NCBI GenBank assembly: GCA_009777515.1
Contig: WRLR01000004.1
Span: 1-64,000, forward strand
From: Oscillospiraceae bacterium
GTDB taxonomy: Bacteria > Bacillota > Clostridia > WRLR01
Reading direction: 5' to 3'
Length of the DNA: 64,000 nucleotides
Shown here: in pieces, positions 1 through 64,000 of the stretch
Position numbering within the stretch: the first letter of the stretch is position 1
Layout: each line of letters opens with the position of its first letter
Made by a program: the position numbers and the translations under genes
The notes under the pieces: model-generated
What the model saw: only the letters and a program-made list of their open reading frames with translations
What the model was told of the DNA's origin: nothing
The model's database searches: none

Positions 1-449
1 TGATATGCGACATGGCGACGCAGTTTGACTTTTATGACGGCGGCGGGCTGGATATATGCTTCCTCGGCGCGCTGGAGGCGGACGCGGAGGGCAATGTGAA
101 TGCGCACAAGCTGGCTGGCGGGTATTCCGGCATCGGCGGGTTCGCAAACATCACGCATGCGACCGGCACAATTGTGTTCTGCATGAGTTTTACGACGAGG
201 GGACTGGTAGCGGAATCGAGTAGTGGTGCTGTTACAATATCGCATGAAGGGTCGATCCTAAAATTCAAGAAAAACATCGGGGCCATCAGTTTTTCGGGCA
301 AGAGGGCGCTTGCGCGCGGGCAGCGGGTTCTGTACGTCACCGAGCGGTGCGTATTCGAGCTGACAGCCAGGGGACTCGCGCTGAAAGAAGTGTACCCCGG
401 TATCGACGAGCGGCGCCAAATACGGGACATGCTGGATTTCGATGTTTGA
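1..449 (+). CDS. CoA-transferase (acetate/propionate or 3-oxoacid type), C-terminal part, truncated at window start
   Basis: Frame is open to the window edge; GGFANITHATGTIVFCMSFTTRG...VLYVTERCVFELTARGLALKEVYPGID resembles the C-terminal half of CoA-transferase family I. Confidence 0.75.
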   Translation, partial: ICDMATQFDFYDGGGLDICFLGALEADAEGNVNAHKLAGGYSGIGGFANITHATGTIVFCMSFTTRGLVAESSSGAVTISHEGSILKFKKNIGAISFSGKRALARGQRVLYVTERCVFELTARGLALKEVYPGIDERRQIRDMLDFDV

Positions 450-529
450 GATATATGACGAATAATATAGTCATGGCGAACAAGGCGAAAAGGACAAACA
501 GGACAGAGACAAGGAGAGACAAGGTAGGT

Positions 530-700
530 ATGGCAGAGGCAAGACAGAGGTTAGGCAGAGGTAAGGCAGAGGCAAGGCAGAGGCAAGGCTGGTTAAGCAG
601 AGGCAAGGCAGAGGCAAGGCTGGTTAAGCAGAGGCAAGGTAGGCTAGCAAGGCAGAGGAAAAGCAGGCTAAACAAAGGCAAGGCAGGCAAGGAAGGCAAT
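530..700 (+). repeat. Purine-rich degenerate tandem repeat (GGCAGAGGCAA-type units; a ~31-bp block GGTTAAGCAGAGGCAAGGCAGAGGCAAGGCT is nearly duplicated)
   Basis: Direct reading of 530-700; repeated aggcaaggcagaggcaaggctggttaagcag. Confidence 0.85.
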
Positions 701-714
701 GTGGGAATTGTGGC

Positions 715-1425
715 TTAATGTGTCGCGTGGCGGATATGGAGCTTGTCTAGCCAGTTTTTGTCGTATTTCAATGAGACGTAGCCCACGGCGGAGATGAAAA
801 ACGCCCCCACTGCGTCCACAATTAAATCTTTCATCGTGTCCATCAGGGCGTTTTGGCCCAAAAGCATTTCGCCTGATTCCAGCGAATGCTTTTGCATGTT
901 AGTGAGTAGAATATAGTCCATGGTGAACTCGTATATTTCCCATACGACGCCCAGGGCGATGGCGAAGCAAAACGCAAATAAGGCGACGAACACCGGGCTC
1001 AGCCGGAAGGTGATGGTGTCGGACTTGTTGAACAGACTGACGACGGAAAAGCCAAGCGCCCCCAGCCCGATGCCGCTGAACGTGTGCAAAATGGTGTCCC
1101 AGTGCGGAACCCTGTAATAAAAGCTCCTCACCTCCCCCAAATATATTGCACAGTACAAAAATACCGCGTACGCGATGATCATATATGAGGGGATATTTAA
1201 GTTGACCCGGTGGATCAAAAAACCGGGCAACAGCATGGCTACCGCGCCAAACATACAGCTGAGCAACAGCAGTATATAGTCGCCCTTCACCCTGATTGCA
1301 TCGTCAGCGGGTGATGCCGTAACGGTGGGCGCAAGGATCATCCTCACTGCGACATAGATTGTTGAACCAATGAATGTGATGAAAACGAACAGGGTCCAGT
1401 TCTTTACGCTCAGCAGTTTTCTCAT
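715..1425 (-). CDS. Polytopic membrane protein, DUF2238/YjdF-like
   Basis: ORF with several hydrophobic segments and the HWDTILHTFSGIGLGALGFSVV...WEIYEF motif; start taken at internal MRKLLSVKNW. Confidence 0.6.
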   Translation of the reverse strand: MRKLLSVKNWTLFVFITFIGSTIYVAVRMILAPTVTASPADDAIRVKGDYILLLLSCMFGAVAMLLPGFLIHRVNLNIPSYMIIAYAVFLYCAIYLGEVRSFYYRVPHWDTILHTFSGIGLGALGFSVVSLFNKSDTITFRLSPVFVALFAFCFAIALGVVWEIYEFTMDYILLTNMQKHSLESGEMLLGQNALMDTMKDLIVDAVGAFFISAVGYVSLKYDKNWLDKLHIRHATH

Positions 1426-1603
1426 TTTTCCACGCTTTCTAATGCGCTCCGCATGAATAGGGGCAGGGACGCGGACGGTAAAAGCGCCCCTACGAAAATA
1501 CGATAGCGGACGGCCAAAGCCGCTCATACTTAATCATGATTGCAACCAGCCAAATAACCGTTCCTGCGAGACTTCGACTGATATTGTGCAGGTGAGGCGC
1601 GTA

Positions 1604-2821
1604 CTATTTGATCGGCAATGTCACTGTGAAGCGAGCGCCCTTGCCGGGCTCGCTGTCTACGCTGATACTGCCGTTTTCCAGCTCCAGTATCCTTTTAACG
1701 AGCGAGAGGCCGAGCCCGTTCCCATCGGCGGCTCTTGACGGGTCGCCTTGGTAGAACTTGTCGAAGATGTGCCTTTTGACGTCCTCGTCCATCCCAACGC
1801 CCATGTCGGACACCGTCGCGACCGCGCTCCCGCCGGACGCCGCGAGGCTGACATGGATCGTGCCGCCTGCGGGGCTGAACTTGATGGCGTTGGTAAGGAG
1901 GTTCAGCCAAAGGTGGCTCAGTATCTCCTCGCTGGCGTATATGCACACGCTCCCGATGTCCGCCTCGACTTCGAGCTGCTTGCCCGACAACTGCGGCTCC
2001 AGGGTCAGGATTGCCCTCCTTATTTGCTCGTCGAGCGAATATTCGGCCTTTTCAAAAATTCTATCCGAGCTTTCGAGCCTCGACAGCAGCAGCACGTTGC
2101 TGGAAAGCCGGCTGAGCCTGTCGCTCTCCGATATAATAATGTCCAGGTACTCGTTGCGCTGCCCCTCCGTGAGCGACTCCTTCTTTAGCCGCCGCGCGAA
2201 CCCCCGGATGGACGCGATAGGCGTCTTGAACTCGTGCGATATATTGCTCACGAAGTCACTGCGTAGCGTCTCGATGCTCGATAGCTCCTTGGCCATTTCA
2301 TTGAAGCTTTTCGCAAGGCGCTCGATTTCGTATCTTCCCCCTGTGTCCACCCGCACATCGAAATTGCCGGCGCCTATCTCCCTCGTGGCTTCGATGAGGC
2401 TCCGGATCGGCCGTAAAAAACGTTCCCCTCCTATTATTGCGATAATCGTACCAATGAACAGGCTGACGAGAAGCAGTAACAGTATAAATGCGGGCATGCT
2501 TCCCATAGTCAGGGGGCTTATGATGCCCATCCGGAAGAGGGCATACATCGCAAAGCCGGACGCCCCAACGCTAACAAAAAGGATGGAAAATATCAGCATC
2601 ACCAGTACGACGAGCATGGACAGCCTGCGGGCGACATCCATCATATAGAGAGCGGCGCCGGTCAGCTTGCGGGTGATGCCGGATAATTTTCGAGCGATGC
2701 CGGTCAGTTTTCGGGCGGCGTCGGCCAATTTCCGCACAGGGCCGAATAGTTTTCGGGCGGCGCCGGTCAGTTTCCGCACAGGGCAGGTTAGTTTTCGGGC
2801 GATGTTGTCCGTTTTACTCAT
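1604..2821 (-). CDS. Sensor histidine kinase (HAMP, HisKA, HATPase) with heptapeptide-repeat N-terminus
   Basis: SNISHEFKTPIASIRGFARRL H-box; DMGVGMDEDVKRHIFDKFYQGD and GNGLGLSLVKRILE ATPase motifs; ATG overlaps the stop of the upstream response regulator. Confidence 0.93.
   Translation of the reverse strand: MSKTDNIARKLTCPVRKLTGAARKLFGPVRKLADAARKLTGIARKLSGITRKLTGAALYMMDVARRLSMLVVLVMLIFSILFVSVGASGFAMYALFRMGIISPLTMGSMPAFILLLLLVSLFIGTIIAIIGGERFLRPIRSLIEATREIGAGNFDVRVDTGGRYEIERLAKSFNEMAKELSSIETLRSDFVSNISHEFKTPIASIRGFARRLKKESLTEGQRNEYLDIIISESDRLSRLSSNVLLLSRLESSDRIFEKAEYSLDEQIRRAILTLEPQLSGKQLEVEADIGSVCIYASEEILSHLWLNLLTNAIKFSPAGGTIHVSLAASGGSAVATVSDMGVGMDEDVKRHIFDKFYQGDPSRAADGNGLGLSLVKRILELENGSISVDSEPGKGARFTVTLPIK
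2654..2800 (-). repeat. 21-bp coding tandem repeat (7 x ARKLTGx heptapeptide)
   Basis: ARKLTCP VRKLTGA ARKLFGP VRKLADA ARKLTGI ARKLSGI TRKLTGA in the kinase N-terminus. Confidence 0.9.
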
Positions 2822-3491
2822 CGTTCCTCACCGCTTTGTAGCCCAGCCCTCGGACCGTTTCAATCGAAAATTCCGGCCAGCCGCCAAAGCGCTCGCGCAG
2901 CCTGCCGATGTGGACGCTGACCGTGTGCTCGGCCGATTCTGTGTCGAGCCCCCAAATTTCGTCCATTAATTGAATGCGGGTGAAAATCTTTTCCGGATAG
3001 CTGAGCAGCTTATATAAAAGAAGGAACTCCTTCTGCGGCAACGTGACCCGCTCGGGCGCCCGGCTGACGGTCAGGGCGTCGTAATTGAGCGTCACCTTGC
3101 CAATGGTTATTTTGCGCTCGCTGACGATCTTGGCCCGGCGCAACAGCGCTTTTACCCGTAGGACCAGCTCCTCTTCGTCGATAGGCTTGACCATATAGTC
3201 GTCCGTTCCAACGATAAAGCCTTTGCGCTTGTCCTTGATCGATTCTTTAGCCGTCGCCATCAGTATGGGGAAATCGTACTTCGCGTCGCGCAACTGCTCC
3301 GTCAATGTGTACCCGTCCATTCCCGGCATCATTATATCAGTAATCATCAGGTCAATGTGCTGTTCGTCGATAATGCCTAGCGCCTCTGGTGCGTCGCACG
3401 CGAGGATCGGGTTGTAACGTTCGTCGAGCAGGACCGCTTCGATGAGCTTCCTTATATTTTGGTCGTCCTCGACCACGAGTATGTTAATCAC
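2814..3491 (-). CDS. OmpR/PhoB-family response regulator
   Basis: INILVVEDDQNIRKLI...MITDIMMPGMDGY...MVKPIDEEELVLRVKALLRRA plus winged-helix C-terminus; GTG start at 3491 with GGAGG upstream. Confidence 0.92.
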   Translation of the reverse strand: MINILVVEDDQNIRKLIEAVLLDERYNPILACDAPEALGIIDEQHIDLMITDIMMPGMDGYTLTEQLRDAKYDFPILMATAKESIKDKRKGFIVGTDDYMVKPIDEEELVLRVKALLRRAKIVSERKITIGKVTLNYDALTVSRAPERVTLPQKEFLLLYKLLSYPEKIFTRIQLMDEIWGLDTESAEHTVSVHIGRLRERFGGWPEFSIETVRGLGYKAVRNDE

Positions 3492-3563
3492 AAAAAAACC
3501 TCCGCTAATGCCCGGTTCATCCGAAAATGATAATACGCATTGATGATGATAATAATATAGATG

Positions 3564-3605
3564 CTTCAACTGAACTTCAACAAAAATGGATTATTTGTTG
3601 AAGTT
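3564..3605. promoter_or_regulatory. Candidate response-regulator box: direct repeat CTTCAAC (11-bp period) plus 12-bp inverted repeat AACTTCAACAAA/TTTGTTGAAGTT
   Basis: CTTCAAC at 3564 and 3575; AACTTCAACAAA 3573-3584 vs TTTGTTGAAGTT 3594-3605, in the divergent region between the response regulator and ftsH. Confidence 0.5.
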
Positions 3606-3665
3606 TAATTTATGTTGGTCGCATATTATCTAAATATAATAATTTAAGGAGAGGGAGACGAATAA

Positions 3666-5705
3666 ATGAAGCTTTTCAAAAGGAGCGGCGCAGACAATAA
3701 AATATACAAAGCAGACCCCCAAAAAGCCGGGGGCGGCGAGGATCGCAAGGGGGAGAGCGGGGCTCCGGCGGGAAAAGCCCCAAAGAAATTTAATGTATTC
3801 CATATAATAATAGTGATTTTTTTGATCAACTTTGCGCTCAACTTGATTTTCGGGGCGGTGCAGCCCGGGATGCAGATAGAGTACAGCCAGTTTATACGGC
3901 TGGTGGAGGGCGGCTATATCGGCGGGGCCCAGTTGGAAGACGAACGGATATTGGTATCCCTGCGGGACGGCGCCGACCTTGATGAGGTGGCGGAAATCCT
4001 CGACATCGAAAACAGGGGCGCCGACCAGGCCCGGCAGCCTACCCCCGGCGCCGACAGCGTCTTCTATGTGACAAAGGTCGACGATCCCATGCTTGTCGAG
4101 CGGCTCAGCGGGAATGGCGTGGACTTTTACAAGCCTGCGGCTCGCGCCAGTTCACCCATACTTGGCTTCATCACAAGCTGGATCGTCCCAATGCTCATCA
4201 TGTATCTTGTGTTCAATTTGATTGCCCGCAGCGTCATGAAAAAAATGGGGAAGGGCGGATCGGGCGGCATGGGAGGCATGGGCGGCATGGGCGGACTGGG
4301 CGGCATCTTTGGCGCGGGGAAGAGCAAGGCCAAAGAATACAAGCACGAAAAAAACGTCGGGGTCACGTTTGCCGACGTGGCCGGGCAGGACGAAGCGAAA
4401 GAGAGCCTGGCGGAACTTTCGGATATATTAAAGCATCCCGAAAAGTATAGCGAGATAGGGGCGAAGCAGCCGAAGGGGGCGTTGCTCGTGGGACCCCCCG
4501 GTACGGGCAAGACCCTGCTTGCCAGGGCGCTGGCAGGTGAGGCGGGCGTGCCGTTCTATTCCATAACGGGCAGCGAGTTTGTTGAGATGTTCGTCGGCGT
4601 GGGGGCCTCGCGCGTGCGCGACATGTTTGAGAATGCAAAGAAAAACGCGCCATGCATCATATTCATCGACGAGATCGACGCCATCGGCAAGAGCCGGGAC
4701 AGCCAGGTGGGCGGGAATGATGAGCGGGAGCAGACGCTCAACCAATTGCTGTCCGAAATGGACGGCTTCGACGGCAAGAAAGGGATTGTCGTGCTGGCGG
4801 CCACCAACCGCCCGGAAATCCTTGACAAGGCGCTGCTCCGCCCGGGGCGCTTCGACCGCCGGATCGTCGTGGACAAGCCCGACTTGCCGGGCAGGGAGGC
4901 TATATTAAAGGTGCATGCGAACAAAGTCAGGCTGGCCGGGGACGTGGATCTGCACGAGCTTGCGTTGGCCACATCGGGCGCCACCGGGGCGGACTTGGCC
5001 AACATGATTAACGAGGGCGCGCTGCTGGCGGTTAAGGGCGACCGAAAGACAGTGCGGCAGGGCGATTTGATGGAGGCGGTGGAAGTCGTGATCGCGGGCA
5101 AGGAGAAGAAGGATCGGGTGATGAGCCCCAAAGAGCGCGAAATGGTGGCATACCACGAAGTGGGCCATGCTTTGGTGGGCGCTATGCAAAAAGGCGGCCA
5201 GCCGGTGCAGAAGATCACCATCGTGCCGCGTACGATGGGCAGCCTCGGGTACACGATGAGCATGCCGGAGGAGGAGCGTTACCTGCCGACAAAGGGCGAC
5301 ATCATAGCGCAAATCACGACGCTGCTGGGCGGGCGCGCGGCCGAGATTGTGCAGTTCGGGGAGATGACGACGGGCGCCGCCAACGACATAGAGCGCGCGA
5401 CCGCGCTGGCCCGGGGGATGGTGACGCAGTTCGGCATGAGCGACCGGTTCGGGCCGATGAGCTTGGAGAGGGCCGAGAGCCGCTACTTGGACGGCAGGGG
5501 CGTGGCCGCATGCTCTGCACAGACCGAGGCGATGGTCGACGAGGAGGTGCGGCAGGTGCTGGCGGACTGCCAGGACATTGCGGTTGGCGTGTTGCAGGAA
5601 TATCGAGGCGCGATGGGCAGGATATCGGGGCGCTTGTTGGAGAAGGAGAACATCACGGGCGCGGAATTTATGGAGCTTCTGGACTTAGACGCCATGTCGG
5701 CGTGA
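3666..5705 (+). CDS. ftsH: ATP-dependent zinc metalloprotease FtsH
   Basis: Walker [12 protein letters not shown] region, HEVGH zinc site; RBS AAGGAGAGGG upstream. Confidence 0.97.
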
Positions 5706-5718
5706 GCGGGCGCCCGCG

Positions 5719-6690
5719 CTAGGCGCCGAACTCCTCCACGGCTTCTTCGAAGGCGGCGTAGTTCGCGGGCGGGAAGGGCATGCCTTGGTCTGGGCAGCAG
5801 AAGTAGCCCCCGTCCTTGCCCAGCAGTGAGATGGCGTTTTTCACTGCTTCACGGATTTGGCTGCGTGTGCCGTCCATGAGCAGGCCCGTGGAGATGCCGC
5901 CTTTCAGCGCCATTTTGCGGTTTGTGACGGCGACTACGGCGGCCAAGTCGTTCGCCGTGGCTTGGACCGGGTTCAGGATGTCCACGCCGAGGGCGATGAA
6001 CGACGGAAGCAGCGGCTCGATGTGGCCGCATGAGTGGAAATCGATCAGTATGCCACTGGATTTATAAAGCTCGAATAGTCTTTTATATTCGGGCTCGAGG
6101 AATTCGTCAAATATGGCCTGCCCCAACAAGAGCGCGCGCTGCGTGCCCATGTCGTCGCTGAGGCTCACCATGTCCACTCCTGCCTTAATGTAGTGTTTGG
6201 CTATGCCTAGCTGGAAGTCCATGATCCGGCGGAGGATCTCCTTGGCGTACTGCGGATCGGTGTAGAAGTACACCATGATGTTTTCCATGCCGACGAGCAT
6301 GTATGACTTTTCCCAAAGCGCGTCCCTGTGCGATCCGACGAAAAACATTTCATCGCGTTCGTCAAACGCGGCCGCGCTCTCGTAGATGGGGGCGCAAATG
6401 CGCTCGTCGTCCGGGTCCGGCCATTGGTATGAGCGCAGGGCGCCGATCTCGGCGAGAGGGTTGATTTTAGGGAACCCCATGGCGCCCCAGTGCTCCTTGT
6501 GCCACCCGACGCCCCATATATCCGTCCATCTGGCGCCGACAGGCCTTTCGTGGCCATCGATGATACCTGCGTCGCCATAGCCTTGGTGGTTCGCGCCATG
6601 GTACGCAACTACGCGCGCGGGGACGCGCGACATGATGCGATCCGGTTTGCCAAAGTGGATGGTTTCCAAAGCGTTTTGTTTGTCGTTCAT
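5719..6690 (-). CDS. Uroporphyrinogen decarboxylase (URO-D)-family protein, probably methyltransferase-like
   Basis: IDFHSCGHIEPLLPSFIALGVDILNPVQ...GGYFCCPDQGMPFPPANY; start at internal MNDKQNALETI. Confidence 0.8.
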   Translation of the reverse strand: MNDKQNALETIHFGKPDRIMSRVPARVVAYHGANHQGYGDAGIIDGHERPVGARWTDIWGVGWHKEHWGAMGFPKINPLAEIGALRSYQWPDPDDERICAPIYESAAAFDERDEMFFVGSHRDALWEKSYMLVGMENIMVYFYTDPQYAKEILRRIMDFQLGIAKHYIKAGVDMVSLSDDMGTQRALLLGQAIFDEFLEPEYKRLFELYKSSGILIDFHSCGHIEPLLPSFIALGVDILNPVQATANDLAAVVAVTNRKMALKGGISTGLLMDGTRSQIREAVKNAISLLGKDGGYFCCPDQGMPFPPANYAAFEEAVEEFGA

Positions 6691-6811
6691 ATATAACGCC
6701 GTTCGCAGGCCGCGAGCGACCAGCGCACATTTGTAGTATGGCGCCGCGCCGCGGCCCTGCCCTTTCAAATATTTTACGCCGCTGCTGCCAACACTTAAAG
6801 TTTTACCGCTG

Positions 6812-7417
6812 TCATAGGCTGCCTTTTGACGATGGGACGGCACCGCGTCGCGCGGGGTCGGGCTTTACGGCAGCGCCGAGCGCGCGACCGAGCCCTTTGA
6901 ATATCGCCTCGATGATGTGATGGGCGTTGGCGCCATACATCATCTTAACATGCAGTGTCAGCCCGAGCGAGCGGCACAGGCCCAGAAGGAACTCCTGCGC
7001 CAGCTCGGTGTCGAAGTCGCCGACTTTCGGAGCGGGCATGGCGACGTCGTAGTTGAGGTGCGCACGCCCACAGATGTCGAGGGCTATCAGCACCAGCGCT
7101 TCGTCCATCGGCAGGAAGACGCTCGCGTAGCGCGTGATACCGGCGGCGTCGCCGAGAGCCTCTTTTATGCACTGGCCGAGCACGATGCCGGCATCTTCCG
7201 TGAGGTGGTGGTAATCCACGTCCGTGTCGCCGCGCGCGTCGACGGACAGCGCGAACCCGCTGTGGAACGCGAACAGCTCTAGCATGTGGTTCAAAAACCC
7301 GCAGCCCGTGGCGACGCGAATAGAGGGCTCGGAAGGGGCATCGAGAGTAATTTCGACGGTTACTTCAGTCTCCTTGGTTTTTCGCGCTAATATGGCGGTT
7401 CTGTACAATTCGCTCAT
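6812..7417 (-). CDS. hisB: Imidazoleglycerol-phosphate dehydratase
   Basis: GCGFLNHMLELFAFHSGF, DVDYHHLTEDAGIVLGQ, AHHIIEAIFKGLGRAL motifs. Confidence 0.97.
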   Translation of the reverse strand: MSELYRTAILARKTKETEVTVEITLDAPSEPSIRVATGCGFLNHMLELFAFHSGFALSVDARGDTDVDYHHLTEDAGIVLGQCIKEALGDAAGITRYASVFLPMDEALVLIALDICGRAHLNYDVAMPAPKVGDFDTELAQEFLLGLCRSLGLTLHVKMMYGANAHHIIEAIFKGLGRALGAAVKPDPARRGAVPSSKGSL

Positions 7418-7432
7418 TTCATGTCCCTCCGC

Positions 7433-8500
7433 TTATCTGTTTTTACCCATCATGTCGTCCGTCGCGGCGAGCAGCGCGTCCATCTGCTCGTCGGTCCCAA
7501 TTGTTATGCGGACATAATCTTTTATGCGCTCCTGTGGCAGGTGGCGCACCAGTACGCCGCGTTCTTTCAGGCCGAGGTAATAGTCCCTGCCGCTGCCAAA
7601 ACTTGGCTTGGCGAACAGGAAGTTCGCCCTGCTGGGCAGCACGTCGAACATGCGGCCATATAGCGCCAGCACGGCCCGTTCGCGCGAGCTCACTATTTTA
7701 GCCACGCACTCTTCATAATAATCGGAATCGTTGATGGCCGCCTCCGCCGCAAGCAGGGACAGTCTGTTCATATTGTATGGATTGAACGAGAATTTCATTG
7801 TGTTCAAATCGGCGATCAACTCACTGCGCGCCATTGCGTAGCCTACCCTTGCGCCTGCGAGGTTTTTCGATTTGCTCATTGTGTGGACGACGATGAGGTT
7901 GTCGTACTTTGCGATGAGCGGCACTGCGCTCTCGGCGCCGAATGCCGCGTATGCTTCGTCCACGACGACGACGTTGCCGGGGTTCCCCCTGATGATGGCC
8001 TCGATGCCGGCCAGCGGCACGGCGCGGCCGGTCGGCGAGTTCGGGTTGGCGATGAAAACCGTGCCGCCCGCTCCGTAGTAGTCGGACGGGACAAGGCGGA
8101 GCGTGTCGTCCAGCGGAAGCACGCGCGACTCCACGCAGTTTATGCGGGCGTAGACGCTATAGAAGCCGTATGTTATGTCCGCGTACACGGCGGGCGTTTT
8201 CGCGTCGCAGAACGCCTGGAATGCGAACGCCAAAAGTTCGTCGGAGCCGTTGCCGAGTATGATGTTTTCGGGGCCGAGTCCAAGGGCGCCGCTGATGGCG
8301 AGAGCAGCCGAGCGCGTGTCGGGGTCGGGGTAGAGGTTGAGCCTGGCCACCTCCGCAGAGTTGATAGCCGCCAGCACGCCGGGCGACGGCGGGTACGGGC
8401 TTTCGTTAGTGTTGAGTTTGACATAGGAGCGGTCCTGTGGCTGCTCGCCTGGGACATACGCCTCGATGCCGGAGAACCTGCCGGATAAAAATGATGACAT
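7433..8500 (-). CDS. hisC: Histidinol-phosphate aminotransferase
   Basis: NTNESPYPPSP, GNGSDELL, DEAYAAF, SKSKNLAGARVGYA motifs. Confidence 0.96.
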   Translation of the reverse strand: MSSFLSGRFSGIEAYVPGEQPQDRSYVKLNTNESPYPPSPGVLAAINSAEVARLNLYPDPDTRSAALAISGALGLGPENIILGNGSDELLAFAFQAFCDAKTPAVYADITYGFYSVYARINCVESRVLPLDDTLRLVPSDYYGAGGTVFIANPNSPTGRAVPLAGIEAIIRGNPGNVVVVDEAYAAFGAESAVPLIAKYDNLIVVHTMSKSKNLAGARVGYAMARSELIADLNTMKFSFNPYNMNRLSLLAAEAAINDSDYYEECVAKIVSSRERAVLALYGRMFDVLPSRANFLFAKPSFGSGRDYYLGLKERGVLVRHLPQERIKDYVRITIGTDEQMDALLAATDDMMGKNR

Positions 8501-8518
8501 GGGTGACCTCGTATAAAA

Positions 8519-9823
8519 TTATTCGAAACGTATTTCTACGCTGCGGGCGTGGGCCTCGAACTGTTCTTGGCGGGCGAACCGGGCGGCGTGCGCCGCGTCC
8601 CTTTGCAGTGCTTCCTTAGTATAATACGTGAAAGACGACTTTTTTACAAAGTCGTCGACCGACAGCGGCGAGGCGAAGCGGGCGGCGCCGTTGGTCGGCA
8701 GGGTGTGGTTCGGGCCCGCCAGGTAGTCGCCCAGCGCTTCCGGCGCGTATGCGCCCAAAAAGACGCTGCCGGCGTGTCGGACTGCGCCGAGCAGCGCGAA
8801 CGGGTCGCGGACGCACAGTTTGAGGTGCTCCGGCGCGACGCCGTCGCTCAGGCGCACGGCCTCTTCTAGCGAAGTGGTCACTGCTATGCGGCAGTTTTCG
8901 GCCAGGGAGCGCTCCGCGATTTCGCGCCTCGGCAGGGTTTCCAATTGTTTTGACAGCTCAACTTTTACTGCGTCGGCGAGCGCTGGGTCAGTCGTTATAA
9001 GCAGCGCTGCGGCCATGGCGTCATGTTCCGCCTGCGCGAGCATATCGGCGGCGACGAAGCGGGCGCGGGCGCTGTCGTCTGCGATTATCAGTACCTCGCT
9101 TGGCCCTGCGATCATCTCGATATCGACCACGCCATAGAGCTGCTTTTTAGCCGTCGACACATAAATATTGCCTGGCCCCGTGATTTTATCGACGCGCGGC
9201 ACGCTGCCTGTCCCAAACGCGAGCGCCGCGATGGCCTGTGCGCCGCCCATCCTGAACACGCGCCCGACGCCCGCGATGCGTGCGGCGGCCAGGATGGCGG
9301 CGTCGCATTTGCCGTCCTTTTGCGGCGGGGAGGCGAGGCATATCTCGCCCACGCCGGCAAGCTTTGCCGGGATGGCGTTCATTAAAACGGTGCTCGGGTA
9401 GGCGGCGGTCCCGCCCGGTATGTACAGCCCTACCCGTTCCAGCGGCATGATGCGCTGCCCGGTGATGACGCCGTCCCGCTCGCCGGTGATTATATAGCCC
9501 TGGCGCAGTTGGCGCTTGTGGTACGCGCCGATGTTGGCTGCGGCCAACTCCAGCGTTTCGATCAGTTCCGGGCTTTCGGCGGCTATGTGCGCAAATGCGG
9601 CCTCGATCTCCTGTGGGTCGACGGCAAGCTCGCCGACGTCGACGCCGTCGAAGCGGAGGGTGTATTCGCGCACGGCTGCGTCGCCGCGCTCGCGGACGTC
9701 CGCGATGATGTCGGCCGCCGTTTGCCCGACGGAGGGGTTGTTCTCCCATATGCGCGCGCGCAGGCGCTCGGGCGAAACGTCTGCGCCGCGCAGGATTTCG
9801 ATGCTGGGGATCGGGTTGTTCAT
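8519..9823 (-). CDS. hisD: Histidinol dehydrogenase
   Basis: ERVGLYIPGGTAAYPSTVLMNAIPAKLAGV, ITGPGNIYVSTAKK, GPSEVLIIAD, EHDAMAAALL motifs; start at MNNPIPSIEIL. Confidence 0.96.
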   Translation of the reverse strand: MNNPIPSIEILRGADVSPERLRARIWENNPSVGQTAADIIADVRERGDAAVREYTLRFDGVDVGELAVDPQEIEAAFAHIAAESPELIETLELAAANIGAYHKRQLRQGYIITGERDGVITGQRIMPLERVGLYIPGGTAAYPSTVLMNAIPAKLAGVGEICLASPPQKDGKCDAAILAAARIAGVGRVFRMGGAQAIAALAFGTGSVPRVDKITGPGNIYVSTAKKQLYGVVDIEMIAGPSEVLIIADDSARARFVAADMLAQAEHDAMAAALLITTDPALADAVKVELSKQLETLPRREIAERSLAENCRIAVTTSLEEAVRLSDGVAPEHLKLCVRDPFALLGAVRHAGSVFLGAYAPEALGDYLAGPNHTLPTNGAARFASPLSVDDFVKKSSFTYYTKEALQRDAAHAARFARQEQFEAHARSVEIRFE

Positions 9824-9877
9824 GTGCGTTCGTCTCCCTTTCATGAATATATTATAGCCTTCCGGCTTTAGCAACAC

Positions 9878-9910
9878 AAAAAACAGCCCCAGGCTTTGGG
9901 CCTGGGGCTG
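9878..9910 (-). terminator. Intrinsic terminator in his leader (attenuator)
   Basis: Minus strand CAGCCCCAGGC-CCAAA-GCCTGGGGCTG followed by TTTTTTGTG; perfect 11-bp stem (9884-9894 / 9900-9910). Confidence 0.9.
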
Positions 9911-9939
9911 CGCGGTTGATGTATCGATATCGGGCGCGC

Positions 9940-10035
9940 CTACCCAAGCCATTGAATGAAATGGCGATGGGCGTGGCTGCTGGCGCGCGAATTGCGGCTG
10001 AACATTGCTATATCGATGGAATAGTCATTTGTCAT
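9940..10035 (-). CDS. Putative his operon leader peptide MTNDYSIDIAMFSRNSRASSHAHRHFIQWLG
   Basis: 31-codon ORF directly upstream of the terminator, with HAHRH His codons; ATG lies ~6 nt after the promoter -10. Confidence 0.55.
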   Translation of the reverse strand: MTNDYSIDIAMFSRNSRASSHAHRHFIQWLG

Positions 10036-10041
10036 GCGCTA

Positions 10042-10070
10042 AATATACCAATGATGCATACGTTTGTCAA
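10042..10070 (-). promoter_or_regulatory. Sigma70-type promoter for his leader/hisDCB (TTGACA-17-TATATT)
   Basis: Minus strand TTGACA (10070-10065), 17-nt spacer, TATATT (10047-10042). Confidence 0.75.
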
Positions 10071-10131
10071 TAAATAATCTGCAGAGGCCGTCGAACAACA
10101 TCACAACAACATCATCAAAATCATGGCATCT

Positions 10132-13100
10132 TTACGGATTAATTGTTATGGTTGCGTCGTTGCCTACTGTGTAGTAGTCCGATGCGGTCAGGTTCTGCAC
10201 GAATGTGCCTTCGGCTTTGAACGTCCCGGGGTTTATCACCCGCGCATAATAGTAGTACGTATAGTTGCGGTTGAACCTGCTGTTATAGTCGTAGAACATG
10301 ACCTTTTGCCCTACCAACGTGCAGTAGCGGTAATGCCCGTACCCAAAGCTTCTCGAGTCGGATATTTTCGCCGAGTCGTTTACAAACGCGAGGCCCGACG
10401 GCAGATAGTCGGTCACTATGTACGATCCGTCGATGGCTTTCGCGGTATAGTCAATCTTTAACTCGACGCGCACCAAGTCGCCCTGATTGAACGTGGTAGC
10501 AGCAGCTCTTGGGCTACCGGGGCCGCCCGCCGCGCCGCCGCCGCCTGGCAAATCGGCGCCATCCGGAGTTACTTCCTTATAATAAATGCGCTCGACCTTG
10601 ATGTCCTTGTCAGGCGACATTTCCTGCGTCATCGGCGCCTTGTACGACACGACGGCGCCCACCTCGCCTTCCGAGTCCAGCACCTTGAATTCGCCCATGC
10701 GCTGCGACGGGACCATTATTGTGAAGCCCCTTCCGCTCTTTAGCTCAATCGTGTGCTCGTCGCCGAACAGCGAGTAAGTGACCTTGCCGACCGATTCGTT
10801 TTTCTTTGCTATCTCGTGGTTGATATATGTCAGCGTTTCGATGTTTATCAAAATATCCGTCGTGTGGTTCCTGACGCAGTACTGGTACAGCCCTTCGTTT
10901 TCAGGCCTGTCCAGCTTAACTGCGAGGATGGTAGCGGCGGAAGTGGCCGCCAGGATATCGTCGTTGTCGTCGCCCACGTTGACGCGGTAGTAGGGCGCGA
11001 TGTTCTCCAGCCCCGGCGCGACGATCTTGTCGTACAGCGCGGCGGCTTTGTCCGTCTCGCCGAGCGACAGGTACCCCAGCGCGAGATATACGGCGTCCCT
11101 GACCGACAGCTCGCCCAGCTCCGCGTAGCTGTCCAGGTCCAGCAGCACCGGCTCGCGCAGCATCGCCAGCCCGTACAGGGCGCACATCTTGTTGTCCGCG
11201 TTTTCGCCATTGTAAATATTGTACAAATAGTTCTTCAGCTCAAATGTGTTGACGTCCTCCATGATGTACGGCATCAGCTTGACCGTGGTCGTAAGGTCGC
11301 TTTCCGCGTGTGGCAATATGGCCAGCCCGCCGTCGTCGCGTTGGTAGAGCCTTAAGTCAAAGCCGTCCTTATCGCCATAGAGCTTTACGTCCGGGAAATA
11401 TTCGGCCAGCAGCCGGTTGGCCTCGCGGCGCGCCAGGAGCTTTTCCACCCTGTCGCCGTAAATGTAGCGCAGGCCGAGCAGTTGCTGCAAATATGCGCCC
11501 CTGCCCTTGTCTGTAAACGTGATGCGCACAAGGCCCCCGCTGCCAAAGCTGCCGCTCTCGCTGAACGCCATGCCCGCCGCGACGTCGTAGTAGTCGGCGA
11601 AGTCCACTTCCAAGTATGTCTTGCGTACTAAGTATTGGTGCTTGACCGAGTCGCTCAGTCCCGCGACGCCGCTCACGGTCGCTTTGATTATCAGCGCGTT
11701 CTCGCCCTCGGAGGCCATTTCCCACAGCGGGATGTCGACGCGCTCAAATGCCTTGCCGCTCGCCTTAAACACGGCGTCGGGCGCGGCTTCGTCCCAAACC
11801 TCGAACTCTACCGTCTCGCCGCCGGTCAAACCCGTGCCGTAGGCGTTCACGCCAATCGCCGGTTTGTCGCCTATCAGGAACTCGTCGTTTAGCGTATAGT
11901 TAATGAACATCGGGTTGGTGACGATGATGTTGCTTACGCTGTTGCCCGCGTATAGGTCGTTGCTGACGCCGGAGGCGGTCAGGCGCCACGACGTGATGTT
12001 GTCGGGCAGCACGAATGTATACGTGGCCTTGCCGTCCGCGCCCGTTTGGAGTGTTTCGAAAAACGCGGTGTCCTTAAAAATTTCCCGCAGGTAGGTATCG
12101 TCCGCCGACGCTCCGTCCCCAAAGTCCCCATCGGCCATCGCCATCAACGGCGCCGCCGCCATTTCCATTTGGTCGGCGCCGCCAGCGGCCCTGGCGAGGC
12201 GCACATCTTCACTCGGCACGTACAAGCGGTGCGTCGCCGATTCGATCACCACCCCCGGGCCCACTAACGCGTAGAGCGATGCAAGCGTATCCACGCTATA
12301 ATCCCGGAGCGCGAACAGCGCCTCGTCCACTACGCTGATATTGACGCCGGCAGGCACGGCCAGGCCGTCTTTGTCTTCGGAAACAACCGTTATAATGCAT
12401 GTGTCGCCCGGTTTGTACGACTCTTTGTCGGTAGTTACAGTCAGCGCCAGGTCGTTTTGTTTGAAGTCGTAGCGGATCAGCGCGCTCATGTTGTAGTTCT
12501 GTATGTATTTAAAGCCGTCGAAATAATACGCCTTGACCGTTATATTGGGGACGTGCTTCCTGGAGAACGTGGTGCTATATGTGTTCTTGCCCGCCTGCCA
12601 GCCCTGTATCCCGCGCTGCATTTCGACGAACAGGAAGTTCCCACCGGCAACCGCTTCGGCGCCCCGCATGAGCGTGAGGCTGACCGGCGCCCCTATGCCG
12701 TAGTTTTCCTCCTCGCCTTCGAGGAAACACGTGTTGGAGCCGGCATTTTGGTAATAGTAGGTGTAGTCGCGCCCGATATAGACTTTATGTTTTATTTCCC
12801 TGCCGTTGCCGTCGAGGCACGATATCTCTGCGAAATAGCTCTCCCATTTGTTGTCGGGCACGTTAAAGTCCTTTTTGGCGTTGCCGTCTCTGTCCGTCAG
12901 CATCGTGAACCGGTCAATCGACTCTTCCTTGCGCTCATACTTGTATTTGGGCATGTTTTTCTTTTCAATGTAGTCGTAGTAGTCCCCGTCCGGTACTTTA
13001 AGGTAATAGACCCTGTACACGTTGACAGAGAGCGACTTGCCACCTACCGGCTCGTCTAGATAATCAAAGTAGTGCTCCGCGGCGCCGCTGTTGATCCTGT

Positions 13101-15207
13101 CCAGGGTGATGGAATTGACGTCGACTTCGAGCGTCGCGCGGCCGCCCGTCCGGCTGGCTTTTGGGCGCACGTCGATGTCGTTTATAAATGCGCGAACGCT
13201 GGTTTCTTTATATGTCTCGCCGATCTCGGGCAGCGTGGCCTCGGCCCTGAAAGAGATGGAGCGCTCACCCTGCGCGCCGCTCTGGGGCGTGATCTTTTGC
13301 GTTATTGATATAAGGCCGTCGGAGTCGGTCGTAGCCGTGCCCCTTTTGTTATTTTCCAGCATGTAGGCGTAGATGTTGTACGATATGTCCAGATCCGGCA
13401 ACGGGGTGCCCTCGAAGAATTCCGCCCGAGCCGTGAACGTGACCGACTCGCCGGCGAACGCCGCCTTTTTGTCAGCCTCGACTTCGATTTTGTACGGCGG
13501 CTTTACATAGTCCCGCACCTCAAAATAGGTGCTGCCGAGCACTGTGTCGCCATGGTAAATATTTATGTTGTACGAGCCGGGGTCAAGGTTGGGCAGTATC
13601 ATTTCGTCCGAGTACATCCCATTTATGACCTGTACTGTCTGTTTGTGCAGCGTCGATCTGGCGCTGTAGCCGCCGCTCCAATAGCTTTGCGTCAGCACGG
13701 CTGTCACATTATTTATTTCTTCCTTGCTGCCATTGTCCCTGCTCTGGGCGAACCCGAAAAACGAAACCGTGTCGTCGGCTTTAAATAGCGTCCTGTCAAG
13801 CTGCAGGGCCGTCCAATAAGCCTCTGCGCCGCCCGCACCCGCGCCGTAGTAGGGCCCACCCCATCCGTAGCCGTAGTCATAGCCGTAGTAGTAGCCGTAG
13901 CTTTGGCTGTATGTCCAAATGCAGGTTTTGCCGCCGCTCGCATCCGTGACCTCGATGCGCTCGCTTCTGTCAGAGGTCAGCGCCCTGTCGATGACGGCGA
14001 CTCCGTTCGCGTCCGTTTTGAATGTCTTGCCGCCCTTAACATCGCGGACTTCCGCGCCGGCGGACGCCTTGCCCGTCGTCAAGTCGTTGACCCACACGAT
14101 GGCCCTGTCCCCGTCGGCTACGACCTGCACGGGCAGGTCTGTGATTTGGACGATCATCTGGCTGCGGGACTCGCCGAGCACGGCGTCAATCAGGTAGAAC
14201 CCCTGCGTGAGCTTGTCCGGCAGCGTCAGCGTCCTGGTATCGGCGTCGTACCTGGACCTGGCGTTGAATTCCATTATGCTTTGCATGCCGCCCGTTTCGA
14301 TCAGATTGTCGTTCCTGGCATAGCGCGACCATGTCGGCGCGCCGGCCACGGTTTCCACCGCGCTTAGCGCCGCCTCCGCGCCGCCAAACTTGTACACGGC
14401 CACCTTGGGGTCGGGCGTGGTGATGATCCGGTCGTGGTATATGGAGAAACCTACCAACGGGGGCTCGATCGTCGGCAGTTCGGCATAGCCGTAGTAAAAG
14501 CTTACGGACTCCTTGTATGTGGGCGGCTCATAGCTTGGCTCGGCTTCGGTTTCAAAGGCGAACACGTAGTCCGACTGCAGCTCCGTGTTTGTTCCCTCGA
14601 GCCGGACGCCGGCTTTCAGCGTGACTGTGTAAAGCGTTTTGTACTCAAGCCTGCCCTTCGGGACGAACACTGCCGTCTCTTTATGGTATTCGAAACTGCC
14701 GCCCACCTGCGGCGAAATGTCGAAATAGCGGTCTATGGGGCTATAGCCGTCGCTGGAGAACGTTATCTCAATGCCGCTGTTTATCGGCACGTTGGTCGCT
14801 TGGTTGCGCGGGTAGCCCGACGCCACTTGGAACTTTATCGCCGTCTGGAAAGCCCATGTGATATCCGCTCCGTCGACGCGGGACAGCCTGAATATGTACA
14901 ATGAGTTGGGCATAAGCTCGGCAGCGGGGGTTATCAGGAACTCCCGTTTGGTGCTCTGCTCCACGCCCGGCGCGGGTTGACCGTCGATTGACAGCGCCAC
15001 ACCTATTTCGGCGGCTTCGACGTCCAGCGGCGTCGTCAGCTTGAAGGGGCTGGCTGTGTCCACCCCTGTCTTGCCGTACACCAACGGTTCGAGTGTATAC
15101 CCCTCCTTCGCGTCGGGCGCGGCGGAGCTAGCGGGCACTGCAATGTTAATGGGCACACAGCCCACCATCAGGGAAATTAATAAAGTTACAGCGGTTATCA
15201 TCTTCAT
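10132..15207 (-). CDS. Alpha-2-macroglobulin family protein (thioester-less), paralog 1
   Basis: Signal peptide, Ig-like domains, ADDTVSFFGFAQSRD, TDKESYKPGDTCIITV, VNISVVDEALFALRDYSVD, FVLPDNITSWRLTASGVSNDLYAG (A2M domain). Confidence 0.88.
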   Translation of the reverse strand: MKMITAVTLLISLMVGCVPINIAVPASSAAPDAKEGYTLEPLVYGKTGVDTASPFKLTTPLDVEAAEIGVALSIDGQPAPGVEQSTKREFLITPAAELMPNSLYIFRLSRVDGADITWAFQTAIKFQVASGYPRNQATNVPINSGIEITFSSDGYSPIDRYFDISPQVGGSFEYHKETAVFVPKGRLEYKTLYTVTLKAGVRLEGTNTELQSDYVFAFETEAEPSYEPPTYKESVSFYYGYAELPTIEPPLVGFSIYHDRIITTPDPKVAVYKFGGAEAALSAVETVAGAPTWSRYARNDNLIETGGMQSIMEFNARSRYDADTRTLTLPDKLTQGFYLIDAVLGESRSQMIVQITDLPVQVVADGDRAIVWVNDLTTGKASAGAEVRDVKGGKTFKTDANGVAVIDRALTSDRSERIEVTDASGGKTCIWTYSQSYGYYYGYDYGYGWGGPYYGAGAGGAEAYWTALQLDRTLFKADDTVSFFGFAQSRDNGSKEEINNVTAVLTQSYWSGGYSARSTLHKQTVQVINGMYSDEMILPNLDPGSYNINIYHGDTVLGSTYFEVRDYVKPPYKIEVEADKKAAFAGESVTFTARAEFFEGTPLPDLDISYNIYAYMLENNKRGTATTDSDGLISITQKITPQSGAQGERSISFRAEATLPEIGETYKETSVRAFINDIDVRPKASRTGGRATLEVDVNSITLDRINSGAAEHYFDYLDEPVGGKSLSVNVYRVYYLKVPDGDYYDYIEKKNMPKYKYERKEESIDRFTMLTDRDGNAKKDFNVPDNKWESYFAEISCLDGNGREIKHKVYIGRDYTYYYQNAGSNTCFLEGEEENYGIGAPVSLTLMRGAEAVAGGNFLFVEMQRGIQGWQAGKNTYSTTFSRKHVPNITVKAYYFDGFKYIQNYNMSALIRYDFKQNDLALTVTTDKESYKPGDTCIITVVSEDKDGLAVPAGVNISVVDEALFALRDYSVDTLASLYALVGPGVVIESATHRLYVPSEDVRLARAAGGADQMEMAAAPLMAMADGDFGDGASADDTYLREIFKDTAFFETLQTGADGKATYTFVLPDNITSWRLTASGVSNDLYAGNSVSNIIVTNPMFINYTLNDEFLIGDKPAIGVNAYGTGLTGGETVEFEVWDEAAPDAVFKASGKAFERVDIPLWEMASEGENALIIKATVSGVAGLSDSVKHQYLVRKTYLEVDFADYYDVAAGMAFSESGSFGSGGLVRITFTDKGRGAYLQQLLGLRYIYGDRVEKLLARREANRLLAEYFPDVKLYGDKDGFDLRLYQRDDGGLAILPHAESDLTTTVKLMPYIMEDVNTFELKNYLYNIYNGENADNKMCALYGLAMLREPVLLDLDSYAELGELSVRDAVYLALGYLSLGETDKAAALYDKIVAPGLENIAPYYRVNVGDDNDDILAATSAATILAVKLDRPENEGLYQYCVRNHTTDILINIETLTYINHEIAKKNESVGKVTYSLFGDEHTIELKSGRGFTIMVPSQRMGEFKVLDSEGEVGAVVSYKAPMTQEMSPDKDIKVERIYYKEVTPDGADLPGGGGAAGGPGSPRAAATTFNQGDLVRVELKIDYTAKAIDGSYIVTDYLPSGLAFVNDSAKISDSRSFGYGHYRYCTLVGQKVMFYDYNSRFNRNYTYYYYARVINPGTFKAEGTFVQNLTASDYYTVGNDATITINP

Positions 15208-15369
15208 GGGGCTACCAGCCTTTCAGCAAAAGATACGATATAGGCGCGGTACGAACAAAGCGGCTATAATACGTTTATAGTTATAGACGTAAGATTCGCA
15301 AAAAAAGTTCAATAGTATTTATAGAATCAGTATTTATAATAATCAGTATTTATAATAATCAATTATTCG

Positions 15370-15402
15370 TGTAGGGGCGACCGCCCCCGGTCGCCCGTAT
15401 GT
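15370..15402. repeat. Short palindromic REP/MITE-like element (GTAGGGGCGACCGCCCCCGGTCGCCC)
   Basis: GGGCGACCG-CCCC-CGGTCGCCC at 15375-15396, between the two A2M genes. Confidence 0.7.
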
Positions 15403-15418
15403 ACGGCTTGCATAATAA

Positions 15419-18400
15419 TTAATCTATTATAATTGTCGCGTCTTCGCCGGCCGCGCTATATTCCAGCGCGGCCAGGCTCTGCACGAACGCGCCTTCCGCC
15501 TTGTATGTCCCGGGGCTCACGACGCGCGCGTAATAATAATATGTAGCCGCTTCGCCGCCCGGCTGGTCGTTGTAGTCGTAAAAACTGACTTTCTGCCCTT
15601 CGTTTTTGCTGTAGCCGTAATAGCCGAAATAGCCGTAGCTGTAGCCGAAATAATCGTAATAGTCGTAGTCTAGATCTATAACGCGTGGTGTTTTTATTTT
15701 AACAGGATCGCCGGCAAACATGAGCCCTGAAGGCAGATAGTCTGTCACAGAATACGTACCGTCGACGGCTGTCGCGGAGTATGCGATCTGCAGCTCGACG
15801 CGCACCAGGTCGCCCTGGTTAAATACGGTAGAGGCCTCTTCAGGCGCCCTGCCGCCTGCCGGCTCGTCGCCACCGCGTTGCCTGCCACCGGCCCGCGAGC
15901 CGGCTGTGACATCCGGCTTCAACTCCTTATAGTAATTGCGCCGGATTGTTATGCCAGTTTCGAGGGGCAAATTCCCGTCGGGAGGTAAATCCACGCCGGG
16001 GGGCAAATCCCCGTCGCTGGGCAAATCCCCGTCAGGGGATAAATCCCCGCCGCTGGGTTCATCATATGTCATAGGCGCTTTATACGATACGACTGCGCCC
16101 ACATCGCCGGCCACGCCCAATATTTCCAGTTCGCCTATGCTCTGGGACGGTATCGTCAGGGTGTGGCTCCGGCCATCCGAAAGCTCTATCGTGCGTTCGT
16201 CGCCAAACAGCGCGTAGGTGACTGCGCCGACCGAGTCGTGCTTTTTCGCTATTTCGTGTTTAATATACGCGAGTTTTTCGATGCTGGAATCCATGTCTAT
16301 CCGAGCGTCAGCCGCGTGGAAATTGACGCAGTATTGGTACAGACCCTCTTTTTCGGGCCTGTCCAGTTTTGTGGCGAGGGCGGCAGCGGCGGACGTGGCC
16401 GCCAAAATTTTAATGTTGTCACTGCCCTCGTCGACGCGGTAATACGGCTCCAGGCGCTGCAGCTTCGGTGCGACGCGGCTGTCGTACAGCATGGCGGCTT
16501 TTTCCGCCTCGCCGAGAGCCAGATAGCCCAGCGCGATATAGGTCGCGTCGCTTACCGGTAGCGCATCCAGCATCGCGTAGCTGTCCAGCTCCAACAGCAC
16601 GGGTTCGCGTAGCATCGCAAGCCCGTACAGGGCGGCCATTTTGTTTTCCGAATAGCTATTTTCATAAATGTCGTATAAATAATTTTTCAATTCAAAGCCA
16701 TTGATTTCATCCATTACATATGGCATCAATTTTACCGTGGCCTCAAGGTCGCTGTACCCGAAGGGCAGGATGGACAGCCCGCCGTCGTCTTGCTGGTACT
16801 GCTTGCTGTCAACGTCCTCATTGCCACCGTACAATATAAGGTCGGGGAAGTATTCGGCCAGCAGCCGGTTTGCCTCGCGGCAAGCCAGCAGTTTTTCCAG
16901 CCGATCGCCGTAGACGCGGCGCAAGCTTATCAGTTCCCAAAGGAACTGGCCCCTGCCCCGGTCGGTGAACGTTATGCGCGTCAAACCGCCGCTGCCGCCG
17001 CTGAGCGCAATGCCGGCCTCTACGTCGCGGTAATCGGCGGCGTCCACTTCACGGTATGTCTTGTACACCGCGAACGCGTGCACGAGCGAGTCGCTTGCGC
17101 CGTTGCTCGCGGTCGCTTTTATCACAAGCGCGTTCGCGCCCTCCTCCGCCATCTCCCACAGCGGTATGTTTACGCGCTCAAAGGCGCTTCCGCCAGCCCT
17201 GTAAACGATGTCCGGCGCGCCCTCGTCCCAGACCTCGTACTCCACCGTCTCGCCGCCGTCCAGGCTTGTGCCGTAGGCGTTCACGCCAATCACCGGTCGG
17301 TCGCCGACAAGGAACTCGCTGTTTAGCGTGTAGTTTATGAACATCGGGTTGGAGACGATGATGCTCCGTACGCTGTTGCCGGCGTACAGGTCGTCGCTTA
17401 TGCCGGACGCCGTCAGCCGCCACGATGTGATGTTGTCGGGGAGCGTGAATGTGTATGTGGCAATGCCGTCCGCCCCTGTGCGCAGCGTTTCGAAAATGGC
17501 GGTATCCTTAAAGTTTTTGCGTTCATATGTGTTGAATTCCTGCGCATAGCTATCGTTTATGTATCCCAACATCGGCACATCCTCATCATAAACAATGTAG
17601 GAATCGGGCCATCTGCCCTTCGGCGTGTACAGGCGGTGCGTCGCCGACTCGAACACCGGCCCGGCATCCACTTTTGAGTAAAGCGAACTAAGCGTATCAA
17701 CATTATAGTTCCAGAGGGCGAACAGCGCCTCGTCCACTACGCTGATGTTGATGGCGGCAGGCACGGCAAGGCCGTCTTTGTCCCGCGCATTAATTGTTAC
17801 TGTACACGTGTCGCCCGGCTTGTAGGATTCTTTGTCGGCGTCCGCCGTCAGCGTCAGGCCGCTCTGGGAATAGTTGTAGTATATCGTTTGGCTCATCCCG
17901 CCGCCCGTTTCGTATTTGTAGCCGTTGAAATAGTAGGCCCTTATCGTTAAGTTGGGGACATGCTTGCGGGCAAATGTGGCGCTGTACGTATTCCTGCCCG
18001 CCTGCCAGCCCTGTATCCCGCGTTGCAAGGCGACGAACAGCACATTTCCGCCCGCCACTGCGTCTGCCCCGCGCATGAGCGTGATGGCCACCGGCTCGCC
18101 GATACTATATGAATCGTTCGCTCCGCTGAGGTAGTAATCGTTGGTCGCGGCGTTACGGTAATATGAACTGTAGTCGCGCCCGATGTATTCGGTTATATTA
18201 ATGTCCTTACCGTTGCTGTCTGTACAGGAAATTTCGGCATAATAGCTTTCCCATTTAACGTCGGGGACCGAAAAATTCCTATTGGCGGCGCCGTCCTTGT
18301 CCGTCAGCATCGTAAAACTGTCTATAAGCTCCGTTTCGCGTACATACTTATAGCTCGGCACAACCTTCTTTTCATAATAGTCGTAGTACTCACCGTCTGG

Positions 18401-20644
18401 GACGGTTTCGTAATATACTCTGTATATTTTAACCGACAGCGATTTGCCGCCGACCGGTTTATCGATGTAGTCGTTATAATGTTTTGCCGTGCCGCTGTTG
18501 ATCCTGTCCAGCGTGATGGTATTTACATTGATCTTCAGCGTCGCGTCGGCGCCTGTGCGCGAGGCGTTGGCGCGGACGTCGATGTCGTTGACGAAGGCGC
18601 GTGCCCGCGCGGTATTAATGCCCATACCGGTTTGTGGCAAGTACGGCTGCACTTCGATCCCGATGTATTCCTCCCCCTGCGCGTTGGAATAGGGCTTAAT
18701 TTCCTGCGATATGGATATTTTGCCGTCGGCGTCGGTCGTGGCCGTGCCTGCGCCACTGTTGAGAAGGCTGCCGGAGGACACGTAGTAGCTCAAATCCAGA
18801 TCCGGTAGAGGGGTGCCTTCAAAGAACGCCGCCGAGGCCGTGAATGTGACCGTTTCGCCTGCGAACACCGCTTTTTTGTCTGCCGCGACGCTTATAGTAT
18901 ACGGCGGCTTTACGTATTCGCGCACAATAAAATATGTGCTGCTCAGCTCGACGTCGCCATGAAGAATGTTCAAGGTATAATAACCGGGGTCCAGGTTGGG
19001 CAGGGCTATCTCGCCAGAGTATATCCCGTCTTCGACTTGCACGGTCTGTTTTAACAATGGCGTTTCATTGCTGCTCCGGTAATAATAGCGAGACTCCAGC
19101 GTTGCCGTCACATAATTTATATCTTCCTTGTTTCTATAGTCCCGGTTCTGGACGAACCCAAAGAACGATACCGTGTCGTCGGCCCTGAACAGCGTCCTGT
19201 CTAGCTGCAGGGCCGTCCAATAGCTGGCGCTATCATTGCTGTTATATGAGCCTGAGCTGCTGCCGTAGTAGCTGTAGTAGCTGTAGTATTCGGTGTATTG
19301 GCTGTTCAGCCATATGCAGGCTTTGCCTCCGGTTGCGTCCATTATGTCCAGGCGCTCTTTTTCGCCCTGCGCCAGCGCCCTGTCAATGACAGCGACGCCG
19401 TTGGCGTTCGTCGTGTATGTTTTGCCGCCCTTGGCGTCGTGGACTTCGGCGCCGGCCGAGGCCTTGTTTGTCGTTATGTCGTTGACCCAAACGATGGCGC
19501 GGCTTTCGTCAGCCACGATATGCACGGGCAGGTCGGTGATTTGCACAATCATTTGGCTGCGGGATTCGCCGAGCGCGGCGTCGATCAGATAGAAGCCCTG
19601 CGAAAGCATGCCTGGGAGCGTCAGCGTCCGGTTTGCCCGGTCGTACCTGAACTTTGCGTTGAACTCCATCACATAAGCCATGCCGAATGTTTCAATGCGG
19701 TTGTAGAATTTGGCATAACTCGACCAATTCGGCGCTTTTACGAGCGTCTCTAAGGCTGCCAGCGCTTCTTCCGCGCTGCTGAACTTGTACACGCCTATTT
19801 TGGGGTCGGGCGCTGTGTCGGATCGGGCTAGTATCGAAAAGCCTATCGTCGGCGGTTCGATCGTCGGTAGCTCGGCATAATCATATTGGAAGCTGACGGT
19901 TTCCGTTGGCTGGAGCGGTTCATGCTCGATCTCCGCCTCGGTTTCAAAGGAGAACACATGGGCCTCCTGCAGAGCCTCGACCGTCGCTCCCTGCAGGGCC
20001 TCGCCCGTCGCCTCCAGCGAAAGGCCAGCCTTCAGCGTGACGGTATATACCGTTTGATACGCGAGCGCCTTGGGCATGAACACCGCCGTATCCCCGTGGT
20101 ACGCGAACGTGCCGTCCACATGCGGCGATATATTGAAATGGTCGTCAATCGGCCCATAGACTTCGACGGAAAACGTTATTTCAATGCCGCTGTCACAGGG
20201 GACGTTTGTCGCTTGGTTTCGCGGGTAATTGGACGTCACTTCGAATTTATAGGATGTCTGGAACGCCCATGTTATGTCGTCCATGCCGGCGCGCGATAGC
20301 CTGAACACATATATGGTGTTGTGCGACAGCATGGCGGATGGGATTATCAAAAACTCCCTGGCCGCCTTCTGCTCCACGGCTGGGGCGGGCTGGCCGTCAA
20401 TCGAAAGCGCCGCATAAATTTCTTCCGGCCCGGCGTCCTCCGGCGTCGTCAGCGTGAACGGGCTAGCCGCTTCGACCCCCGTTTTGCCGTATGCAAGCGG
20501 CGCGAGCGTGTACCCGCCTTTCGCGACGGGCGCAGGGGCGGGCGCCGCTGTGTCGGCGGAGGCGGGCGCCACCGCAGCATGCCCTGCGGGTACAAGGCCT
20601 ATCAGCAAGGAAAGCGACAACGTAAAAGCGACTAACTTTTTCAC
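15419..20644 (-). CDS. Alpha-2-macroglobulin family protein (thioester-less), paralog 2
   Basis: Collinear with paralog 1 along its length; GTG start VKKLVAFTLSLSLLIGLVPAGHA signal peptide. Confidence 0.88.
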   Translation of the reverse strand: MKKLVAFTLSLSLLIGLVPAGHAAVAPASADTAAPAPAPVAKGGYTLAPLAYGKTGVEAASPFTLTTPEDAGPEEIYAALSIDGQPAPAVEQKAAREFLIIPSAMLSHNTIYVFRLSRAGMDDITWAFQTSYKFEVTSNYPRNQATNVPCDSGIEITFSVEVYGPIDDHFNISPHVDGTFAYHGDTAVFMPKALAYQTVYTVTLKAGLSLEATGEALQGATVEALQEAHVFSFETEAEIEHEPLQPTETVSFQYDYAELPTIEPPTIGFSILARSDTAPDPKIGVYKFSSAEEALAALETLVKAPNWSSYAKFYNRIETFGMAYVMEFNAKFRYDRANRTLTLPGMLSQGFYLIDAALGESRSQMIVQITDLPVHIVADESRAIVWVNDITTNKASAGAEVHDAKGGKTYTTNANGVAVIDRALAQGEKERLDIMDATGGKACIWLNSQYTEYYSYYSYYGSSSGSYNSNDSASYWTALQLDRTLFRADDTVSFFGFVQNRDYRNKEDINYVTATLESRYYYRSSNETPLLKQTVQVEDGIYSGEIALPNLDPGYYTLNILHGDVELSSTYFIVREYVKPPYTISVAADKKAVFAGETVTFTASAAFFEGTPLPDLDLSYYVSSGSLLNSGAGTATTDADGKISISQEIKPYSNAQGEEYIGIEVQPYLPQTGMGINTARARAFVNDIDVRANASRTGADATLKINVNTITLDRINSGTAKHYNDYIDKPVGGKSLSVKIYRVYYETVPDGEYYDYYEKKVVPSYKYVRETELIDSFTMLTDKDGAANRNFSVPDVKWESYYAEISCTDSNGKDINITEYIGRDYSSYYRNAATNDYYLSGANDSYSIGEPVAITLMRGADAVAGGNVLFVALQRGIQGWQAGRNTYSATFARKHVPNLTIRAYYFNGYKYETGGGMSQTIYYNYSQSGLTLTADADKESYKPGDTCTVTINARDKDGLAVPAAINISVVDEALFALWNYNVDTLSSLYSKVDAGPVFESATHRLYTPKGRWPDSYIVYDEDVPMLGYINDSYAQEFNTYERKNFKDTAIFETLRTGADGIATYTFTLPDNITSWRLTASGISDDLYAGNSVRSIIVSNPMFINYTLNSEFLVGDRPVIGVNAYGTSLDGGETVEYEVWDEGAPDIVYRAGGSAFERVNIPLWEMAEEGANALVIKATASNGASDSLVHAFAVYKTYREVDAADYRDVEAGIALSGGSGGLTRITFTDRGRGQFLWELISLRRVYGDRLEKLLACREANRLLAEYFPDLILYGGNEDVDSKQYQQDDGGLSILPFGYSDLEATVKLMPYVMDEINGFELKNYLYDIYENSYSENKMAALYGLAMLREPVLLELDSYAMLDALPVSDATYIALGYLALGEAEKAAMLYDSRVAPKLQRLEPYYRVDEGSDNIKILAATSAAAALATKLDRPEKEGLYQYCVNFHAADARIDMDSSIEKLAYIKHEIAKKHDSVGAVTYALFGDERTIELSDGRSHTLTIPSQSIGELEILGVAGDVGAVVSYKAPMTYDEPSGGDLSPDGDLPSDGDLPPGVDLPPDGNLPLETGITIRRNYYKELKPDVTAGSRAGGRQRGGDEPAGGRAPEEASTVFNQGDLVRVELQIAYSATAVDGTYSVTDYLPSGLMFAGDPVKIKTPRVIDLDYDYYDYFGYSYGYFGYYGYSKNEGQKVSFYDYNDQPGGEAATYYYYARVVSPGTYKAEGAFVQSLAALEYSAAGEDATIIID
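15961..16060 (-). repeat. 18-bp coding tandem repeat encoding (S/P)(P/S)DGDLP units
   Basis: GGDLSPDGDLPSDGDLPPGVDLPPDGNLP in paralog 2 only. Confidence 0.85.
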
Positions 20645-20961
20645 GATACATACCAGCCTTTCAAATAAACTTAAAATTTCATGATAATATATGTAAGTAT
20701 ATGACAAAAGCAAAGCCATGTTAAGCGATTTAATGAATAAATACCTATTTTTATACATTAAATAATATTGTTCTAGGCATACCGAGATCAATAACCATAC
20801 GCCCCGCCCGGTTGCATTTTTACGTATTTTTATTTTGCCTTTCCTTTACAAAATATGATTATTAGCGTAATCTTATGTTGCGGATACTATCGGAAATATA
20901 GAGGGTTAAGCAGGTGGACGCCCCATGGGCGAAGCCTGTTGTGGGGGTGATGGAGAGTCAA

Positions 20962-21720
20962 ATGGAAATATTCCCATCGGTAGATATCAGAGGCGGCAAA
21001 GTGGTTAGGCTGACGGAAGGCAGTTTTAACCAAATGCGCGTGTATAGCGACTCGCCCGAGGGCGCCGCAGAAAAGTTCGTCGGCGAGGGCGCGCGCAACC
21101 TGCATGTCGTCGATTTGGACGGGGCGCTGGAGGGCAAGCCTGTCAACTACAGCGCCATCCGCAAGCTGTGCATGAACGGCGGGCTGTTTGTACAGGTAGG
21201 CGGCGGCATACGCGACATGGCTCGGATCGATAACTATTTGTCTCACGACGCCGGGCGCGTCATCCTCGGAACGGTCGCCGTCAAAAACTTCTCGTTTGTG
21301 GAAGAGGCGGTCAAAAGGTTCGGGGACAAGATTGCCGTCGGGGTCGACGCGCGCGACGGGCAGGTGGCCGTGTCCGCGTGGAGGGATGTGACGGACGTAG
21401 ACTCCGTCGAGTTTTGCAAAAGGCTGAAGGACGTTGGCGTTTCAACCGTTATATATACCGACATAGCCAGGGACGGCCGCCTCAGCGGTACCAACCTGGA
21501 AATTTACCGCAGCCTCGGCTCGCTGGCCCCGCTGAACATCGTGGCTTCGGGCGGCATTAGCTTTGAGCGGGAGATAGCCGAGTTGTTGGCCATCGGGACG
21601 TACGGGGCGATATTGGGGAAGGCGCTGTACGAAGGGAAACTGTCGCTTGCACGCGCCATAGCCATCGCCGACGGCGCTATCAGTTTGGACGAGAACGAAA
21701 CGCTGGCGCCAATGCCATGA
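20962..21720 (+). CDS. hisA: ProFAR isomerase (HisA)
   Basis: MEIFPSVDIRGGKVVRL, LHVVDLDGALEGKPVN, QVGGGIRDMARID, YTDIARDGRLSGTN; GGAGAG RBS upstream. Confidence 0.95.
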   Translation: MEIFPSVDIRGGKVVRLTEGSFNQMRVYSDSPEGAAEKFVGEGARNLHVVDLDGALEGKPVNYSAIRKLCMNGGLFVQVGGGIRDMARIDNYLSHDAGRVILGTVAVKNFSFVEEAVKRFGDKIAVGVDARDGQVAVSAWRDVTDVDSVEFCKRLKDVGVSTVIYTDIARDGRLSGTNLEIYRSLGSLAPLNIVASGGISFEREIAELLAIGTYGAILGKALYEGKLSLARAIAIADGAISLDENETLAPMP

Positions 21721-21754
21721 CATCATGCAGGTAAGCGCGCAGCGCCGGCCATCT

Positions 21755-21876
21755 ATATAAAAGACCATGCACAAACTGCGCACAAATAGTCATGAAAACA
21801 GCAATGGCAATGACAAGCTTTAATCCTATACGCTTGTCCTCGCGCCACAGTTCTGCCCTTTTTGTTATATTTCACG
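21755..21876 (+). repeat. 122-bp dispersed repeat, copy 1 (inverted relative to 59077-59198)
   Basis: ATATAAAAGACCATGCACA...CCCTTTTTGTTATATTTCACG matches the reverse complement of 59077-59198 with 6 mismatches by eye and no indels. Confidence 0.95.
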
Positions 21877-21904
21877 TTAAAACACGGAGGCATTCAAGGA
21901 GCCG

Positions 21905-22807
21905 TTGGTTTTATCTAATTTCCACACGCATACGGTTTTATGCGACGGCAAGAGCACAGCGCAGGAGCACATCGACGCTGCGCTCGCGCTGGGTTTCCGT
22001 TCACTGGGTTTTTCCGGGCATGGGTATGTGCCGTACGAAGGGCTGTACTGCGGGATGACGCCGGATGATATGCGCAAGTACAGGGACACAGTTGACGGGC
22101 TTAAGGCCCGGTACGCCGGGCGCCTGGACATCTACGTTGGCCTTGAGAACGATTCGGTCAACATGTTCCCGGCGGACGGATACGACTATACCATAGGGTC
22201 GGTGCATTGCATTGTACGCGGCGGCAGGTACTACAGCGTTGACTCGTATGAATCGATTACCGCGCAAGCTGTCGCTGACGAGTTTGGCGGCGACGGCCTC
22301 GCTTACGCGGCTGCGTATTATGACGCGGTGCTGGAGTTTGCTTCGGTAAAACGCGCGGATATACTCGGACACATCGATTTGGTGCGGCGGTTCAACACAG
22401 CGGGGGGCGTCGGCGGCAGTAGCGGCGGAGGCAGCAGCAGCGGCGGCGGCGGTAGTAGCGGCGGTGGCGGCAGCAGCGTCGGCGGCAGGTTCCGCTTTTT
22501 CGACGATACCGTCCCAGAGTATCGGCGCGCCGCGTTAGCTGCCCTGGAGCGCGCGGTCCGCTCGGGCTACATCATCGAGCTGAACACGTCCCCCATTTTA
22601 AAAGGCATATCGGACGAGAATTACCCGGCCAACTTTTTGCTGGAAGCGGCGCGGGACATAGGCGCCCGCATTATGGTCAACTCCGACGCCCATTTTGCGG
22701 ACAAGCTGAACTACGCGTTTGACAAAGCCGAAGCGCTTTTGCAACGGCTGGGGTTCCGGGAGCGCTGGGAATTAGCCCCAAGCGGCTTCGAACCGGTGGA
22801 AATATAA
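21905..22807 (+). CDS. hisJ: PHP-domain histidinol-phosphatase, HisJ family, with Gly/Ser insertion
   Basis: NFHTHTVLCDG, GFSGHG, GLENDSVN, GSVHCIV, LGHIDLVRRF, IELNTSP, NSDAHFADKL. Confidence 0.85.
   Translation: MVLSNFHTHTVLCDGKSTAQEHIDAALALGFRSLGFSGHGYVPYEGLYCGMTPDDMRKYRDTVDGLKARYAGRLDIYVGLENDSVNMFPADGYDYTIGSVHCIVRGGRYYSVDSYESITAQAVADEFGGDGLAYAAAYYDAVLEFASVKRADILGHIDLVRRFNTAGGVGGSSGGGSSSGGGGSSGGGGSSVGGRFRFFDDTVPEYRRAALAALERAVRSGYIIELNTSPILKGISDENYPANFLLEAARDIGARIMVNSDAHFADKLNYAFDKAEALLQRLGFRERWELAPSGFEPVEI
22400..22490 (+). repeat. GGC/AGC-rich microrepeat encoding GGVGGSSGGGSSSGGGGSSGGGGSSVGG
   Basis: Direct reading. Confidence 0.9.
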
Positions 22808-22835
22808 AAATAAATTGGGAAGGATATGCGATGAT

Positions 22836-23600
22836 ATGGTCTTAGGCGCACAGATGTACAATGTCAGGCAGTTCACGCAGACGGAGGGGGATCTGGACAT
22901 CAGCCTGAAAAAGGTCGCAGAAATTGGGTACACGACCGTCCAGATATCCGGGATTGGCGGCGGCATCCCCGCCGAACGCGTGCGCGCGCTCTGCGACAAG
23001 CACGGGCTGGCGGTCGTGCTGACGCACATGAACGCGGATCGGATAATTTACGACACGGACGCAGTCATCAGGGAAAACGAAATTATGGGCTGCGACTACA
23101 TCGGCATCGGCATGATGCCGGAGCGCTACCGTTGCGACGCTTGGCTGGAACGCTTCCCGGCCGACTATTTGCCGGCCGCTCGCAAAATCGCCGCCGCCGG
23201 CAAGCAGTTCATGTACCACAACCACGAGTTCGAATTTTGTAAAATTAACGGCAAGCGCGTCATGGATTTTTTGATGGAGAGCTTTTCGCCCTCCGAGATG
23301 GGCTTCACCATTGACACGTACTGGGTGCAGGCGGGCGGCGGGGACGTTTGCGACTGGATCGCCAAGCTGCGGGGCCGCATACCGTGCGTGCATTTGAAAG
23401 ACATGGACGTGCTACCGGACCGCAAGGCCGTCATGGTCCCCATCATGGAAGGCAACCTCAATTTCCCGAAGATACTGGACGCCCTGAAGGCCGACGGCGG
23501 GGTAAAATATTTGTTGTACGAGCAGGATCACTGCGCGGAGAGCCCATTTATATGTTTTGAAAAAACCTATAAAAACCTATCGGCGCTGGGCTACAGGTGA
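22836..23600 (+). CDS. Sugar phosphate isomerase/epimerase (xylose isomerase-like TIM barrel)
   Basis: GAQMYNVRQFTQTEGDLDISLKKVAEIGYTTVQISGIG...YHNHEFEF...GFTIDTYWVQAGGGDVCDWIAKLRGRIPCVHLKD. Confidence 0.88.
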   Translation: MVLGAQMYNVRQFTQTEGDLDISLKKVAEIGYTTVQISGIGGGIPAERVRALCDKHGLAVVLTHMNADRIIYDTDAVIRENEIMGCDYIGIGMMPERYRCDAWLERFPADYLPAARKIAAAGKQFMYHNHEFEFCKINGKRVMDFLMESFSPSEMGFTIDTYWVQAGGGDVCDWIAKLRGRIPCVHLKDMDVLPDRKAVMVPIMEGNLNFPKILDALKADGGVKYLLYEQDHCAESPFICFEKTYKNLSALGYR

Positions 23601-23650
23601 TTTAATATAAATTCGAAAGGAGCGCCGGGGTAGCGAACCGGCGATTAAAA

Positions 23651-24823
23651 ATGGATCAGAAGAAAAAAGTAAGACTGGGGATCATCGGCTACGGGAACAT
23701 GGGGACTGGGCACACCAAGTACATGATGGCGGGGGAGTCGCCCGAGATTGATCTCGTCGCCATCGCGGATCTGCGCGAGGAGCGGCGGGAGGTCGCGCGC
23801 GCCGATACAGCCGGGTCCGTGAAAATCATGTCGTCCGGCGACGAGCTGATAGGTAGCGGGCTGTGCGACGCGGTGCTCATCGCGGTCCCGCACTACGATC
23901 ACCCGCCGTTTGCCATAAAAGCTTTTGATAAAGGGCTGCACGTCATGTGCGAGAAGCCGGCGGGCGTGTATACGAAACAGGTGCGCGAGATGAACAAGGC
24001 CGCCAAGGAGCATCCCGACCTCGCGTTCGGCATGATGTTCAACACGAGGACGAACAGCGTCTATATCAAGATGCGCGAGCTGGTCGCGGGCGGGTCGCTG
24101 GGCGCCATCAAGCGCGTCAACTGGATCATAACAAGCTGGTACCGCACGCAGAGCTACTATGACTCCGGCGCATGGCGCGCCACATGGGACGGCGAGGGCG
24201 GCGGCGTGCTGCTCAACCAGTGCCCGCACAACCTCGACTTGATACAGTGGATTTGCGGCATGCCGACGGCGGTGCGCGCGTTCTGCCACAACGGGAAATG
24301 GCACGACATCGAGGTGGAGGACGATGTGACGGCGTACCTGGAGTACGCCAACGGGGCGACCGGCGTGTTCGTGACGACGACGGCGGACGCGCCCGGCACT
24401 GACCGCTTTGAGGTGACGCTGGACCGGGGCAAGCTGGTTTGCGAGGACAGCAAGCTTATACTGTACAAGCTCGACATCAGCGAGCGCGAGTTTTGCAAGA
24501 CGGCGAAGGGCGGGTTCGACAAGCCGCCGATGACAGTTTCGGAAGTCGAGACGGACGGCCTGTACCCGCAGCACAAGGCTGTAATGAACGCGTTCGCCGG
24601 GCGGATACTGCGCGGCGAGGCTCTTGTGGCCGACGGTTCCGAGGGGCTGAACGGGCTGACGCTTTCAAATGCCATGCACCTGTCAAGCTGGCTGGACAAG
24701 AAGATCGACATCCCGTTCGACGAGGACCTTTTCCTTAGCGAGCTGACCCGGCGCAGGGAAACCAGCCGCGCGAAAAAGAGCGTGACGGCGACGACATTCG
24801 ATTCATCGAAAAGCTATCAATGA
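23651..24823 (+). CDS. Gfo/Idh/MocA-family oxidoreductase
   Basis: RLGIIGYGNMGTGH, HVMCEKPAGVYTKQV, GGGVLLNQCPHNLDLIQWI motifs. Confidence 0.92.
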   Translation: MDQKKKVRLGIIGYGNMGTGHTKYMMAGESPEIDLVAIADLREERREVARADTAGSVKIMSSGDELIGSGLCDAVLIAVPHYDHPPFAIKAFDKGLHVMCEKPAGVYTKQVREMNKAAKEHPDLAFGMMFNTRTNSVYIKMRELVAGGSLGAIKRVNWIITSWYRTQSYYDSGAWRATWDGEGGGVLLNQCPHNLDLIQWICGMPTAVRAFCHNGKWHDIEVEDDVTAYLEYANGATGVFVTTTADAPGTDRFEVTLDRGKLVCEDSKLILYKLDISEREFCKTAKGGFDKPPMTVSEVETDGLYPQHKAVMNAFAGRILRGEALVADGSEGLNGLTLSNAMHLSSWLDKKIDIPFDEDLFLSELTRRRETSRAKKSVTATTFDSSKSYQ

Positions 24824-24881
24824 CCACAACCGGCGTAAAATTCATTTATTAACGGATATTTATTGTTGGATATTTACAGAT

Positions 24882-24908
24882 GAGACGCCTTAGCGCATAA
24901 GGCGTCTC
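24882..24908. terminator. Hairpin terminator GAGACGCCTTA-gcgca-TAAGGCGTCTC between convergent genes
   Basis: Perfect 11-bp stem, AT-rich flanks. Confidence 0.75.
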
Positions 24909-24924
24909 GGATTATTTATAGATA

Positions 24925-25248
24925 TTACCAAATTTTCGCGCTTTTTGCGCATGTTGCGTTCTGCTTGGCGGCGCGGGCTTCTACGAAGCAGCCGCACTGG
25001 CGGCACGTGCCGTTGATCAGCTCGTCGCACTGCGCACATATTAAGAGGCGGCGCCGGTATTCGTCCGGCGCCGCTTTGGTATGCTCGGGCAATGCCATGA
25101 TATATTCCTGCACTGTTTGGTAGAGCTGCTTATCCGTAAGCTCTGACAGCAGACAACGCTTACAGAATACAGGTTTTTGATCCGAGGTATAGTCGGCGGC
25201 GCGGAGGCTGCTGTTCACAGCTTCAGCGATATCGCCGCGACGGAGCAC
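24925..25248 (-). CDS. Small Cys-rich DUF6171-like protein
   Basis: [22 protein letters not shown]...[30 protein letters not shown]. Confidence 0.7.
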
Positions 25249-26717
25249 GCGGGCAGCGTGAAGCGGATGTTTGCGCAGTTGCCGGCGCCGACGCTTGTTG
25301 CTTCAATCCCTTCCAAGGATTTTATCGTCACTTTGTCCGGGCTGTCAAAATCGTTCATCGCGTTAATTGCGCCCATCAGAACCTTGCCGCATATGTTTTC
25401 AGGCGGCAGGGCCTTGCCAACGCCGATAAGTTCGCAGTCAATGGAAGCGTTTTCTGTGGCGGACGTATTCGTGATGGTGGCCGTCAGCGTGCCGCCTTTT
25501 ATCGAAGCGGTCGCCGACAGGCGCGGCACTTTCGCGTCGCCCGCGCCGACTTCGTCGCTCTCAATCCAGTGGCTGACCGCCGTCGCGTCCTGGTGCTCCT
25601 TGTAGAGGTCGAACACATGATATGTCGGCGTGAGGATGGTTTTGTCGCCCTCGGTCAAAATAACGGACTGCAGCACGTTGACGGTCTGCGCGATGTTGGC
25701 CATCACGACCCTGTCCGCGTGCGCGTTGAATATGTCGAACGTGAGCGCGGCCAGCACCGCGTCGCGCATCGTGTTCTGCTGGTAAAGGAAGCCTGGGTTG
25801 GTGCCGGGCTCGACATTGTACCACGCGCCCCACTCGTCAACTATCACGCCCACGCGGTGCTCTTGATCATATTTGTCCATAACGCCAAGATGCCTGCTGA
25901 TAAGCTCCTCCATGCGCAGCCCCTTTTGCAGCGTCATGTAGTACGCATCCTCGCCGAAGTCCGTGGCGCTCCCCTTGTCCCTCCAGTCGAACGGTACCGT
26001 GTAGTAATGCAGGGATATCGCGTCCATATAGCGCGTAGCATTTGCCATAACCTTGTCGGTCCAGTCGTAGTCGAACGAGTTGGCGCCGCAGGCGATCTTG
26101 TATATCTTGTTGCCGCCGTAGCTGCGTAGGTATGTTTGGTAGCGCCTGTACTGGTCTGCGTAGAACTCGGGGCGCATGTTACCGCCGCATCCCCAGTTCT
26201 CGTTGCCCACGCAGAAATATTTTAACTTCCATGGGTCCGCGCGCCCGTTCTGCTTGCGCAGCTCGGACATGGGCGAGAGGCCGTCGCCCGTCATGTACTC
26301 GACCCACTCGCTCATCTCCCGCACCGTCCCGCTGCCGAGGTTGCCGTTCACATACGGCTCGCAACCGATCTGCTCGCACAGCTCCATGAACTCGTGTGTG
26401 CCGAAGCTGTTGTCCTCGGTGACGCCGCCCCAGTGGGTGTTGACCATGCGCTTGCGTGCGCCGGCCGGGCCGATGCCGTCCATCCAGTGGTACTCGTCCG
26501 CGAAGCAGCCGCCCGGCCAGCGCAGCACGGGCGCGCGGATGTGCCGGAGCGCGTCCACGGCGGCGGCGCGCATGCCCGCCTTGTTTGGTATGTCGGAGCC
26601 CTCCCCGACGTACAGGCCGCCATAGATGCACCTGCCCAGGTGTTCCGAGAAATGGCCGTAGATGTTTTTGTTGATAACGCTCTTGGCGTCGCTTGTGTTG
26701 ATCACCAGCTTTTTCAT
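25215..26717 (-). CDS. abfA: Alpha-L-arabinofuranosidase, GH51
   Basis: [65 protein letters not shown]; start at [10 protein letters not shown] with GGGGG upstream. Confidence 0.94.
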
Positions 26718-26777
26718 ACAAGCCCCCGTTATTAATAGTTTTGCGTTGCGCCCGTCTAATACCTGGAATATATGGAA

Positions 26778-26807
26778 AATGGCTCCCGGGAATCCCCGAA
26801 AGCCATT
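26778..26807 (-). terminator. Possible hairpin terminator downstream of tRNA-Arg
   Basis: Minus strand AATGGCT-TTCGGGGATTCCCGGG-AGCCATT followed by TTCC. Confidence 0.45.
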
Positions 26808-26814
26808 AACAGTA

Positions 26815-26888
26815 CGCGCCCGGCAGAGATCGAATCCACAACCTTCTGGTCCGTAGCCAGACGCTCTATCCAATTGAGCTACGGGCGC
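26815..26888 (-). tRNA. tRNA-Arg(ACG)
   Basis: GCGCCCGTAGCTCAATTGGATAGAGCGTCTGGCTACGGACCAGAAGGTTGTGGATTCGATCTCTGCCGGGCGC; anticodon loop CTACGGA; acceptor pairs GCGCCCG/CGGGCGC. Confidence 0.95.
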
Positions 26889-26952
26889 AAACTGCCCCAC
26901 GGCAGCCTCCTGCCGCACGACGTACACATTATACAGCAAGCTATTGTAACAA

Positions 26953-29190
26953 TCAAGTAGGAAATTGTGGCAGGAGCTGCTCGATTGTATCGAACGTGGC
27001 TGTCAGTTCTTGGTCCAGCTTGTGCAGTGTTTTTGCGGCTTTGCCGGTCTCATCTTCGTCCAGCAGCGTCTCCGTACTGAACGCGACTTGCCGCAGCCTG
27101 TTCGCGCCAATCAGCGACGCCGATCCTTTAAGCGTATGCGCGAATCGCTTCGCGTCGTCGAACATGCTGGCGTCGATAGCATCCTTGATTTTCCTGTGGT
27201 CTGTCCCATGTTCCGCCAAAAAATCAGATAACAGCCTTTTATACAGCGCCCGATCGCCGAGCGCGTTGTTTATCCCATCCGTAAAATTAATATATGGGTT
27301 TTGTGAAAAGGCATCACCTGCCGCCGCGCCACCGCCCGTAACCGCTGCTGCTCCGCTGCTCACCGCCGCCGCCGCGCCACCGCCCACAACAGCCGCCACT
27401 CCGCCGCCCGCAACCGCGCCGCTGCCCACCACTGCCGCCGCGCCGCCGCCCGCCACTGCCACCGCTCCGCCGCTCGCCACTGCCACCGCTCCGCCGCTCG
27501 CCGCCGCCAAACCATTTTCCGCAGCCGCCCCGCCGCCTACGAGCAGACTGGGCGGCAGCCAGCGGACCAGCGCGCTGTTCAGTTTTTCCGGGTCTATGGG
27601 CTTTGAGAGGAAATCGTTCATGTCGGATTGCAAGAACAGATCGCGGATGCCCTCTATCGCGTTCGCTGTCAGCGCGACGATCGGCAAATCGGCGAAACCC
27701 AACGCGCGTATCCTGTGCGTTGTTTCGACGCCGTCCATTATAGGCATCATATGATCCATGAATACCAGGTCGTAGGGCCTGCCTGCCTTTTGGATTTTCA
27801 TGATCGCCTCGGGCCCGCTCAGCGCGGTTTCCGCGTGAATGTTGTGCCTCTCCAGGTATGCAAGCGCGACTTTGAGGTTTATCTGGCTGTCGTCCACGAC
27901 CAGCACACGGGCGCCGTCAGTAGCCCTGATAAGCGGCGCCGGGGCAAGCCCCCCCACCAGCCCTGGGTCGCCCTCGGCCAGCGGGAGCCGCACCGTAAAT
28001 TCTGACCCCTCGCCATATGACGACTGTACGTCGATCTCGCCGCCCATCAGCGACACGAGGTTTTTCGTGATGGACAGGCCGAGGCCGCTGCCGTCGATGC
28101 CGTGGTTTACCGCCATGTCCACCTGATAGAACGCGTTGAACAGTTTCGCCAGATCGTCCTCTTTGATCCCGATGCCCGTGTCCTTGATTGTAAAAACGAC
28201 ACAGTCGCTGCCGTCACTATCAGCTCCGCTGTCCCTATCATCTCTGCCGACGCTAAAAGAGACCTGGCCTTCGCGCGTATATTTGATGGCGTTATTTATT
28301 ATATTAAACACAACCTGGCGGACCCTCACGTCGTCGCCGTATACGACGGCAGGCACGTCAGAGCCGTATGAGCAATAGAAATACAGCCCCTTGGCTTCGG
28401 CGAGGAACCGGCACATGGAGCATATATTATTGAACAGTTCCAGCAGGTTGAAATGCACCGGCGTGATTTCGAGCTTGCCGGCTTCGATGCGGGAAAAGTC
28501 AAGCACGTCGTTGATGATTTGCAGGAGCGACTTCGACATCTTTTTGATATCGCCAAAAAACGTCCTTTGCGTCATATCGAGGTTGTCCGTGCGGATCAAG
28601 TCGCTCATGCCGATGATGGCGTTCATCGGCGCGCGTATTTCGTGGCTCATCGATGCGAGGAACCTGCTTTTGGCCTCCGACGCGACCTGCGCCGCCTGCA
28701 TCTGCACCTCCAGCTCCCTGCCCCTCGCGTCCGCCGCGACGCGCCTCGTCTCTGTCGTGTCGTGGTGCGAGACGATGGCGCCGTCGAACGCGCCGCCACC
28801 GTCGATCATCGGGGCGACGTTGACGCTGTAGACGCGGTTGTTCCCGCTGCCCGGAAAGTTTATAAAAACCTCCAGGGAGGAGGCTCGCAGCGTTTGTTTT
28901 ACCTGCTCGTAATGGATTACGCCCTTTCTGACGAGCGCCTCTCCGCCGAATTTTGCGTAAAGGTATTGGTATGGCTTGCCCTCGATGGACGAAAAGTCGG
29001 ATATGCCGGCAAGGCGCAGCATCGCGTCAGTGCAATAGGCGACGCGGCCGCCGCGATCGATGAACAGTACGACCTCCACGCTGCTTTTTAAAAGGTAATT
29101 AAAATATTTCGCCTGGCTTTGGGTTTCGCCACGCAAGCAAGCGCCTTCGGGCATGCCGCCTAATTGGCCGGATGGCATCGCTTTTTCCAA
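26953..29190 (-). CDS. Hybrid sensor histidine kinase (PAS-HisKA-HATPase-REC-HPt) with Ala/Gly/Val repeat linker
   Basis: [56 protein letters not shown]...[28 protein letters not shown] HPt motif. Confidence 0.93.
27317..27540 (-). repeat. GC-rich repeat encoding GGGAAAxxGGAVAVA linker between REC and HPt
   Basis: [64 protein letters not shown]. Confidence 0.9.
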
Positions 29191-29197
29191 GATTGGC

Positions 29198-30319
29198 CTA
29201 CGAATCGGATTCCGCTATGGGGTCCACAAACTTGCCGTCGACATAGACCTTTTGCCCGGGTTTGGCGGTGACCGCAGGCGCCCCGGCCACAGCCGCAGCC
29301 TCAACGTCGTCCGCGCCCCCGTCTAAAATCGCATCAGTAAAAGCTGCCGCTGTTCCGTCAGCGTTGATCGGCGCAGCCCCGGCATCTATCGCAGAGGCGC
29401 CCCCCGGCAGCGCGCCGCCCGGCGCCGCGTCGCTGCCTTCTCCCTCGATCGCGGCCGCAGCCGCAACCGCTGCTACGCCCTCGCCGTCGCCCTCGTCTGC
29501 GTCGCCTTCCTGTAGGCGGTCAATCATATATTTTTTTATCGTCGGATATGAATAGAAGTTGATGATGAGCCCGATCAGCGACGTCGTTATCAGCAACAAG
29601 AGGATGACGCCCAGCTCCGTAATAATAAATGTAGCGATTATTATCAAGCCGCACACGAGCAGGATCCCGATATTCGGGATAAAACGGATTGTGGCGAAGA
29701 TGAGGGCGTTCTTGTAGATCTGCTTCACCGTTATGTGGAACGTGACCAGCATCGGGTATATGTACAGGTGCATCATCGCGAACAGCAGGAACGCGAGCGC
29801 AATGACGCCGAATGTAAACAGCGCCCATATCCTTTGCTGGTTGATGAGCTGCCCGTAGAAGTTGATCGCGATGCACAATAGCAAAAAAGCGCCAAAGTCT
29901 ATCATGCAAATGAGCAGGCTTTCTTTTAGGTTTTTCAGCCCGTGCTCTTTAAAGTCGCTCCACAGGAACGCATGCTCCTCGCGGGCGAAGTTCCGGAGGC
30001 AGAACGTCATGCCAGCCTGGGCCGGGCCGAAGCAGAGTATGGGGAAGCAGATAAAAAACGCGCCGAACATCAGACGCAGGTACACATCGATTTCGATGTC
30101 CCCGAACATGATCTCCGGGAACATGAACTGCGTGCCGATGAACAGGAAAATGAGCCCCGGTATATTGAAAATCGTATATAGCAAATTAAGCTGAATTATT
30201 TTCCAGAACTTGCGCAGCAGCACATCAAAAAACAGCCTGAGCCTTGATTTTGGCGGGGCGTCCTTGGGCACGCCCGGCCCCGGTTTGGTGTAGTCGAAGA
30301 AACCAAAAAATCCTGCCAT
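29198..30319 (-). CDS. DUF624/YesL-like polytopic membrane protein with acidic/Ala-rich C-terminal tail
   Basis: FFDVLLRKFWKIIQLNLLYTIFNIPGLIFLFIG and multiple TM segments. Confidence 0.7.
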   Translation of the reverse strand: MAGFFGFFDYTKPGPGVPKDAPPKSRLRLFFDVLLRKFWKIIQLNLLYTIFNIPGLIFLFIGTQFMFPEIMFGDIEIDVYLRLMFGAFFICFPILCFGPAQAGMTFCLRNFAREEHAFLWSDFKEHGLKNLKESLLICMIDFGAFLLLCIAINFYGQLINQQRIWALFTFGVIALAFLLFAMMHLYIYPMLVTFHITVKQIYKNALIFATIRFIPNIGILLVCGLIIIATFIITELGVILLLLITTSLIGLIINFYSYPTIKKYMIDRLQEGDADEGDGEGVAAVAAAAAIEGEGSDAAPGGALPGGASAIDAGAAPINADGTAAAFTDAILDGGADDVEAAAVAGAPAVTAKPGQKVYVDGKFVDPIAESDS

Positions 30320-30648
30320 ACTTAGCCTCCATAAAAGCCGCGCCGCCCATCGGTAAATTGTCTGTTTTGATCCTGTATGTAGCGTCGGCTTGGGATTATT
30401 TTATGCTTTATCACAACATTCGTCAATACCGATTTGAACCCGGCGCCGACCCGGCGCCGACCCTGCTTCGGCTGTGGCTACTGTTAAACATTGACTAAAT
30501 AACGCTTATTGGTGGTAGATAGGATGTGGACGCGTCGACAGTATGTCAGTTATGGGTGAAATTGGCGATGTTTTATTGATTGTGTGACGTTCGATGTTTT
30601 TAATGATTGTGCGACGTTCAATGATTGTACGATGTGGAGGGCGCGTAA

Positions 30649-32265
30649 ATGATGGATGTGCGAAGCTTGGGCGCTGGGGTGGGCATGGACGCCGGGGCAC
30701 AGAAAGCTTTGTTTCCGGATGGAGGCAATGCGGTTGACCTGGAAGTGGGGAAGGCAGTCGACCTGGAAGTGGTCGCGGCGGAACCGGACGCCATAGGCTG
30801 TATATCGGACGAGATCGCAAAGACATATGGCGTGCTGCCGCTGCGGATTCGCGAGGGCAGGCTGTTCGTCGCGATGGCGGACCCGAAAAATGTGCAGGCC
30901 ATTGACGATATCCGCTTTATCACTAAAAAAACCGTAATACCGCTCAGCGCCGATCCTGCTCAAATCGCCAAAAAAATCGATTCATATTTTATGAGGCAGC
31001 GTTCCAACAAGGCATTGGAGGACCTAAAGACCGAGATGGGCGGCGCGCAGCCTAAAAACAGCGCACATGACATCAAGAGGCTGGCGGACGAAGCCGAAAG
31101 CGACGTCAGCGGGGCGCCGGCTGTGCGGCTGACGAACTCCATACTGAACGAGTCTGTGGCAATGTCCGCAAGCGACATTCACCTCGAGCCCTTTGAGGAC
31201 GGGGTCAGGGTCCGCTACAGGGTCGACGGCAGTTTGATCGAAAATATGAGTATCCCCATTGAACTCTATTCGTCCGTGTCGACGCGCATAAAAGTGATGG
31301 CCGGAATGGATATAGCCGAGCGCCGCCTGCCGCAGGACGGGCGCATAGAGATGGGCATAAGCGGCAGAACGTTTGACTTCCGCGTCTCCTCGCTGCCGAC
31401 CGTGTTCGGCGAAAAAATAGAGATGCGCAAACTGGATCGTTCGGGTTTCGCGTTCGATCGGGACAAGCTTTTGTTTAGCGAGCGCGAAAACAAGCTGATA
31501 GACTCCGCCATCAAAGCGCCGCGCGGCATTGTGTTGGTGACCGGCCCGACGGGGAGCGGGAAGACAACGACCATATACAGCCTGCTCGCTGAGCTCAACC
31601 GCCCGGACAAGAATATTGTTACGATAGAAGATCCAGTGGAATATATGATTCGAGGGATCAACCAGGTTCAGGTAAACGCAAAGGCGGGGCTTACGTTCGC
31701 GGGCGGCCTGCGCAGCATTTTGCGGCAGGATCCCGACATCATCATGGTCGGCGAAATACGCGACGAGGAAACGGCGGAAATCGCCGTGCGCGCGGCCATC
31801 ACAGGACATCTTGTACTCTCTACGCTGCATACGATAGACGCCCCCGGTTCGATAACGCGGCTGACGGATATGGGCATACCGCCGTATCTGCTGAGCGAAG
31901 CCGTGACCTGCGTGATAGCGCAGAGGCTCGTCAGGCGGCTGTGCGAGTTTTGCAAATCGGAAAGGGATGCCAGCGGGGCCGAGCTGGAAATTTTACGGCA
32001 TGGCGGCCCGGCCTGCGTCTCGGATCCCATCGGCTGCGAGCGCTGCGGCAGGATCGGGTACCGGGGTAGGCTCTCCATTCACGAAGTACTATTCATAGAC
32101 AGCAATATAAAACATGTGATCGAACAGATGAACAGCGCTGAAAAAATACGGGAGGCAGCCGCAGGCGCGGGCATGGCGACGCTGTATGAAAACTGCAGGG
32201 CGCTGGTGCTCGAGGGCGCTACTTCCATACAGGAGTTGGTGAATACTGTATATGCCGGAGCATGA
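30649..32265 (+). CDS. pilB: Type IV pilus/T2SS assembly ATPase (PilB/GspE)
   Basis: ASDIHLEPFEDGVRVRYRVDG, GPTGSGKTTTIYSLL, EDPVEYMIRGINQVQVN, RQDPDIIMVGEIRDEETA; Cys pairs CEFC/CERC. Confidence 0.95.
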   Translation: MMDVRSLGAGVGMDAGAQKALFPDGGNAVDLEVGKAVDLEVVAAEPDAIGCISDEIAKTYGVLPLRIREGRLFVAMADPKNVQAIDDIRFITKKTVIPLSADPAQIAKKIDSYFMRQRSNKALEDLKTEMGGAQPKNSAHDIKRLADEAESDVSGAPAVRLTNSILNESVAMSASDIHLEPFEDGVRVRYRVDGSLIENMSIPIELYSSVSTRIKVMAGMDIAERRLPQDGRIEMGISGRTFDFRVSSLPTVFGEKIEMRKLDRSGFAFDRDKLLFSERENKLIDSAIKAPRGIVLVTGPTGSGKTTTIYSLLAELNRPDKNIVTIEDPVEYMIRGINQVQVNAKAGLTFAGGLRSILRQDPDIIMVGEIRDEETAEIAVRAAITGHLVLSTLHTIDAPGSITRLTDMGIPPYLLSEAVTCVIAQRLVRRLCEFCKSERDASGAELEILRHGGPACVSDPIGCERCGRIGYRGRLSIHEVLFIDSNIKHVIEQMNSAEKIREAAAGAGMATLYENCRALVLEGATSIQELVNTVYAGA

Positions 32266-33448
32266 TTTGAATAAAGCCTTATTTATGAGCGGCGGAGCGG
32301 CGCCGGGCGCCGGGGCGAATCCGAGCGTCGGGGTAAATCCGGGCGCCGACGGAGCAGGGGCGGGCGGCGGCGCGCTTGATTCTGGCGACATGGACGCCCT
32401 TTTGGTATATGTGTGCGACCGTAAAGCGACCGACCTGCACATCGGCGTCGGCGCGAAGCCCCTGATGCGGGTAGGCTCCATGCTGGAATCCGTACCGGGC
32501 GCCGAAATCGTACTGCCCGCCGTCGCGGAAAGGCACGTCGCCTCGCTGGTAAACGAAAAACAGAGGGACACGCTCGAGACGCTCGGGGAAGTGGACTTCT
32601 CCTTCTCCAGGCCGGGGCTCGGGAGGTTCCGCGCGAACGTGTACAAGCAGCGCAACACGTACGGCATAGCCATCCGGTCGCTGCCGTTCAACATACCCCC
32701 GTTCGACTCGCTGAGCCTGCCGCAGGTCATAAAGACGTTCGCGAGGAAGAGCAAGGGGCTGGTTCTGTCGACGGGCCCCACGGGCAGCGGCAAGACGACG
32801 ACGCTGGCCAGCATCATCGACATCATAAACTCCGAGCGGCAGTGCCACATAATAACAATCGAGGACCCAATAGAATATCTGCACAAGCACAAGCAGTCGC
32901 TCGTCGGGCAGCGCGAGGTCGGCTCGGACACGCGCTCGTTTTCCAACGCGCTCCGCGCCGCGCTCAGGGAGGACCCGGACGTCATAATGGTCGGCGAAAT
33001 GCGCGACGTCGAAACGATTGCCATCGCCCTGACTGCGGCGGAGACGGGGCACCTTGTCTTCTCGACGCTGCACACGGTCTCTGCGTCGATGACGATCGAC
33101 CGCATCATCGATGTGTTCCCGCCTAACCAGCAGAATCAGATCAAGAGCCAGCTCGCCACGGTGCTGGAGGGCGTCGTGACGCAGCAGATGATCCCGTTCA
33201 AGGACGGCGAAGGGGTGGCGGTGGCCTGCGAGGTCATGATCGTAAACAATGCGATCCGCAACCTTATCCGGGAGGGCAAATCGTTCCAGATCAACAGCAT
33301 ACTGCAGACCAGCGCGAACGTAGGCATGCAGACGATGGAGTCCAACCTCGCGGACTTGGTTATCTCGGGCGTGATATCGCAGGACGACGCCATGCTGCGC
33401 GCTGGCGACACGCAACTGCTGGCGCAGCTTTTGAACCGGAGGTGGTAA
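32252..33448 (+). CDS. pilT: Twitching motility/retraction ATPase (PilT)
   Basis: ATDLHIGVGAKPLMRVGS, GPTGSGKTTTLASIID, EDPIEYLH, REDPDVIMVGEMRDVETI; overlaps the pilB end. Confidence 0.95.
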   Translation: MPEHDLNKALFMSGGAAPGAGANPSVGVNPGADGAGAGGGALDSGDMDALLVYVCDRKATDLHIGVGAKPLMRVGSMLESVPGAEIVLPAVAERHVASLVNEKQRDTLETLGEVDFSFSRPGLGRFRANVYKQRNTYGIAIRSLPFNIPPFDSLSLPQVIKTFARKSKGLVLSTGPTGSGKTTTLASIIDIINSERQCHIITIEDPIEYLHKHKQSLVGQREVGSDTRSFSNALRAALREDPDVIMVGEMRDVETIAIALTAAETGHLVFSTLHTVSASMTIDRIIDVFPPNQQNQIKSQLATVLEGVVTQQMIPFKDGEGVAVACEVMIVNNAIRNLIREGKSFQINSILQTSANVGMQTMESNLADLVISGVISQDDAMLRAGDTQLLAQLLNRRW

Positions 33449-33454
33449 CAGGGC

Positions 33455-34519
33455 TTGGCGTTGAACGCATACGGTACGTTTTTTAACAAAGTGGGATCGA
33501 GGGAGATCGCCGTTTTTTGCCGGCAGTTTTCCGTGCTGCTCAACGCAGGCGTGACGATTGTCGAGGCTGTGTCGCTGTTAAAAGGGCAGACGGAAAGCAA
33601 AAAGCTTGACAGCGTGCTGGACAGCGTCGGCGAACAGCTCCGGCGCGGCATCGTTTTGTCCGAGGCGATGTCGGAGCATGCGGACGTCTTTGAGGAAATG
33701 TTTATTAATATGGTACAGGTCGGCGAAGTCAGCGGCACGATCGATTCGATAATGCAAAGGCTCGCCGATTATTATGAGCGGGACTATAAAATCAAGCAAA
33801 AGATCAAATCGGCGATGACCTATCCCGCCATACTGGCCGTCCTCACCGTGGCGGTGATCGTCCTGTTGATCGTGAAAATCCTCCCTATGTTCACGGACAT
33901 CCTCGGCCAGATGGGGGAGGGGCTGCCGTTTATTACGGCGGCTTTAATTGGCGTCAGCGATTTTTTTGTGGGCAATATATTGCTGATAATGGCGCTTGTC
34001 CTTGCGCTGCTCGTCGTCATCAGGTATTTTAGTAAATCCGCCGTTGGGCGCTATTGGATCGACGGCTTCAAGCTGACGGCGCCCGGACTCAAAAACGTGT
34101 GCCTCAAAATCATCACGGCGAGGTTCGCGAGGAGCATGAGCATATTATTGAAGAGCGGCGTCCCGATCATCAACGCCGTGGACATAATGCGGAGGATCAT
34201 CGGCAACAAGGTGGCGGAGCAGCGCTTTGAAGCGTGCGCACAATCCATCCGCGAGGGCAGGGGGATATCGGGGCCGATACGGGACGTCAAGCTGTTCCCG
34301 AACCTGCTCGTACATATGATAGCCGTAGGCGAAAATTCGGGCGAGCTGGATGAAATGCTGGGCAGGACCGCCAATTTTTTTGACTTGGAAGTCGAGGAGG
34401 CGATTGATCGGCTGACGGTGATGATTGAGCCGATTATGATAATTATCCTCGGCGCGGTCGTCGGCTTGATTATTGTATCCGTCATGCTGCCGATGATCAG
34501 CGTGATGACTTCGCTATAG
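33455..34519 (+). CDS. pilC: Type II secretion/type IV pilus inner-membrane protein (PilC/GspF)
   Basis: FCRQFSVLLNAGVTIVEAVSLLKGQ; EEMFINMVQVGEVSGTID; MSILLKSGVPIINAVDIM; MIAVGENSGELDEML. Confidence 0.94.
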   Translation: MALNAYGTFFNKVGSREIAVFCRQFSVLLNAGVTIVEAVSLLKGQTESKKLDSVLDSVGEQLRRGIVLSEAMSEHADVFEEMFINMVQVGEVSGTIDSIMQRLADYYERDYKIKQKIKSAMTYPAILAVLTVAVIVLLIVKILPMFTDILGQMGEGLPFITAALIGVSDFFVGNILLIMALVLALLVVIRYFSKSAVGRYWIDGFKLTAPGLKNVCLKIITARFARSMSILLKSGVPIINAVDIMRRIIGNKVAEQRFEACAQSIREGRGISGPIRDVKLFPNLLVHMIAVGENSGELDEMLGRTANFFDLEVEEAIDRLTVMIEPIMIIILGAVVGLIIVSVMLPMISVMTSL

Positions 34520-34529
34520 GGTGGCAGCT

Positions 34530-34931
34530 ATGAATGGTGGTACGAGCGCTTCGCGTTTCTATGTCCGGGACAGCGGCTTTACGACGGTAGAGCTGGCAGT
34601 CGTGGTTTTGATAATCGCACTGCTCACAGCCGCTCTGTTCCCATTGATGTCCTCGCTCATCTCTGACGCGAGGCTTACCAGCGCCAGGCAGGACGCGGCG
34701 GTCATCGGGGCGGCCATAGAGCTGCTCAAAGTCGAAGGCAGGTTTGACCCATACAACGCCGAAATGGGCGACATATATGAGATGATTTACGCGAAGTCCG
34801 GCGCGCGGTATGCCGGGCGCATTAGCGAGCTTACCGCTGACGGGTGTTTTGTATACAGTTTGACGGCCGGGGGCGCCACATATGTCGTGCGCTACGACGC
34901 GTCGACCGGCAGCGTGGACGAGGTGGCGTAG
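34530..34931 (+). CDS. Prepilin-type protein (16-aa leader)
   Basis: RDSG|FTTVELAVVVLIIALLTAALFPLM prepilin cleavage/methylation motif. Confidence 0.85.
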   Translation: MNGGTSASRFYVRDSGFTTVELAVVVLIIALLTAALFPLMSSLISDARLTSARQDAAVIGAAIELLKVEGRFDPYNAEMGDIYEMIYAKSGARYAGRISELTADGCFVYSLTAGGATYVVRYDASTGSVDEVA

Positions 34932-35453
34932 ATGGAGCGGAGCGTTTGCGGCATGAAAGATGACGGCAGTCGCTGCGACTGCTGTGTCGGAAGCGGCAAC
35001 AGCTTCGGAAGCAGCAGTCGTTTCGATAGCGGCAGTTGCTTCGGTAGAGACGGTCGCTTTGACAACCGTTTCGGAAGCGGCAGTCGCTTAGGAAGCGGCT
35101 TAGGAAGCGGCAGTCGCTTCCTAAGCGAATTTGATGGCGGCTTTACGTTGATAGAGCTGATTGTGGTGATCGCCGTAATGGCGGTATTGTTCAGTGTATT
35201 ACTGCCCCCCATGCTTGCGTACCGCGAAACCATATACGAACGCGAAAGATTGGCGAACATGTCAGCGATAAACGACGCTATCCGCCAGTGTTACGCCCTC
35301 GAGGGGAGATATCCGCCTGCGGTTGGCGACACGGGCCTCGATTATCTGCGCGAGCACTACCAGATAATTGTGAAGCCGGATAAATATGAATATTCATACG
35401 CCATTGTAGGCGGCAGCCCTGTCTTAGCCGTCGGGGCGCGGGAGAGACAATGA
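34932..35453 (+). CDS. Prepilin-type protein with 70-aa Gly/Ser/Arg/Phe-rich leader
   Basis: GSGSRLGSGLGSGSRFLSEFDGG|FTLIELIVVIAVMAVLFSVLLPPM. Confidence 0.88.
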   Translation: MERSVCGMKDDGSRCDCCVGSGNSFGSSSRFDSGSCFGRDGRFDNRFGSGSRLGSGLGSGSRFLSEFDGGFTLIELIVVIAVMAVLFSVLLPPMLAYRETIYERERLANMSAINDAIRQCYALEGRYPPAVGDTGLDYLREHYQIIVKPDKYEYSYAIVGGSPVLAVGARERQ

Positions 35454-35505
35454 AAGTGGCTGGATAAAGTTAACGGAATAAAGGTAGCGGAATAAAGGCG
35501 GCGGA

Positions 35506-36141
35506 ATGAAATCGGCGGCTATTTTTATATGTAGATGCATGTACGGGGCTAATAAAAAAACCCAACAAGATATAAAACGCGAAAAAAGCTCGCATCCGGT
35601 TTTTTTGTTTGTATGCGGGCAGTCGGGCTTCTCTGTCGTCGAGCTCCTGATTGCGCTGACGCTCATGGCATTTCTCGCGACGTCTTTACTGACGATAATC
35701 ACGGCTGGCGGGGGCGCTTTTCAAAGGGTGCTGGACGATAAAACGGCCCAGGGCGAGGCCCGCATCGCCATATCCTACATAACGGTGAAACTGCGCCAAA
35801 ACAGCGCGCAAGGAAAAGTCAGCATCGTGCCGTCGGGTTCGCTCACCAATGACAGGCCAGTGTTGAAAATCGAAGGCGGCCTGGGCGGCGGGGAGCTGTC
35901 CGATCATTATTTTATTTATTTCGAAGAACCTGCGGACGGCGGGACCGGCCGCTTGGTGGAAAAAACCGCGTCGGCCCCGCAAGTGGGCGACCCGTCCGGG
36001 ACATTCAAGATAGCCGATGTGTCGGACTTCCATATTTCATATGCCGACGAAACACAGTCAGTCATCAATATCGTTGTCGTGTGCGAAGCCGCAGGCGAAC
36101 GCGTCTCCCGCGAAGTATCGATCGCACTTCGTGCGTCTTGA
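35506..36141 (+). CDS. Prepilin-type protein (PilW/GspJ-like), 41-aa leader
   Basis: CGQSG|FSVVELLIALTLMAFLATSLLTI followed by a beta-rich C-terminus. Confidence 0.8.
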   Translation: MKSAAIFICRCMYGANKKTQQDIKREKSSHPVFLFVCGQSGFSVVELLIALTLMAFLATSLLTIITAGGGAFQRVLDDKTAQGEARIAISYITVKLRQNSAQGKVSIVPSGSLTNDRPVLKIEGGLGGGELSDHYFIYFEEPADGGTGRLVEKTASAPQVGDPSGTFKIADVSDFHISYADETQSVINIVVVCEAAGERVSREVSIALRAS

Positions 36142-36236
36142 GCCTGTATATCGCGCCTCCGCGCGTCCTGAGCCTGGTATAGCGCACCTTCGTGCGTCTT
36201 GAGCCTGTATATCGCGCCTCCGCGCGTCTTGAGCCT
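36128..36236 (+). repeat. ~30-bp tandem repeat arranged as 61-bp dimers, starting in the 3' end of the prepilin CDS
   Basis: TTCGTGCGTCTTGAGCCTGTATATCGCGCC / TCCGCGCGTCCTGAGCCTGGTATAGCGCACC alternate; 3.6 units. Confidence 0.92.
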
Positions 36237-36345
36237 ACCGACCTTGTGTGTCCATTCGGTTGGCTTGCGCTATTCATGTAAAAACCATATAATCACTATT
36301 ATATTTTAAACAGGGCATAGACGATTGTGAAAGCTGGTATTTTAC

Positions 36346-36427
36346 GGGCGAACACTGTTCGCCCCTACAACATTTTGTATATATGGAATGTTGATTGACC
36401 ATATGTAGGGACGCACATTGTGCGTCC
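36346..36427. repeat. Two adjacent short palindromes of the GGGCGAACxxTGTTCGCCC/CTAC family
   Basis: GGGCGAAC-ACT-GTTCGCCC 36346-36364; GGACGCAC-ATT-GTGCGTCC 36409-36427, each next to CCCTAC/GTAGGG. Confidence 0.75.
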
Positions 36428-36474
36428 GCGACTTTTAGAATCACCTATAAACAGGGTATTACAGGAGGCTCAAT

Positions 36475-37464
36475 ATGGGAAAGCCGATAAATATAATGAG
36501 CATCGCGTTCGCGCCAACCGATGCGGACGCCATGCTGTCTGTTTTGAACAAACACATCCGGGACGGCTTGGATTTGGTGATACTGCCAGAGACCTGCACC
36601 GGCAACCACGCGGACGCGCTCCCGCCGGACTCGGGCGTGATTTCGGCTGTATGCCAGATCGCCGCGCGACGCCAGGCCAACATCATCTTTCCGCTGTACA
36701 TGGCCCACGAAAACGCGAAAAGGGTGAATACGGCGCTGGTCATAAACAGGGAAGGCACAGTGGTGGCCTCGTACCGAAAAATGTATCCATATTGGTCCGA
36801 GTTCGACATCGACCCGCCATGCTCCGTCACAGACGCCGGGGACTGCGTCGCACAGCTTGACATCGGGAAGATCGGGCTGGCCATATGTTTTGACGCGAAC
36901 TTCCCCGCTGTCTGGCAGAACCTGTATGACCTTGGCGCGGAGATGGTGGTGTGGAGCAGCGCTTACTCCGCAGGGATGCAGTTGGCTGCCTACAGCCTGA
37001 TCCACCATTACCCCATCGTCACCTGTACGCAGGTGCCGGACGCTGCCGTATACGACATCGACGGTAGGGAGATCGTATACCGGTCCGGCGGGGGCGGTAA
37101 CGGCGACAGTGGTTGCAACGGCGGGGGCGACAGTGGTGGCGACTGTAGCGGCAACGGTGGCGGCAACGGTAGCGGCAACGGTGTCGGCGAAGATGGCGCA
37201 TGCGTCATGGAGCATACACTGGATTTAGACAGGCGCATATTCCATTACAACTTCAACCAGGACAAAGCGGAAAAGCTCATCGGCGAATGTGGCGCAGACA
37301 TCGAAATGGAGAAAGACTACTGGCGCGAGCAGTGGTTCATTCTCCGCTCCAAAAGCGGCAGGGCGAGCGTAAAAGAGCTGGCCACGCGGTACGGCTTGAC
37401 GGAGCTGAACGCCTACCAGGAAGACAGCCGCACAAAAATCGACGCCATGAGGGCGCCGATTTAA
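36475..37464 (+). CDS. Carbon-nitrogen hydrolase (nitrilase superfamily) with Gly/Asn/Ser insertion
   Basis: LVILPETCTGN (Glu), ASYRKMYPYWSEFDI (Lys), IGLAICFDANFPAVWQNLYDLGAEMVVW (Cys). Confidence 0.88.
   Translation: MGKPINIMSIAFAPTDADAMLSVLNKHIRDGLDLVILPETCTGNHADALPPDSGVISAVCQIAARRQANIIFPLYMAHENAKRVNTALVINREGTVVASYRKMYPYWSEFDIDPPCSVTDAGDCVAQLDIGKIGLAICFDANFPAVWQNLYDLGAEMVVWSSAYSAGMQLAAYSLIHHYPIVTCTQVPDAAVYDIDGREIVYRSGGGGNGDSGCNGGGDSGGDCSGNGGGNGSGNGVGEDGACVMEHTLDLDRRIFHYNFNQDKAEKLIGECGADIEMEKDYWREQWFILRSKSGRASVKELATRYGLTELNAYQEDSRTKIDAMRAPI
37086..37197 (+). repeat. GGCGGNAAC/AGC microrepeat encoding GGGGNGDSGCNGGGDSGGDCSGNGGGNGSGNG
   Basis: Direct reading. Confidence 0.9.
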
Positions 37465-37498
37465 GCTATAAATAACCGCTTTGCACTGGCGGCGCCTA

Positions 37499-38026
37499 TT
37501 ACTTCCCGTAGCCGTTGAACCATGCGCGGCTCTCGAACGGCTTTTTTGACGCGCGGGGGCCGTCTTTTGCGGGAACGCCTATGGGCAGGTACGCGACTAC
37601 CTCATAGCCGTCCGGGACGCCCAGCGCCGCCGCCATGTCCGCCTGCGTCTTCGCATCGCCCGTCACCTGGCCCTCTATCCAGCAACTGGCATAACCGAGC
37701 TCCGTGACAGCCAGCAGGATGTTTTCGATCGCGGCGGCGTAGTCCTGCACATTGAAGTAAACGTCGGCGTAGCCGGGGATGCGCTGCGTCAGAACGCACA
37801 CAGCGGCCGGCGCCGATGCGAAGTGCGGGCTGTCCAGGCTGGCCGACACGGCGCCGATCAGCCTAGCGTCGTCCAGCCCGATCAGGCTCGTCGTTTGCGT
37901 GTTGCACCCAGAAGGCGCGGCCAGGCCCGCTTCCATTATCTTTTTTAACGTCTCGCGCGGCACGGGCTCCGGTTTGTACATGCCCCGGTAGCTGTAGCGT
38001 CCAAAAATCGCCTGCATTGTATCCAT
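37499..38026 (-). CDS. Nitroreductase-family protein
   Basis: IFGRYSYRGMYKPEPVPRETLKKIMEAGLAAPSGCNTQTT; GYASCWIEG; GYEVVAYLPIGVP. Confidence 0.9.
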   Translation of the reverse strand: MDTMQAIFGRYSYRGMYKPEPVPRETLKKIMEAGLAAPSGCNTQTTSLIGLDDARLIGAVSASLDSPHFASAPAAVCVLTQRIPGYADVYFNVQDYAAAIENILLAVTELGYASCWIEGQVTGDAKTQADMAAALGVPDGYEVVAYLPIGVPAKDGPRASKKPFESRAWFNGYGK

Positions 38027-38092
38027 GTCAATCCTCCCTATTTTTAATGTAAATAGTATATCAAAATTGTAAAAAAAATATTTATCTATATA

Positions 38093-38120
38093 TTGACAAG
38101 AAAAAAATTAGTGATACAAT
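38093..38120 (+). promoter_or_regulatory. Sigma70-type promoter TTGACA-16-TACAAT
   Basis: TTGACA 38093-38098, TACAAT 38115-38120; no convincing downstream CDS. Confidence 0.65.
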
Positions 38121-38126
38121 ATGATG

Positions 38127-38364
38127 TGTCATACAACATGTATTGATTAGTTCGGATGCGTTACACGATATAGAGTATATAGAGCACTAAAGATGAAGTT
38201 TGCAAATGTACTAATGCTTAGATTTCATCTTAAATTACAAAAGCAACGCCTCGCAAAATACCAAAGAGCAAAAAGACAAATGAAAACCGGTTGGCGGCAA
38301 CCGGAAAAATGCAAAAGAAAAAATCAGTTTCAATTTACAGGGGGGCGGCCAACATCGGCCGCCC
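38127..38364 (+). ncRNA. Candidate structured small RNA
   Basis: Downstream of the promoter: paired arms AAGATGAA/TTCATCTT (38190-38197/38224-38231), hairpin CCGGTTG-gcgg-CAACCGG (38287-38304), terminal GC stem GGGCGGCC-aacatc-GGCCGCCC (38343-38364). Confidence 0.35.
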
Positions 38365-38394
38365 TCGATCTTTGCGTGGACCAGCCATTTTTTT

Positions 38395-39444
38395 TCAACT
38401 AATTTTAATGACTGACTTTACAATGTTGGCCTTGTCGCTAAGGCTCTGCTCAAAAGCCTCTTGTATGTCGCCGAACGAATAGACGTGCGTGACGACCTCC
38501 CTTACGTTTACCACCCCGCTTGAAATGACTTCGATGGTAAGCGGGAAGGCGTGCCTGTAGCGGAATATCGTCATGAACGTGAGCTCCTTCGCTATCGCGT
38601 CGGTGATGGGCAGCTTGATTTCTCCGTCCGCCGTTTGGCCAATCAGCATTATCACAGCGCCTTTTTTTGTCATCCGTATGGCTTGGACAGTGGTTATCTC
38701 CGTACCTGCCGCCTCGATGACAAGGTCGCAGCCCGCCCCGCCCGTCAGGCGAATGACTTCCTCGACGGTGTCATGCTCCTTTGCGTTTATGACGGCGCTC
38801 GCGCCAAGGGACGCCGCCTTGTTCAGGCGCTTTTGCTCGATGTCCGTTATGTACACGCGGGAAACCCCGGTCGTTTTCAAGGCCAGCATGGACATGAGCC
38901 CGATGCACCCGGCGCCCGTGACGACGGCGGTTTTCCCAATCCCGGCGCCCGAGCGCAGCGCGGCGTAGAGCCCAATCGCCAGCGGCTCGACCATGGCGCC
39001 CTCAATCGCCGTCATATTGTCCGGCAGCGGGAAGCACAGCCTCGCATCGTACGCGACGTATTCGCGGAACACGCCGTCGGTCGGCGGCGAGCCGAAAAAC
39101 GCCACCTGGCCGCAAAGGTTGTACAGGCCTTTACGGCAAAAGTCGCATACGCCGCAGGGCCTGCCCGGCTCAAGCGCGACCCGGTCGCCCGGCTTCACGT
39201 TCGAGACGCCCTCGCCCACCGCCTCGACGACGCCGCACGCCTCGTGCCCGAGTATGAACGGCGGCTTTACTATGCGGTACCCGAGCCTGCCCGCCTCGAA
39301 ATAATGCAGGTCCGAGCCGCAGATCCCCACGCATTCGATCCTCACGAGCGCTTGCCCTGCCTTGGGGTCGGGGATGGGCGCCTCGGCGATTTCAATTTTT
39401 TTCAAGCCCGTCATGACGGCAGTTTTCATTTTACCATGTGCCAT
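38395..39444 (-). CDS. Zinc-dependent alcohol/polyol dehydrogenase (MDR, sorbitol dehydrogenase-like)
   Basis: VGICGSDLHYFEAG, ILGHEACGVVEAVGEGV, CGVCDFCRKGLYNLC, GAGCIGLM. Confidence 0.93.
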   Translation of the reverse strand: MAHGKMKTAVMTGLKKIEIAEAPIPDPKAGQALVRIECVGICGSDLHYFEAGRLGYRIVKPPFILGHEACGVVEAVGEGVSNVKPGDRVALEPGRPCGVCDFCRKGLYNLCGQVAFFGSPPTDGVFREYVAYDARLCFPLPDNMTAIEGAMVEPLAIGLYAALRSGAGIGKTAVVTGAGCIGLMSMLALKTTGVSRVYITDIEQKRLNKAASLGASAVINAKEHDTVEEVIRLTGGAGCDLVIEAAGTEITTVQAIRMTKKGAVIMLIGQTADGEIKLPITDAIAKELTFMTIFRYRHAFPLTIEVISSGVVNVREVVTHVYSFGDIQEAFEQSLSDKANIVKSVIKIS

Positions 39445-39722
39445 ACAAAAGGCCCTCCGGCAAATTATTAATGCAAGCCAAGCGCACGGATCGTCCGCAG
39501 TCGGCCCGCTGTCGACCCTCTATCGGTCAGTGTATGATTTTATCATGATAATACATGCACGTAAATTACATTGTGTCTATATGTCAATAGTCATAGAAAA
39601 TTTATTGATAATTCGAACAGGCGCACAGGCGGCCGACGCGTTGAAAAGAGAAACGAATTGATATATTATATATAGGTGAAGAAACAATAAAGGGTTGGGC
39701 CGTACCACGGACGCCATGCAGA

Positions 39723-40622
39723 ATGTTTCCTATTGTGCGCGTGCGCTTCCGTGGCGTTTTTGCGGCAGGGGGCGAATTGACGGTATATGGGTTTGTGGGC
39801 CCGAGCGGGACGGGCAAGAGCCATCACGCGCTCGACGTGGCGCGACGGTTCGGCGTTTCATATATTTTAGATGACGGCCTTTTGATACGGGAGAACCGCG
39901 TGCTGGCGGGCTCGTCGGCCAAACGGGAGGCTTCGCGCATAGCGTCTGTCAGGAGGGCGCTGTATACCGAGCAGAGCCATGCAGAGCAGGTGGGCGAGGC
40001 GCTCGCAGGGTCGGGCGCGCAGTCTGTGATGATCCTCGGCACGTCGGCCCATATGGTCGACGAAATTGCCAAGCGCCTGAAACTACCGCCGATCGATATG
40101 TATATCGATATCGGGGACATGGTTTCGGACAGCGACATCGAAGCAGCGCGCGCCGTTCGCAGATCAGAGGGGAAGCATGTGATACCTGCGCCGACATTCG
40201 CTCTGAAAAAGGAGTTTTCCGGATATTTCCTCGCGCCGCTGCGCCATTTGGTGAGGAGGGGGAAAAAGGCGGGCGCGGGTACGGGCGTTGGCGCCGGCGC
40301 CGGCGAGCGCACGGTCGTGCGGCCGACGTTCAGCTATCTGGGCGGGTACTCCATATCCAGGTCCGCGCTGGAGCAGTTGGCAGCCTGCGTCGCAATGAAG
40401 TCGGCGGGCGTGGCCGGGGTGATGGACGTCAACGTCGACTTCGCGGAAAACAGGCTCGACATCGCGATGTCGCTGTGCATAAAATACGGCGTCGGGATTC
40501 GCGCCGTTTTGGCCGGGACCGCCAAGCTCATCAGGGCGGAGATGGACAGGCAGACGTCGCTCCATATCCGCGAAGTGAGCCTGACGGCCAAATCCCTCGA
40601 TGTGAAGCAAAATGCGTATTAA
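39723..40622 (+). CDS. P-loop ATPase domain fused to C-terminal Asp23/Gls24-like domain
   Basis: GFVGPSGTGKSHHALDVARRFG (Walker A); C-terminus YSISRSALEQLAACVAMKSAGVAGVMDVNVDF...DIAMSLCIKYGVGIRAVLAGTAKLIRAEM resembles Asp23. Confidence 0.65.
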   Translation: MFPIVRVRFRGVFAAGGELTVYGFVGPSGTGKSHHALDVARRFGVSYILDDGLLIRENRVLAGSSAKREASRIASVRRALYTEQSHAEQVGEALAGSGAQSVMILGTSAHMVDEIAKRLKLPPIDMYIDIGDMVSDSDIEAARAVRRSEGKHVIPAPTFALKKEFSGYFLAPLRHLVRRGKKAGAGTGVGAGAGERTVVRPTFSYLGGYSISRSALEQLAACVAMKSAGVAGVMDVNVDFAENRLDIAMSLCIKYGVGIRAVLAGTAKLIRAEMDRQTSLHIREVSLTAKSLDVKQNAY

Positions 40623-41163
40623 AGGTGAACCAAAGCCGCTCGCCGGCATCAGGCGGATAGCCATAGCCGGGGTCCTGGCCGCAATGACGGTCGTGGCGAC
40701 AGCCTTTACGAAGATACCGATATCGTTTGCCCAGGGCTACTTCAACCTCGGGGACACCGTGGTGCTGACGGCCGGCGTGCTGTTCGGCAGCTACACCGGG
40801 GCGTTTGCCGGCGCCGTCGGCTCCGCGCTGGCCGACATACTGACGGGCAGCTATATATTCGCGCCGATCACGCTGGTCGTCAAGGGTGTCGAAGGGTACG
40901 TCGCGGGTAGGCTCTCCGGCAGGGGGCCAGTCAACGGCGGCGGCGCGAAAAAGCCCGCGTTGGCGCTGGCGCTGGCGTCCGGAGCGTGCGTTATGGTAGT
41001 GGGCTATTTTATCGCGGAAGCGGTTGTACTGTCTTTGTTTGATCGCACCTTTGGGTTGGCCGCCGCCGTGGCGGAGCTCCCGGTCAACATAGCGCAGGGC
41101 GGACTGTCTGCGGCGCTCGCTCGGCTCGCTATCGAGGGGCTCCGGCGCTCGAAAATCATTTAG
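40612..41163 (+). CDS. ECF transporter S component-like membrane protein
   Basis: VLAAMTVVATAFTKIPIS...GYFNLGDTVVLTAGVLFGSYTGAFAGAVGSALADILTG. Confidence 0.85.
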   Translation: MRIKGEPKPLAGIRRIAIAGVLAAMTVVATAFTKIPISFAQGYFNLGDTVVLTAGVLFGSYTGAFAGAVGSALADILTGSYIFAPITLVVKGVEGYVAGRLSGRGPVNGGGAKKPALALALASGACVMVVGYFIAEAVVLSLFDRTFGLAAAVAELPVNIAQGGLSAALARLAIEGLRRSKII

Positions 41164-41194
41164 CAAAAACCGCTGTTGAAGACATAACAAATGA

Positions 41195-41365
41195 CGATGA
41201 CGAAATTGACGAAATAGACGAATTAATCGATATAGGCGAAATAGGCGAGATAGGCGAGATAGGCGAGATAGACGAAATAGGCGAGATAGACGAAATAGGC
41301 GAGATAGACGAAATAGGCGAATTAGACGAATTAGACGATATAGGTGAAATAAACGAAATAACTAT
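41195..41365 (+). repeat. 9/18-bp tandem repeat (GACGAAATA/GGCGAGATA)n
   Basis: About 19 consecutive 9-mers ending in ATA/TTA; + frame would read (D/G)E(I/L)n, - frame SISPISSISPIS. Confidence 0.92.
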
Positions 41366-41410
41366 CTTTAAATGACGATATATGCACAATGACAATATGA
41401 GAGGGTATTC

Positions 41411-42193
41411 ATGGACAAAACTGCTTTTTTCGAAAAATATGGCATCGACGAGAAGGAATTCGAAAAACTCGGCATGAACTGGGACGATTTAATGGTAATA
41501 CTGGAGGAGTACAGCAGCAGGCTGCCCATGTATGAGGACACGGCGCGGTTCCTGGCGGATTTGATGAACAAGGAAAAGTCCATCCACTCCATCAAGTACA
41601 GGGTGAAGGACAAGGAGCACCTAATAGAAAAAATAATCAGGAAATCGGCCCAGGAGCCGGCTTTCCTGGCCACATTCAAGGACTACGAAAAAAACGTCAA
41701 GGATTTGATTGGCCTTCGCGCGCTACACCTGTTTAAGGAGAACTGGGTGGAAGTACACCGGTTCCTGGCCGAAAACTGGGACTTTTACACGGCGCCCAGG
41801 GCGAACTATAAAAAGGGCGACCCCGAGTCGCTGCTCAGCAAGTACGCCGAAATGGGCTGCGAGCTCAACGAGCACAGGCACGGCTACCGCTCCATACACT
41901 ACCACCTGCTGATCAAGCTCGGCCGCCAGGACATGGTGGCGGAGGTCCAGGTCCGGACGCTGTTCGAGGAGGCGTGGAGCGAGATTGACCATTACTTCCG
42001 GTACAGCTTCAAGCGCGAGACGGAGCAGGCGGAGCCGTACCTGGGCGTGCTGAATAACATAACGTCCAACGCCGACGCGCTCGCGTCGTACATCAACAAC
42101 ATGGGCATCCCCGGCAACGGCGGGGAGGCCGAGCCGCAGGGCCGGTCCCAATTGAACGTGCGCGAAATATATAGCAAGGTGCGCAATGGATAA
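41411..42193 (+). CDS. RelA/SpoT-domain (p)ppGpp synthetase, small alarmone synthetase-like
   Basis: RVKDKEHLIEKIIRK, KDLIGLRALHLF, HRHGYRSIHYHLLI, EVQVRTLFEEAWSEIDHYFRYS. Confidence 0.9.
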   Translation: MDKTAFFEKYGIDEKEFEKLGMNWDDLMVILEEYSSRLPMYEDTARFLADLMNKEKSIHSIKYRVKDKEHLIEKIIRKSAQEPAFLATFKDYEKNVKDLIGLRALHLFKENWVEVHRFLAENWDFYTAPRANYKKGDPESLLSKYAEMGCELNEHRHGYRSIHYHLLIKLGRQDMVAEVQVRTLFEEAWSEIDHYFRYSFKRETEQAEPYLGVLNNITSNADALASYINNMGIPGNGGEAEPQGRSQLNVREIYSKVRNG

Positions 42194-43109
42194 CAGGCCG
42201 ATTGGCGTCTTTGACTCGGGGCTTGGGGGGCTGACGGTCCTCAAGGAGATCCGCCGCATCCTGCCCAACGAGAGCATCGTATATTTCGGGGACTGCGGGC
42301 GGACGCCCTATGGCGTAAAATCCCCCGAAACAGTGCGGCGCTATACGTTTCAAAACACCAGGTTCTTTTTGGAAGTCGGCGTTAAGCTGCTCGTCATAGC
42401 GTGCAACACGTCCAGCGCATGCGCGTACGGGCCCGTCGCGGGCGCGCTGGGCGGCCTCGGCGTCCCGGTGGTCGAGGTCATCAGGCCGGGGGCCGCGGCA
42501 GCAGCGAGCGCCACTCGCAACCGCAGGGTTGGCGTCATCGGCACTGCGGCGACCATAGCGAGCGGGGTGTACGTGGACGTGCTCGGTGAGACGGATCCGG
42601 ATATACAGGTGTTCGCAAAGGCCTGCCCGCTGTTCGTGCCCATCGCCGAAGAGGGCCCCGGGTGGTGGGATCACGTGTCCGCCCGCATCATCGCGGAGGA
42701 GTACTTGGGAGGGCTGCGCGAAACGGGGATAGACGTGCTTTTGCTGGGCTGCACGCATTACCCGCTGCTGGGGGGCGTCATCAGTGCGGCCCTTGGCGGG
42801 GGTATTATGCTCGTCAGCTCCGCGCAGGCGGTGGCGGCGGAGGTGTCCGCCAGGCTGGGTGCGCTGGGGCTGTGCGCCGGGAGCGAGAGCGAGGGTGGAG
42901 GCGGGGTCGGGAGCGAGAGCGAAGGTGGAGGCGCAGGCAAGGCTGGAGGCGAGGGCGGGAGCAGAGGCGAGGTATCTCCGCAAATCCGTTTTTACACGAG
43001 CGACAGCCCGGAGAAGTTCGAGCCGCTGTGCGGCGCCATACTGGGCGAGCCGGCGGGCGCGTGCGTCCAAAAGCTGGACATCGACAAATACGAAAGCAGG
43101 TTGCCGTAA
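42186..43109 (+). CDS. murI: Glutamate racemase with C-terminal low-complexity insertion
   Basis: IGVFDSGLGGLTVLKEIRRILPNESIVYFGDCGRTPYG; VIACNTSSA; LLGCTHYPLL. Confidence 0.95.
   Translation: MDNRPIGVFDSGLGGLTVLKEIRRILPNESIVYFGDCGRTPYGVKSPETVRRYTFQNTRFFLEVGVKLLVIACNTSSACAYGPVAGALGGLGVPVVEVIRPGAAAAASATRNRRVGVIGTAATIASGVYVDVLGETDPDIQVFAKACPLFVPIAEEGPGWWDHVSARIIAEEYLGGLRETGIDVLLLGCTHYPLLGGVISAALGGGIMLVSSAQAVAAEVSARLGALGLCAGSESEGGGGVGSESEGGGAGKAGGEGGSRGEVSPQIRFYTSDSPEKFEPLCGAILGEPAGACVQKLDIDKYESRLP
42878..42973 (+). repeat. Repeat encoding (G)SESEGGGGVGSESEGGGAGKAGGEGGSRG inside murI
   Basis: GGGAGCGAGAGCGAGGGTGGAGGCG nearly duplicated. Confidence 0.9.
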
Positions 43110-43543
43110 TGGATAGAAACGTGATCGTCTCCATGATCGGGCTGCAGATAAACGAGGGCATGGAGCCCGATGTAATGGAACTCGTGACAGAGGGCACATA
43201 TAAAAAGATGGGGGACTCCCATTACATATCGTACCAGGAGAGCGAGACGACGGGGATGGACGGGACTACGACGACGATAGAGGCTTCGGGCGATATACTC
43301 ACGCTCGTCCGTTTCGGCGCCGTCAATTCGCAGTTTATATTCGAGCAGGGGAAGAAGCACCAGTCGCACTATGACACGGGCTACGGCTCGTTCACGGTCA
43401 ACATCACGGCGAGCAACGTGGAGATCGACATCGGCGAGCACGGCGGCGCCATCCGCCTGGGGTACGAAATGGCTATCGACGACGGGCGCCGCGTGTTCAG
43501 CGACGTCATCATGGAGATTCGCGAATCGGCGCGCGACGCATGA
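43109..43543 (+). CDS. DUF1934-family beta-barrel protein
   Basis: ATG overlaps the murI stop; DSHYISYQESETTGMDGTTTTIEASGDILTLVRFG...SQFIFEQGKKHQSHYDTGYGSF. Confidence 0.82.
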   Translation: MDRNVIVSMIGLQINEGMEPDVMELVTEGTYKKMGDSHYISYQESETTGMDGTTTTIEASGDILTLVRFGAVNSQFIFEQGKKHQSHYDTGYGSFTVNITASNVEIDIGEHGGAIRLGYEMAIDDGRRVFSDVIMEIRESARDA

Positions 43544-43563
43544 GCCGTAACGCCGATTACTAT

Positions 43564-43603
43564 AAAACGCTTTAATATAGTTTAAAACGCTTTAATATAG
43601 TTT
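43564..43603 (+). repeat. Perfect 20-bp tandem duplication AAAACGCTTTAATATAGTTT x2
   Basis: 43564-43583 and 43584-43603 identical. Confidence 0.95.
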
Positions 43604-43817
43604 AACGCTATCGCTATAATGTAGTTTAGTAATTGGCATCTAAACATGGCGTCATAAATTAAAAATAGACAGAGGGCCGGGGTCGCGCGTACAGCAGCGG
43701 CTTTTTTTGTGCGTTAAAATAATATAATTGAGCCTTTTAACCGATAATTATTCTATATCTATACTTTCAGGCGGGGCGGTTTCGCCCCTTCGAGTTTAAA
43801 TCGTTATGTGACGAGGG

Positions 43818-46800
43818 ATGTACATGCGGCGATATCATATATATGTTCCGGCTAAGAGGGCGGCAGCGGCGCTGTGCGCCCTGGCGATGTGTTTTGGGCG
43901 CCCGCCTGCGGGCGCTGCCGCGGCTGCAGCCGCTAACGTGGTTGCAACCGCAGGCGCTACCGTGGCTTCGGCTTCTAGCACTGCCGTGGTTGCAGCCGCA
44001 GGCGCTGCCGTGGTTGCAACCGCTACCACTGGTGCCCCGGGCAGGACGACGGAGCGCGCGCTGAACAACTATGTCGGCTCGCGCGACTACCTCGATGTCC
44101 TGTTCAACATCGATTTTCAGGACATCGGCGGGTCGTGGGCGCGCGACGCGATATACGAGAGCGGGGCGCTGGGCATCGTGAAGGGCTTCGGGGCGCCGCT
44201 GTACTATGGCTCGGTTGTCATGACCAAGGGTGAGGCGCTCGCGCTCGCGGTGCGGGCCGCCGGGCTGGAGGGCGAAGCGCAGGCGGCCGGCGAGGCGATT
44301 GAAGCGGCGGAACGCCTGGCGGGGAGGGCGGCGTCCGGCGCGGAAGCCGTCTGGATCAACGGCGCCCTGCGCGTCGCCGCAGACATGGGGCTTATATCCG
44401 CGCTGGAATATGAGGCGGCGACGGGCAGCGCCCAGGCGCAGGCCCTATCCCCGTTCCGGAGCGGAGCGGTTGCGCAGCGCCAGGAGTTCGCATACTGGCT
44501 GGCGCGCGCGCTGGACATACCACCCGTCAGGGGGCAGGAGTCGGTTTTCACGAACTATTCCGACTGGCAGAGCGTCGACAGCCTGTACGTCCCCTATGTG
44601 GAAGCGGTGCTGCGCGAGCGGATCATGAGCGGGGACGCACTGGGGCGGTTCATGCCGCGCGACGGGCTGACGCGAGAGCAAGCGGCGCAGGTCATTAAAA
44701 ACGCGTCGAAATTCGTGTTCGCGAAAAACGGCTTTGTCGAGTCGACAGGGACCATTGAGAGGATAGAGACGGACGTCGCCGCAGCGCCGGAGGGCGCGGG
44801 CGCGGAGCTCATGCGGGCCAATTATTACATCCGCAACCAGATAGGGCGGTTGGACGTCATAACGACGGAGATAGCGGTCGGCGACAGCGCCGGCGCCGCG
44901 TCCGCCGGGAGGCGGGAGACGGGGCTGGTCGTCAATGCCGGGGGGCTGCTCGAGGACGAGACCGTGCTCAAGACGGGCGACAGGGTGCGCTATATCTCGT
45001 CGCGGAACCGCTATCCGGGGCGCCGCGACGAGATACGGTACATGGAGATCCTGCCTGGAGCAGCGGGCGGCGCCGGGGGCGGCGCAGGCGTGGCCGCCAG
45101 GGCCTATGTACTCGCGCAGATTGACGGCATCGACCACGTGAACCGCAGGATCGCGTTCACGCAGATTTTCCCGCTGGAGTACCCGGACGCGAACAGCCTG
45201 TACCGCGCCGCCGAAGCGCCGCAGGAGCTGCTCCGGCTTTCGGCGGAATACATATACAGCGAAGTCGTCGCCGTCCGCTCGAACGGCGCCCATGTTGACA
45301 TTGGCGCGCTGCAGACGGGCATGGTCGTTATCATCGGCGTGGAGGATTTCCGCAGCCTGTTCTACATCGAGACCGTCATGTTGAGCTACCACCTGGGCGA
45401 GCCGGGCGTCGCGCGGGGGATCATCGAGGAGAACAACCCCGTGCTGGGCTATGTCTCCATGTATAGCGAGTCGGGCGACCGCACTGCCGTTCGCTCGCTC
45501 GGCAGGGAGGGCGAGCGGCCGGAGCTGATGATATACAACTACTCGGACGCGATGGCCGTAGACGTTATGAAAGATGGCGTGGCCGCCTCCCTAGACGCGC
45601 TCTCTGCGGGGGACTCCGCGTTCGTGCGTTTCGACGGGTCGGGCGAGCTTACGGCGATCAGCGCGGTCACCAACTACAAAGAACGCTACGGTACAGTCAT
45701 TTCCGTGCTGGCCGACTCCCTGGTCATCCGGTTCGACGAGGACGCATCCGGGTATACATCCGGGAGCGCGTCCGGCAATCCGCCCGGGAAGGCGTCAGGC
45801 GGCGCCTCCGAGGCGGCGTTCAGCCTGCCGCTGGGCGCTGACGTCATGTACTTCAAGGACTATCGGCTGGCGGGAAAGTCCGCACTCGTACCGGGCGCCT
45901 CCGTGCGCGTGTTGCTGCAGGACCTGGCAGGCGTCACGGTAGTGCGCGAGGTGACGATAATGCACGAGGGCGACCGGGGGCGCGTCGGCAATGTCTACAA
46001 AGCGGTGCTGTCGCGCTTTGACGAGATGTCGAAGAAGGCCGTCGTGTACAACGTGCAGAAGCTTGTAAAGGGTCGGTGGGAATGGGCGGACAGGAAGGGC
46101 TTCGACGCCGTCAACATCGACGCCGAAACGCGCATATATATGGGGAACACGCTTGTCACACCGGCGGGCGCCAACAAGCTGCTGCGCGACAACGAGGTGT
46201 ACATAGCCGTCATGAACGACTACGGCGGCGTGGAGGTAGCGGCGCAGATCAGCGTCAGGGGCGCGGACGACAAAGAGCAGTTATACGACGGCGCCATAAG
46301 GAGCATTAGGCGCTCCACGGGCGTTTTTAGCCTGGCGAACGGGCCTGGCGACATAGCGTTGGGAGACTTTTCCATCATCATTAAGGACGGCTTATTAATC
46401 AGCGGCGCGGCGGTGGAGCAGGACGACCTCGCCTATGTCGTCGCCAGCCGCGAGGACGCGACGGGGCGTATGAGGGCCGAAGTGGTCGAAATCGGCGGCA
46501 GGGCTGACAACACGCGCGTCCGCATATACAGAGGGCGGATATCCAATGTCGTCCTGCACAAAGAGTTCACATTGGAATCCTTTTCCGAGCTGGAGCTGGG
46601 CGGGACGGAGTGGAAGTACGCGAACACGCCAAAGACGTTCTCGCTGACATTCGACACGCTGTTCCTGACCTCCGGAGGGGCCACGCAGCTCAACATGTTC
46701 GACGGCAGGGGGCAGTACGACTATACGGACCCGCCGCGCACCGTCTACGTGCTCTCCGACGGCACGGACGCGCTGGCCATCAGCACTGCGCCGTACGGGA

Positions 46801-47099
46801 TCGAGAACATACGGGGGACGGTCGTCAGCGTCGATGGGGTCGAGCTGGACGAGGACGGCGCCGCGATGTCCGAGCCGGACGGCATGACTATCGGTTGGGT
46901 CTCGTACTACGACCGCGCCAAATTCTCATGGACGCAGAGGAAGGGCGACACGGCTGTAGTCATAGCGCCGAACACGCTGATCATCAAGAACAGCATGCCC
47001 GTCGCCCCGTCTGCCATACGGAAGTCCGACGCGGTGCGCGTGATAAAGTCCGACACCGCTGTCTCTGGCACAGGGTACATTATAATAATCGAGAACTGA
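43818..47099 (+). CDS. Secreted S-layer-homology (SLH) domain protein
   Basis: Signal-like N-terminus; SVFTNYSDWQSVDSLYVPYVEAVLRERIMSGDALGRFMPRDGLTREQAAQVI SLH motif; long beta-rich remainder. Confidence 0.85.
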   Translation: MYMRRYHIYVPAKRAAAALCALAMCFGRPPAGAAAAAAANVVATAGATVASASSTAVVAAAGAAVVATATTGAPGRTTERALNNYVGSRDYLDVLFNIDFQDIGGSWARDAIYESGALGIVKGFGAPLYYGSVVMTKGEALALAVRAAGLEGEAQAAGEAIEAAERLAGRAASGAEAVWINGALRVAADMGLISALEYEAATGSAQAQALSPFRSGAVAQRQEFAYWLARALDIPPVRGQESVFTNYSDWQSVDSLYVPYVEAVLRERIMSGDALGRFMPRDGLTREQAAQVIKNASKFVFAKNGFVESTGTIERIETDVAAAPEGAGAELMRANYYIRNQIGRLDVITTEIAVGDSAGAASAGRRETGLVVNAGGLLEDETVLKTGDRVRYISSRNRYPGRRDEIRYMEILPGAAGGAGGGAGVAARAYVLAQIDGIDHVNRRIAFTQIFPLEYPDANSLYRAAEAPQELLRLSAEYIYSEVVAVRSNGAHVDIGALQTGMVVIIGVEDFRSLFYIETVMLSYHLGEPGVARGIIEENNPVLGYVSMYSESGDRTAVRSLGREGERPELMIYNYSDAMAVDVMKDGVAASLDALSAGDSAFVRFDGSGELTAISAVTNYKERYGTVISVLADSLVIRFDEDASGYTSGSASGNPPGKASGGASEAAFSLPLGADVMYFKDYRLAGKSALVPGASVRVLLQDLAGVTVVREVTIMHEGDRGRVGNVYKAVLSRFDEMSKKAVVYNVQKLVKGRWEWADRKGFDAVNIDAETRIYMGNTLVTPAGANKLLRDNEVYIAVMNDYGGVEVAAQISVRGADDKEQLYDGAIRSIRRSTGVFSLANGPGDIALGDFSIIIKDGLLISGAAVEQDDLAYVVASREDATGRMRAEVVEIGGRADNTRVRIYRGRISNVVLHKEFTLESFSELELGGTEWKYANTPKTFSLTFDTLFLTSGGATQLNMFDGRGQYDYTDPPRTVYVLSDGTDALAISTAPYGIENIRGTVVSVDGVELDEDGAAMSEPDGMTIGWVSYYDRAKFSWTQRKGDTAVVIAPNTLIIKNSMPVAPSAIRKSDAVRVIKSDTAVSGTGYIIIIEN

Positions 47100-47119
47100 T
47101 TTAACGGGAGGTTCGTGGC

Positions 47120-48751
47120 ATGAAATACAGGCATAAAAAACGGGTCGCGCCGGCGCCGGGGGCATCGTCGGTGTCGGCGGCGTCGGCATCGGCGGCATCG
47201 TTGGTTATGGCTCTTTGCTTCTTGCTGTGCTGTATTTTCCCTGCGCCGGGCGCTGTGGTATATGCGCGCGACGGCGTCGGCGGGTTCGACGGCTCGGGCG
47301 TCTCGTCCGGGGAAGCCCCGGGGCGGACGGTCCACGATTTTCAGGAATACGTGTTCGTGACCGGGTCGCCCGTGCTGCTCAAAGGGACGCTGGTAATCTC
47401 AAAGAGCGAGAGCAACGGGAGGACGACGTCCGCGTACTCGTACAAACTGAGTAGCGACGCCCGGGCCATACAGCTCACGCGCGACATCCAATACGAGACG
47501 ACCAGCGAGGCCAAGGGGAACGGGCAGACCGTGACGCAGACCGTACTCACCCGCGAGCCGTCCGAAAAGATCGTCACGGCCAACCAGACATACACGCTAC
47601 GGCGCATGGACTTCGCCAGGACCAGCCTGATAGACGAGAGGCCGGCGGTCCACTATTATTCGGGCAACACATGGTACCGCAAGCACTACGAGGTCGGCGG
47701 CGGCGCTGTGACGTCGTCCAGCGGGGACTACCTGACCGTCGAGGCGACGGGGCAGTTCTACGGTTTCGACCAGGCGTGGGGCAGCGCCGACATTGAGGAT
47801 ATGGACTATGTGATCGATTACACCCAGAGCGTTATGACGACGGGCGACAGCGGGGTGCGGGAGCTGTGGTCCGGCTCCGCGAACGTGCGCCGATCCCAGT
47901 CGATCATCACGGATCTGCGCTATGTGGAGAACGAACCGCAGGCTATCAGCTTCCGGGGCGGCTTTTTGGAGACGCGCCGCAACGACAATGTGCTGGAGTT
48001 CTCCGCGCGCCTGCCGGAGTTCGACGCGGCGGGCGTCGCCACGGACAGGCTGCAGCGGTACACGGACAGCACGCAGATAAGCATGTTCCCCTCCGTCAAG
48101 CGGCTGGTATCGCCGGATTTGAGGCAAATAAACGGCCACTGGGCGGAGGAGGCAATCTCCAAGCTGTTCGGCCTCGAAATTCTGTCGTCCAGGCCTTCGG
48201 AATATGTTCCCGATCAATACATCACGCGCGCTGGCTTCGCAGCCGCGCTGGTCGCAGCGGCCAAGCCCGTGCCGGAAGACCCGAGCATCAGGCAGCGCAG
48301 GACGACAGGAGGCACGCGGCAGGGGCGCGCCCAGGCCCCGGCGCCGAGCTTTACCGACGTGCCGGCCGACCATGTGTACTATGCGCAAATCGAAGAAGCG
48401 TTCGCCAGGGGGCTGATGGGGCCCATAGACAAACTGGAGTTCCGCCCGAACCAAAGGGTGCGCGTCGCTGACGCCGCCGTCACGCTGATACGGGCGCTGG
48501 GGCTGGAGGCCGTCGCCAGCGCGCACGGCGCAATTACCGAGTACGCGGACGACGTCGGGATACCGGCGTACGCGAGGGATGCCCTGTATGTAGCGCAGAA
48601 GATAGGGCTCCTGCGCGGCGACGAAAGGGGCAACATCAACCCGCTGAGGGAGCTGACCGAAGCCGAGGCCGCTGTGATACTGGACAGGCTTGTGTCCTAC
48701 ATGATGGCGGATCTGAAAGCCGACTACCGCGAACGCATCATGGACTATTAA
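47120..48751 (+). CDS. Secreted SLH-domain protein
   Basis: Signal peptide; C-terminal NGHWAEEAISKLFGLEIL..., FTDVPADHVYYAQIEEAFARGLMGPIDKLEFRPNQRVRVADAAVTLIRAL. Confidence 0.87.
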   Translation: MKYRHKKRVAPAPGASSVSAASASAASLVMALCFLLCCIFPAPGAVVYARDGVGGFDGSGVSSGEAPGRTVHDFQEYVFVTGSPVLLKGTLVISKSESNGRTTSAYSYKLSSDARAIQLTRDIQYETTSEAKGNGQTVTQTVLTREPSEKIVTANQTYTLRRMDFARTSLIDERPAVHYYSGNTWYRKHYEVGGGAVTSSSGDYLTVEATGQFYGFDQAWGSADIEDMDYVIDYTQSVMTTGDSGVRELWSGSANVRRSQSIITDLRYVENEPQAISFRGGFLETRRNDNVLEFSARLPEFDAAGVATDRLQRYTDSTQISMFPSVKRLVSPDLRQINGHWAEEAISKLFGLEILSSRPSEYVPDQYITRAGFAAALVAAAKPVPEDPSIRQRRTTGGTRQGRAQAPAPSFTDVPADHVYYAQIEEAFARGLMGPIDKLEFRPNQRVRVADAAVTLIRALGLEAVASAHGAITEYADDVGIPAYARDALYVAQKIGLLRGDERGNINPLRELTEAEAAVILDRLVSYMMADLKADYRERIMDY

Positions 48752-48799
48752 TATTTAAATGGATTATTAATATCTATAATGAAGTCGGTGCGTAGGTGT

Positions 48800-49546
48800 T
48801 TATACATGTTCCGTCATGTTGCGGCGGTAGCGCAGAGGCATGTGGTTGCGCTGCAGTTTATAGTTGAGGCGGGCCTCGATAGCGATTGTTTTGTAGAACG
48901 TCTTCCAGAGCTCTCGAATTTGCTCCTCGTCCGCCGCCAGGTCGGGCATCTTTAACCCGTGTGCGTCCGCCACGTGCCACTCCTTCGTGTCGTAGATGCC
49001 GGCGATGTGCCGCCCGGAATCGTAGATCACAAACGGGATGTCCATGAGCCTGTCCGCGAAGTGCTGCATCAGTAGCGGTATCTGGTTGTGCTCCGGCGTT
49101 ATTTGCGCGAACTGCACATTGTTTTCCATGACGGAGAAGCGTATGAAACCGGCCAGCTTGCCCGTCTCCCTGCCGACGTTGCGGCAAATCGCGAATATGT
49201 CGAACACCGCAGGGTCGGTGAGCCGTTCCGTGACGCCCCTGCCCTCGGCGAACGCCAGTTTTAAAAAGCGCATAATCTTAGTGTAGCGCTCCGGGTCGCA
49301 CGAAAGGTACGCAGTCCAGATGTTCCTATAAATGGTGGCGCCCAGCTTGTCTACGATGCCGTCCAGCACGCGCCCGGCCTTGGCGGAGTCTGTTGTGATC
49401 ACGCGCGGGGACTCGCACAGGGACTGCTGATAACCGCCTCCGTCGTATATGCCCGTAGGGAACAGCCTGTCCGCATACGCTTCAAAAACAGACGTGAGCA
49501 GTCCCTCGAAGCTGCCGTCTATTATATGTATTACACTCTCGTCCAT
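48800..49546 (-). CDS. TIGR03915-family putative DNA metabolism protein
   Basis: IHIIDGSFEGLLTSVFEAY...RFSVMENNVQFAQITPEHNQIPLLMQHFADR...WKTFYKTIAIEARLNYKLQRNHMPLRYRRNMTE; adjacent to the radical SAM partner. Confidence 0.88.
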   Translation of the reverse strand: MDESVIHIIDGSFEGLLTSVFEAYADRLFPTGIYDGGGYQQSLCESPRVITTDSAKAGRVLDGIVDKLGATIYRNIWTAYLSCDPERYTKIMRFLKLAFAEGRGVTERLTDPAVFDIFAICRNVGRETGKLAGFIRFSVMENNVQFAQITPEHNQIPLLMQHFADRLMDIPFVIYDSGRHIAGIYDTKEWHVADAHGLKMPDLAADEEQIRELWKTFYKTIAIEARLNYKLQRNHMPLRYRRNMTEHV

Positions 49547-49566
49547 ATTTTCACAATATCACATTA

Positions 49567-51024
49567 TTACATCTGCCCCGTCAGCGACATTTGTATGTCT
49601 TCTTGGGCAGGCGCCTGCGTCTGTGCCGATACTTGAGTAGCGTCCGAAGCTATGTCGTGCGCTGTTTCTATAAACCTGCTCGGCGCCCGTTCACTTGCCT
49701 TGTCATCCAGCGCCAGCAGTTCTGGGAACTGCGCCCCGCCGCCGATGGCCGCCGCGTCGTTGTCAAGGTATGACAACTGGTACGGCGCGCCCGCCTCGCT
49801 GGCTTTTAGTGCCTCGCGGCGCGAGCCTGAGACAAGGTTCGAATAAATGGATTTTTCGTTGAGGGCGAGCCCGTACATGGACTTTCCCGAACAGGTAATG
49901 AAGTAAACGGCGCGCTTTAGCACGACCCCCAGCTTTTTTAGGTCTTCGAATGTTAGGTTTGCGCTGCGCCGGGCGGCGACTATCCGCTTTGCGGATATCA
50001 TTCCGATGCCGGGCACCCGCAGCAGTTCCTCATAATCCGCTCTGTTCACCTCTACTGGGAAGCTGCCCAAGTGGTTGATCGCCCAGTTGCATTTTGGGTC
50101 CACGGCGAGCGACAGGTTCTGCCCCTCGGCGTCTAGTATCTCCGATGCCTTGAAGCCGTAGAAACGCAGCAGCCAGTCGGACTGGTACAGCCTGTGCTCG
50201 CGCAGCAGCGGAGGGGGCTGCCCCACTGGGAGCAGCTCGTGGCTGCCCATTGGGACATACGCGGAGTAAAACACGCGCTTTAAGCGGAACTTGTCGTACA
50301 GGCTCTCCGCCAGGCGGATTATCTGATAGTCGGAGTCGGGCGACGCCCCGATGATCATTTGCGTGCTGTGGCCCGCAGGGGCGAAGCGCGGGGCATTGCG
50401 AAACAGTGCGAGCTCGTTGCGTGCCTGAGCCATGCGTTCCTTTATGAAACCCATGGGGCGTATGACCGACTCGCGGTCTTTGTCGGGCGCGAGTAGCTTC
50501 AGGCTCCGCTCCGTAGGCAGTTCTATGTTGACGCTGATGCGGTCGGCGAGCATACCGAGCCTGGTTATGAGCGCCTCGGACGCGCCGGGGATGGCCTTGG
50601 CGTGGACATAGCCGTTAAAGCGGTGCTCCGCCCGCAGTATGGCCAGCGAGCGTATCATACGCTCCATGGTGTAGTCGGGGTCCTTCAATACGCCGGAGCT
50701 CAAGAACAGGCCCTCTATATAGTTCCTGCGGTAGAACGCGATGGTGAGCGCGGCCAGCTCTTCCGGGTCCAGGGTGGCGCGCGGGACGTCATTTGATATG
50801 CGGTTGGCGCAGTATTTACAATCGTACACGCATTGGTTGGTCATGAGGATTTTCAGTAGGCTGATGCAGCGGCCGTCGGCAGAGAAGCTGTGGCATATGC
50901 CCCCAGCCACCGCGTTACCGAGCGACCCCTTCGCGCCGGCCCTGTCGACGCCGCTGGACGTGCAGGCGACGTCATATTTTGCCGCGCCTGTCAGCACGCT
51001 GAGCTTGCCGAAAATGTCCATCAA
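49567..51024 (-). CDS. Putative DNA modification/repair radical SAM protein (TIGR03916-like)
   Basis: ISLLKILMTNQCVYDCKYCANR radical SAM CxxxCxxC; helix-hairpin-helix LLRVPGIGMISAKRIVAAR. Confidence 0.92.
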   Translation of the reverse strand: MMDIFGKLSVLTGAAKYDVACTSSGVDRAGAKGSLGNAVAGGICHSFSADGRCISLLKILMTNQCVYDCKYCANRISNDVPRATLDPEELAALTIAFYRRNYIEGLFLSSGVLKDPDYTMERMIRSLAILRAEHRFNGYVHAKAIPGASEALITRLGMLADRISVNIELPTERSLKLLAPDKDRESVIRPMGFIKERMAQARNELALFRNAPRFAPAGHSTQMIIGASPDSDYQIIRLAESLYDKFRLKRVFYSAYVPMGSHELLPVGQPPPLLREHRLYQSDWLLRFYGFKASEILDAEGQNLSLAVDPKCNWAINHLGSFPVEVNRADYEELLRVPGIGMISAKRIVAARRSANLTFEDLKKLGVVLKRAVYFITCSGKSMYGLALNEKSIYSNLVSGSRREALKASEAGAPYQLSYLDNDAAAIGGGAQFPELLALDDKASERAPSRFIETAHDIASDATQVSAQTQAPAQEDIQMSLTGQM

Positions 51025-51114
51025 CGCCCTCCAACACCATAGACTACCTGATTAATGTAAACATAACCCGCAGGGTATATAATAATCGCCCGCAACGGCA
51101 CGAATGCCACGCGT

Positions 51115-51129
51115 GCGAACACTGTTCGC
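51115..51129. repeat. Short palindrome GCGAACACTGTTCGC followed by CCCTAC
   Basis: Same core as the 36346-36364 element. Confidence 0.75.
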
Positions 51130-51214
51130 CCCTACGAGCGAATGTTATCATATTTGCAAACATATGTCAAACATATGTTCTATATATTTACGTATATTCT
51201 ATGTATATTTTTAA

Positions 51215-51395
51215 GCATGGTTACTGGTCACACCATGTTTATATTGACATGGATAATTGTAGGGACGACCGCCCTCGGTCGTCCGATTATGCGGCTAGCA
51301 TTTTTTACACGGACGACCGAGGGAACGCCTCCTACGGAGGCGGTCGTCCCTACGAAAATCGTCATCGATAGACACCCCTCTGACCAGTAACTTTG
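51215..51395. mobile_element. MITE-like nested inverted-repeat element
   Basis: Inner IR GTAGGGACGACCGCC (51259-51273) / GGCGGTCGTCCCTAC (51339-51353) with inner GGTCGTCC/GGACGACC pair; flanking imperfect IR GGTTACTGGTCA / TGACCAGTAACT. Confidence 0.6.
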
Positions 51396-51422
51396 CATGT
51401 TATGGAGTGCTACGGGAATGCG

Positions 51423-52304
51423 TCATTGGGGGAGCGCGTCGGAGAGCGAGCGGAGGATGGCTTTGCGGTTTAGCTTGCGGCCTATGATGTTGAGCATGGG
51501 TTCGCCGCCGCCGCGCGACAGCTCGACGGCGCTGTTTGTGGCGTTTGCCATCACGCCCCCGATGGTGCCTTTGACGCGCAGGACTTCGCCGAACTCAGGC
51601 GCGAACAGGCGCCGGACGGCTTGCTCCACCGAGTCATGCGAAAACTGCCCGCCAATCTGCACCGAGCAGCTCTGGTAAATGCGCGCGTGGTCGATCTCCG
51701 CCTTGACATAGCCCGCCCCGCCGGCGGACGCAGCGGCTATAATTTTTTCGATATCGCCGTCTGACAGCCCGCCTTCATACAGCCCGTCGTCAGTCAGCCC
51801 GCCGTCGATAAAGACGGGCGCGCCCGAGCCGAATGTTTCGCACGTCGCGCCCCGGTTTAAAAGTATCGCCCCCGTCCCGCGCACCTGCGCTTCGTACAAT
51901 GCGCGCTCCTCGGCGTCGTGCCGCTGCGCGGAGCCGTCCACCACGGTCACGACGCCGCCGACCACGCAGCACCGTTTTATAGCGGGAGCGGACATGGCCT
52001 CAAAAAAATCGCCGAGGGTAAATACCCCCGATGGCTCCACGATAATGCGCTCGAACGCGCCCGACAGCTCCTCCAATGCGCGGATAAAATCCAGTTTAAG
52101 CCCGCAGCAGATACACCCGCCAGTCAGCTCGGAGACGGGCGCGCCGGTATCGCGCAGCATGGCCGTGTCGACGCCTTCGCGCCCGAACTCGTTTTCGATC
52201 ACAACCGGGTCAATGCCCCTTCGCTTTAGGTACCCTATATATTCTTTAATGAATGTCGTCTTGCCCGCGCCGAGCAGCCCGGTCACCAAATCGACGGATG
52301 TCAT
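51423..52304 (-). CDS. CobW/G3E-family GTP-binding protein
   Basis: LVTGLLGAGKTTFIKEYI, ENEFGREGVD, ELTGGCICCGLKLDFIRAL. Confidence 0.93.
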   Translation of the reverse strand: MTSVDLVTGLLGAGKTTFIKEYIGYLKRRGIDPVVIENEFGREGVDTAMLRDTGAPVSELTGGCICCGLKLDFIRALEELSGAFERIIVEPSGVFTLGDFFEAMSAPAIKRCCVVGGVVTVVDGSAQRHDAEERALYEAQVRGTGAILLNRGATCETFGSGAPVFIDGGLTDDGLYEGGLSDGDIEKIIAAASAGGAGYVKAEIDHARIYQSCSVQIGGQFSHDSVEQAVRRLFAPEFGEVLRVKGTIGGVMANATNSAVELSRGGGEPMLNIIGRKLNRKAILRSLSDALPQ

Positions 52305-53362
52305 GGCGCTTTATTGTAACGCCCGTAGGTTTTCGCTATGTCAATCATGCGGCGGGCGCGGTCGAACGGCGCGTTGGCCGGGTACTCGCAGCCGGTGGCA
52401 AGCATGTAGCCGCCGCCCTTGCCCATGATGTCAATCTGCTCTTTGCAATACGCGTCCCACTCCTCGTCGGTCGCCGTGACGGTCATAACCGGCGGCACGC
52501 ACCCGATCAGCGTTATCTTGCCACCGTATTTTGCTTTGCACTCCGCCAGGTCCGCGCAGTCGTCCGGGGGGTACAGGAACGAGATGGCTATCGGGTTCAT
52601 CGACTCTATCTGCGCGTCAAAGTAGATTTTCTGGCCGCAGTTGTGGATCATGACGGCCACTTTGCGCTCGTGGCATATATCGGCCAGCTCCTTGACGAGG
52701 CCGCCCTCCATCTCCGTCCACATGGCCTTGGACATGATGGAGCCCGACGAGTACAGCGTATCGAACATGACGGCGTGGACGCCGGTGTCGATGAGCGCGT
52801 TCACATAGTCTTTTAATGTATCGTTGATCGCCGCCGCCGCCCTCTTTACGGCGTCGCGGTCGTCGTACAGGTCCATGTACATCTCCTGCTGGTGACGCAG
52901 CATGGACAGCACGCCCAGCGGCCCGAAGACGAACGCCACAATGGGCTTGTCCTGGCCCACCTGCTCGACGAGGTTTTTGCACACTTCGATGTGGAACATC
53001 ATGCGCTTTGACGTGCGGTAGTCGACTTTTTCAATCTTCGCGTAGTCTTCGATCTCTTTAATTACGCAGTTGTTGTAGTTGGGGTGGGCCGCCTCGTTTT
53101 CGGGATATAGGATCTCCTGCCCCCAGGCGTCGCACTCGATGGACAGGTCCACCAGCGTGACCAGGCAGTCAATGTCGAACTCGCGGGCGGCTTTGACAAA
53201 GGCGTCCGTGCAGACCCCGGCGTCGGTCGCCCATGTCTTGTAATCCGCCCCGACCAGGTTGCGCGTCACCCCGCTGAGTATCGGGTATACCGGGACATGG
53301 TCCGGCTCGCTGTGTGACAGCGTGGCCATTACCCTTTCTATGGAACCCATTGCTTCGCTCAT
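52301..53362 (-). CDS. MtaA/CmuA/URO-D-family methyltransferase-like protein
   Basis: MIHNCGQKIYFDAQIES...LATGCEYPANAPFDRARRMIDIAKTYG; HxC...C putative zinc site; 4-bp overlap with cobW-like gene. Confidence 0.87.
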   Translation of the reverse strand: MSEAMGSIERVMATLSHSEPDHVPVYPILSGVTRNLVGADYKTWATDAGVCTDAFVKAAREFDIDCLVTLVDLSIECDAWGQEILYPENEAAHPNYNNCVIKEIEDYAKIEKVDYRTSKRMMFHIEVCKNLVEQVGQDKPIVAFVFGPLGVLSMLRHQQEMYMDLYDDRDAVKRAAAAINDTLKDYVNALIDTGVHAVMFDTLYSSGSIMSKAMWTEMEGGLVKELADICHERKVAVMIHNCGQKIYFDAQIESMNPIAISFLYPPDDCADLAECKAKYGGKITLIGCVPPVMTVTATDEEWDAYCKEQIDIMGKGGGYMLATGCEYPANAPFDRARRMIDIAKTYGRYNKAP

Positions 53363-53487
53363 TGAATCACCCCTGTTTTTGCATAATTTTGTATTATATT
53401 ATGATCTATTATAGCGCTTGTTTCTAGCGCTGTCTTAATATTTATTGTATTATATTCTACAAAACGGGCCCACAACAGGACATACCT

Positions 53488-54744
53488 ATGCATACGCGTA
53501 TTGAGATGCCGGACTACATTGAATATGCTATAGACGCGCTTGGCGCGGGCGGGTACGGCGCCTATGCCGTGGGGGGCTGCGTGCGCGACAGCCTGCTCGG
53601 CGCGGCGCCCAAGGACTGGGACATAGCTACGGACGCCAAGCCTTTCGAGATATCGCACGTCTTTTATGGCCACAGGCAGTTGACGCACGGGGCAAAGTAT
53701 GGGACGGTCGCCGTATTCGTCGGCGACGCGCCCGCGCCCGTCGAGATCACCACCTACAGGACGGACGGCGAGTATTCCGACAACCGCAGGCCCGACACGG
53801 TCATCTTCGCGCCGGATTTGCGCGAAGATCTGCGCCGCAGGGACTTTACGATAAATGCCCTCGCATATAGGCACGATTGCGGCGTGATAGACTATTTCGG
53901 CGGGCGGGCGGACTTGGACGGCAAGGTCATCAGGTGCGTCGGCGACGCGCGCGAGCGCTTCGGGGAGGATGCCCTGAGGATAATGCGCGCGCTCAGGTTC
54001 GCGTCGACGCTATCATTTAACATCGAAGAGCGCACGGCGTCGGCCATGCGCGGCCTCGAGCACAGCCTAAAAAATATCGCGGCTGAGCGCGTGTGCGCGG
54101 AGCTGACGGGCATCCTGGCGGGTGACGGCGCGGGCGCCGAGGCTGTGCTTATGGAGTTTTTTGACATATTTTGCCTACTGATCCCGGAGCTGGACGGTCG
54201 CACGCGGAAGATAATGGCCCGCGCGGTTGGCGCGTCGGCGCCATGCGTCGCGCTGCGCGCCTCGCTGCTGTTGTGGGGCGTTGCGCCTGCGGATGCCCGA
54301 GGCGCCCTTATGCGGCTCCGGTTTAGCGGCGATGTCATCGGCGACGTGGTCGAGCTGTTGGCGCATAGAGACGCGGACGTCGCGTCCGGCGACGCCGCCA
54401 TCAGGCGCCTGCTGCACAAAATAGGGCCCAAGCGGCTCCGGTTGCTGCTCGGCGCGCGGCGGGCGCTCGCACGGGCATGCAAAAAAGCAACCCAGGCAGC
54501 CGAAGCGATAGAAGCCGCCGAGAACCGGATGGCGGCCATTATCGCCAGGGGGGATTGCTATTCTTTAAAAGATTTGAATATAAAAGGTGGCGACTTGATA
54601 GCCCTGGGCTTCAAGCCAGGAAGGGCGCTGGGGGCGGCCCTCGATACGCTGCTGGACGGCGTCATGTCGGGGGATTGCCAAAATGACAGGGCTGCCCTTT
54701 GCAGCGCCGCGCAAATGATCCTCCGCACGGCGTTGCAGCGTTGA
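53488..54744 (+). CDS. cca: CCA tRNA nucleotidyltransferase / poly(A) polymerase family
   Basis: AYAVGGCVRDSLLGAAPKDWDIATDA; RRDFTINALAYRHDCGVIDYFGGRADLDGKVIRCVGDARERFGEDALRIMRALRFAS. Confidence 0.95.
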   Translation: MHTRIEMPDYIEYAIDALGAGGYGAYAVGGCVRDSLLGAAPKDWDIATDAKPFEISHVFYGHRQLTHGAKYGTVAVFVGDAPAPVEITTYRTDGEYSDNRRPDTVIFAPDLREDLRRRDFTINALAYRHDCGVIDYFGGRADLDGKVIRCVGDARERFGEDALRIMRALRFASTLSFNIEERTASAMRGLEHSLKNIAAERVCAELTGILAGDGAGAEAVLMEFFDIFCLLIPELDGRTRKIMARAVGASAPCVALRASLLLWGVAPADARGALMRLRFSGDVIGDVVELLAHRDADVASGDAAIRRLLHKIGPKRLRLLLGARRALARACKKATQAAEAIEAAENRMAAIIARGDCYSLKDLNIKGGDLIALGFKPGRALGAALDTLLDGVMSGDCQNDRAALCSAAQMILRTALQR

Positions 54745-54749
54745 GCGGG

Positions 54750-54866
54750 CATTTCTAAATGGACATCTCTAAGCGGTCATCTCTAAGCAATCATCTCTAA
54801 GCGGTCATCTCTAAGCAATCATCTCTAAGCGGTCATCTCAAATCAGTTATCTCTAAACGGCATCTC
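54750..54866 (+). repeat. 14-bp tandem repeat CATCTCTAAGCGGT alternating with CATCTCTAAGCAAT
   Basis: At least 5 clean units, degenerate at both ends. Confidence 0.92.
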
Positions 54867-54880
54867 CAGGCGGCCATCGC

Positions 54881-55090
54881 TTAAGCTGATTTTTTGTTTA
54901 ATTTATACGCGAGGATAATGATAATCAACACCAGCACGGCCGGGGTCAGCAGGACATTGAAGAGCCATTTGATAAATGTGCCCACAATACCGAATGTAAA
55001 GGCAAACAACGCGCCCAGCAAAGTGAATGCGCCGCCTATCAAAAAAATCCCGATGCAAAGGCCCGCCAAAACAAATATCAGTGTTTTCAT
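54881..55090 (-). CDS. Small hydrophobic membrane protein
   Basis: MKTLIFVLAGLCIGIFLIGGAFTLLGALFAFTFGIVGTFIKWLFNVLL...; GAGGAG RBS upstream. Confidence 0.65.
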   Translation of the reverse strand: MKTLIFVLAGLCIGIFLIGGAFTLLGALFAFTFGIVGTFIKWLFNVLLTPAVLVLIIIILAYKLNKKSA

Positions 55091-55341
55091 AATAATACTC
55101 CTCGTTCGCATAGTATAAATTCTGTTGTATACATTCTAATACATCGCGCGCTATATTGCTTTGAGATTGAATTAAGAATGGATTAAAATACGCGCACCCA
55201 AACCGCAGCCGAATGGTTAAATACGGCATACTGTTTTAATGGCGATTTAATTTAATTCACATTGCCGTTAAATCTTCGGGGTTTATATTAATGCTATACA
55301 TTCGCGGTTTCTAGGTTGGGCCGTGAAACGGGAGGATTAGT

Positions 55342-56085
55342 ATGGCATCGATAGAAATGGTAGAAAAGCTGAGGTCGCGGGCAGGGGTCACATATGAGGA
55401 CGCGCGCGAGGCGCTTGACTCATCGGACGACGATATGCTCGACGCCTTGATATGGCTTGAAAAAAATGGGAAAACCGTACCCCCGCGCGTGTCATACTAT
55501 ACAACGGACAGCAACAAGGGCGCAGGCCGCGACAATTATTCCGATATTGACTATGAACGGTCGGATCGCTATTACGACAGCAGCAAGCAGGGCGCGGACC
55601 GCAACGCCAAAAAAAGCAAAAAAGACAAACAGCGCAACCAGGCGCATAAAAGCGACAGCCGCACGGCCGATAAAAAAAGCGGCCGCTCATCTGACTATAG
55701 AAGCGGTCGCTCTGCTGACAATAGAAGCGACACGCACGCCTATTACTACGACGAGCGCGACGTCCGCCGCAAGGCCTCTTCATTCGCCGCTTCCGCGCTG
55801 GGCTTCATCGCGAAGGCATTCCATGTAGGCAATACCACAATGATCGAAGTCACCCGGTACGGAAAGGACATAATAAAAATTCCGCTTACCCTGTTCGTCG
55901 TGGCGTGCTTCATGTTCTTTCACGTTATTTTAATACTCATGCCGGTCGGGCTGTTCTTCGGCTTCCGCTACATTATTGAAAGCAGCCATTTCAACAGCAA
56001 CCCGATTAACACGTTCACGAACACGGCCGCCGACGCGGTGGACGGGCTAAAAGAAGCGTTCGGCCAAAAAAAGCAAAAGCATTAA
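55342..56085 (+). CDS. UBA-like/DUF4342 domain membrane protein
   Basis: MVEKLRSRAGVTYEDAREALDSSDDDMLDALIWLEKNGK...KIPLTLFVVACFMFFHVILILMPVGLFFGFRYI; GGGAGG RBS. Confidence 0.8.
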   Translation: MASIEMVEKLRSRAGVTYEDAREALDSSDDDMLDALIWLEKNGKTVPPRVSYYTTDSNKGAGRDNYSDIDYERSDRYYDSSKQGADRNAKKSKKDKQRNQAHKSDSRTADKKSGRSSDYRSGRSADNRSDTHAYYYDERDVRRKASSFAASALGFIAKAFHVGNTTMIEVTRYGKDIIKIPLTLFVVACFMFFHVILILMPVGLFFGFRYIIESSHFNSNPINTFTNTAADAVDGLKEAFGQKKQKH

Positions 56086-56163
56086 AATGCAGGCTAATGG
56101 ACGTCAGTAAACAGCAAACGAAATGCTAAAACAAATACTTAAACATATGCTTAAACAAATGCT

Positions 56164-56203
56164 ATATATAGGTTTTAAGGTTGCTCATATATAGGTTTTA
56201 AGG
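56164..56203 (+). promoter_or_regulatory. Perfect 17-bp direct repeat ATATATAGGTTTTAAGG, 23-bp period, upstream of a response-regulator gene
   Basis: 56164-56180 and 56187-56203 identical. Confidence 0.5.
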
Positions 56204-56360
56204 CATGAATGATATAATAACATTGACATGGGCGGGCTAATCCCGCCGGCGCCCGCGATTTTGCGTGGGCGATCATTTACGCATAGGATTCGCATGGGTG
56301 GGCAATCCGCCCGCGCCTTTGCACAGCGAGGTGATGGACGGGCTTTTGCCCGGTTAGGAC

Positions 56361-57062
56361 ATGCCGGATAGAATATTGATTGTAGAGGACGACGACAAGC
56401 TTTCGCGGTTCATAGAGCTCGAGCTGACTTACGAGGGCTACGAGGTGATGAAAGCGGCGGACGGCAGATCGGGGCTTAGCCTTGCGGAAGCCGAGGCGTT
56501 CGAATTGATCCTTTTGGACATAATGCTCCCGGAGATCAACGGCCTGGAGCTGCTGCGGCGGCTCCGGCGCTTTTCTAAAACGCCTGTCATACTGCTGACC
56601 GCGCGCGACACGGTCATGGACAAGGTGACGGGGCTCGACAGCGGCGCCGACGACTATGTGACAAAACCGTTCGCCATCGAGGAGCTGCTCGCGAGGATAC
56701 GGACGGCGCTCCGCAAAAGGGTGGCGGAGGGCCAGGCGCAGGAGGCGCCCAAGGTGCTCAAACTGGGCAGACTGACGCTCGACGTTCCGCGCTACACCGC
56801 GATGGTCGATCAACAGCCGATCGAACTGACTAAACGCGAATTTGACCTGCTTAAAATCCTCATGGAGAACGCAGGCATCGTGCTCACCCGCGACATCCTC
56901 CTGGAGCGGGTCTGGGGGTACAACTACATGGGCGAGACGAATTCGGTCGACGTTTATATACGCTTCCTGCGGGGGAAGATCGACGACGCGTTCGGGGTTA
57001 AGTACATACATACAATCCGGGGGGTCGGCTACACGATGCGCGTCGAGGAGGACGGCAAGTGA
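56361..57062 (+). CDS. OmpR-family response regulator
   Basis: RILIVEDDDKLSRFIELELTYEGYEV...LILLDIMLPEINGLELL...YVTKPFAIEELLARIRTALRKR + winged helix. Confidence 0.95.
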   Translation: MPDRILIVEDDDKLSRFIELELTYEGYEVMKAADGRSGLSLAEAEAFELILLDIMLPEINGLELLRRLRRFSKTPVILLTARDTVMDKVTGLDSGADDYVTKPFAIEELLARIRTALRKRVAEGQAQEAPKVLKLGRLTLDVPRYTAMVDQQPIELTKREFDLLKILMENAGIVLTRDILLERVWGYNYMGETNSVDVYIRFLRGKIDDAFGVKYIHTIRGVGYTMRVEEDGK

Positions 57063-58960
57063 GCAGGGCGGAAAGCGGCGCCAGAAGGGGCCAAAACAGC
57101 CGCAAGTCCCTGGTGAGGCGCATAACGGCGCACCAAATAGGCGAGCAGATATCGCTGCTGCTTTTTTTTGATGTCGCCGTGCTGGCGGCTATCGCCTTTT
57201 TTATCGCGGCGAGGCTGTGCGCGGCGAGCGTCATGCTGGCTCCGAGCGCCGTGGCGGGCGGGGCGGGCGCGACTTATGTGACCGATACGGCGGGCGCGGC
57301 TGGAGGAGCGGGCGCGGCTTTGGGGGCGGGCGCTGCTGTTGCTTCAAGCGAAGCTGCGGGCAGCGATGGCGGCAGTGGCGGCGCCCAGCCGCCCAATGTG
57401 CTGTTTGACGGGTACGCGTTGGGCTCTGGCGTCGCCGAGCCCGGCGGGCTGCGCGTCAGGAAACCGTTTACGGCCCTTTTTGAGCTGCCGGAAGGCGCTT
57501 ATGTCGATATGTCATTCTTGGCGCATTCCGATATGAACCTGTTTCGCCAATGGGCTGCCGTCCAGTCCTTTTTTTACCTGCCTGACGGAGCGGGCCTATA
57601 CAACAGCGTTCAGTTCACGCACGACACATTGTTCTTTATACTGTTCCGCGCCCTGGCTGTCCTCCTGGCTGTCCAGGCATTTGTCATTGTTCGCGGCGCG
57701 TTTCACACCCGGCGGCACACGCGCCAAACGCTGCGCCCCATCACGGAGCTGACGCTGGCGGCGCAAAGCATCAACGCCGCGCAAAAGCAGCAGCCCATTG
57801 AGCGCGGGGTAGTGGCGGGCGGCGGGCGCGGGGTGGCGGCGGGCGGAAACCATGGTAGCCCGGCGGACAATTGGCGCGGAGGTTCGCCGGACAGTTGGCG
57901 AGGGGGCCCGGCGGACAGTTGGCGCGGGGCGCCTGCAGCCGGCGAGCGGGGGGCGGCGCCAGGCGCCGCACGCACAGCGTATGCGCCGCAAACGGACCGC
58001 GCGGAACGCGCGGTTCGGAACGAGCCCGCCTTGAAACTGTCGGGGGCGATAGATACGATAAACACCATCACCGAGCGGCATCTGGACAAGCGCATATCCA
58101 TAGAGGACGAGCGCGTCGAGCTGAAGGGGCTCGCGTCGGCCATCAACGGCATGTTGGACAGGCTCGACGCCGCGTACCAGGCGCAGCTCAGGTTCGTGTC
58201 CGACGCGTCGCACGAGCTGCGCACGCCCATATCCGTAATCCAGGGCTACGCCAACCTGCTGGACAGGTGGGGCAAAAACGACGAGAGGACCCTCCAAGAA
58301 TCGATAGACGCCATTAAGAACGAAGCGGAAAGCATGAAGGAACTGGTGGAGCAGTTGCTCTTCCTGACGCGCGGGGAAAACCAGAGCATAATGCTCCATA
58401 TGGAGGACGTCGACGTGGCGGTGCTGATAGACGAGGTCACCCGCGAGGCCATAATGATCGACGAGGCGCATGAATACCAGTCGAAGACAGGGGAGGGGCT
58501 GTATATACGGGGCGACTACCAGCTCTTAAAACAGGCGCTCCGGATCCTCGTCGACAACAGCGTCAAATTTACGCCGCCCGGGGGGCGGATAGCCATATCT
58601 TCGGCAAAGTCGGGCAGCCGCCCGGGCTATCTGGATATAATAGTCAGGGACAGCGGGGCGGGCATATCGGAAGACGCGCTGCCCCATATCTTCGACCGGT
58701 TCTTCAAGGCCGATGAGTCCCGGGCGCGGAGCACGGGCGGCACCGGCCTGGGGCTGGCCATCGCCAAATGGATAATCGACAGCCACCAGGGCGTCATAGA
58801 GGTCGTCAGCAGAAAGGATGCCGGCACGCGCTTCACGCTGTCGTTCCTGGCAGGCGATCCACCCGAAACCGCTATCGGGGATGCAGACTCTCCCGAAGCA
58901 TCCGTCAAAGTTCCTGCCGCAGCCTCAAGCGCATCCCCTACCGCAGCCTCGTCAATATAA
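57059..58960 (+). CDS. Sensor histidine kinase with low-complexity insertions in the extracellular and HAMP regions
   Basis: FVSDASHELRTPISVIQGYANLLDRWGKND; DSGAGISEDALPHIFDRFFKADESRARSTGGTGLGLAIAKWIIDSHQG; 4-bp overlap with the response regulator. Confidence 0.93.
   Translation: MSRAESGARRGQNSRKSLVRRITAHQIGEQISLLLFFDVAVLAAIAFFIAARLCAASVMLAPSAVAGGAGATYVTDTAGAAGGAGAALGAGAAVASSEAAGSDGGSGGAQPPNVLFDGYALGSGVAEPGGLRVRKPFTALFELPEGAYVDMSFLAHSDMNLFRQWAAVQSFFYLPDGAGLYNSVQFTHDTLFFILFRALAVLLAVQAFVIVRGAFHTRRHTRQTLRPITELTLAAQSINAAQKQQPIERGVVAGGGRGVAAGGNHGSPADNWRGGSPDSWRGGPADSWRGAPAAGERGAAPGAARTAYAPQTDRAERAVRNEPALKLSGAIDTINTITERHLDKRISIEDERVELKGLASAINGMLDRLDAAYQAQLRFVSDASHELRTPISVIQGYANLLDRWGKNDERTLQESIDAIKNEAESMKELVEQLLFLTRGENQSIMLHMEDVDVAVLIDEVTREAIMIDEAHEYQSKTGEGLYIRGDYQLLKQALRILVDNSVKFTPPGGRIAISSAKSGSRPGYLDIIVRDSGAGISEDALPHIFDRFFKADESRARSTGGTGLGLAIAKWIIDSHQGVIEVVSRKDAGTRFTLSFLAGDPPETAIGDADSPEASVKVPAAASSASPTAASSI
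57815..57990 (+). repeat. GC-rich repeat encoding (G)GSPADNWRGGSPDSWRGGPADSWRGAP
   Basis: GGACA(A/G)TTGGCG(C/A)GG(A/G)GG units repeated 3x. Confidence 0.88.
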
Positions 58961-59076
58961 GCAGCCGAGCAGGCGCAAATACACTCATCAAAACCATTGT
59001 TGTTATCCCTACCCATGATATAATAGTGATTATCAGAGCCGCATTGGGCTAATATATTCAGTCGGGAGATGCGTAG

Positions 59077-59198
59077 CGTGAAATATAACAGAAAGGGCAG
59101 AACTGTGGCGCGAAGGCAAGCGTATAGGATTAAAGCTTGTCATTGCCATTGCTGTTTTCATGACTATTTGTGCGCATTCTGTGCATGGCCTTTTATAT
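59077..59198 (-). repeat. 122-bp dispersed repeat, copy 2, ending at the start codon of the ATPase gene
   Basis: See copy 1 at 21755-21876. Confidence 0.95.
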
Positions 59199-60486
59199 GG
59201 AAATAAAACGCGACCGCTACCTTAACCATCTTATCTCCTATCAATGGGACGGTCAGGTCAAGGTGATAACGGGAATCCGTAGATGCGGAAAATCCTATTT
59301 GCTTCGCGTACTTTTTAAGAATTACTTGTTGACGCAGGGCGTAAGGGAAGATCAAATAATAAACATCGAGCTTGACCTCGCAAGGGACATCCGCTATCGC
59401 AACCCTCTGGAATTATCGGCCTATGTCCGCAGTTTAGTACAGGGCAAGGAGCAAAAATACTATCTGTTTATTGATGAGATACAGATGTCCGATGAGATTG
59501 CAAACCCTTATAATCCAAGCGGCAAAAAAATAACCTTTTACGATGCACTGAACGATATGCGTGAACTCGTCAATGTTGATGTCTATGTTACAGGGAGCAA
59601 CTCAAGGATGCTCTCGACCGATATTTTAACCGAGTTTCGTGGCAGAGGCGACGAAGTGCGCGTACATCCGCTAAGTTTTGCGGAATATTACTCGGCGGTC
59701 GGCGGCGATAAGAACGAAGCGTTTGATGCATATGCCTTTTTTGGGGGTATGCCGCTTATATTGTCACGACCGGACGACAATGCAAAAATGAATTATCTGC
59801 GTTCGCTGTTCAGCGAGGTTTATATCAAAGACATCGTAGAACGTAAAAAGATAGGGCGCGAAGATGTGTTGGGTGTAGTGCTGGACATACTCGCATCTTC
59901 TGTTGGGTCGCTGACAAACCCGACAAAACTGACCAATACGCTCAAATCACGCGAACGCATATCAGTTTCCCAAAACACAATAAAGGCGTACATCGGGCAT
60001 TTAGCCGATGCCTTTCTGTTTGCGGAAAGTAAGCGATATGATGTCAAGGGCAAGGCTTATATAGACAGTCCAAGCAAATACTACTGCGAGGACATCGGTC
60101 TTAGAAACGCCCGCATCGGATTCCGTCAGCAAGAAATGACGCACATCATGGAAAACATTTTGTATAACGAACTCGTGCTGCGTGGGTTCTCGGTTGATGT
60201 CGGAGTGGTCTATTCCCGTGAGCTAAACCGGAACAACAGCTCTGTGCGAGTTCCGAGAGAGATTGATTTTGTTATTACCGGAGCAGGAAAAAAAGCCTAC
60301 ATCCAATCGGCATACGCAATGGACAGCGATGAGAAACGGGCGAGCGAGGTAAAGCCGTTTATGCTGACAAGAGACTCGTTCCCGAAAATTATCGTCAGAA
60401 AAGATATCGGAAAGCGGTGGTATGACGACGAAGGGGTCCTGAACATCGGCCTTATTGAATTCCTTTTAGACGAAACGGTGGTCTGA
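59197..60486 (+). CDS. AAA+ ATPase with DUF4143-type C-terminus
   Basis: VKVITGIRRCGKSYLLRVLFKNYL, YYLFIDEIQM, DVYVTGSNSRMLS, EFRGRGDEVRVHPLSFAEY; less GC-rich than neighbours. Confidence 0.93.
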   Translation: MEIKRDRYLNHLISYQWDGQVKVITGIRRCGKSYLLRVLFKNYLLTQGVREDQIINIELDLARDIRYRNPLELSAYVRSLVQGKEQKYYLFIDEIQMSDEIANPYNPSGKKITFYDALNDMRELVNVDVYVTGSNSRMLSTDILTEFRGRGDEVRVHPLSFAEYYSAVGGDKNEAFDAYAFFGGMPLILSRPDDNAKMNYLRSLFSEVYIKDIVERKKIGREDVLGVVLDILASSVGSLTNPTKLTNTLKSRERISVSQNTIKAYIGHLADAFLFAESKRYDVKGKAYIDSPSKYYCEDIGLRNARIGFRQQEMTHIMENILYNELVLRGFSVDVGVVYSRELNRNNSSVRVPREIDFVITGAGKKAYIQSAYAMDSDEKRASEVKPFMLTRDSFPKIIVRKDIGKRWYDDEGVLNIGLIEFLLDETVV

Positions 60487-60515
60487 TCTCCTCATGTAGT
60501 CTCGATAATCAGAAC

Positions 60516-60572
60516 GAACCCGTAATGCCGTGCGCCTCGCGCTGCGAGGAGCTTGCCATTGCGGGTTCGTTT
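60516..60572 (+). terminator. Hairpin terminator GAACCCGTAATG...CATTGCGGGTTC-GTTTTGTG
   Basis: Complementary arms 60516-60527 / 60557-60568 followed by a T-rich tract. Confidence 0.65.
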
Positions 60573-60582
60573 TGTGTTTAAA

Positions 60583-60658
<76 letters not shown>

Positions 60659-60901
60659 GTCGAAAAGATGCGAAACGGCTGCGCAAACAACCGAACGCGT
60701 CCATTTTAGCATATTCCAGGATTAGCAGTCAAACATATAAATGAAAAATCGGCGCAATTAAAATGACTATTTTTTGATACAGGATATACATAAATAAAAC
60801 GTATAATGAAAATATGTTACCTCATAGTCACAAATCGACGGAGATGGGCAGAGCCCACTTTGGCGAGTACTAAAGTAAAATCATTGTTGGGGGTTTGGAT
60901 T

Positions 60902-63900
60902 ATGAAAAGTAAATCAAATGTAGCAAAAAGGTTGCTGGCTGTGGTGCTGGCAGCGCTGATGGTCGCAGGGGCATTGCCGAACCCGGGCGCCACGGGCGTT
61001 GGCTCGTTGCTTGCGCCGTTGACGGCCAACGCGGACGGCGGGCCCGTGGGCGACGTCATATTCAACGAGCCGTATGCGCCGGCGCTGCCGCCTGTCAGCA
61101 GCCTCTCGGACATACAATGGTCCATTGTGGACCACCCGGGACACGACATAGCCTACACAGAGGCTCAGTCGCAGGCACATAACGGCGCAGCCACGCTCGA
61201 TCACGTCGTCATGCAAAACGACGACATAGCGTTTTACGGGTATGCCTATCCGGCATATGTGGACAGCGTGTTCACCGATTTGTACGAAGTGAACGGCATT
61301 TCGTTTGTACTGCGCCCGGTGATCATGAACTTCCACACATTTTCAGAGGCAGGTTTTCTGTTCAACGGGGAATTCAACTATGTAGGCAGCAGAATGTACT
61401 ATACAGGGTACGCTGTGGTCTTAAAGTGCGGGAACGTGGCGGGGATGCTGGAGAACAGCCCTGCAGCGGCCAACACCGCGTCCTTGTGCCTGTACTACAT
61501 AGACAACGAGGAGTGGATCCCCGGCAATTTCCGTCCGGGCAACGTGGCGACGACGCGCACGCTGGTCTCGGTGCTCAAAACGGGCATCAACAACTTAGAC
61601 CCCACGCCGTATAGGCTCAGCCTCGAGGTCGACAATGCGACGCGCGCATTCCAGCTCTACCTCGACGGCGCCTTCAGGGCGGACGTGCCGGCGGCAGACG
61701 TGGAAGGCGGCGCGGCAGGCCCCACGGGCTTTGGCTTCTACACGGGCTATTATTCCCATGCATGCTCCATTCTGACACGTATACGCTTTGAAAACACATT
61801 GTTCGACATTGAAGTGGAGGAAAAGGAGACGGGGGCGAGCGTCCTCTTTGTCGACGCGCTGTCAGGCGCGGAGATACGCGCACCGGAAATCGTGGACGAC
61901 GGGCTTTCAGGTCAGCGCTACAAGGTCGTCCAGCCCCGTTTTATCAATGCAACCGAGCCAGGGTTCCACTATGTATTATCGAACAACAGCCGGGGCGTGG
62001 ACATAGAGAATGACATGCTGCTGACATACCATAGCAGTCCGCTGCGAAATGTCACAACCTTGTATTACACAATGCAATATGAAGGCGATGTAACGGATCT
62101 GTTCGAGAAAAAGGCCCGGGTAAACGGCGGAAATTGGGACAACGGGGAAGTAAGCAATCCAGTCCTTGTTATTAATGGTGACGAGATTGAATACGAAATA
62201 ACGGTGTATTCGCAGCCAGGCGGGCAGTCCGGTTACGGTGAAGTGCGCGACACCATACCGAACGGCCTGGAAATCGACAAAACCAGCATTACCGGCACGG
62301 AGAGCGCCGCCCCGATCCCCGGCTCCATTGCCTGGCGGCTGGAGGACTCTGACAGGACCATTGTCTGGACGATACCGGTCGACATGTACCCCGTCAGCGT
62401 TTCGGTAAAGGTCGAAGTCGACAATACTATTAATGAGCAGACTATGTTTGAAAACTTTGCGATGGTCATGATCGCTTCAGGTTTTATGGAGACAAACATC
62501 ACGTACCATGAGTTTACCAACATCAAAATTATCGAGGAGTATTACTTTTACGACGAAGTCACCGACTTGCCCACATCGGACAAAATGCCATACCCGGATT
62601 TAGAAACCTATATCCGTTTTGGATCGATATACACAGTGCAGGGGCTGCCCGAGGCTCAGGCGAGGATGTACATATTCAAGGGATACAGTTATTTTGAACC
62701 TGGCTCGCAATGGAGCTTCATCCCCGCCGAGTCATTGGACGAGATACCAGAGATCCCAGATGAGGAAATGATCTATACATCGATACAATTGTATTACATG
62801 CCTGTGTACGTGACCGTGCATTTTGTCGACGAGGCAGGCAACCCTATCGCCGACGCGCCCAATGGACCCTCTGTACAGGAGATGGTCCTGCCATATGCCG
62901 ATTATTTCATCAAGATGAGCTATTTTGACAGCTTTGCAACCAGCAGCAACCAAATATGGACGTATTACGACTTCGAGCTGGTTTCTCCGCCCCAGGTCGG
63001 GAGCGGCAGGACACTCGGCGCGGAGCCCGTCTATCCCAGCGGCAGCGCGCCAATATTCGATGGCGATATCATGGACTCAAGCAAGCACATCATTCTGTAC
63101 TTCACGCTTAAGCAGGCCGTGCGCGTGCACTATAGGGAGCTTAACAACCCCGGCAACGTGCTACACAACACCGGGACATATTTCTTTGACTCAATATTTG
63201 ACCCCTCTGTAACACTCCGTTCCCCGGGCGGGGACGCGTTACGCGACGACATCGATCTGACCGCCGCGTTTGGGAAGGTGTATGAATATACCGACGTCTA
63301 TACGGTGGACGGCGGGCTGGAGCAGGCCGGGTTCCCGGGGGTGCAGGGCGCCCCGTCCGAAATCACGCTGTATTTCAGGACTTCATATCTACTGACAGAA
63401 AAGTTCCACAAGGACGAAGATAGCGACGAAGAGGAAGATTTAAAACTGCTGGCCGATGCCGTCCAGGAGATATTCGGCGGAGGCTCTTTCACCGGGGACC
63501 CGCCCGCATTCATCATCGTCGGAACACAAAAATGGAACTACATCGGCTACAAGGTAGACAACGGTAGCAACCCCCTGAACACCGGTATCCCATCGATTGG
63601 TAGGTTGACGGGCGATGCGGTCATCATTTATATATTTGAATTAGATCCGGATCCGTACGAGGAGACAACAACGACCCCCACACCCCCGCCGGGTGGGACG
63701 CCGGGCGGATCGCCGGGCGGATCGCCGGGCGGGACGCCGGCAACGCCGGCTCCCACGCCCACGCCTACGCCGACGCCGGCTCCGACGCCGACCCCGACGG
63801 AAGACATTGGAACAGATAGGGTCCCGCTTTCCCCGTTCATTACCGACCATGTCGCGTACATCATCGGGTACCCCGAAGGGGACGTGCGCCCCGGGCTCAA

Positions 63901-64000
63901 CGTGACGCGCGCGGAGGTCGCCACAGTATTTTTCAGGCTCTTGACGGACGACTTCCGGGGTGATTACTGGACGCGCGACAACCCGTACTCCGACGTACAA
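60902..64000 (+). CDS. Large secreted surface protein, truncated at window end, with MucBP-like modules, Pro/Thr linker and SLH domain
   Basis: Signal peptide MKSKSNVAKRLLAVVLAALMVAGALP; VHFVDEAGNPIADAPN; PTPTPTPAPTPTPTED linker then HVAYIIGYPEGDVRPGLNVTRAEVATVFFRLL (SLH). Absent from the ORF track because no stop is reached. Confidence 0.85.
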   Translation, partial: MKSKSNVAKRLLAVVLAALMVAGALPNPGATGVGSLLAPLTANADGGPVGDVIFNEPYAPALPPVSSLSDIQWSIVDHPGHDIAYTEAQSQAHNGAATLDHVVMQNDDIAFYGYAYPAYVDSVFTDLYEVNGISFVLRPVIMNFHTFSEAGFLFNGEFNYVGSRMYYTGYAVVLKCGNVAGMLENSPAAANTASLCLYYIDNEEWIPGNFRPGNVATTRTLVSVLKTGINNLDPTPYRLSLEVDNATRAFQLYLDGAFRADVPAADVEGGAAGPTGFGFYTGYYSHACSILTRIRFENTLFDIEVEEKETGASVLFVDALSGAEIRAPEIVDDGLSGQRYKVVQPRFINATEPGFHYVLSNNSRGVDIENDMLLTYHSSPLRNVTTLYYTMQYEGDVTDLFEKKARVNGGNWDNGEVSNPVLVINGDEIEYEITVYSQPGGQSGYGEVRDTIPNGLEIDKTSITGTESAAPIPGSIAWRLEDSDRTIVWTIPVDMYPVSVSVKVEVDNTINEQTMFENFAMVMIASGFMETNITYHEFTNIKIIEEYYFYDEVTDLPTSDKMPYPDLETYIRFGSIYTVQGLPEAQARMYIFKGYSYFEPGSQWSFIPAESLDEIPEIPDEEMIYTSIQLYYMPVYVTVHFVDEAGNPIADAPNGPSVQEMVLPYADYFIKMSYFDSFATSSNQIWTYYDFELVSPPQVGSGRTLGAEPVYPSGSAPIFDGDIMDSSKHIILYFTLKQAVRVHYRELNNPGNVLHNTGTYFFDSIFDPSVTLRSPGGDALRDDIDLTAAFGKVYEYTDVYTVDGGLEQAGFPGVQGAPSEITLYFRTSYLLTEKFHKDEDSDEEEDLKLLADAVQEIFGGGSFTGDPPAFIIVGTQKWNYIGYKVDNGSNPLNTGIPSIGRLTGDAVIIYIFELDPDPYEETTTTPTPPPGGTPGGSPGGSPGGTPATPAPTPTPTPTPAPTPTPTEDIGTDRVPLSPFITDHVAYIIGYPEGDVRPGLNVTRAEVATVFFRLLTDDFRGDYWTRDNPYSDVQ

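Follow-up and report, generated by a model that had tools for sequence, protein, structure and literature searches.

How the hisDCB genes of an uncultured bacterium are controlled is the question raised by a short, histidine-containing ORF that precedes them in the window, the 64,000-nucleotide stretch of DNA analysed here. A first-pass annotation had read this leader as a ribosome-mediated his attenuator. We conclude that hisDCB is probably controlled by a histidine-specific, ribosome-mediated transcription attenuator that appears lineage-specific (probability about three in four). The source genome is a 4.54-Mb draft in 272 contigs (91% complete, 7.5% contaminated), and the family-level comparison comprised two genomes, G001 and G002, each from another genus. 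Its closest HisD matches and its T-boxes point to a probable placement in Bacillota/Clostridia.

The hisDCB locus and its genomic context

The coordinates of the genes and leader features are given in Table 1. The hisD frame is open upstream across the terminator (9952–9823, minus strand) as far as an ATG overlapping the leader-ORF end (ATGGCTTGGGTAG), which is probably due to chance; a hisD start at 9952 was rejected because the extension crosses the terminator and because relatives resemble HisD only from near 9823 onwards. Just 3' of hisB lies a MtaA/uroporphyrinogen-decarboxylase-like gene (5719–6744, minus strand) that scored below family cut-offs; such a gene is unusual next to a his operon. 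On the other side of the leader, two similar genes in tandem (10132–15207 and 15419–20791, minus strand) encode very large proteins of ~1,700 amino acids each, with alpha-2-macroglobulin-like features by eye and no NCBIfam match.

Elsewhere in the source genome, a long-form hisG with an ordinary Shine–Dalgarno sequence and adjacent hisI is located on a separate contig (C112), and contig C10 carries another hisD-like gene (45624–46895), which is distant at 36% identity. Neither hisZ nor a member of the trpE family was found in the source genome, and no similar leader was found there upstream of hisG or leuA. Family member G001 encodes hisZ and a hisG of ~216 codons, unlike the long-form hisG of the source genome; two forms of the first His-pathway enzyme thus occur inside one family.

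Table 1. Features of hisDCB and its leader in the window
Feature	Positions	Strand	Details
hisD, histidinol dehydrogenase	8519–9823	-	TIGR00069, E 9e-160; start ATG 9823–9821; Shine–Dalgarno GGGAG
hisC, histidinol-phosphate transaminase	7433–8500	-	TIGR01141 above cut-off
hisB, imidazoleglycerol-phosphate dehydratase	6812–7417	-	NF002111 and NF002114 above cut-off
-35 hexamer TTGACA	10065–10070	-	6/6 match, 17-nt spacer
-10 hexamer TATATT, TG in front	10042–10047	-	5/6 match
Leader ORF, 31 codons and stop, predicted leaderless	9940–10035	-	Sequence; ATG at predicted +1
Regulatory codons CAC GCC CAU CGC CAU (HAHRH, codons 21–25)	9961–9975	-	Sequence
Protector hairpin	9942–9972	-	9972–9960 with 9953–9942 (WLG codons and stop-codon U); MFE fold
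GGCUUGGG, shared segment, antiterminator 5' strand	9943–9950	-	
CCCAGGCC, antiterminator 3' strand (terminator 5' arm and one loop base)	9899–9906	-	
Inner antiterminator stems	9910–9939	-	9939–9935 with 9914–9910; 9931–9929 with 9920–9918
Intrinsic terminator	9878–9911	-	Arms 9911–9900 and 9894–9883; T-run to 9878; -26.3 kcal/mol
Second promoter-like site, TTGTGT-17-TATAAT	9851–9879	-	3' of terminator; sequence

Parts of the leader

The near-consensus promoter reported before the leader ORF (TTGACA-17-TATATT) is present at its place with 11 of 12 matches, where 0.8 sites are expected per shuffled region. The 31-codon ORF has its ATG (10035) 7 nt past the -10 box, at about the predicted +1 as originally described, and translates to MTNDYSIDIAMFSRNSRASSHAHRHFIQWLG followed by a stop; an in-frame TAG two codons 5' of this ATG makes an earlier ORF start impossible. 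The predicted His cluster was borne out and consists of only three His codons (21, 23, and 25), which alternate and form no tandem run. The strong terminator with T6 noted after the ORF (9911–9883) has 12 pairs, the last one G-U, and a 5-nt loop. A short ORF with His codons is therefore located between a promoter and a terminator ahead of his genes, which is the arrangement expected of a his attenuator. Within the promoter (spacer and -10), a 6-codon ORF with two His codons (10058–10038, minus strand; MHHWYI and a stop) would be readable only with a transcription start further upstream.

Mutually exclusive pairings and ribosome position

The leader fold had a z-score of -4.5. Without translation, the WLG codons and the His-codon region together form the protector hairpin (-18.4 kcal/mol for the piece 9980–9938). 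Segment GGCUUGGG of the WLG codons alternatively pairs, unbulged, with CCCAGGCC (9906–9899), i.e., with the terminator left arm and one loop base, and the stalled-state fold with this antiterminator has an energy of -25.6 kcal/mol. Protector, antiterminator, and terminator helices are mutually exclusive, as in a ribosome-mediated his attenuator. The first-pass annotation had used the WLG segment as one antiterminator strand, but had paired it with 9900–9892 (loop and right arm); we rejected this partner because it leaves most of the terminator left arm free. The GCGCGCC/GGCGCGC pairing (9988–9982 with 9940–9934) that it listed does exist.

The nascent RNA was folded up to the terminator loop with the bases under the ribosome masked codon by codon, and sequestration of the terminator left arm by upstream RNA was used as readout. 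When the A site was at any of the three His codons (21, 23, 25), sequestration was 0.79; it was 0.75 at codons 19–20, 0.67 at codon 26, 0.06 at codon 28, and 0.00–0.02 from codon 29 to the stop; in the untranslated leader it was 0.32, with a probability of 0.08 for the exact antiterminator helix. The antiterminator was maximal at A-site codons 19–26, which cover all three His codons, and a ribosome on these codons, unlike one at the stop, frees the antiterminator. With the ribosome at the stop, protector and antiterminator were both absent and the terminator folded. Folding thus upheld a three-state attenuator, with pairings better than those first proposed; computation shows each part, how the three pairings exclude one another, and how ribosome position governs them. 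The positive control, E. coli hisL, yielded 0.77–0.79 on its His codons and 0.0 when untranslated. Unlike the window leader, hisL kept its antiterminator (0.78) with the ribosome held at the stop codon, where the ribosome is released according to the classical model. Equilibrium folding of the full-length RNA favoured the terminator in all states, and the switch must therefore be kinetic and operate while the RNA is being made, as known attenuators do.

We infer the transcription start, the translation of the leader, and the response to histidine. Transcription would begin at or beside the A of the leader ATG, and a ribosome would initiate at the 5' AUG without a Shine–Dalgarno sequence and trail RNA polymerase. 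With scarce charged tRNA-His, it would stall at His codon 21, 23, or 25 and cover the left strand of the protector; the freed GGCUUGGG would capture CCCAGGCC in the terminator left arm before the right arm exists, and RNA polymerase would enter hisDCB. With plentiful histidine, the ribosome would reach the UAG and cover GGCUUGGG, and in an untranslated leader the protector hairpin would keep GGCUUGGG; in either case the terminator would fold.

Chance expectations

Of 10,000 dinucleotide-shuffled leaders, 322 sequestered the arm with the ribosome stalled, 80 in addition lost this sequestration at the stop, 20 showed the full three-state logic (also low when untranslated), and three showed it for all three His codons. 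One of 29 stringent terminators of the source genome behaved similarly in all three parts, and that one may be the window's own. At least three His within five residues were encoded by 39 of 8,807 short ORFs (0.44%). The scan of terminators preceding a gene returned two ORFs with a His cluster, one of them the window leader, and no second convincing attenuator was found among the other cluster-bearing short ORFs before terminators (~1.2 Mb of the source genome). Although not strictly independent, the shuffle and His-cluster figures together make a coincidence ahead of a his operon unlikely.

Search for counterparts in relatives

Conservation of the leader in relatives, which had been proposed as a check, gave no support, as the leader was found in no other genome searched. 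No counterpart was recovered when 99 relatives and 31 GTDB-contig loci were searched with HisD as the anchor, nor when 800 nt 5' of hisD were inspected at 29 loci. In 20 genomes of the class, most with hisZ-hisG first in the operon, ~5 kb 5' of hisD contained no His-rich ORF directly before hisZ-hisG. No convincing match to the leader peptide was obtained in 391 class genomes; in a pattern search of 391 genomes for leaderless HHH leaders, the in-frame ones among the matches with inspected flanks had no downstream his gene recognisable by eye. Within the family, the contig of G002 ends within hisD; G001 (hisZ-hisG-hisD-hisC) is the only informative member, and it has no leader before hisZ.

Alternative explanations

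Control of the operon by a T-box or riboswitch, which the first-pass annotation had itself set against its reading, has next to no probability. T-boxes govern his genes in many Firmicutes (PMC9413887), and the source genome has T-boxes, which precede valS, gatC, and other non-his genes. The leader, however, matched neither T-box RF00230 nor a riboswitch even at relaxed threshold, no Rfam cis-element scored above cut-off in it, and the ORF fills most of the ~125-nt span from +1 to the terminator. A TrpR-family repressor (PF01371; the family of HisR) was likewise not found in the source genome (91% complete), G001, or G002. It is also rather unlikely that the hairpin is an ordinary 3' terminator of the upstream alpha-2-macroglobulin-like gene (stop 10132), with hisDCB transcribed from its own promoter at 9879–9851 and the His ORF and pairings coincidental. 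This would fit with the lack of another detected terminator between 10132 and 9911, with TTGTGT-17-TATAAT directly following, and with the good Shine–Dalgarno sequence of hisD, but a near-consensus promoter between gene and terminator would be purposeless, and the three-state logic and the His cluster, each rare by chance, co-occur ahead of the his operon. With its own promoter and terminator, the ORF makes up a complete unit, which might be an independent gene of ~155 nt for a small RNA or a small protein; terminated attenuator RNA can indeed work in trans, e.g., S. meliloti rnTrpL (PMC7298713). We regard this as quite improbable, because small-RNA matches were weak and far below Rfam cut-offs, and the His-codon-tuned switch and its placement before hisD would be left unexplained. 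Ribosome-mediated his attenuation, as first proposed, thus stands on the architecture, on the masked folding with its hisL control, and on the lack of a detected his T-box or HisR, while the original antiterminator partner had to be replaced.

How the attenuator is translated is a separate matter. As first noted, a clear ribosome-binding site is missing: neither in-frame ATG of the leader has a Shine–Dalgarno sequence, with anti-Shine–Dalgarno duplex energies of -2.8 kcal/mol at ATG 1 and +0.3 kcal/mol at ATG 11, compared with -8.4 kcal/mol at hisD. Judging from the promoter alone, the leader peptide possibly has a leaderless start. The more far-reaching proposal is that a probable clostridial lineage, in which leaderless translation is otherwise unseen, independently evolved a his attenuator driven by a leader peptide that is truly leaderless (AUG at the 5' end), and that 5'-AUG initiation couples the first ribosome to RNA polymerase; we hold it tentatively, its odds falling just short of even. 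The same attenuator may instead not be leaderless, either with transcription starting further upstream or with initiation at the internal ATG 11 (10005) without Shine–Dalgarno sequence, which is a minority possibility; being a variant of the best explanation, it shares part of that confidence. All His codons and switch pairings are 3' of ATG 11, so that the switch logic is the same from either start. Firmicutes have few leaderless genes (PMC3160421), and no genome-wide leaderless signal was seen: -10 boxes were not enriched just 5' of starts in 455 kb of the source genome, for which gene starts were called crudely. Against a later or more upstream start, ATG 11 also lacks a Shine–Dalgarno sequence, the near-consensus promoter sets +1 at ATG 1, and the 5'-most 18 nt of the leader, unpaired in the MFE fold, suit 5'-AUG initiation.

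The second promoter-like site, at which the promoter scan listed an overlapping TTGCTA-17-TATATT (9851–9879), could bypass the attenuator and give basal hisDCB expression. An in-frame ATG (9844–9842, minus strand; within 9850–9821) lies at its predicted +1, and hisD might have a leaderless start there besides the Shine–Dalgarno-led start at 9823.

Relation to known attenuators

The window leader resembles enterobacterial hisL (RF00514) in its His-codon leader peptide, protector, antiterminator, and terminator, and in its masked-fold behaviour on His codons and when untranslated. It differs in having three alternating His codons instead of seven in tandem, no Shine–Dalgarno sequence, and no sequence similarity or match to the his_leader covariance model even at relaxed threshold, and it precedes hisD, whereas the hisL attenuator precedes hisG.

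The premise that his genes are more often T-box controlled holds for many Firmicutes, but leader-peptide his attenuators are less exceptional there than it assumed (PMC9413887, PMC2965389). Firmicutes leader-peptide his attenuators are described where HisR and a his T-box are absent (Ashniev et al. 2022, PMC9413887), and His leader peptides in bacilli by Naville and Gautheret 2010 (PMC2965389); the candidates in these descriptions belong to the B. cereus group, Peptostreptococcaceae, Lutispora, and Erysipelotrichales. Compared by description, they share with the window leader a His-codon peptide, a terminator and an antiterminator before his genes, and genomes without HisR or his T-box, but have 3–5 consecutive His codons and occur in other lineages; the passages describing them make no mention of a leaderless start. 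An attenuator RNA with its 5' end at the leader-ORF AUG is known from S. meliloti trpL/rnTrpL (PMC7298713), which concerns Trp and Alphaproteobacteria, and the same 5' end is reported for mycobacterial polycysteine leaderless ORFs (Canestrari et al. 2020), which concern Cys and Actinobacteria. Because Firmicutes His attenuators and leaderless leader peptides elsewhere have been reported, the window leader is most likely a new example of an already known kind of attenuator.

For a phylum that mostly uses HisR or T-boxes for its his genes, the leader is an additional his attenuator, well formed and apparently specific to its lineage, and it fits a repeated origin of attenuators where HisR or T-boxes have disappeared. 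Should the start prove leaderless, a probable clostridial lineage would provide a case of a leader peptide that can function with no ribosome-binding site.
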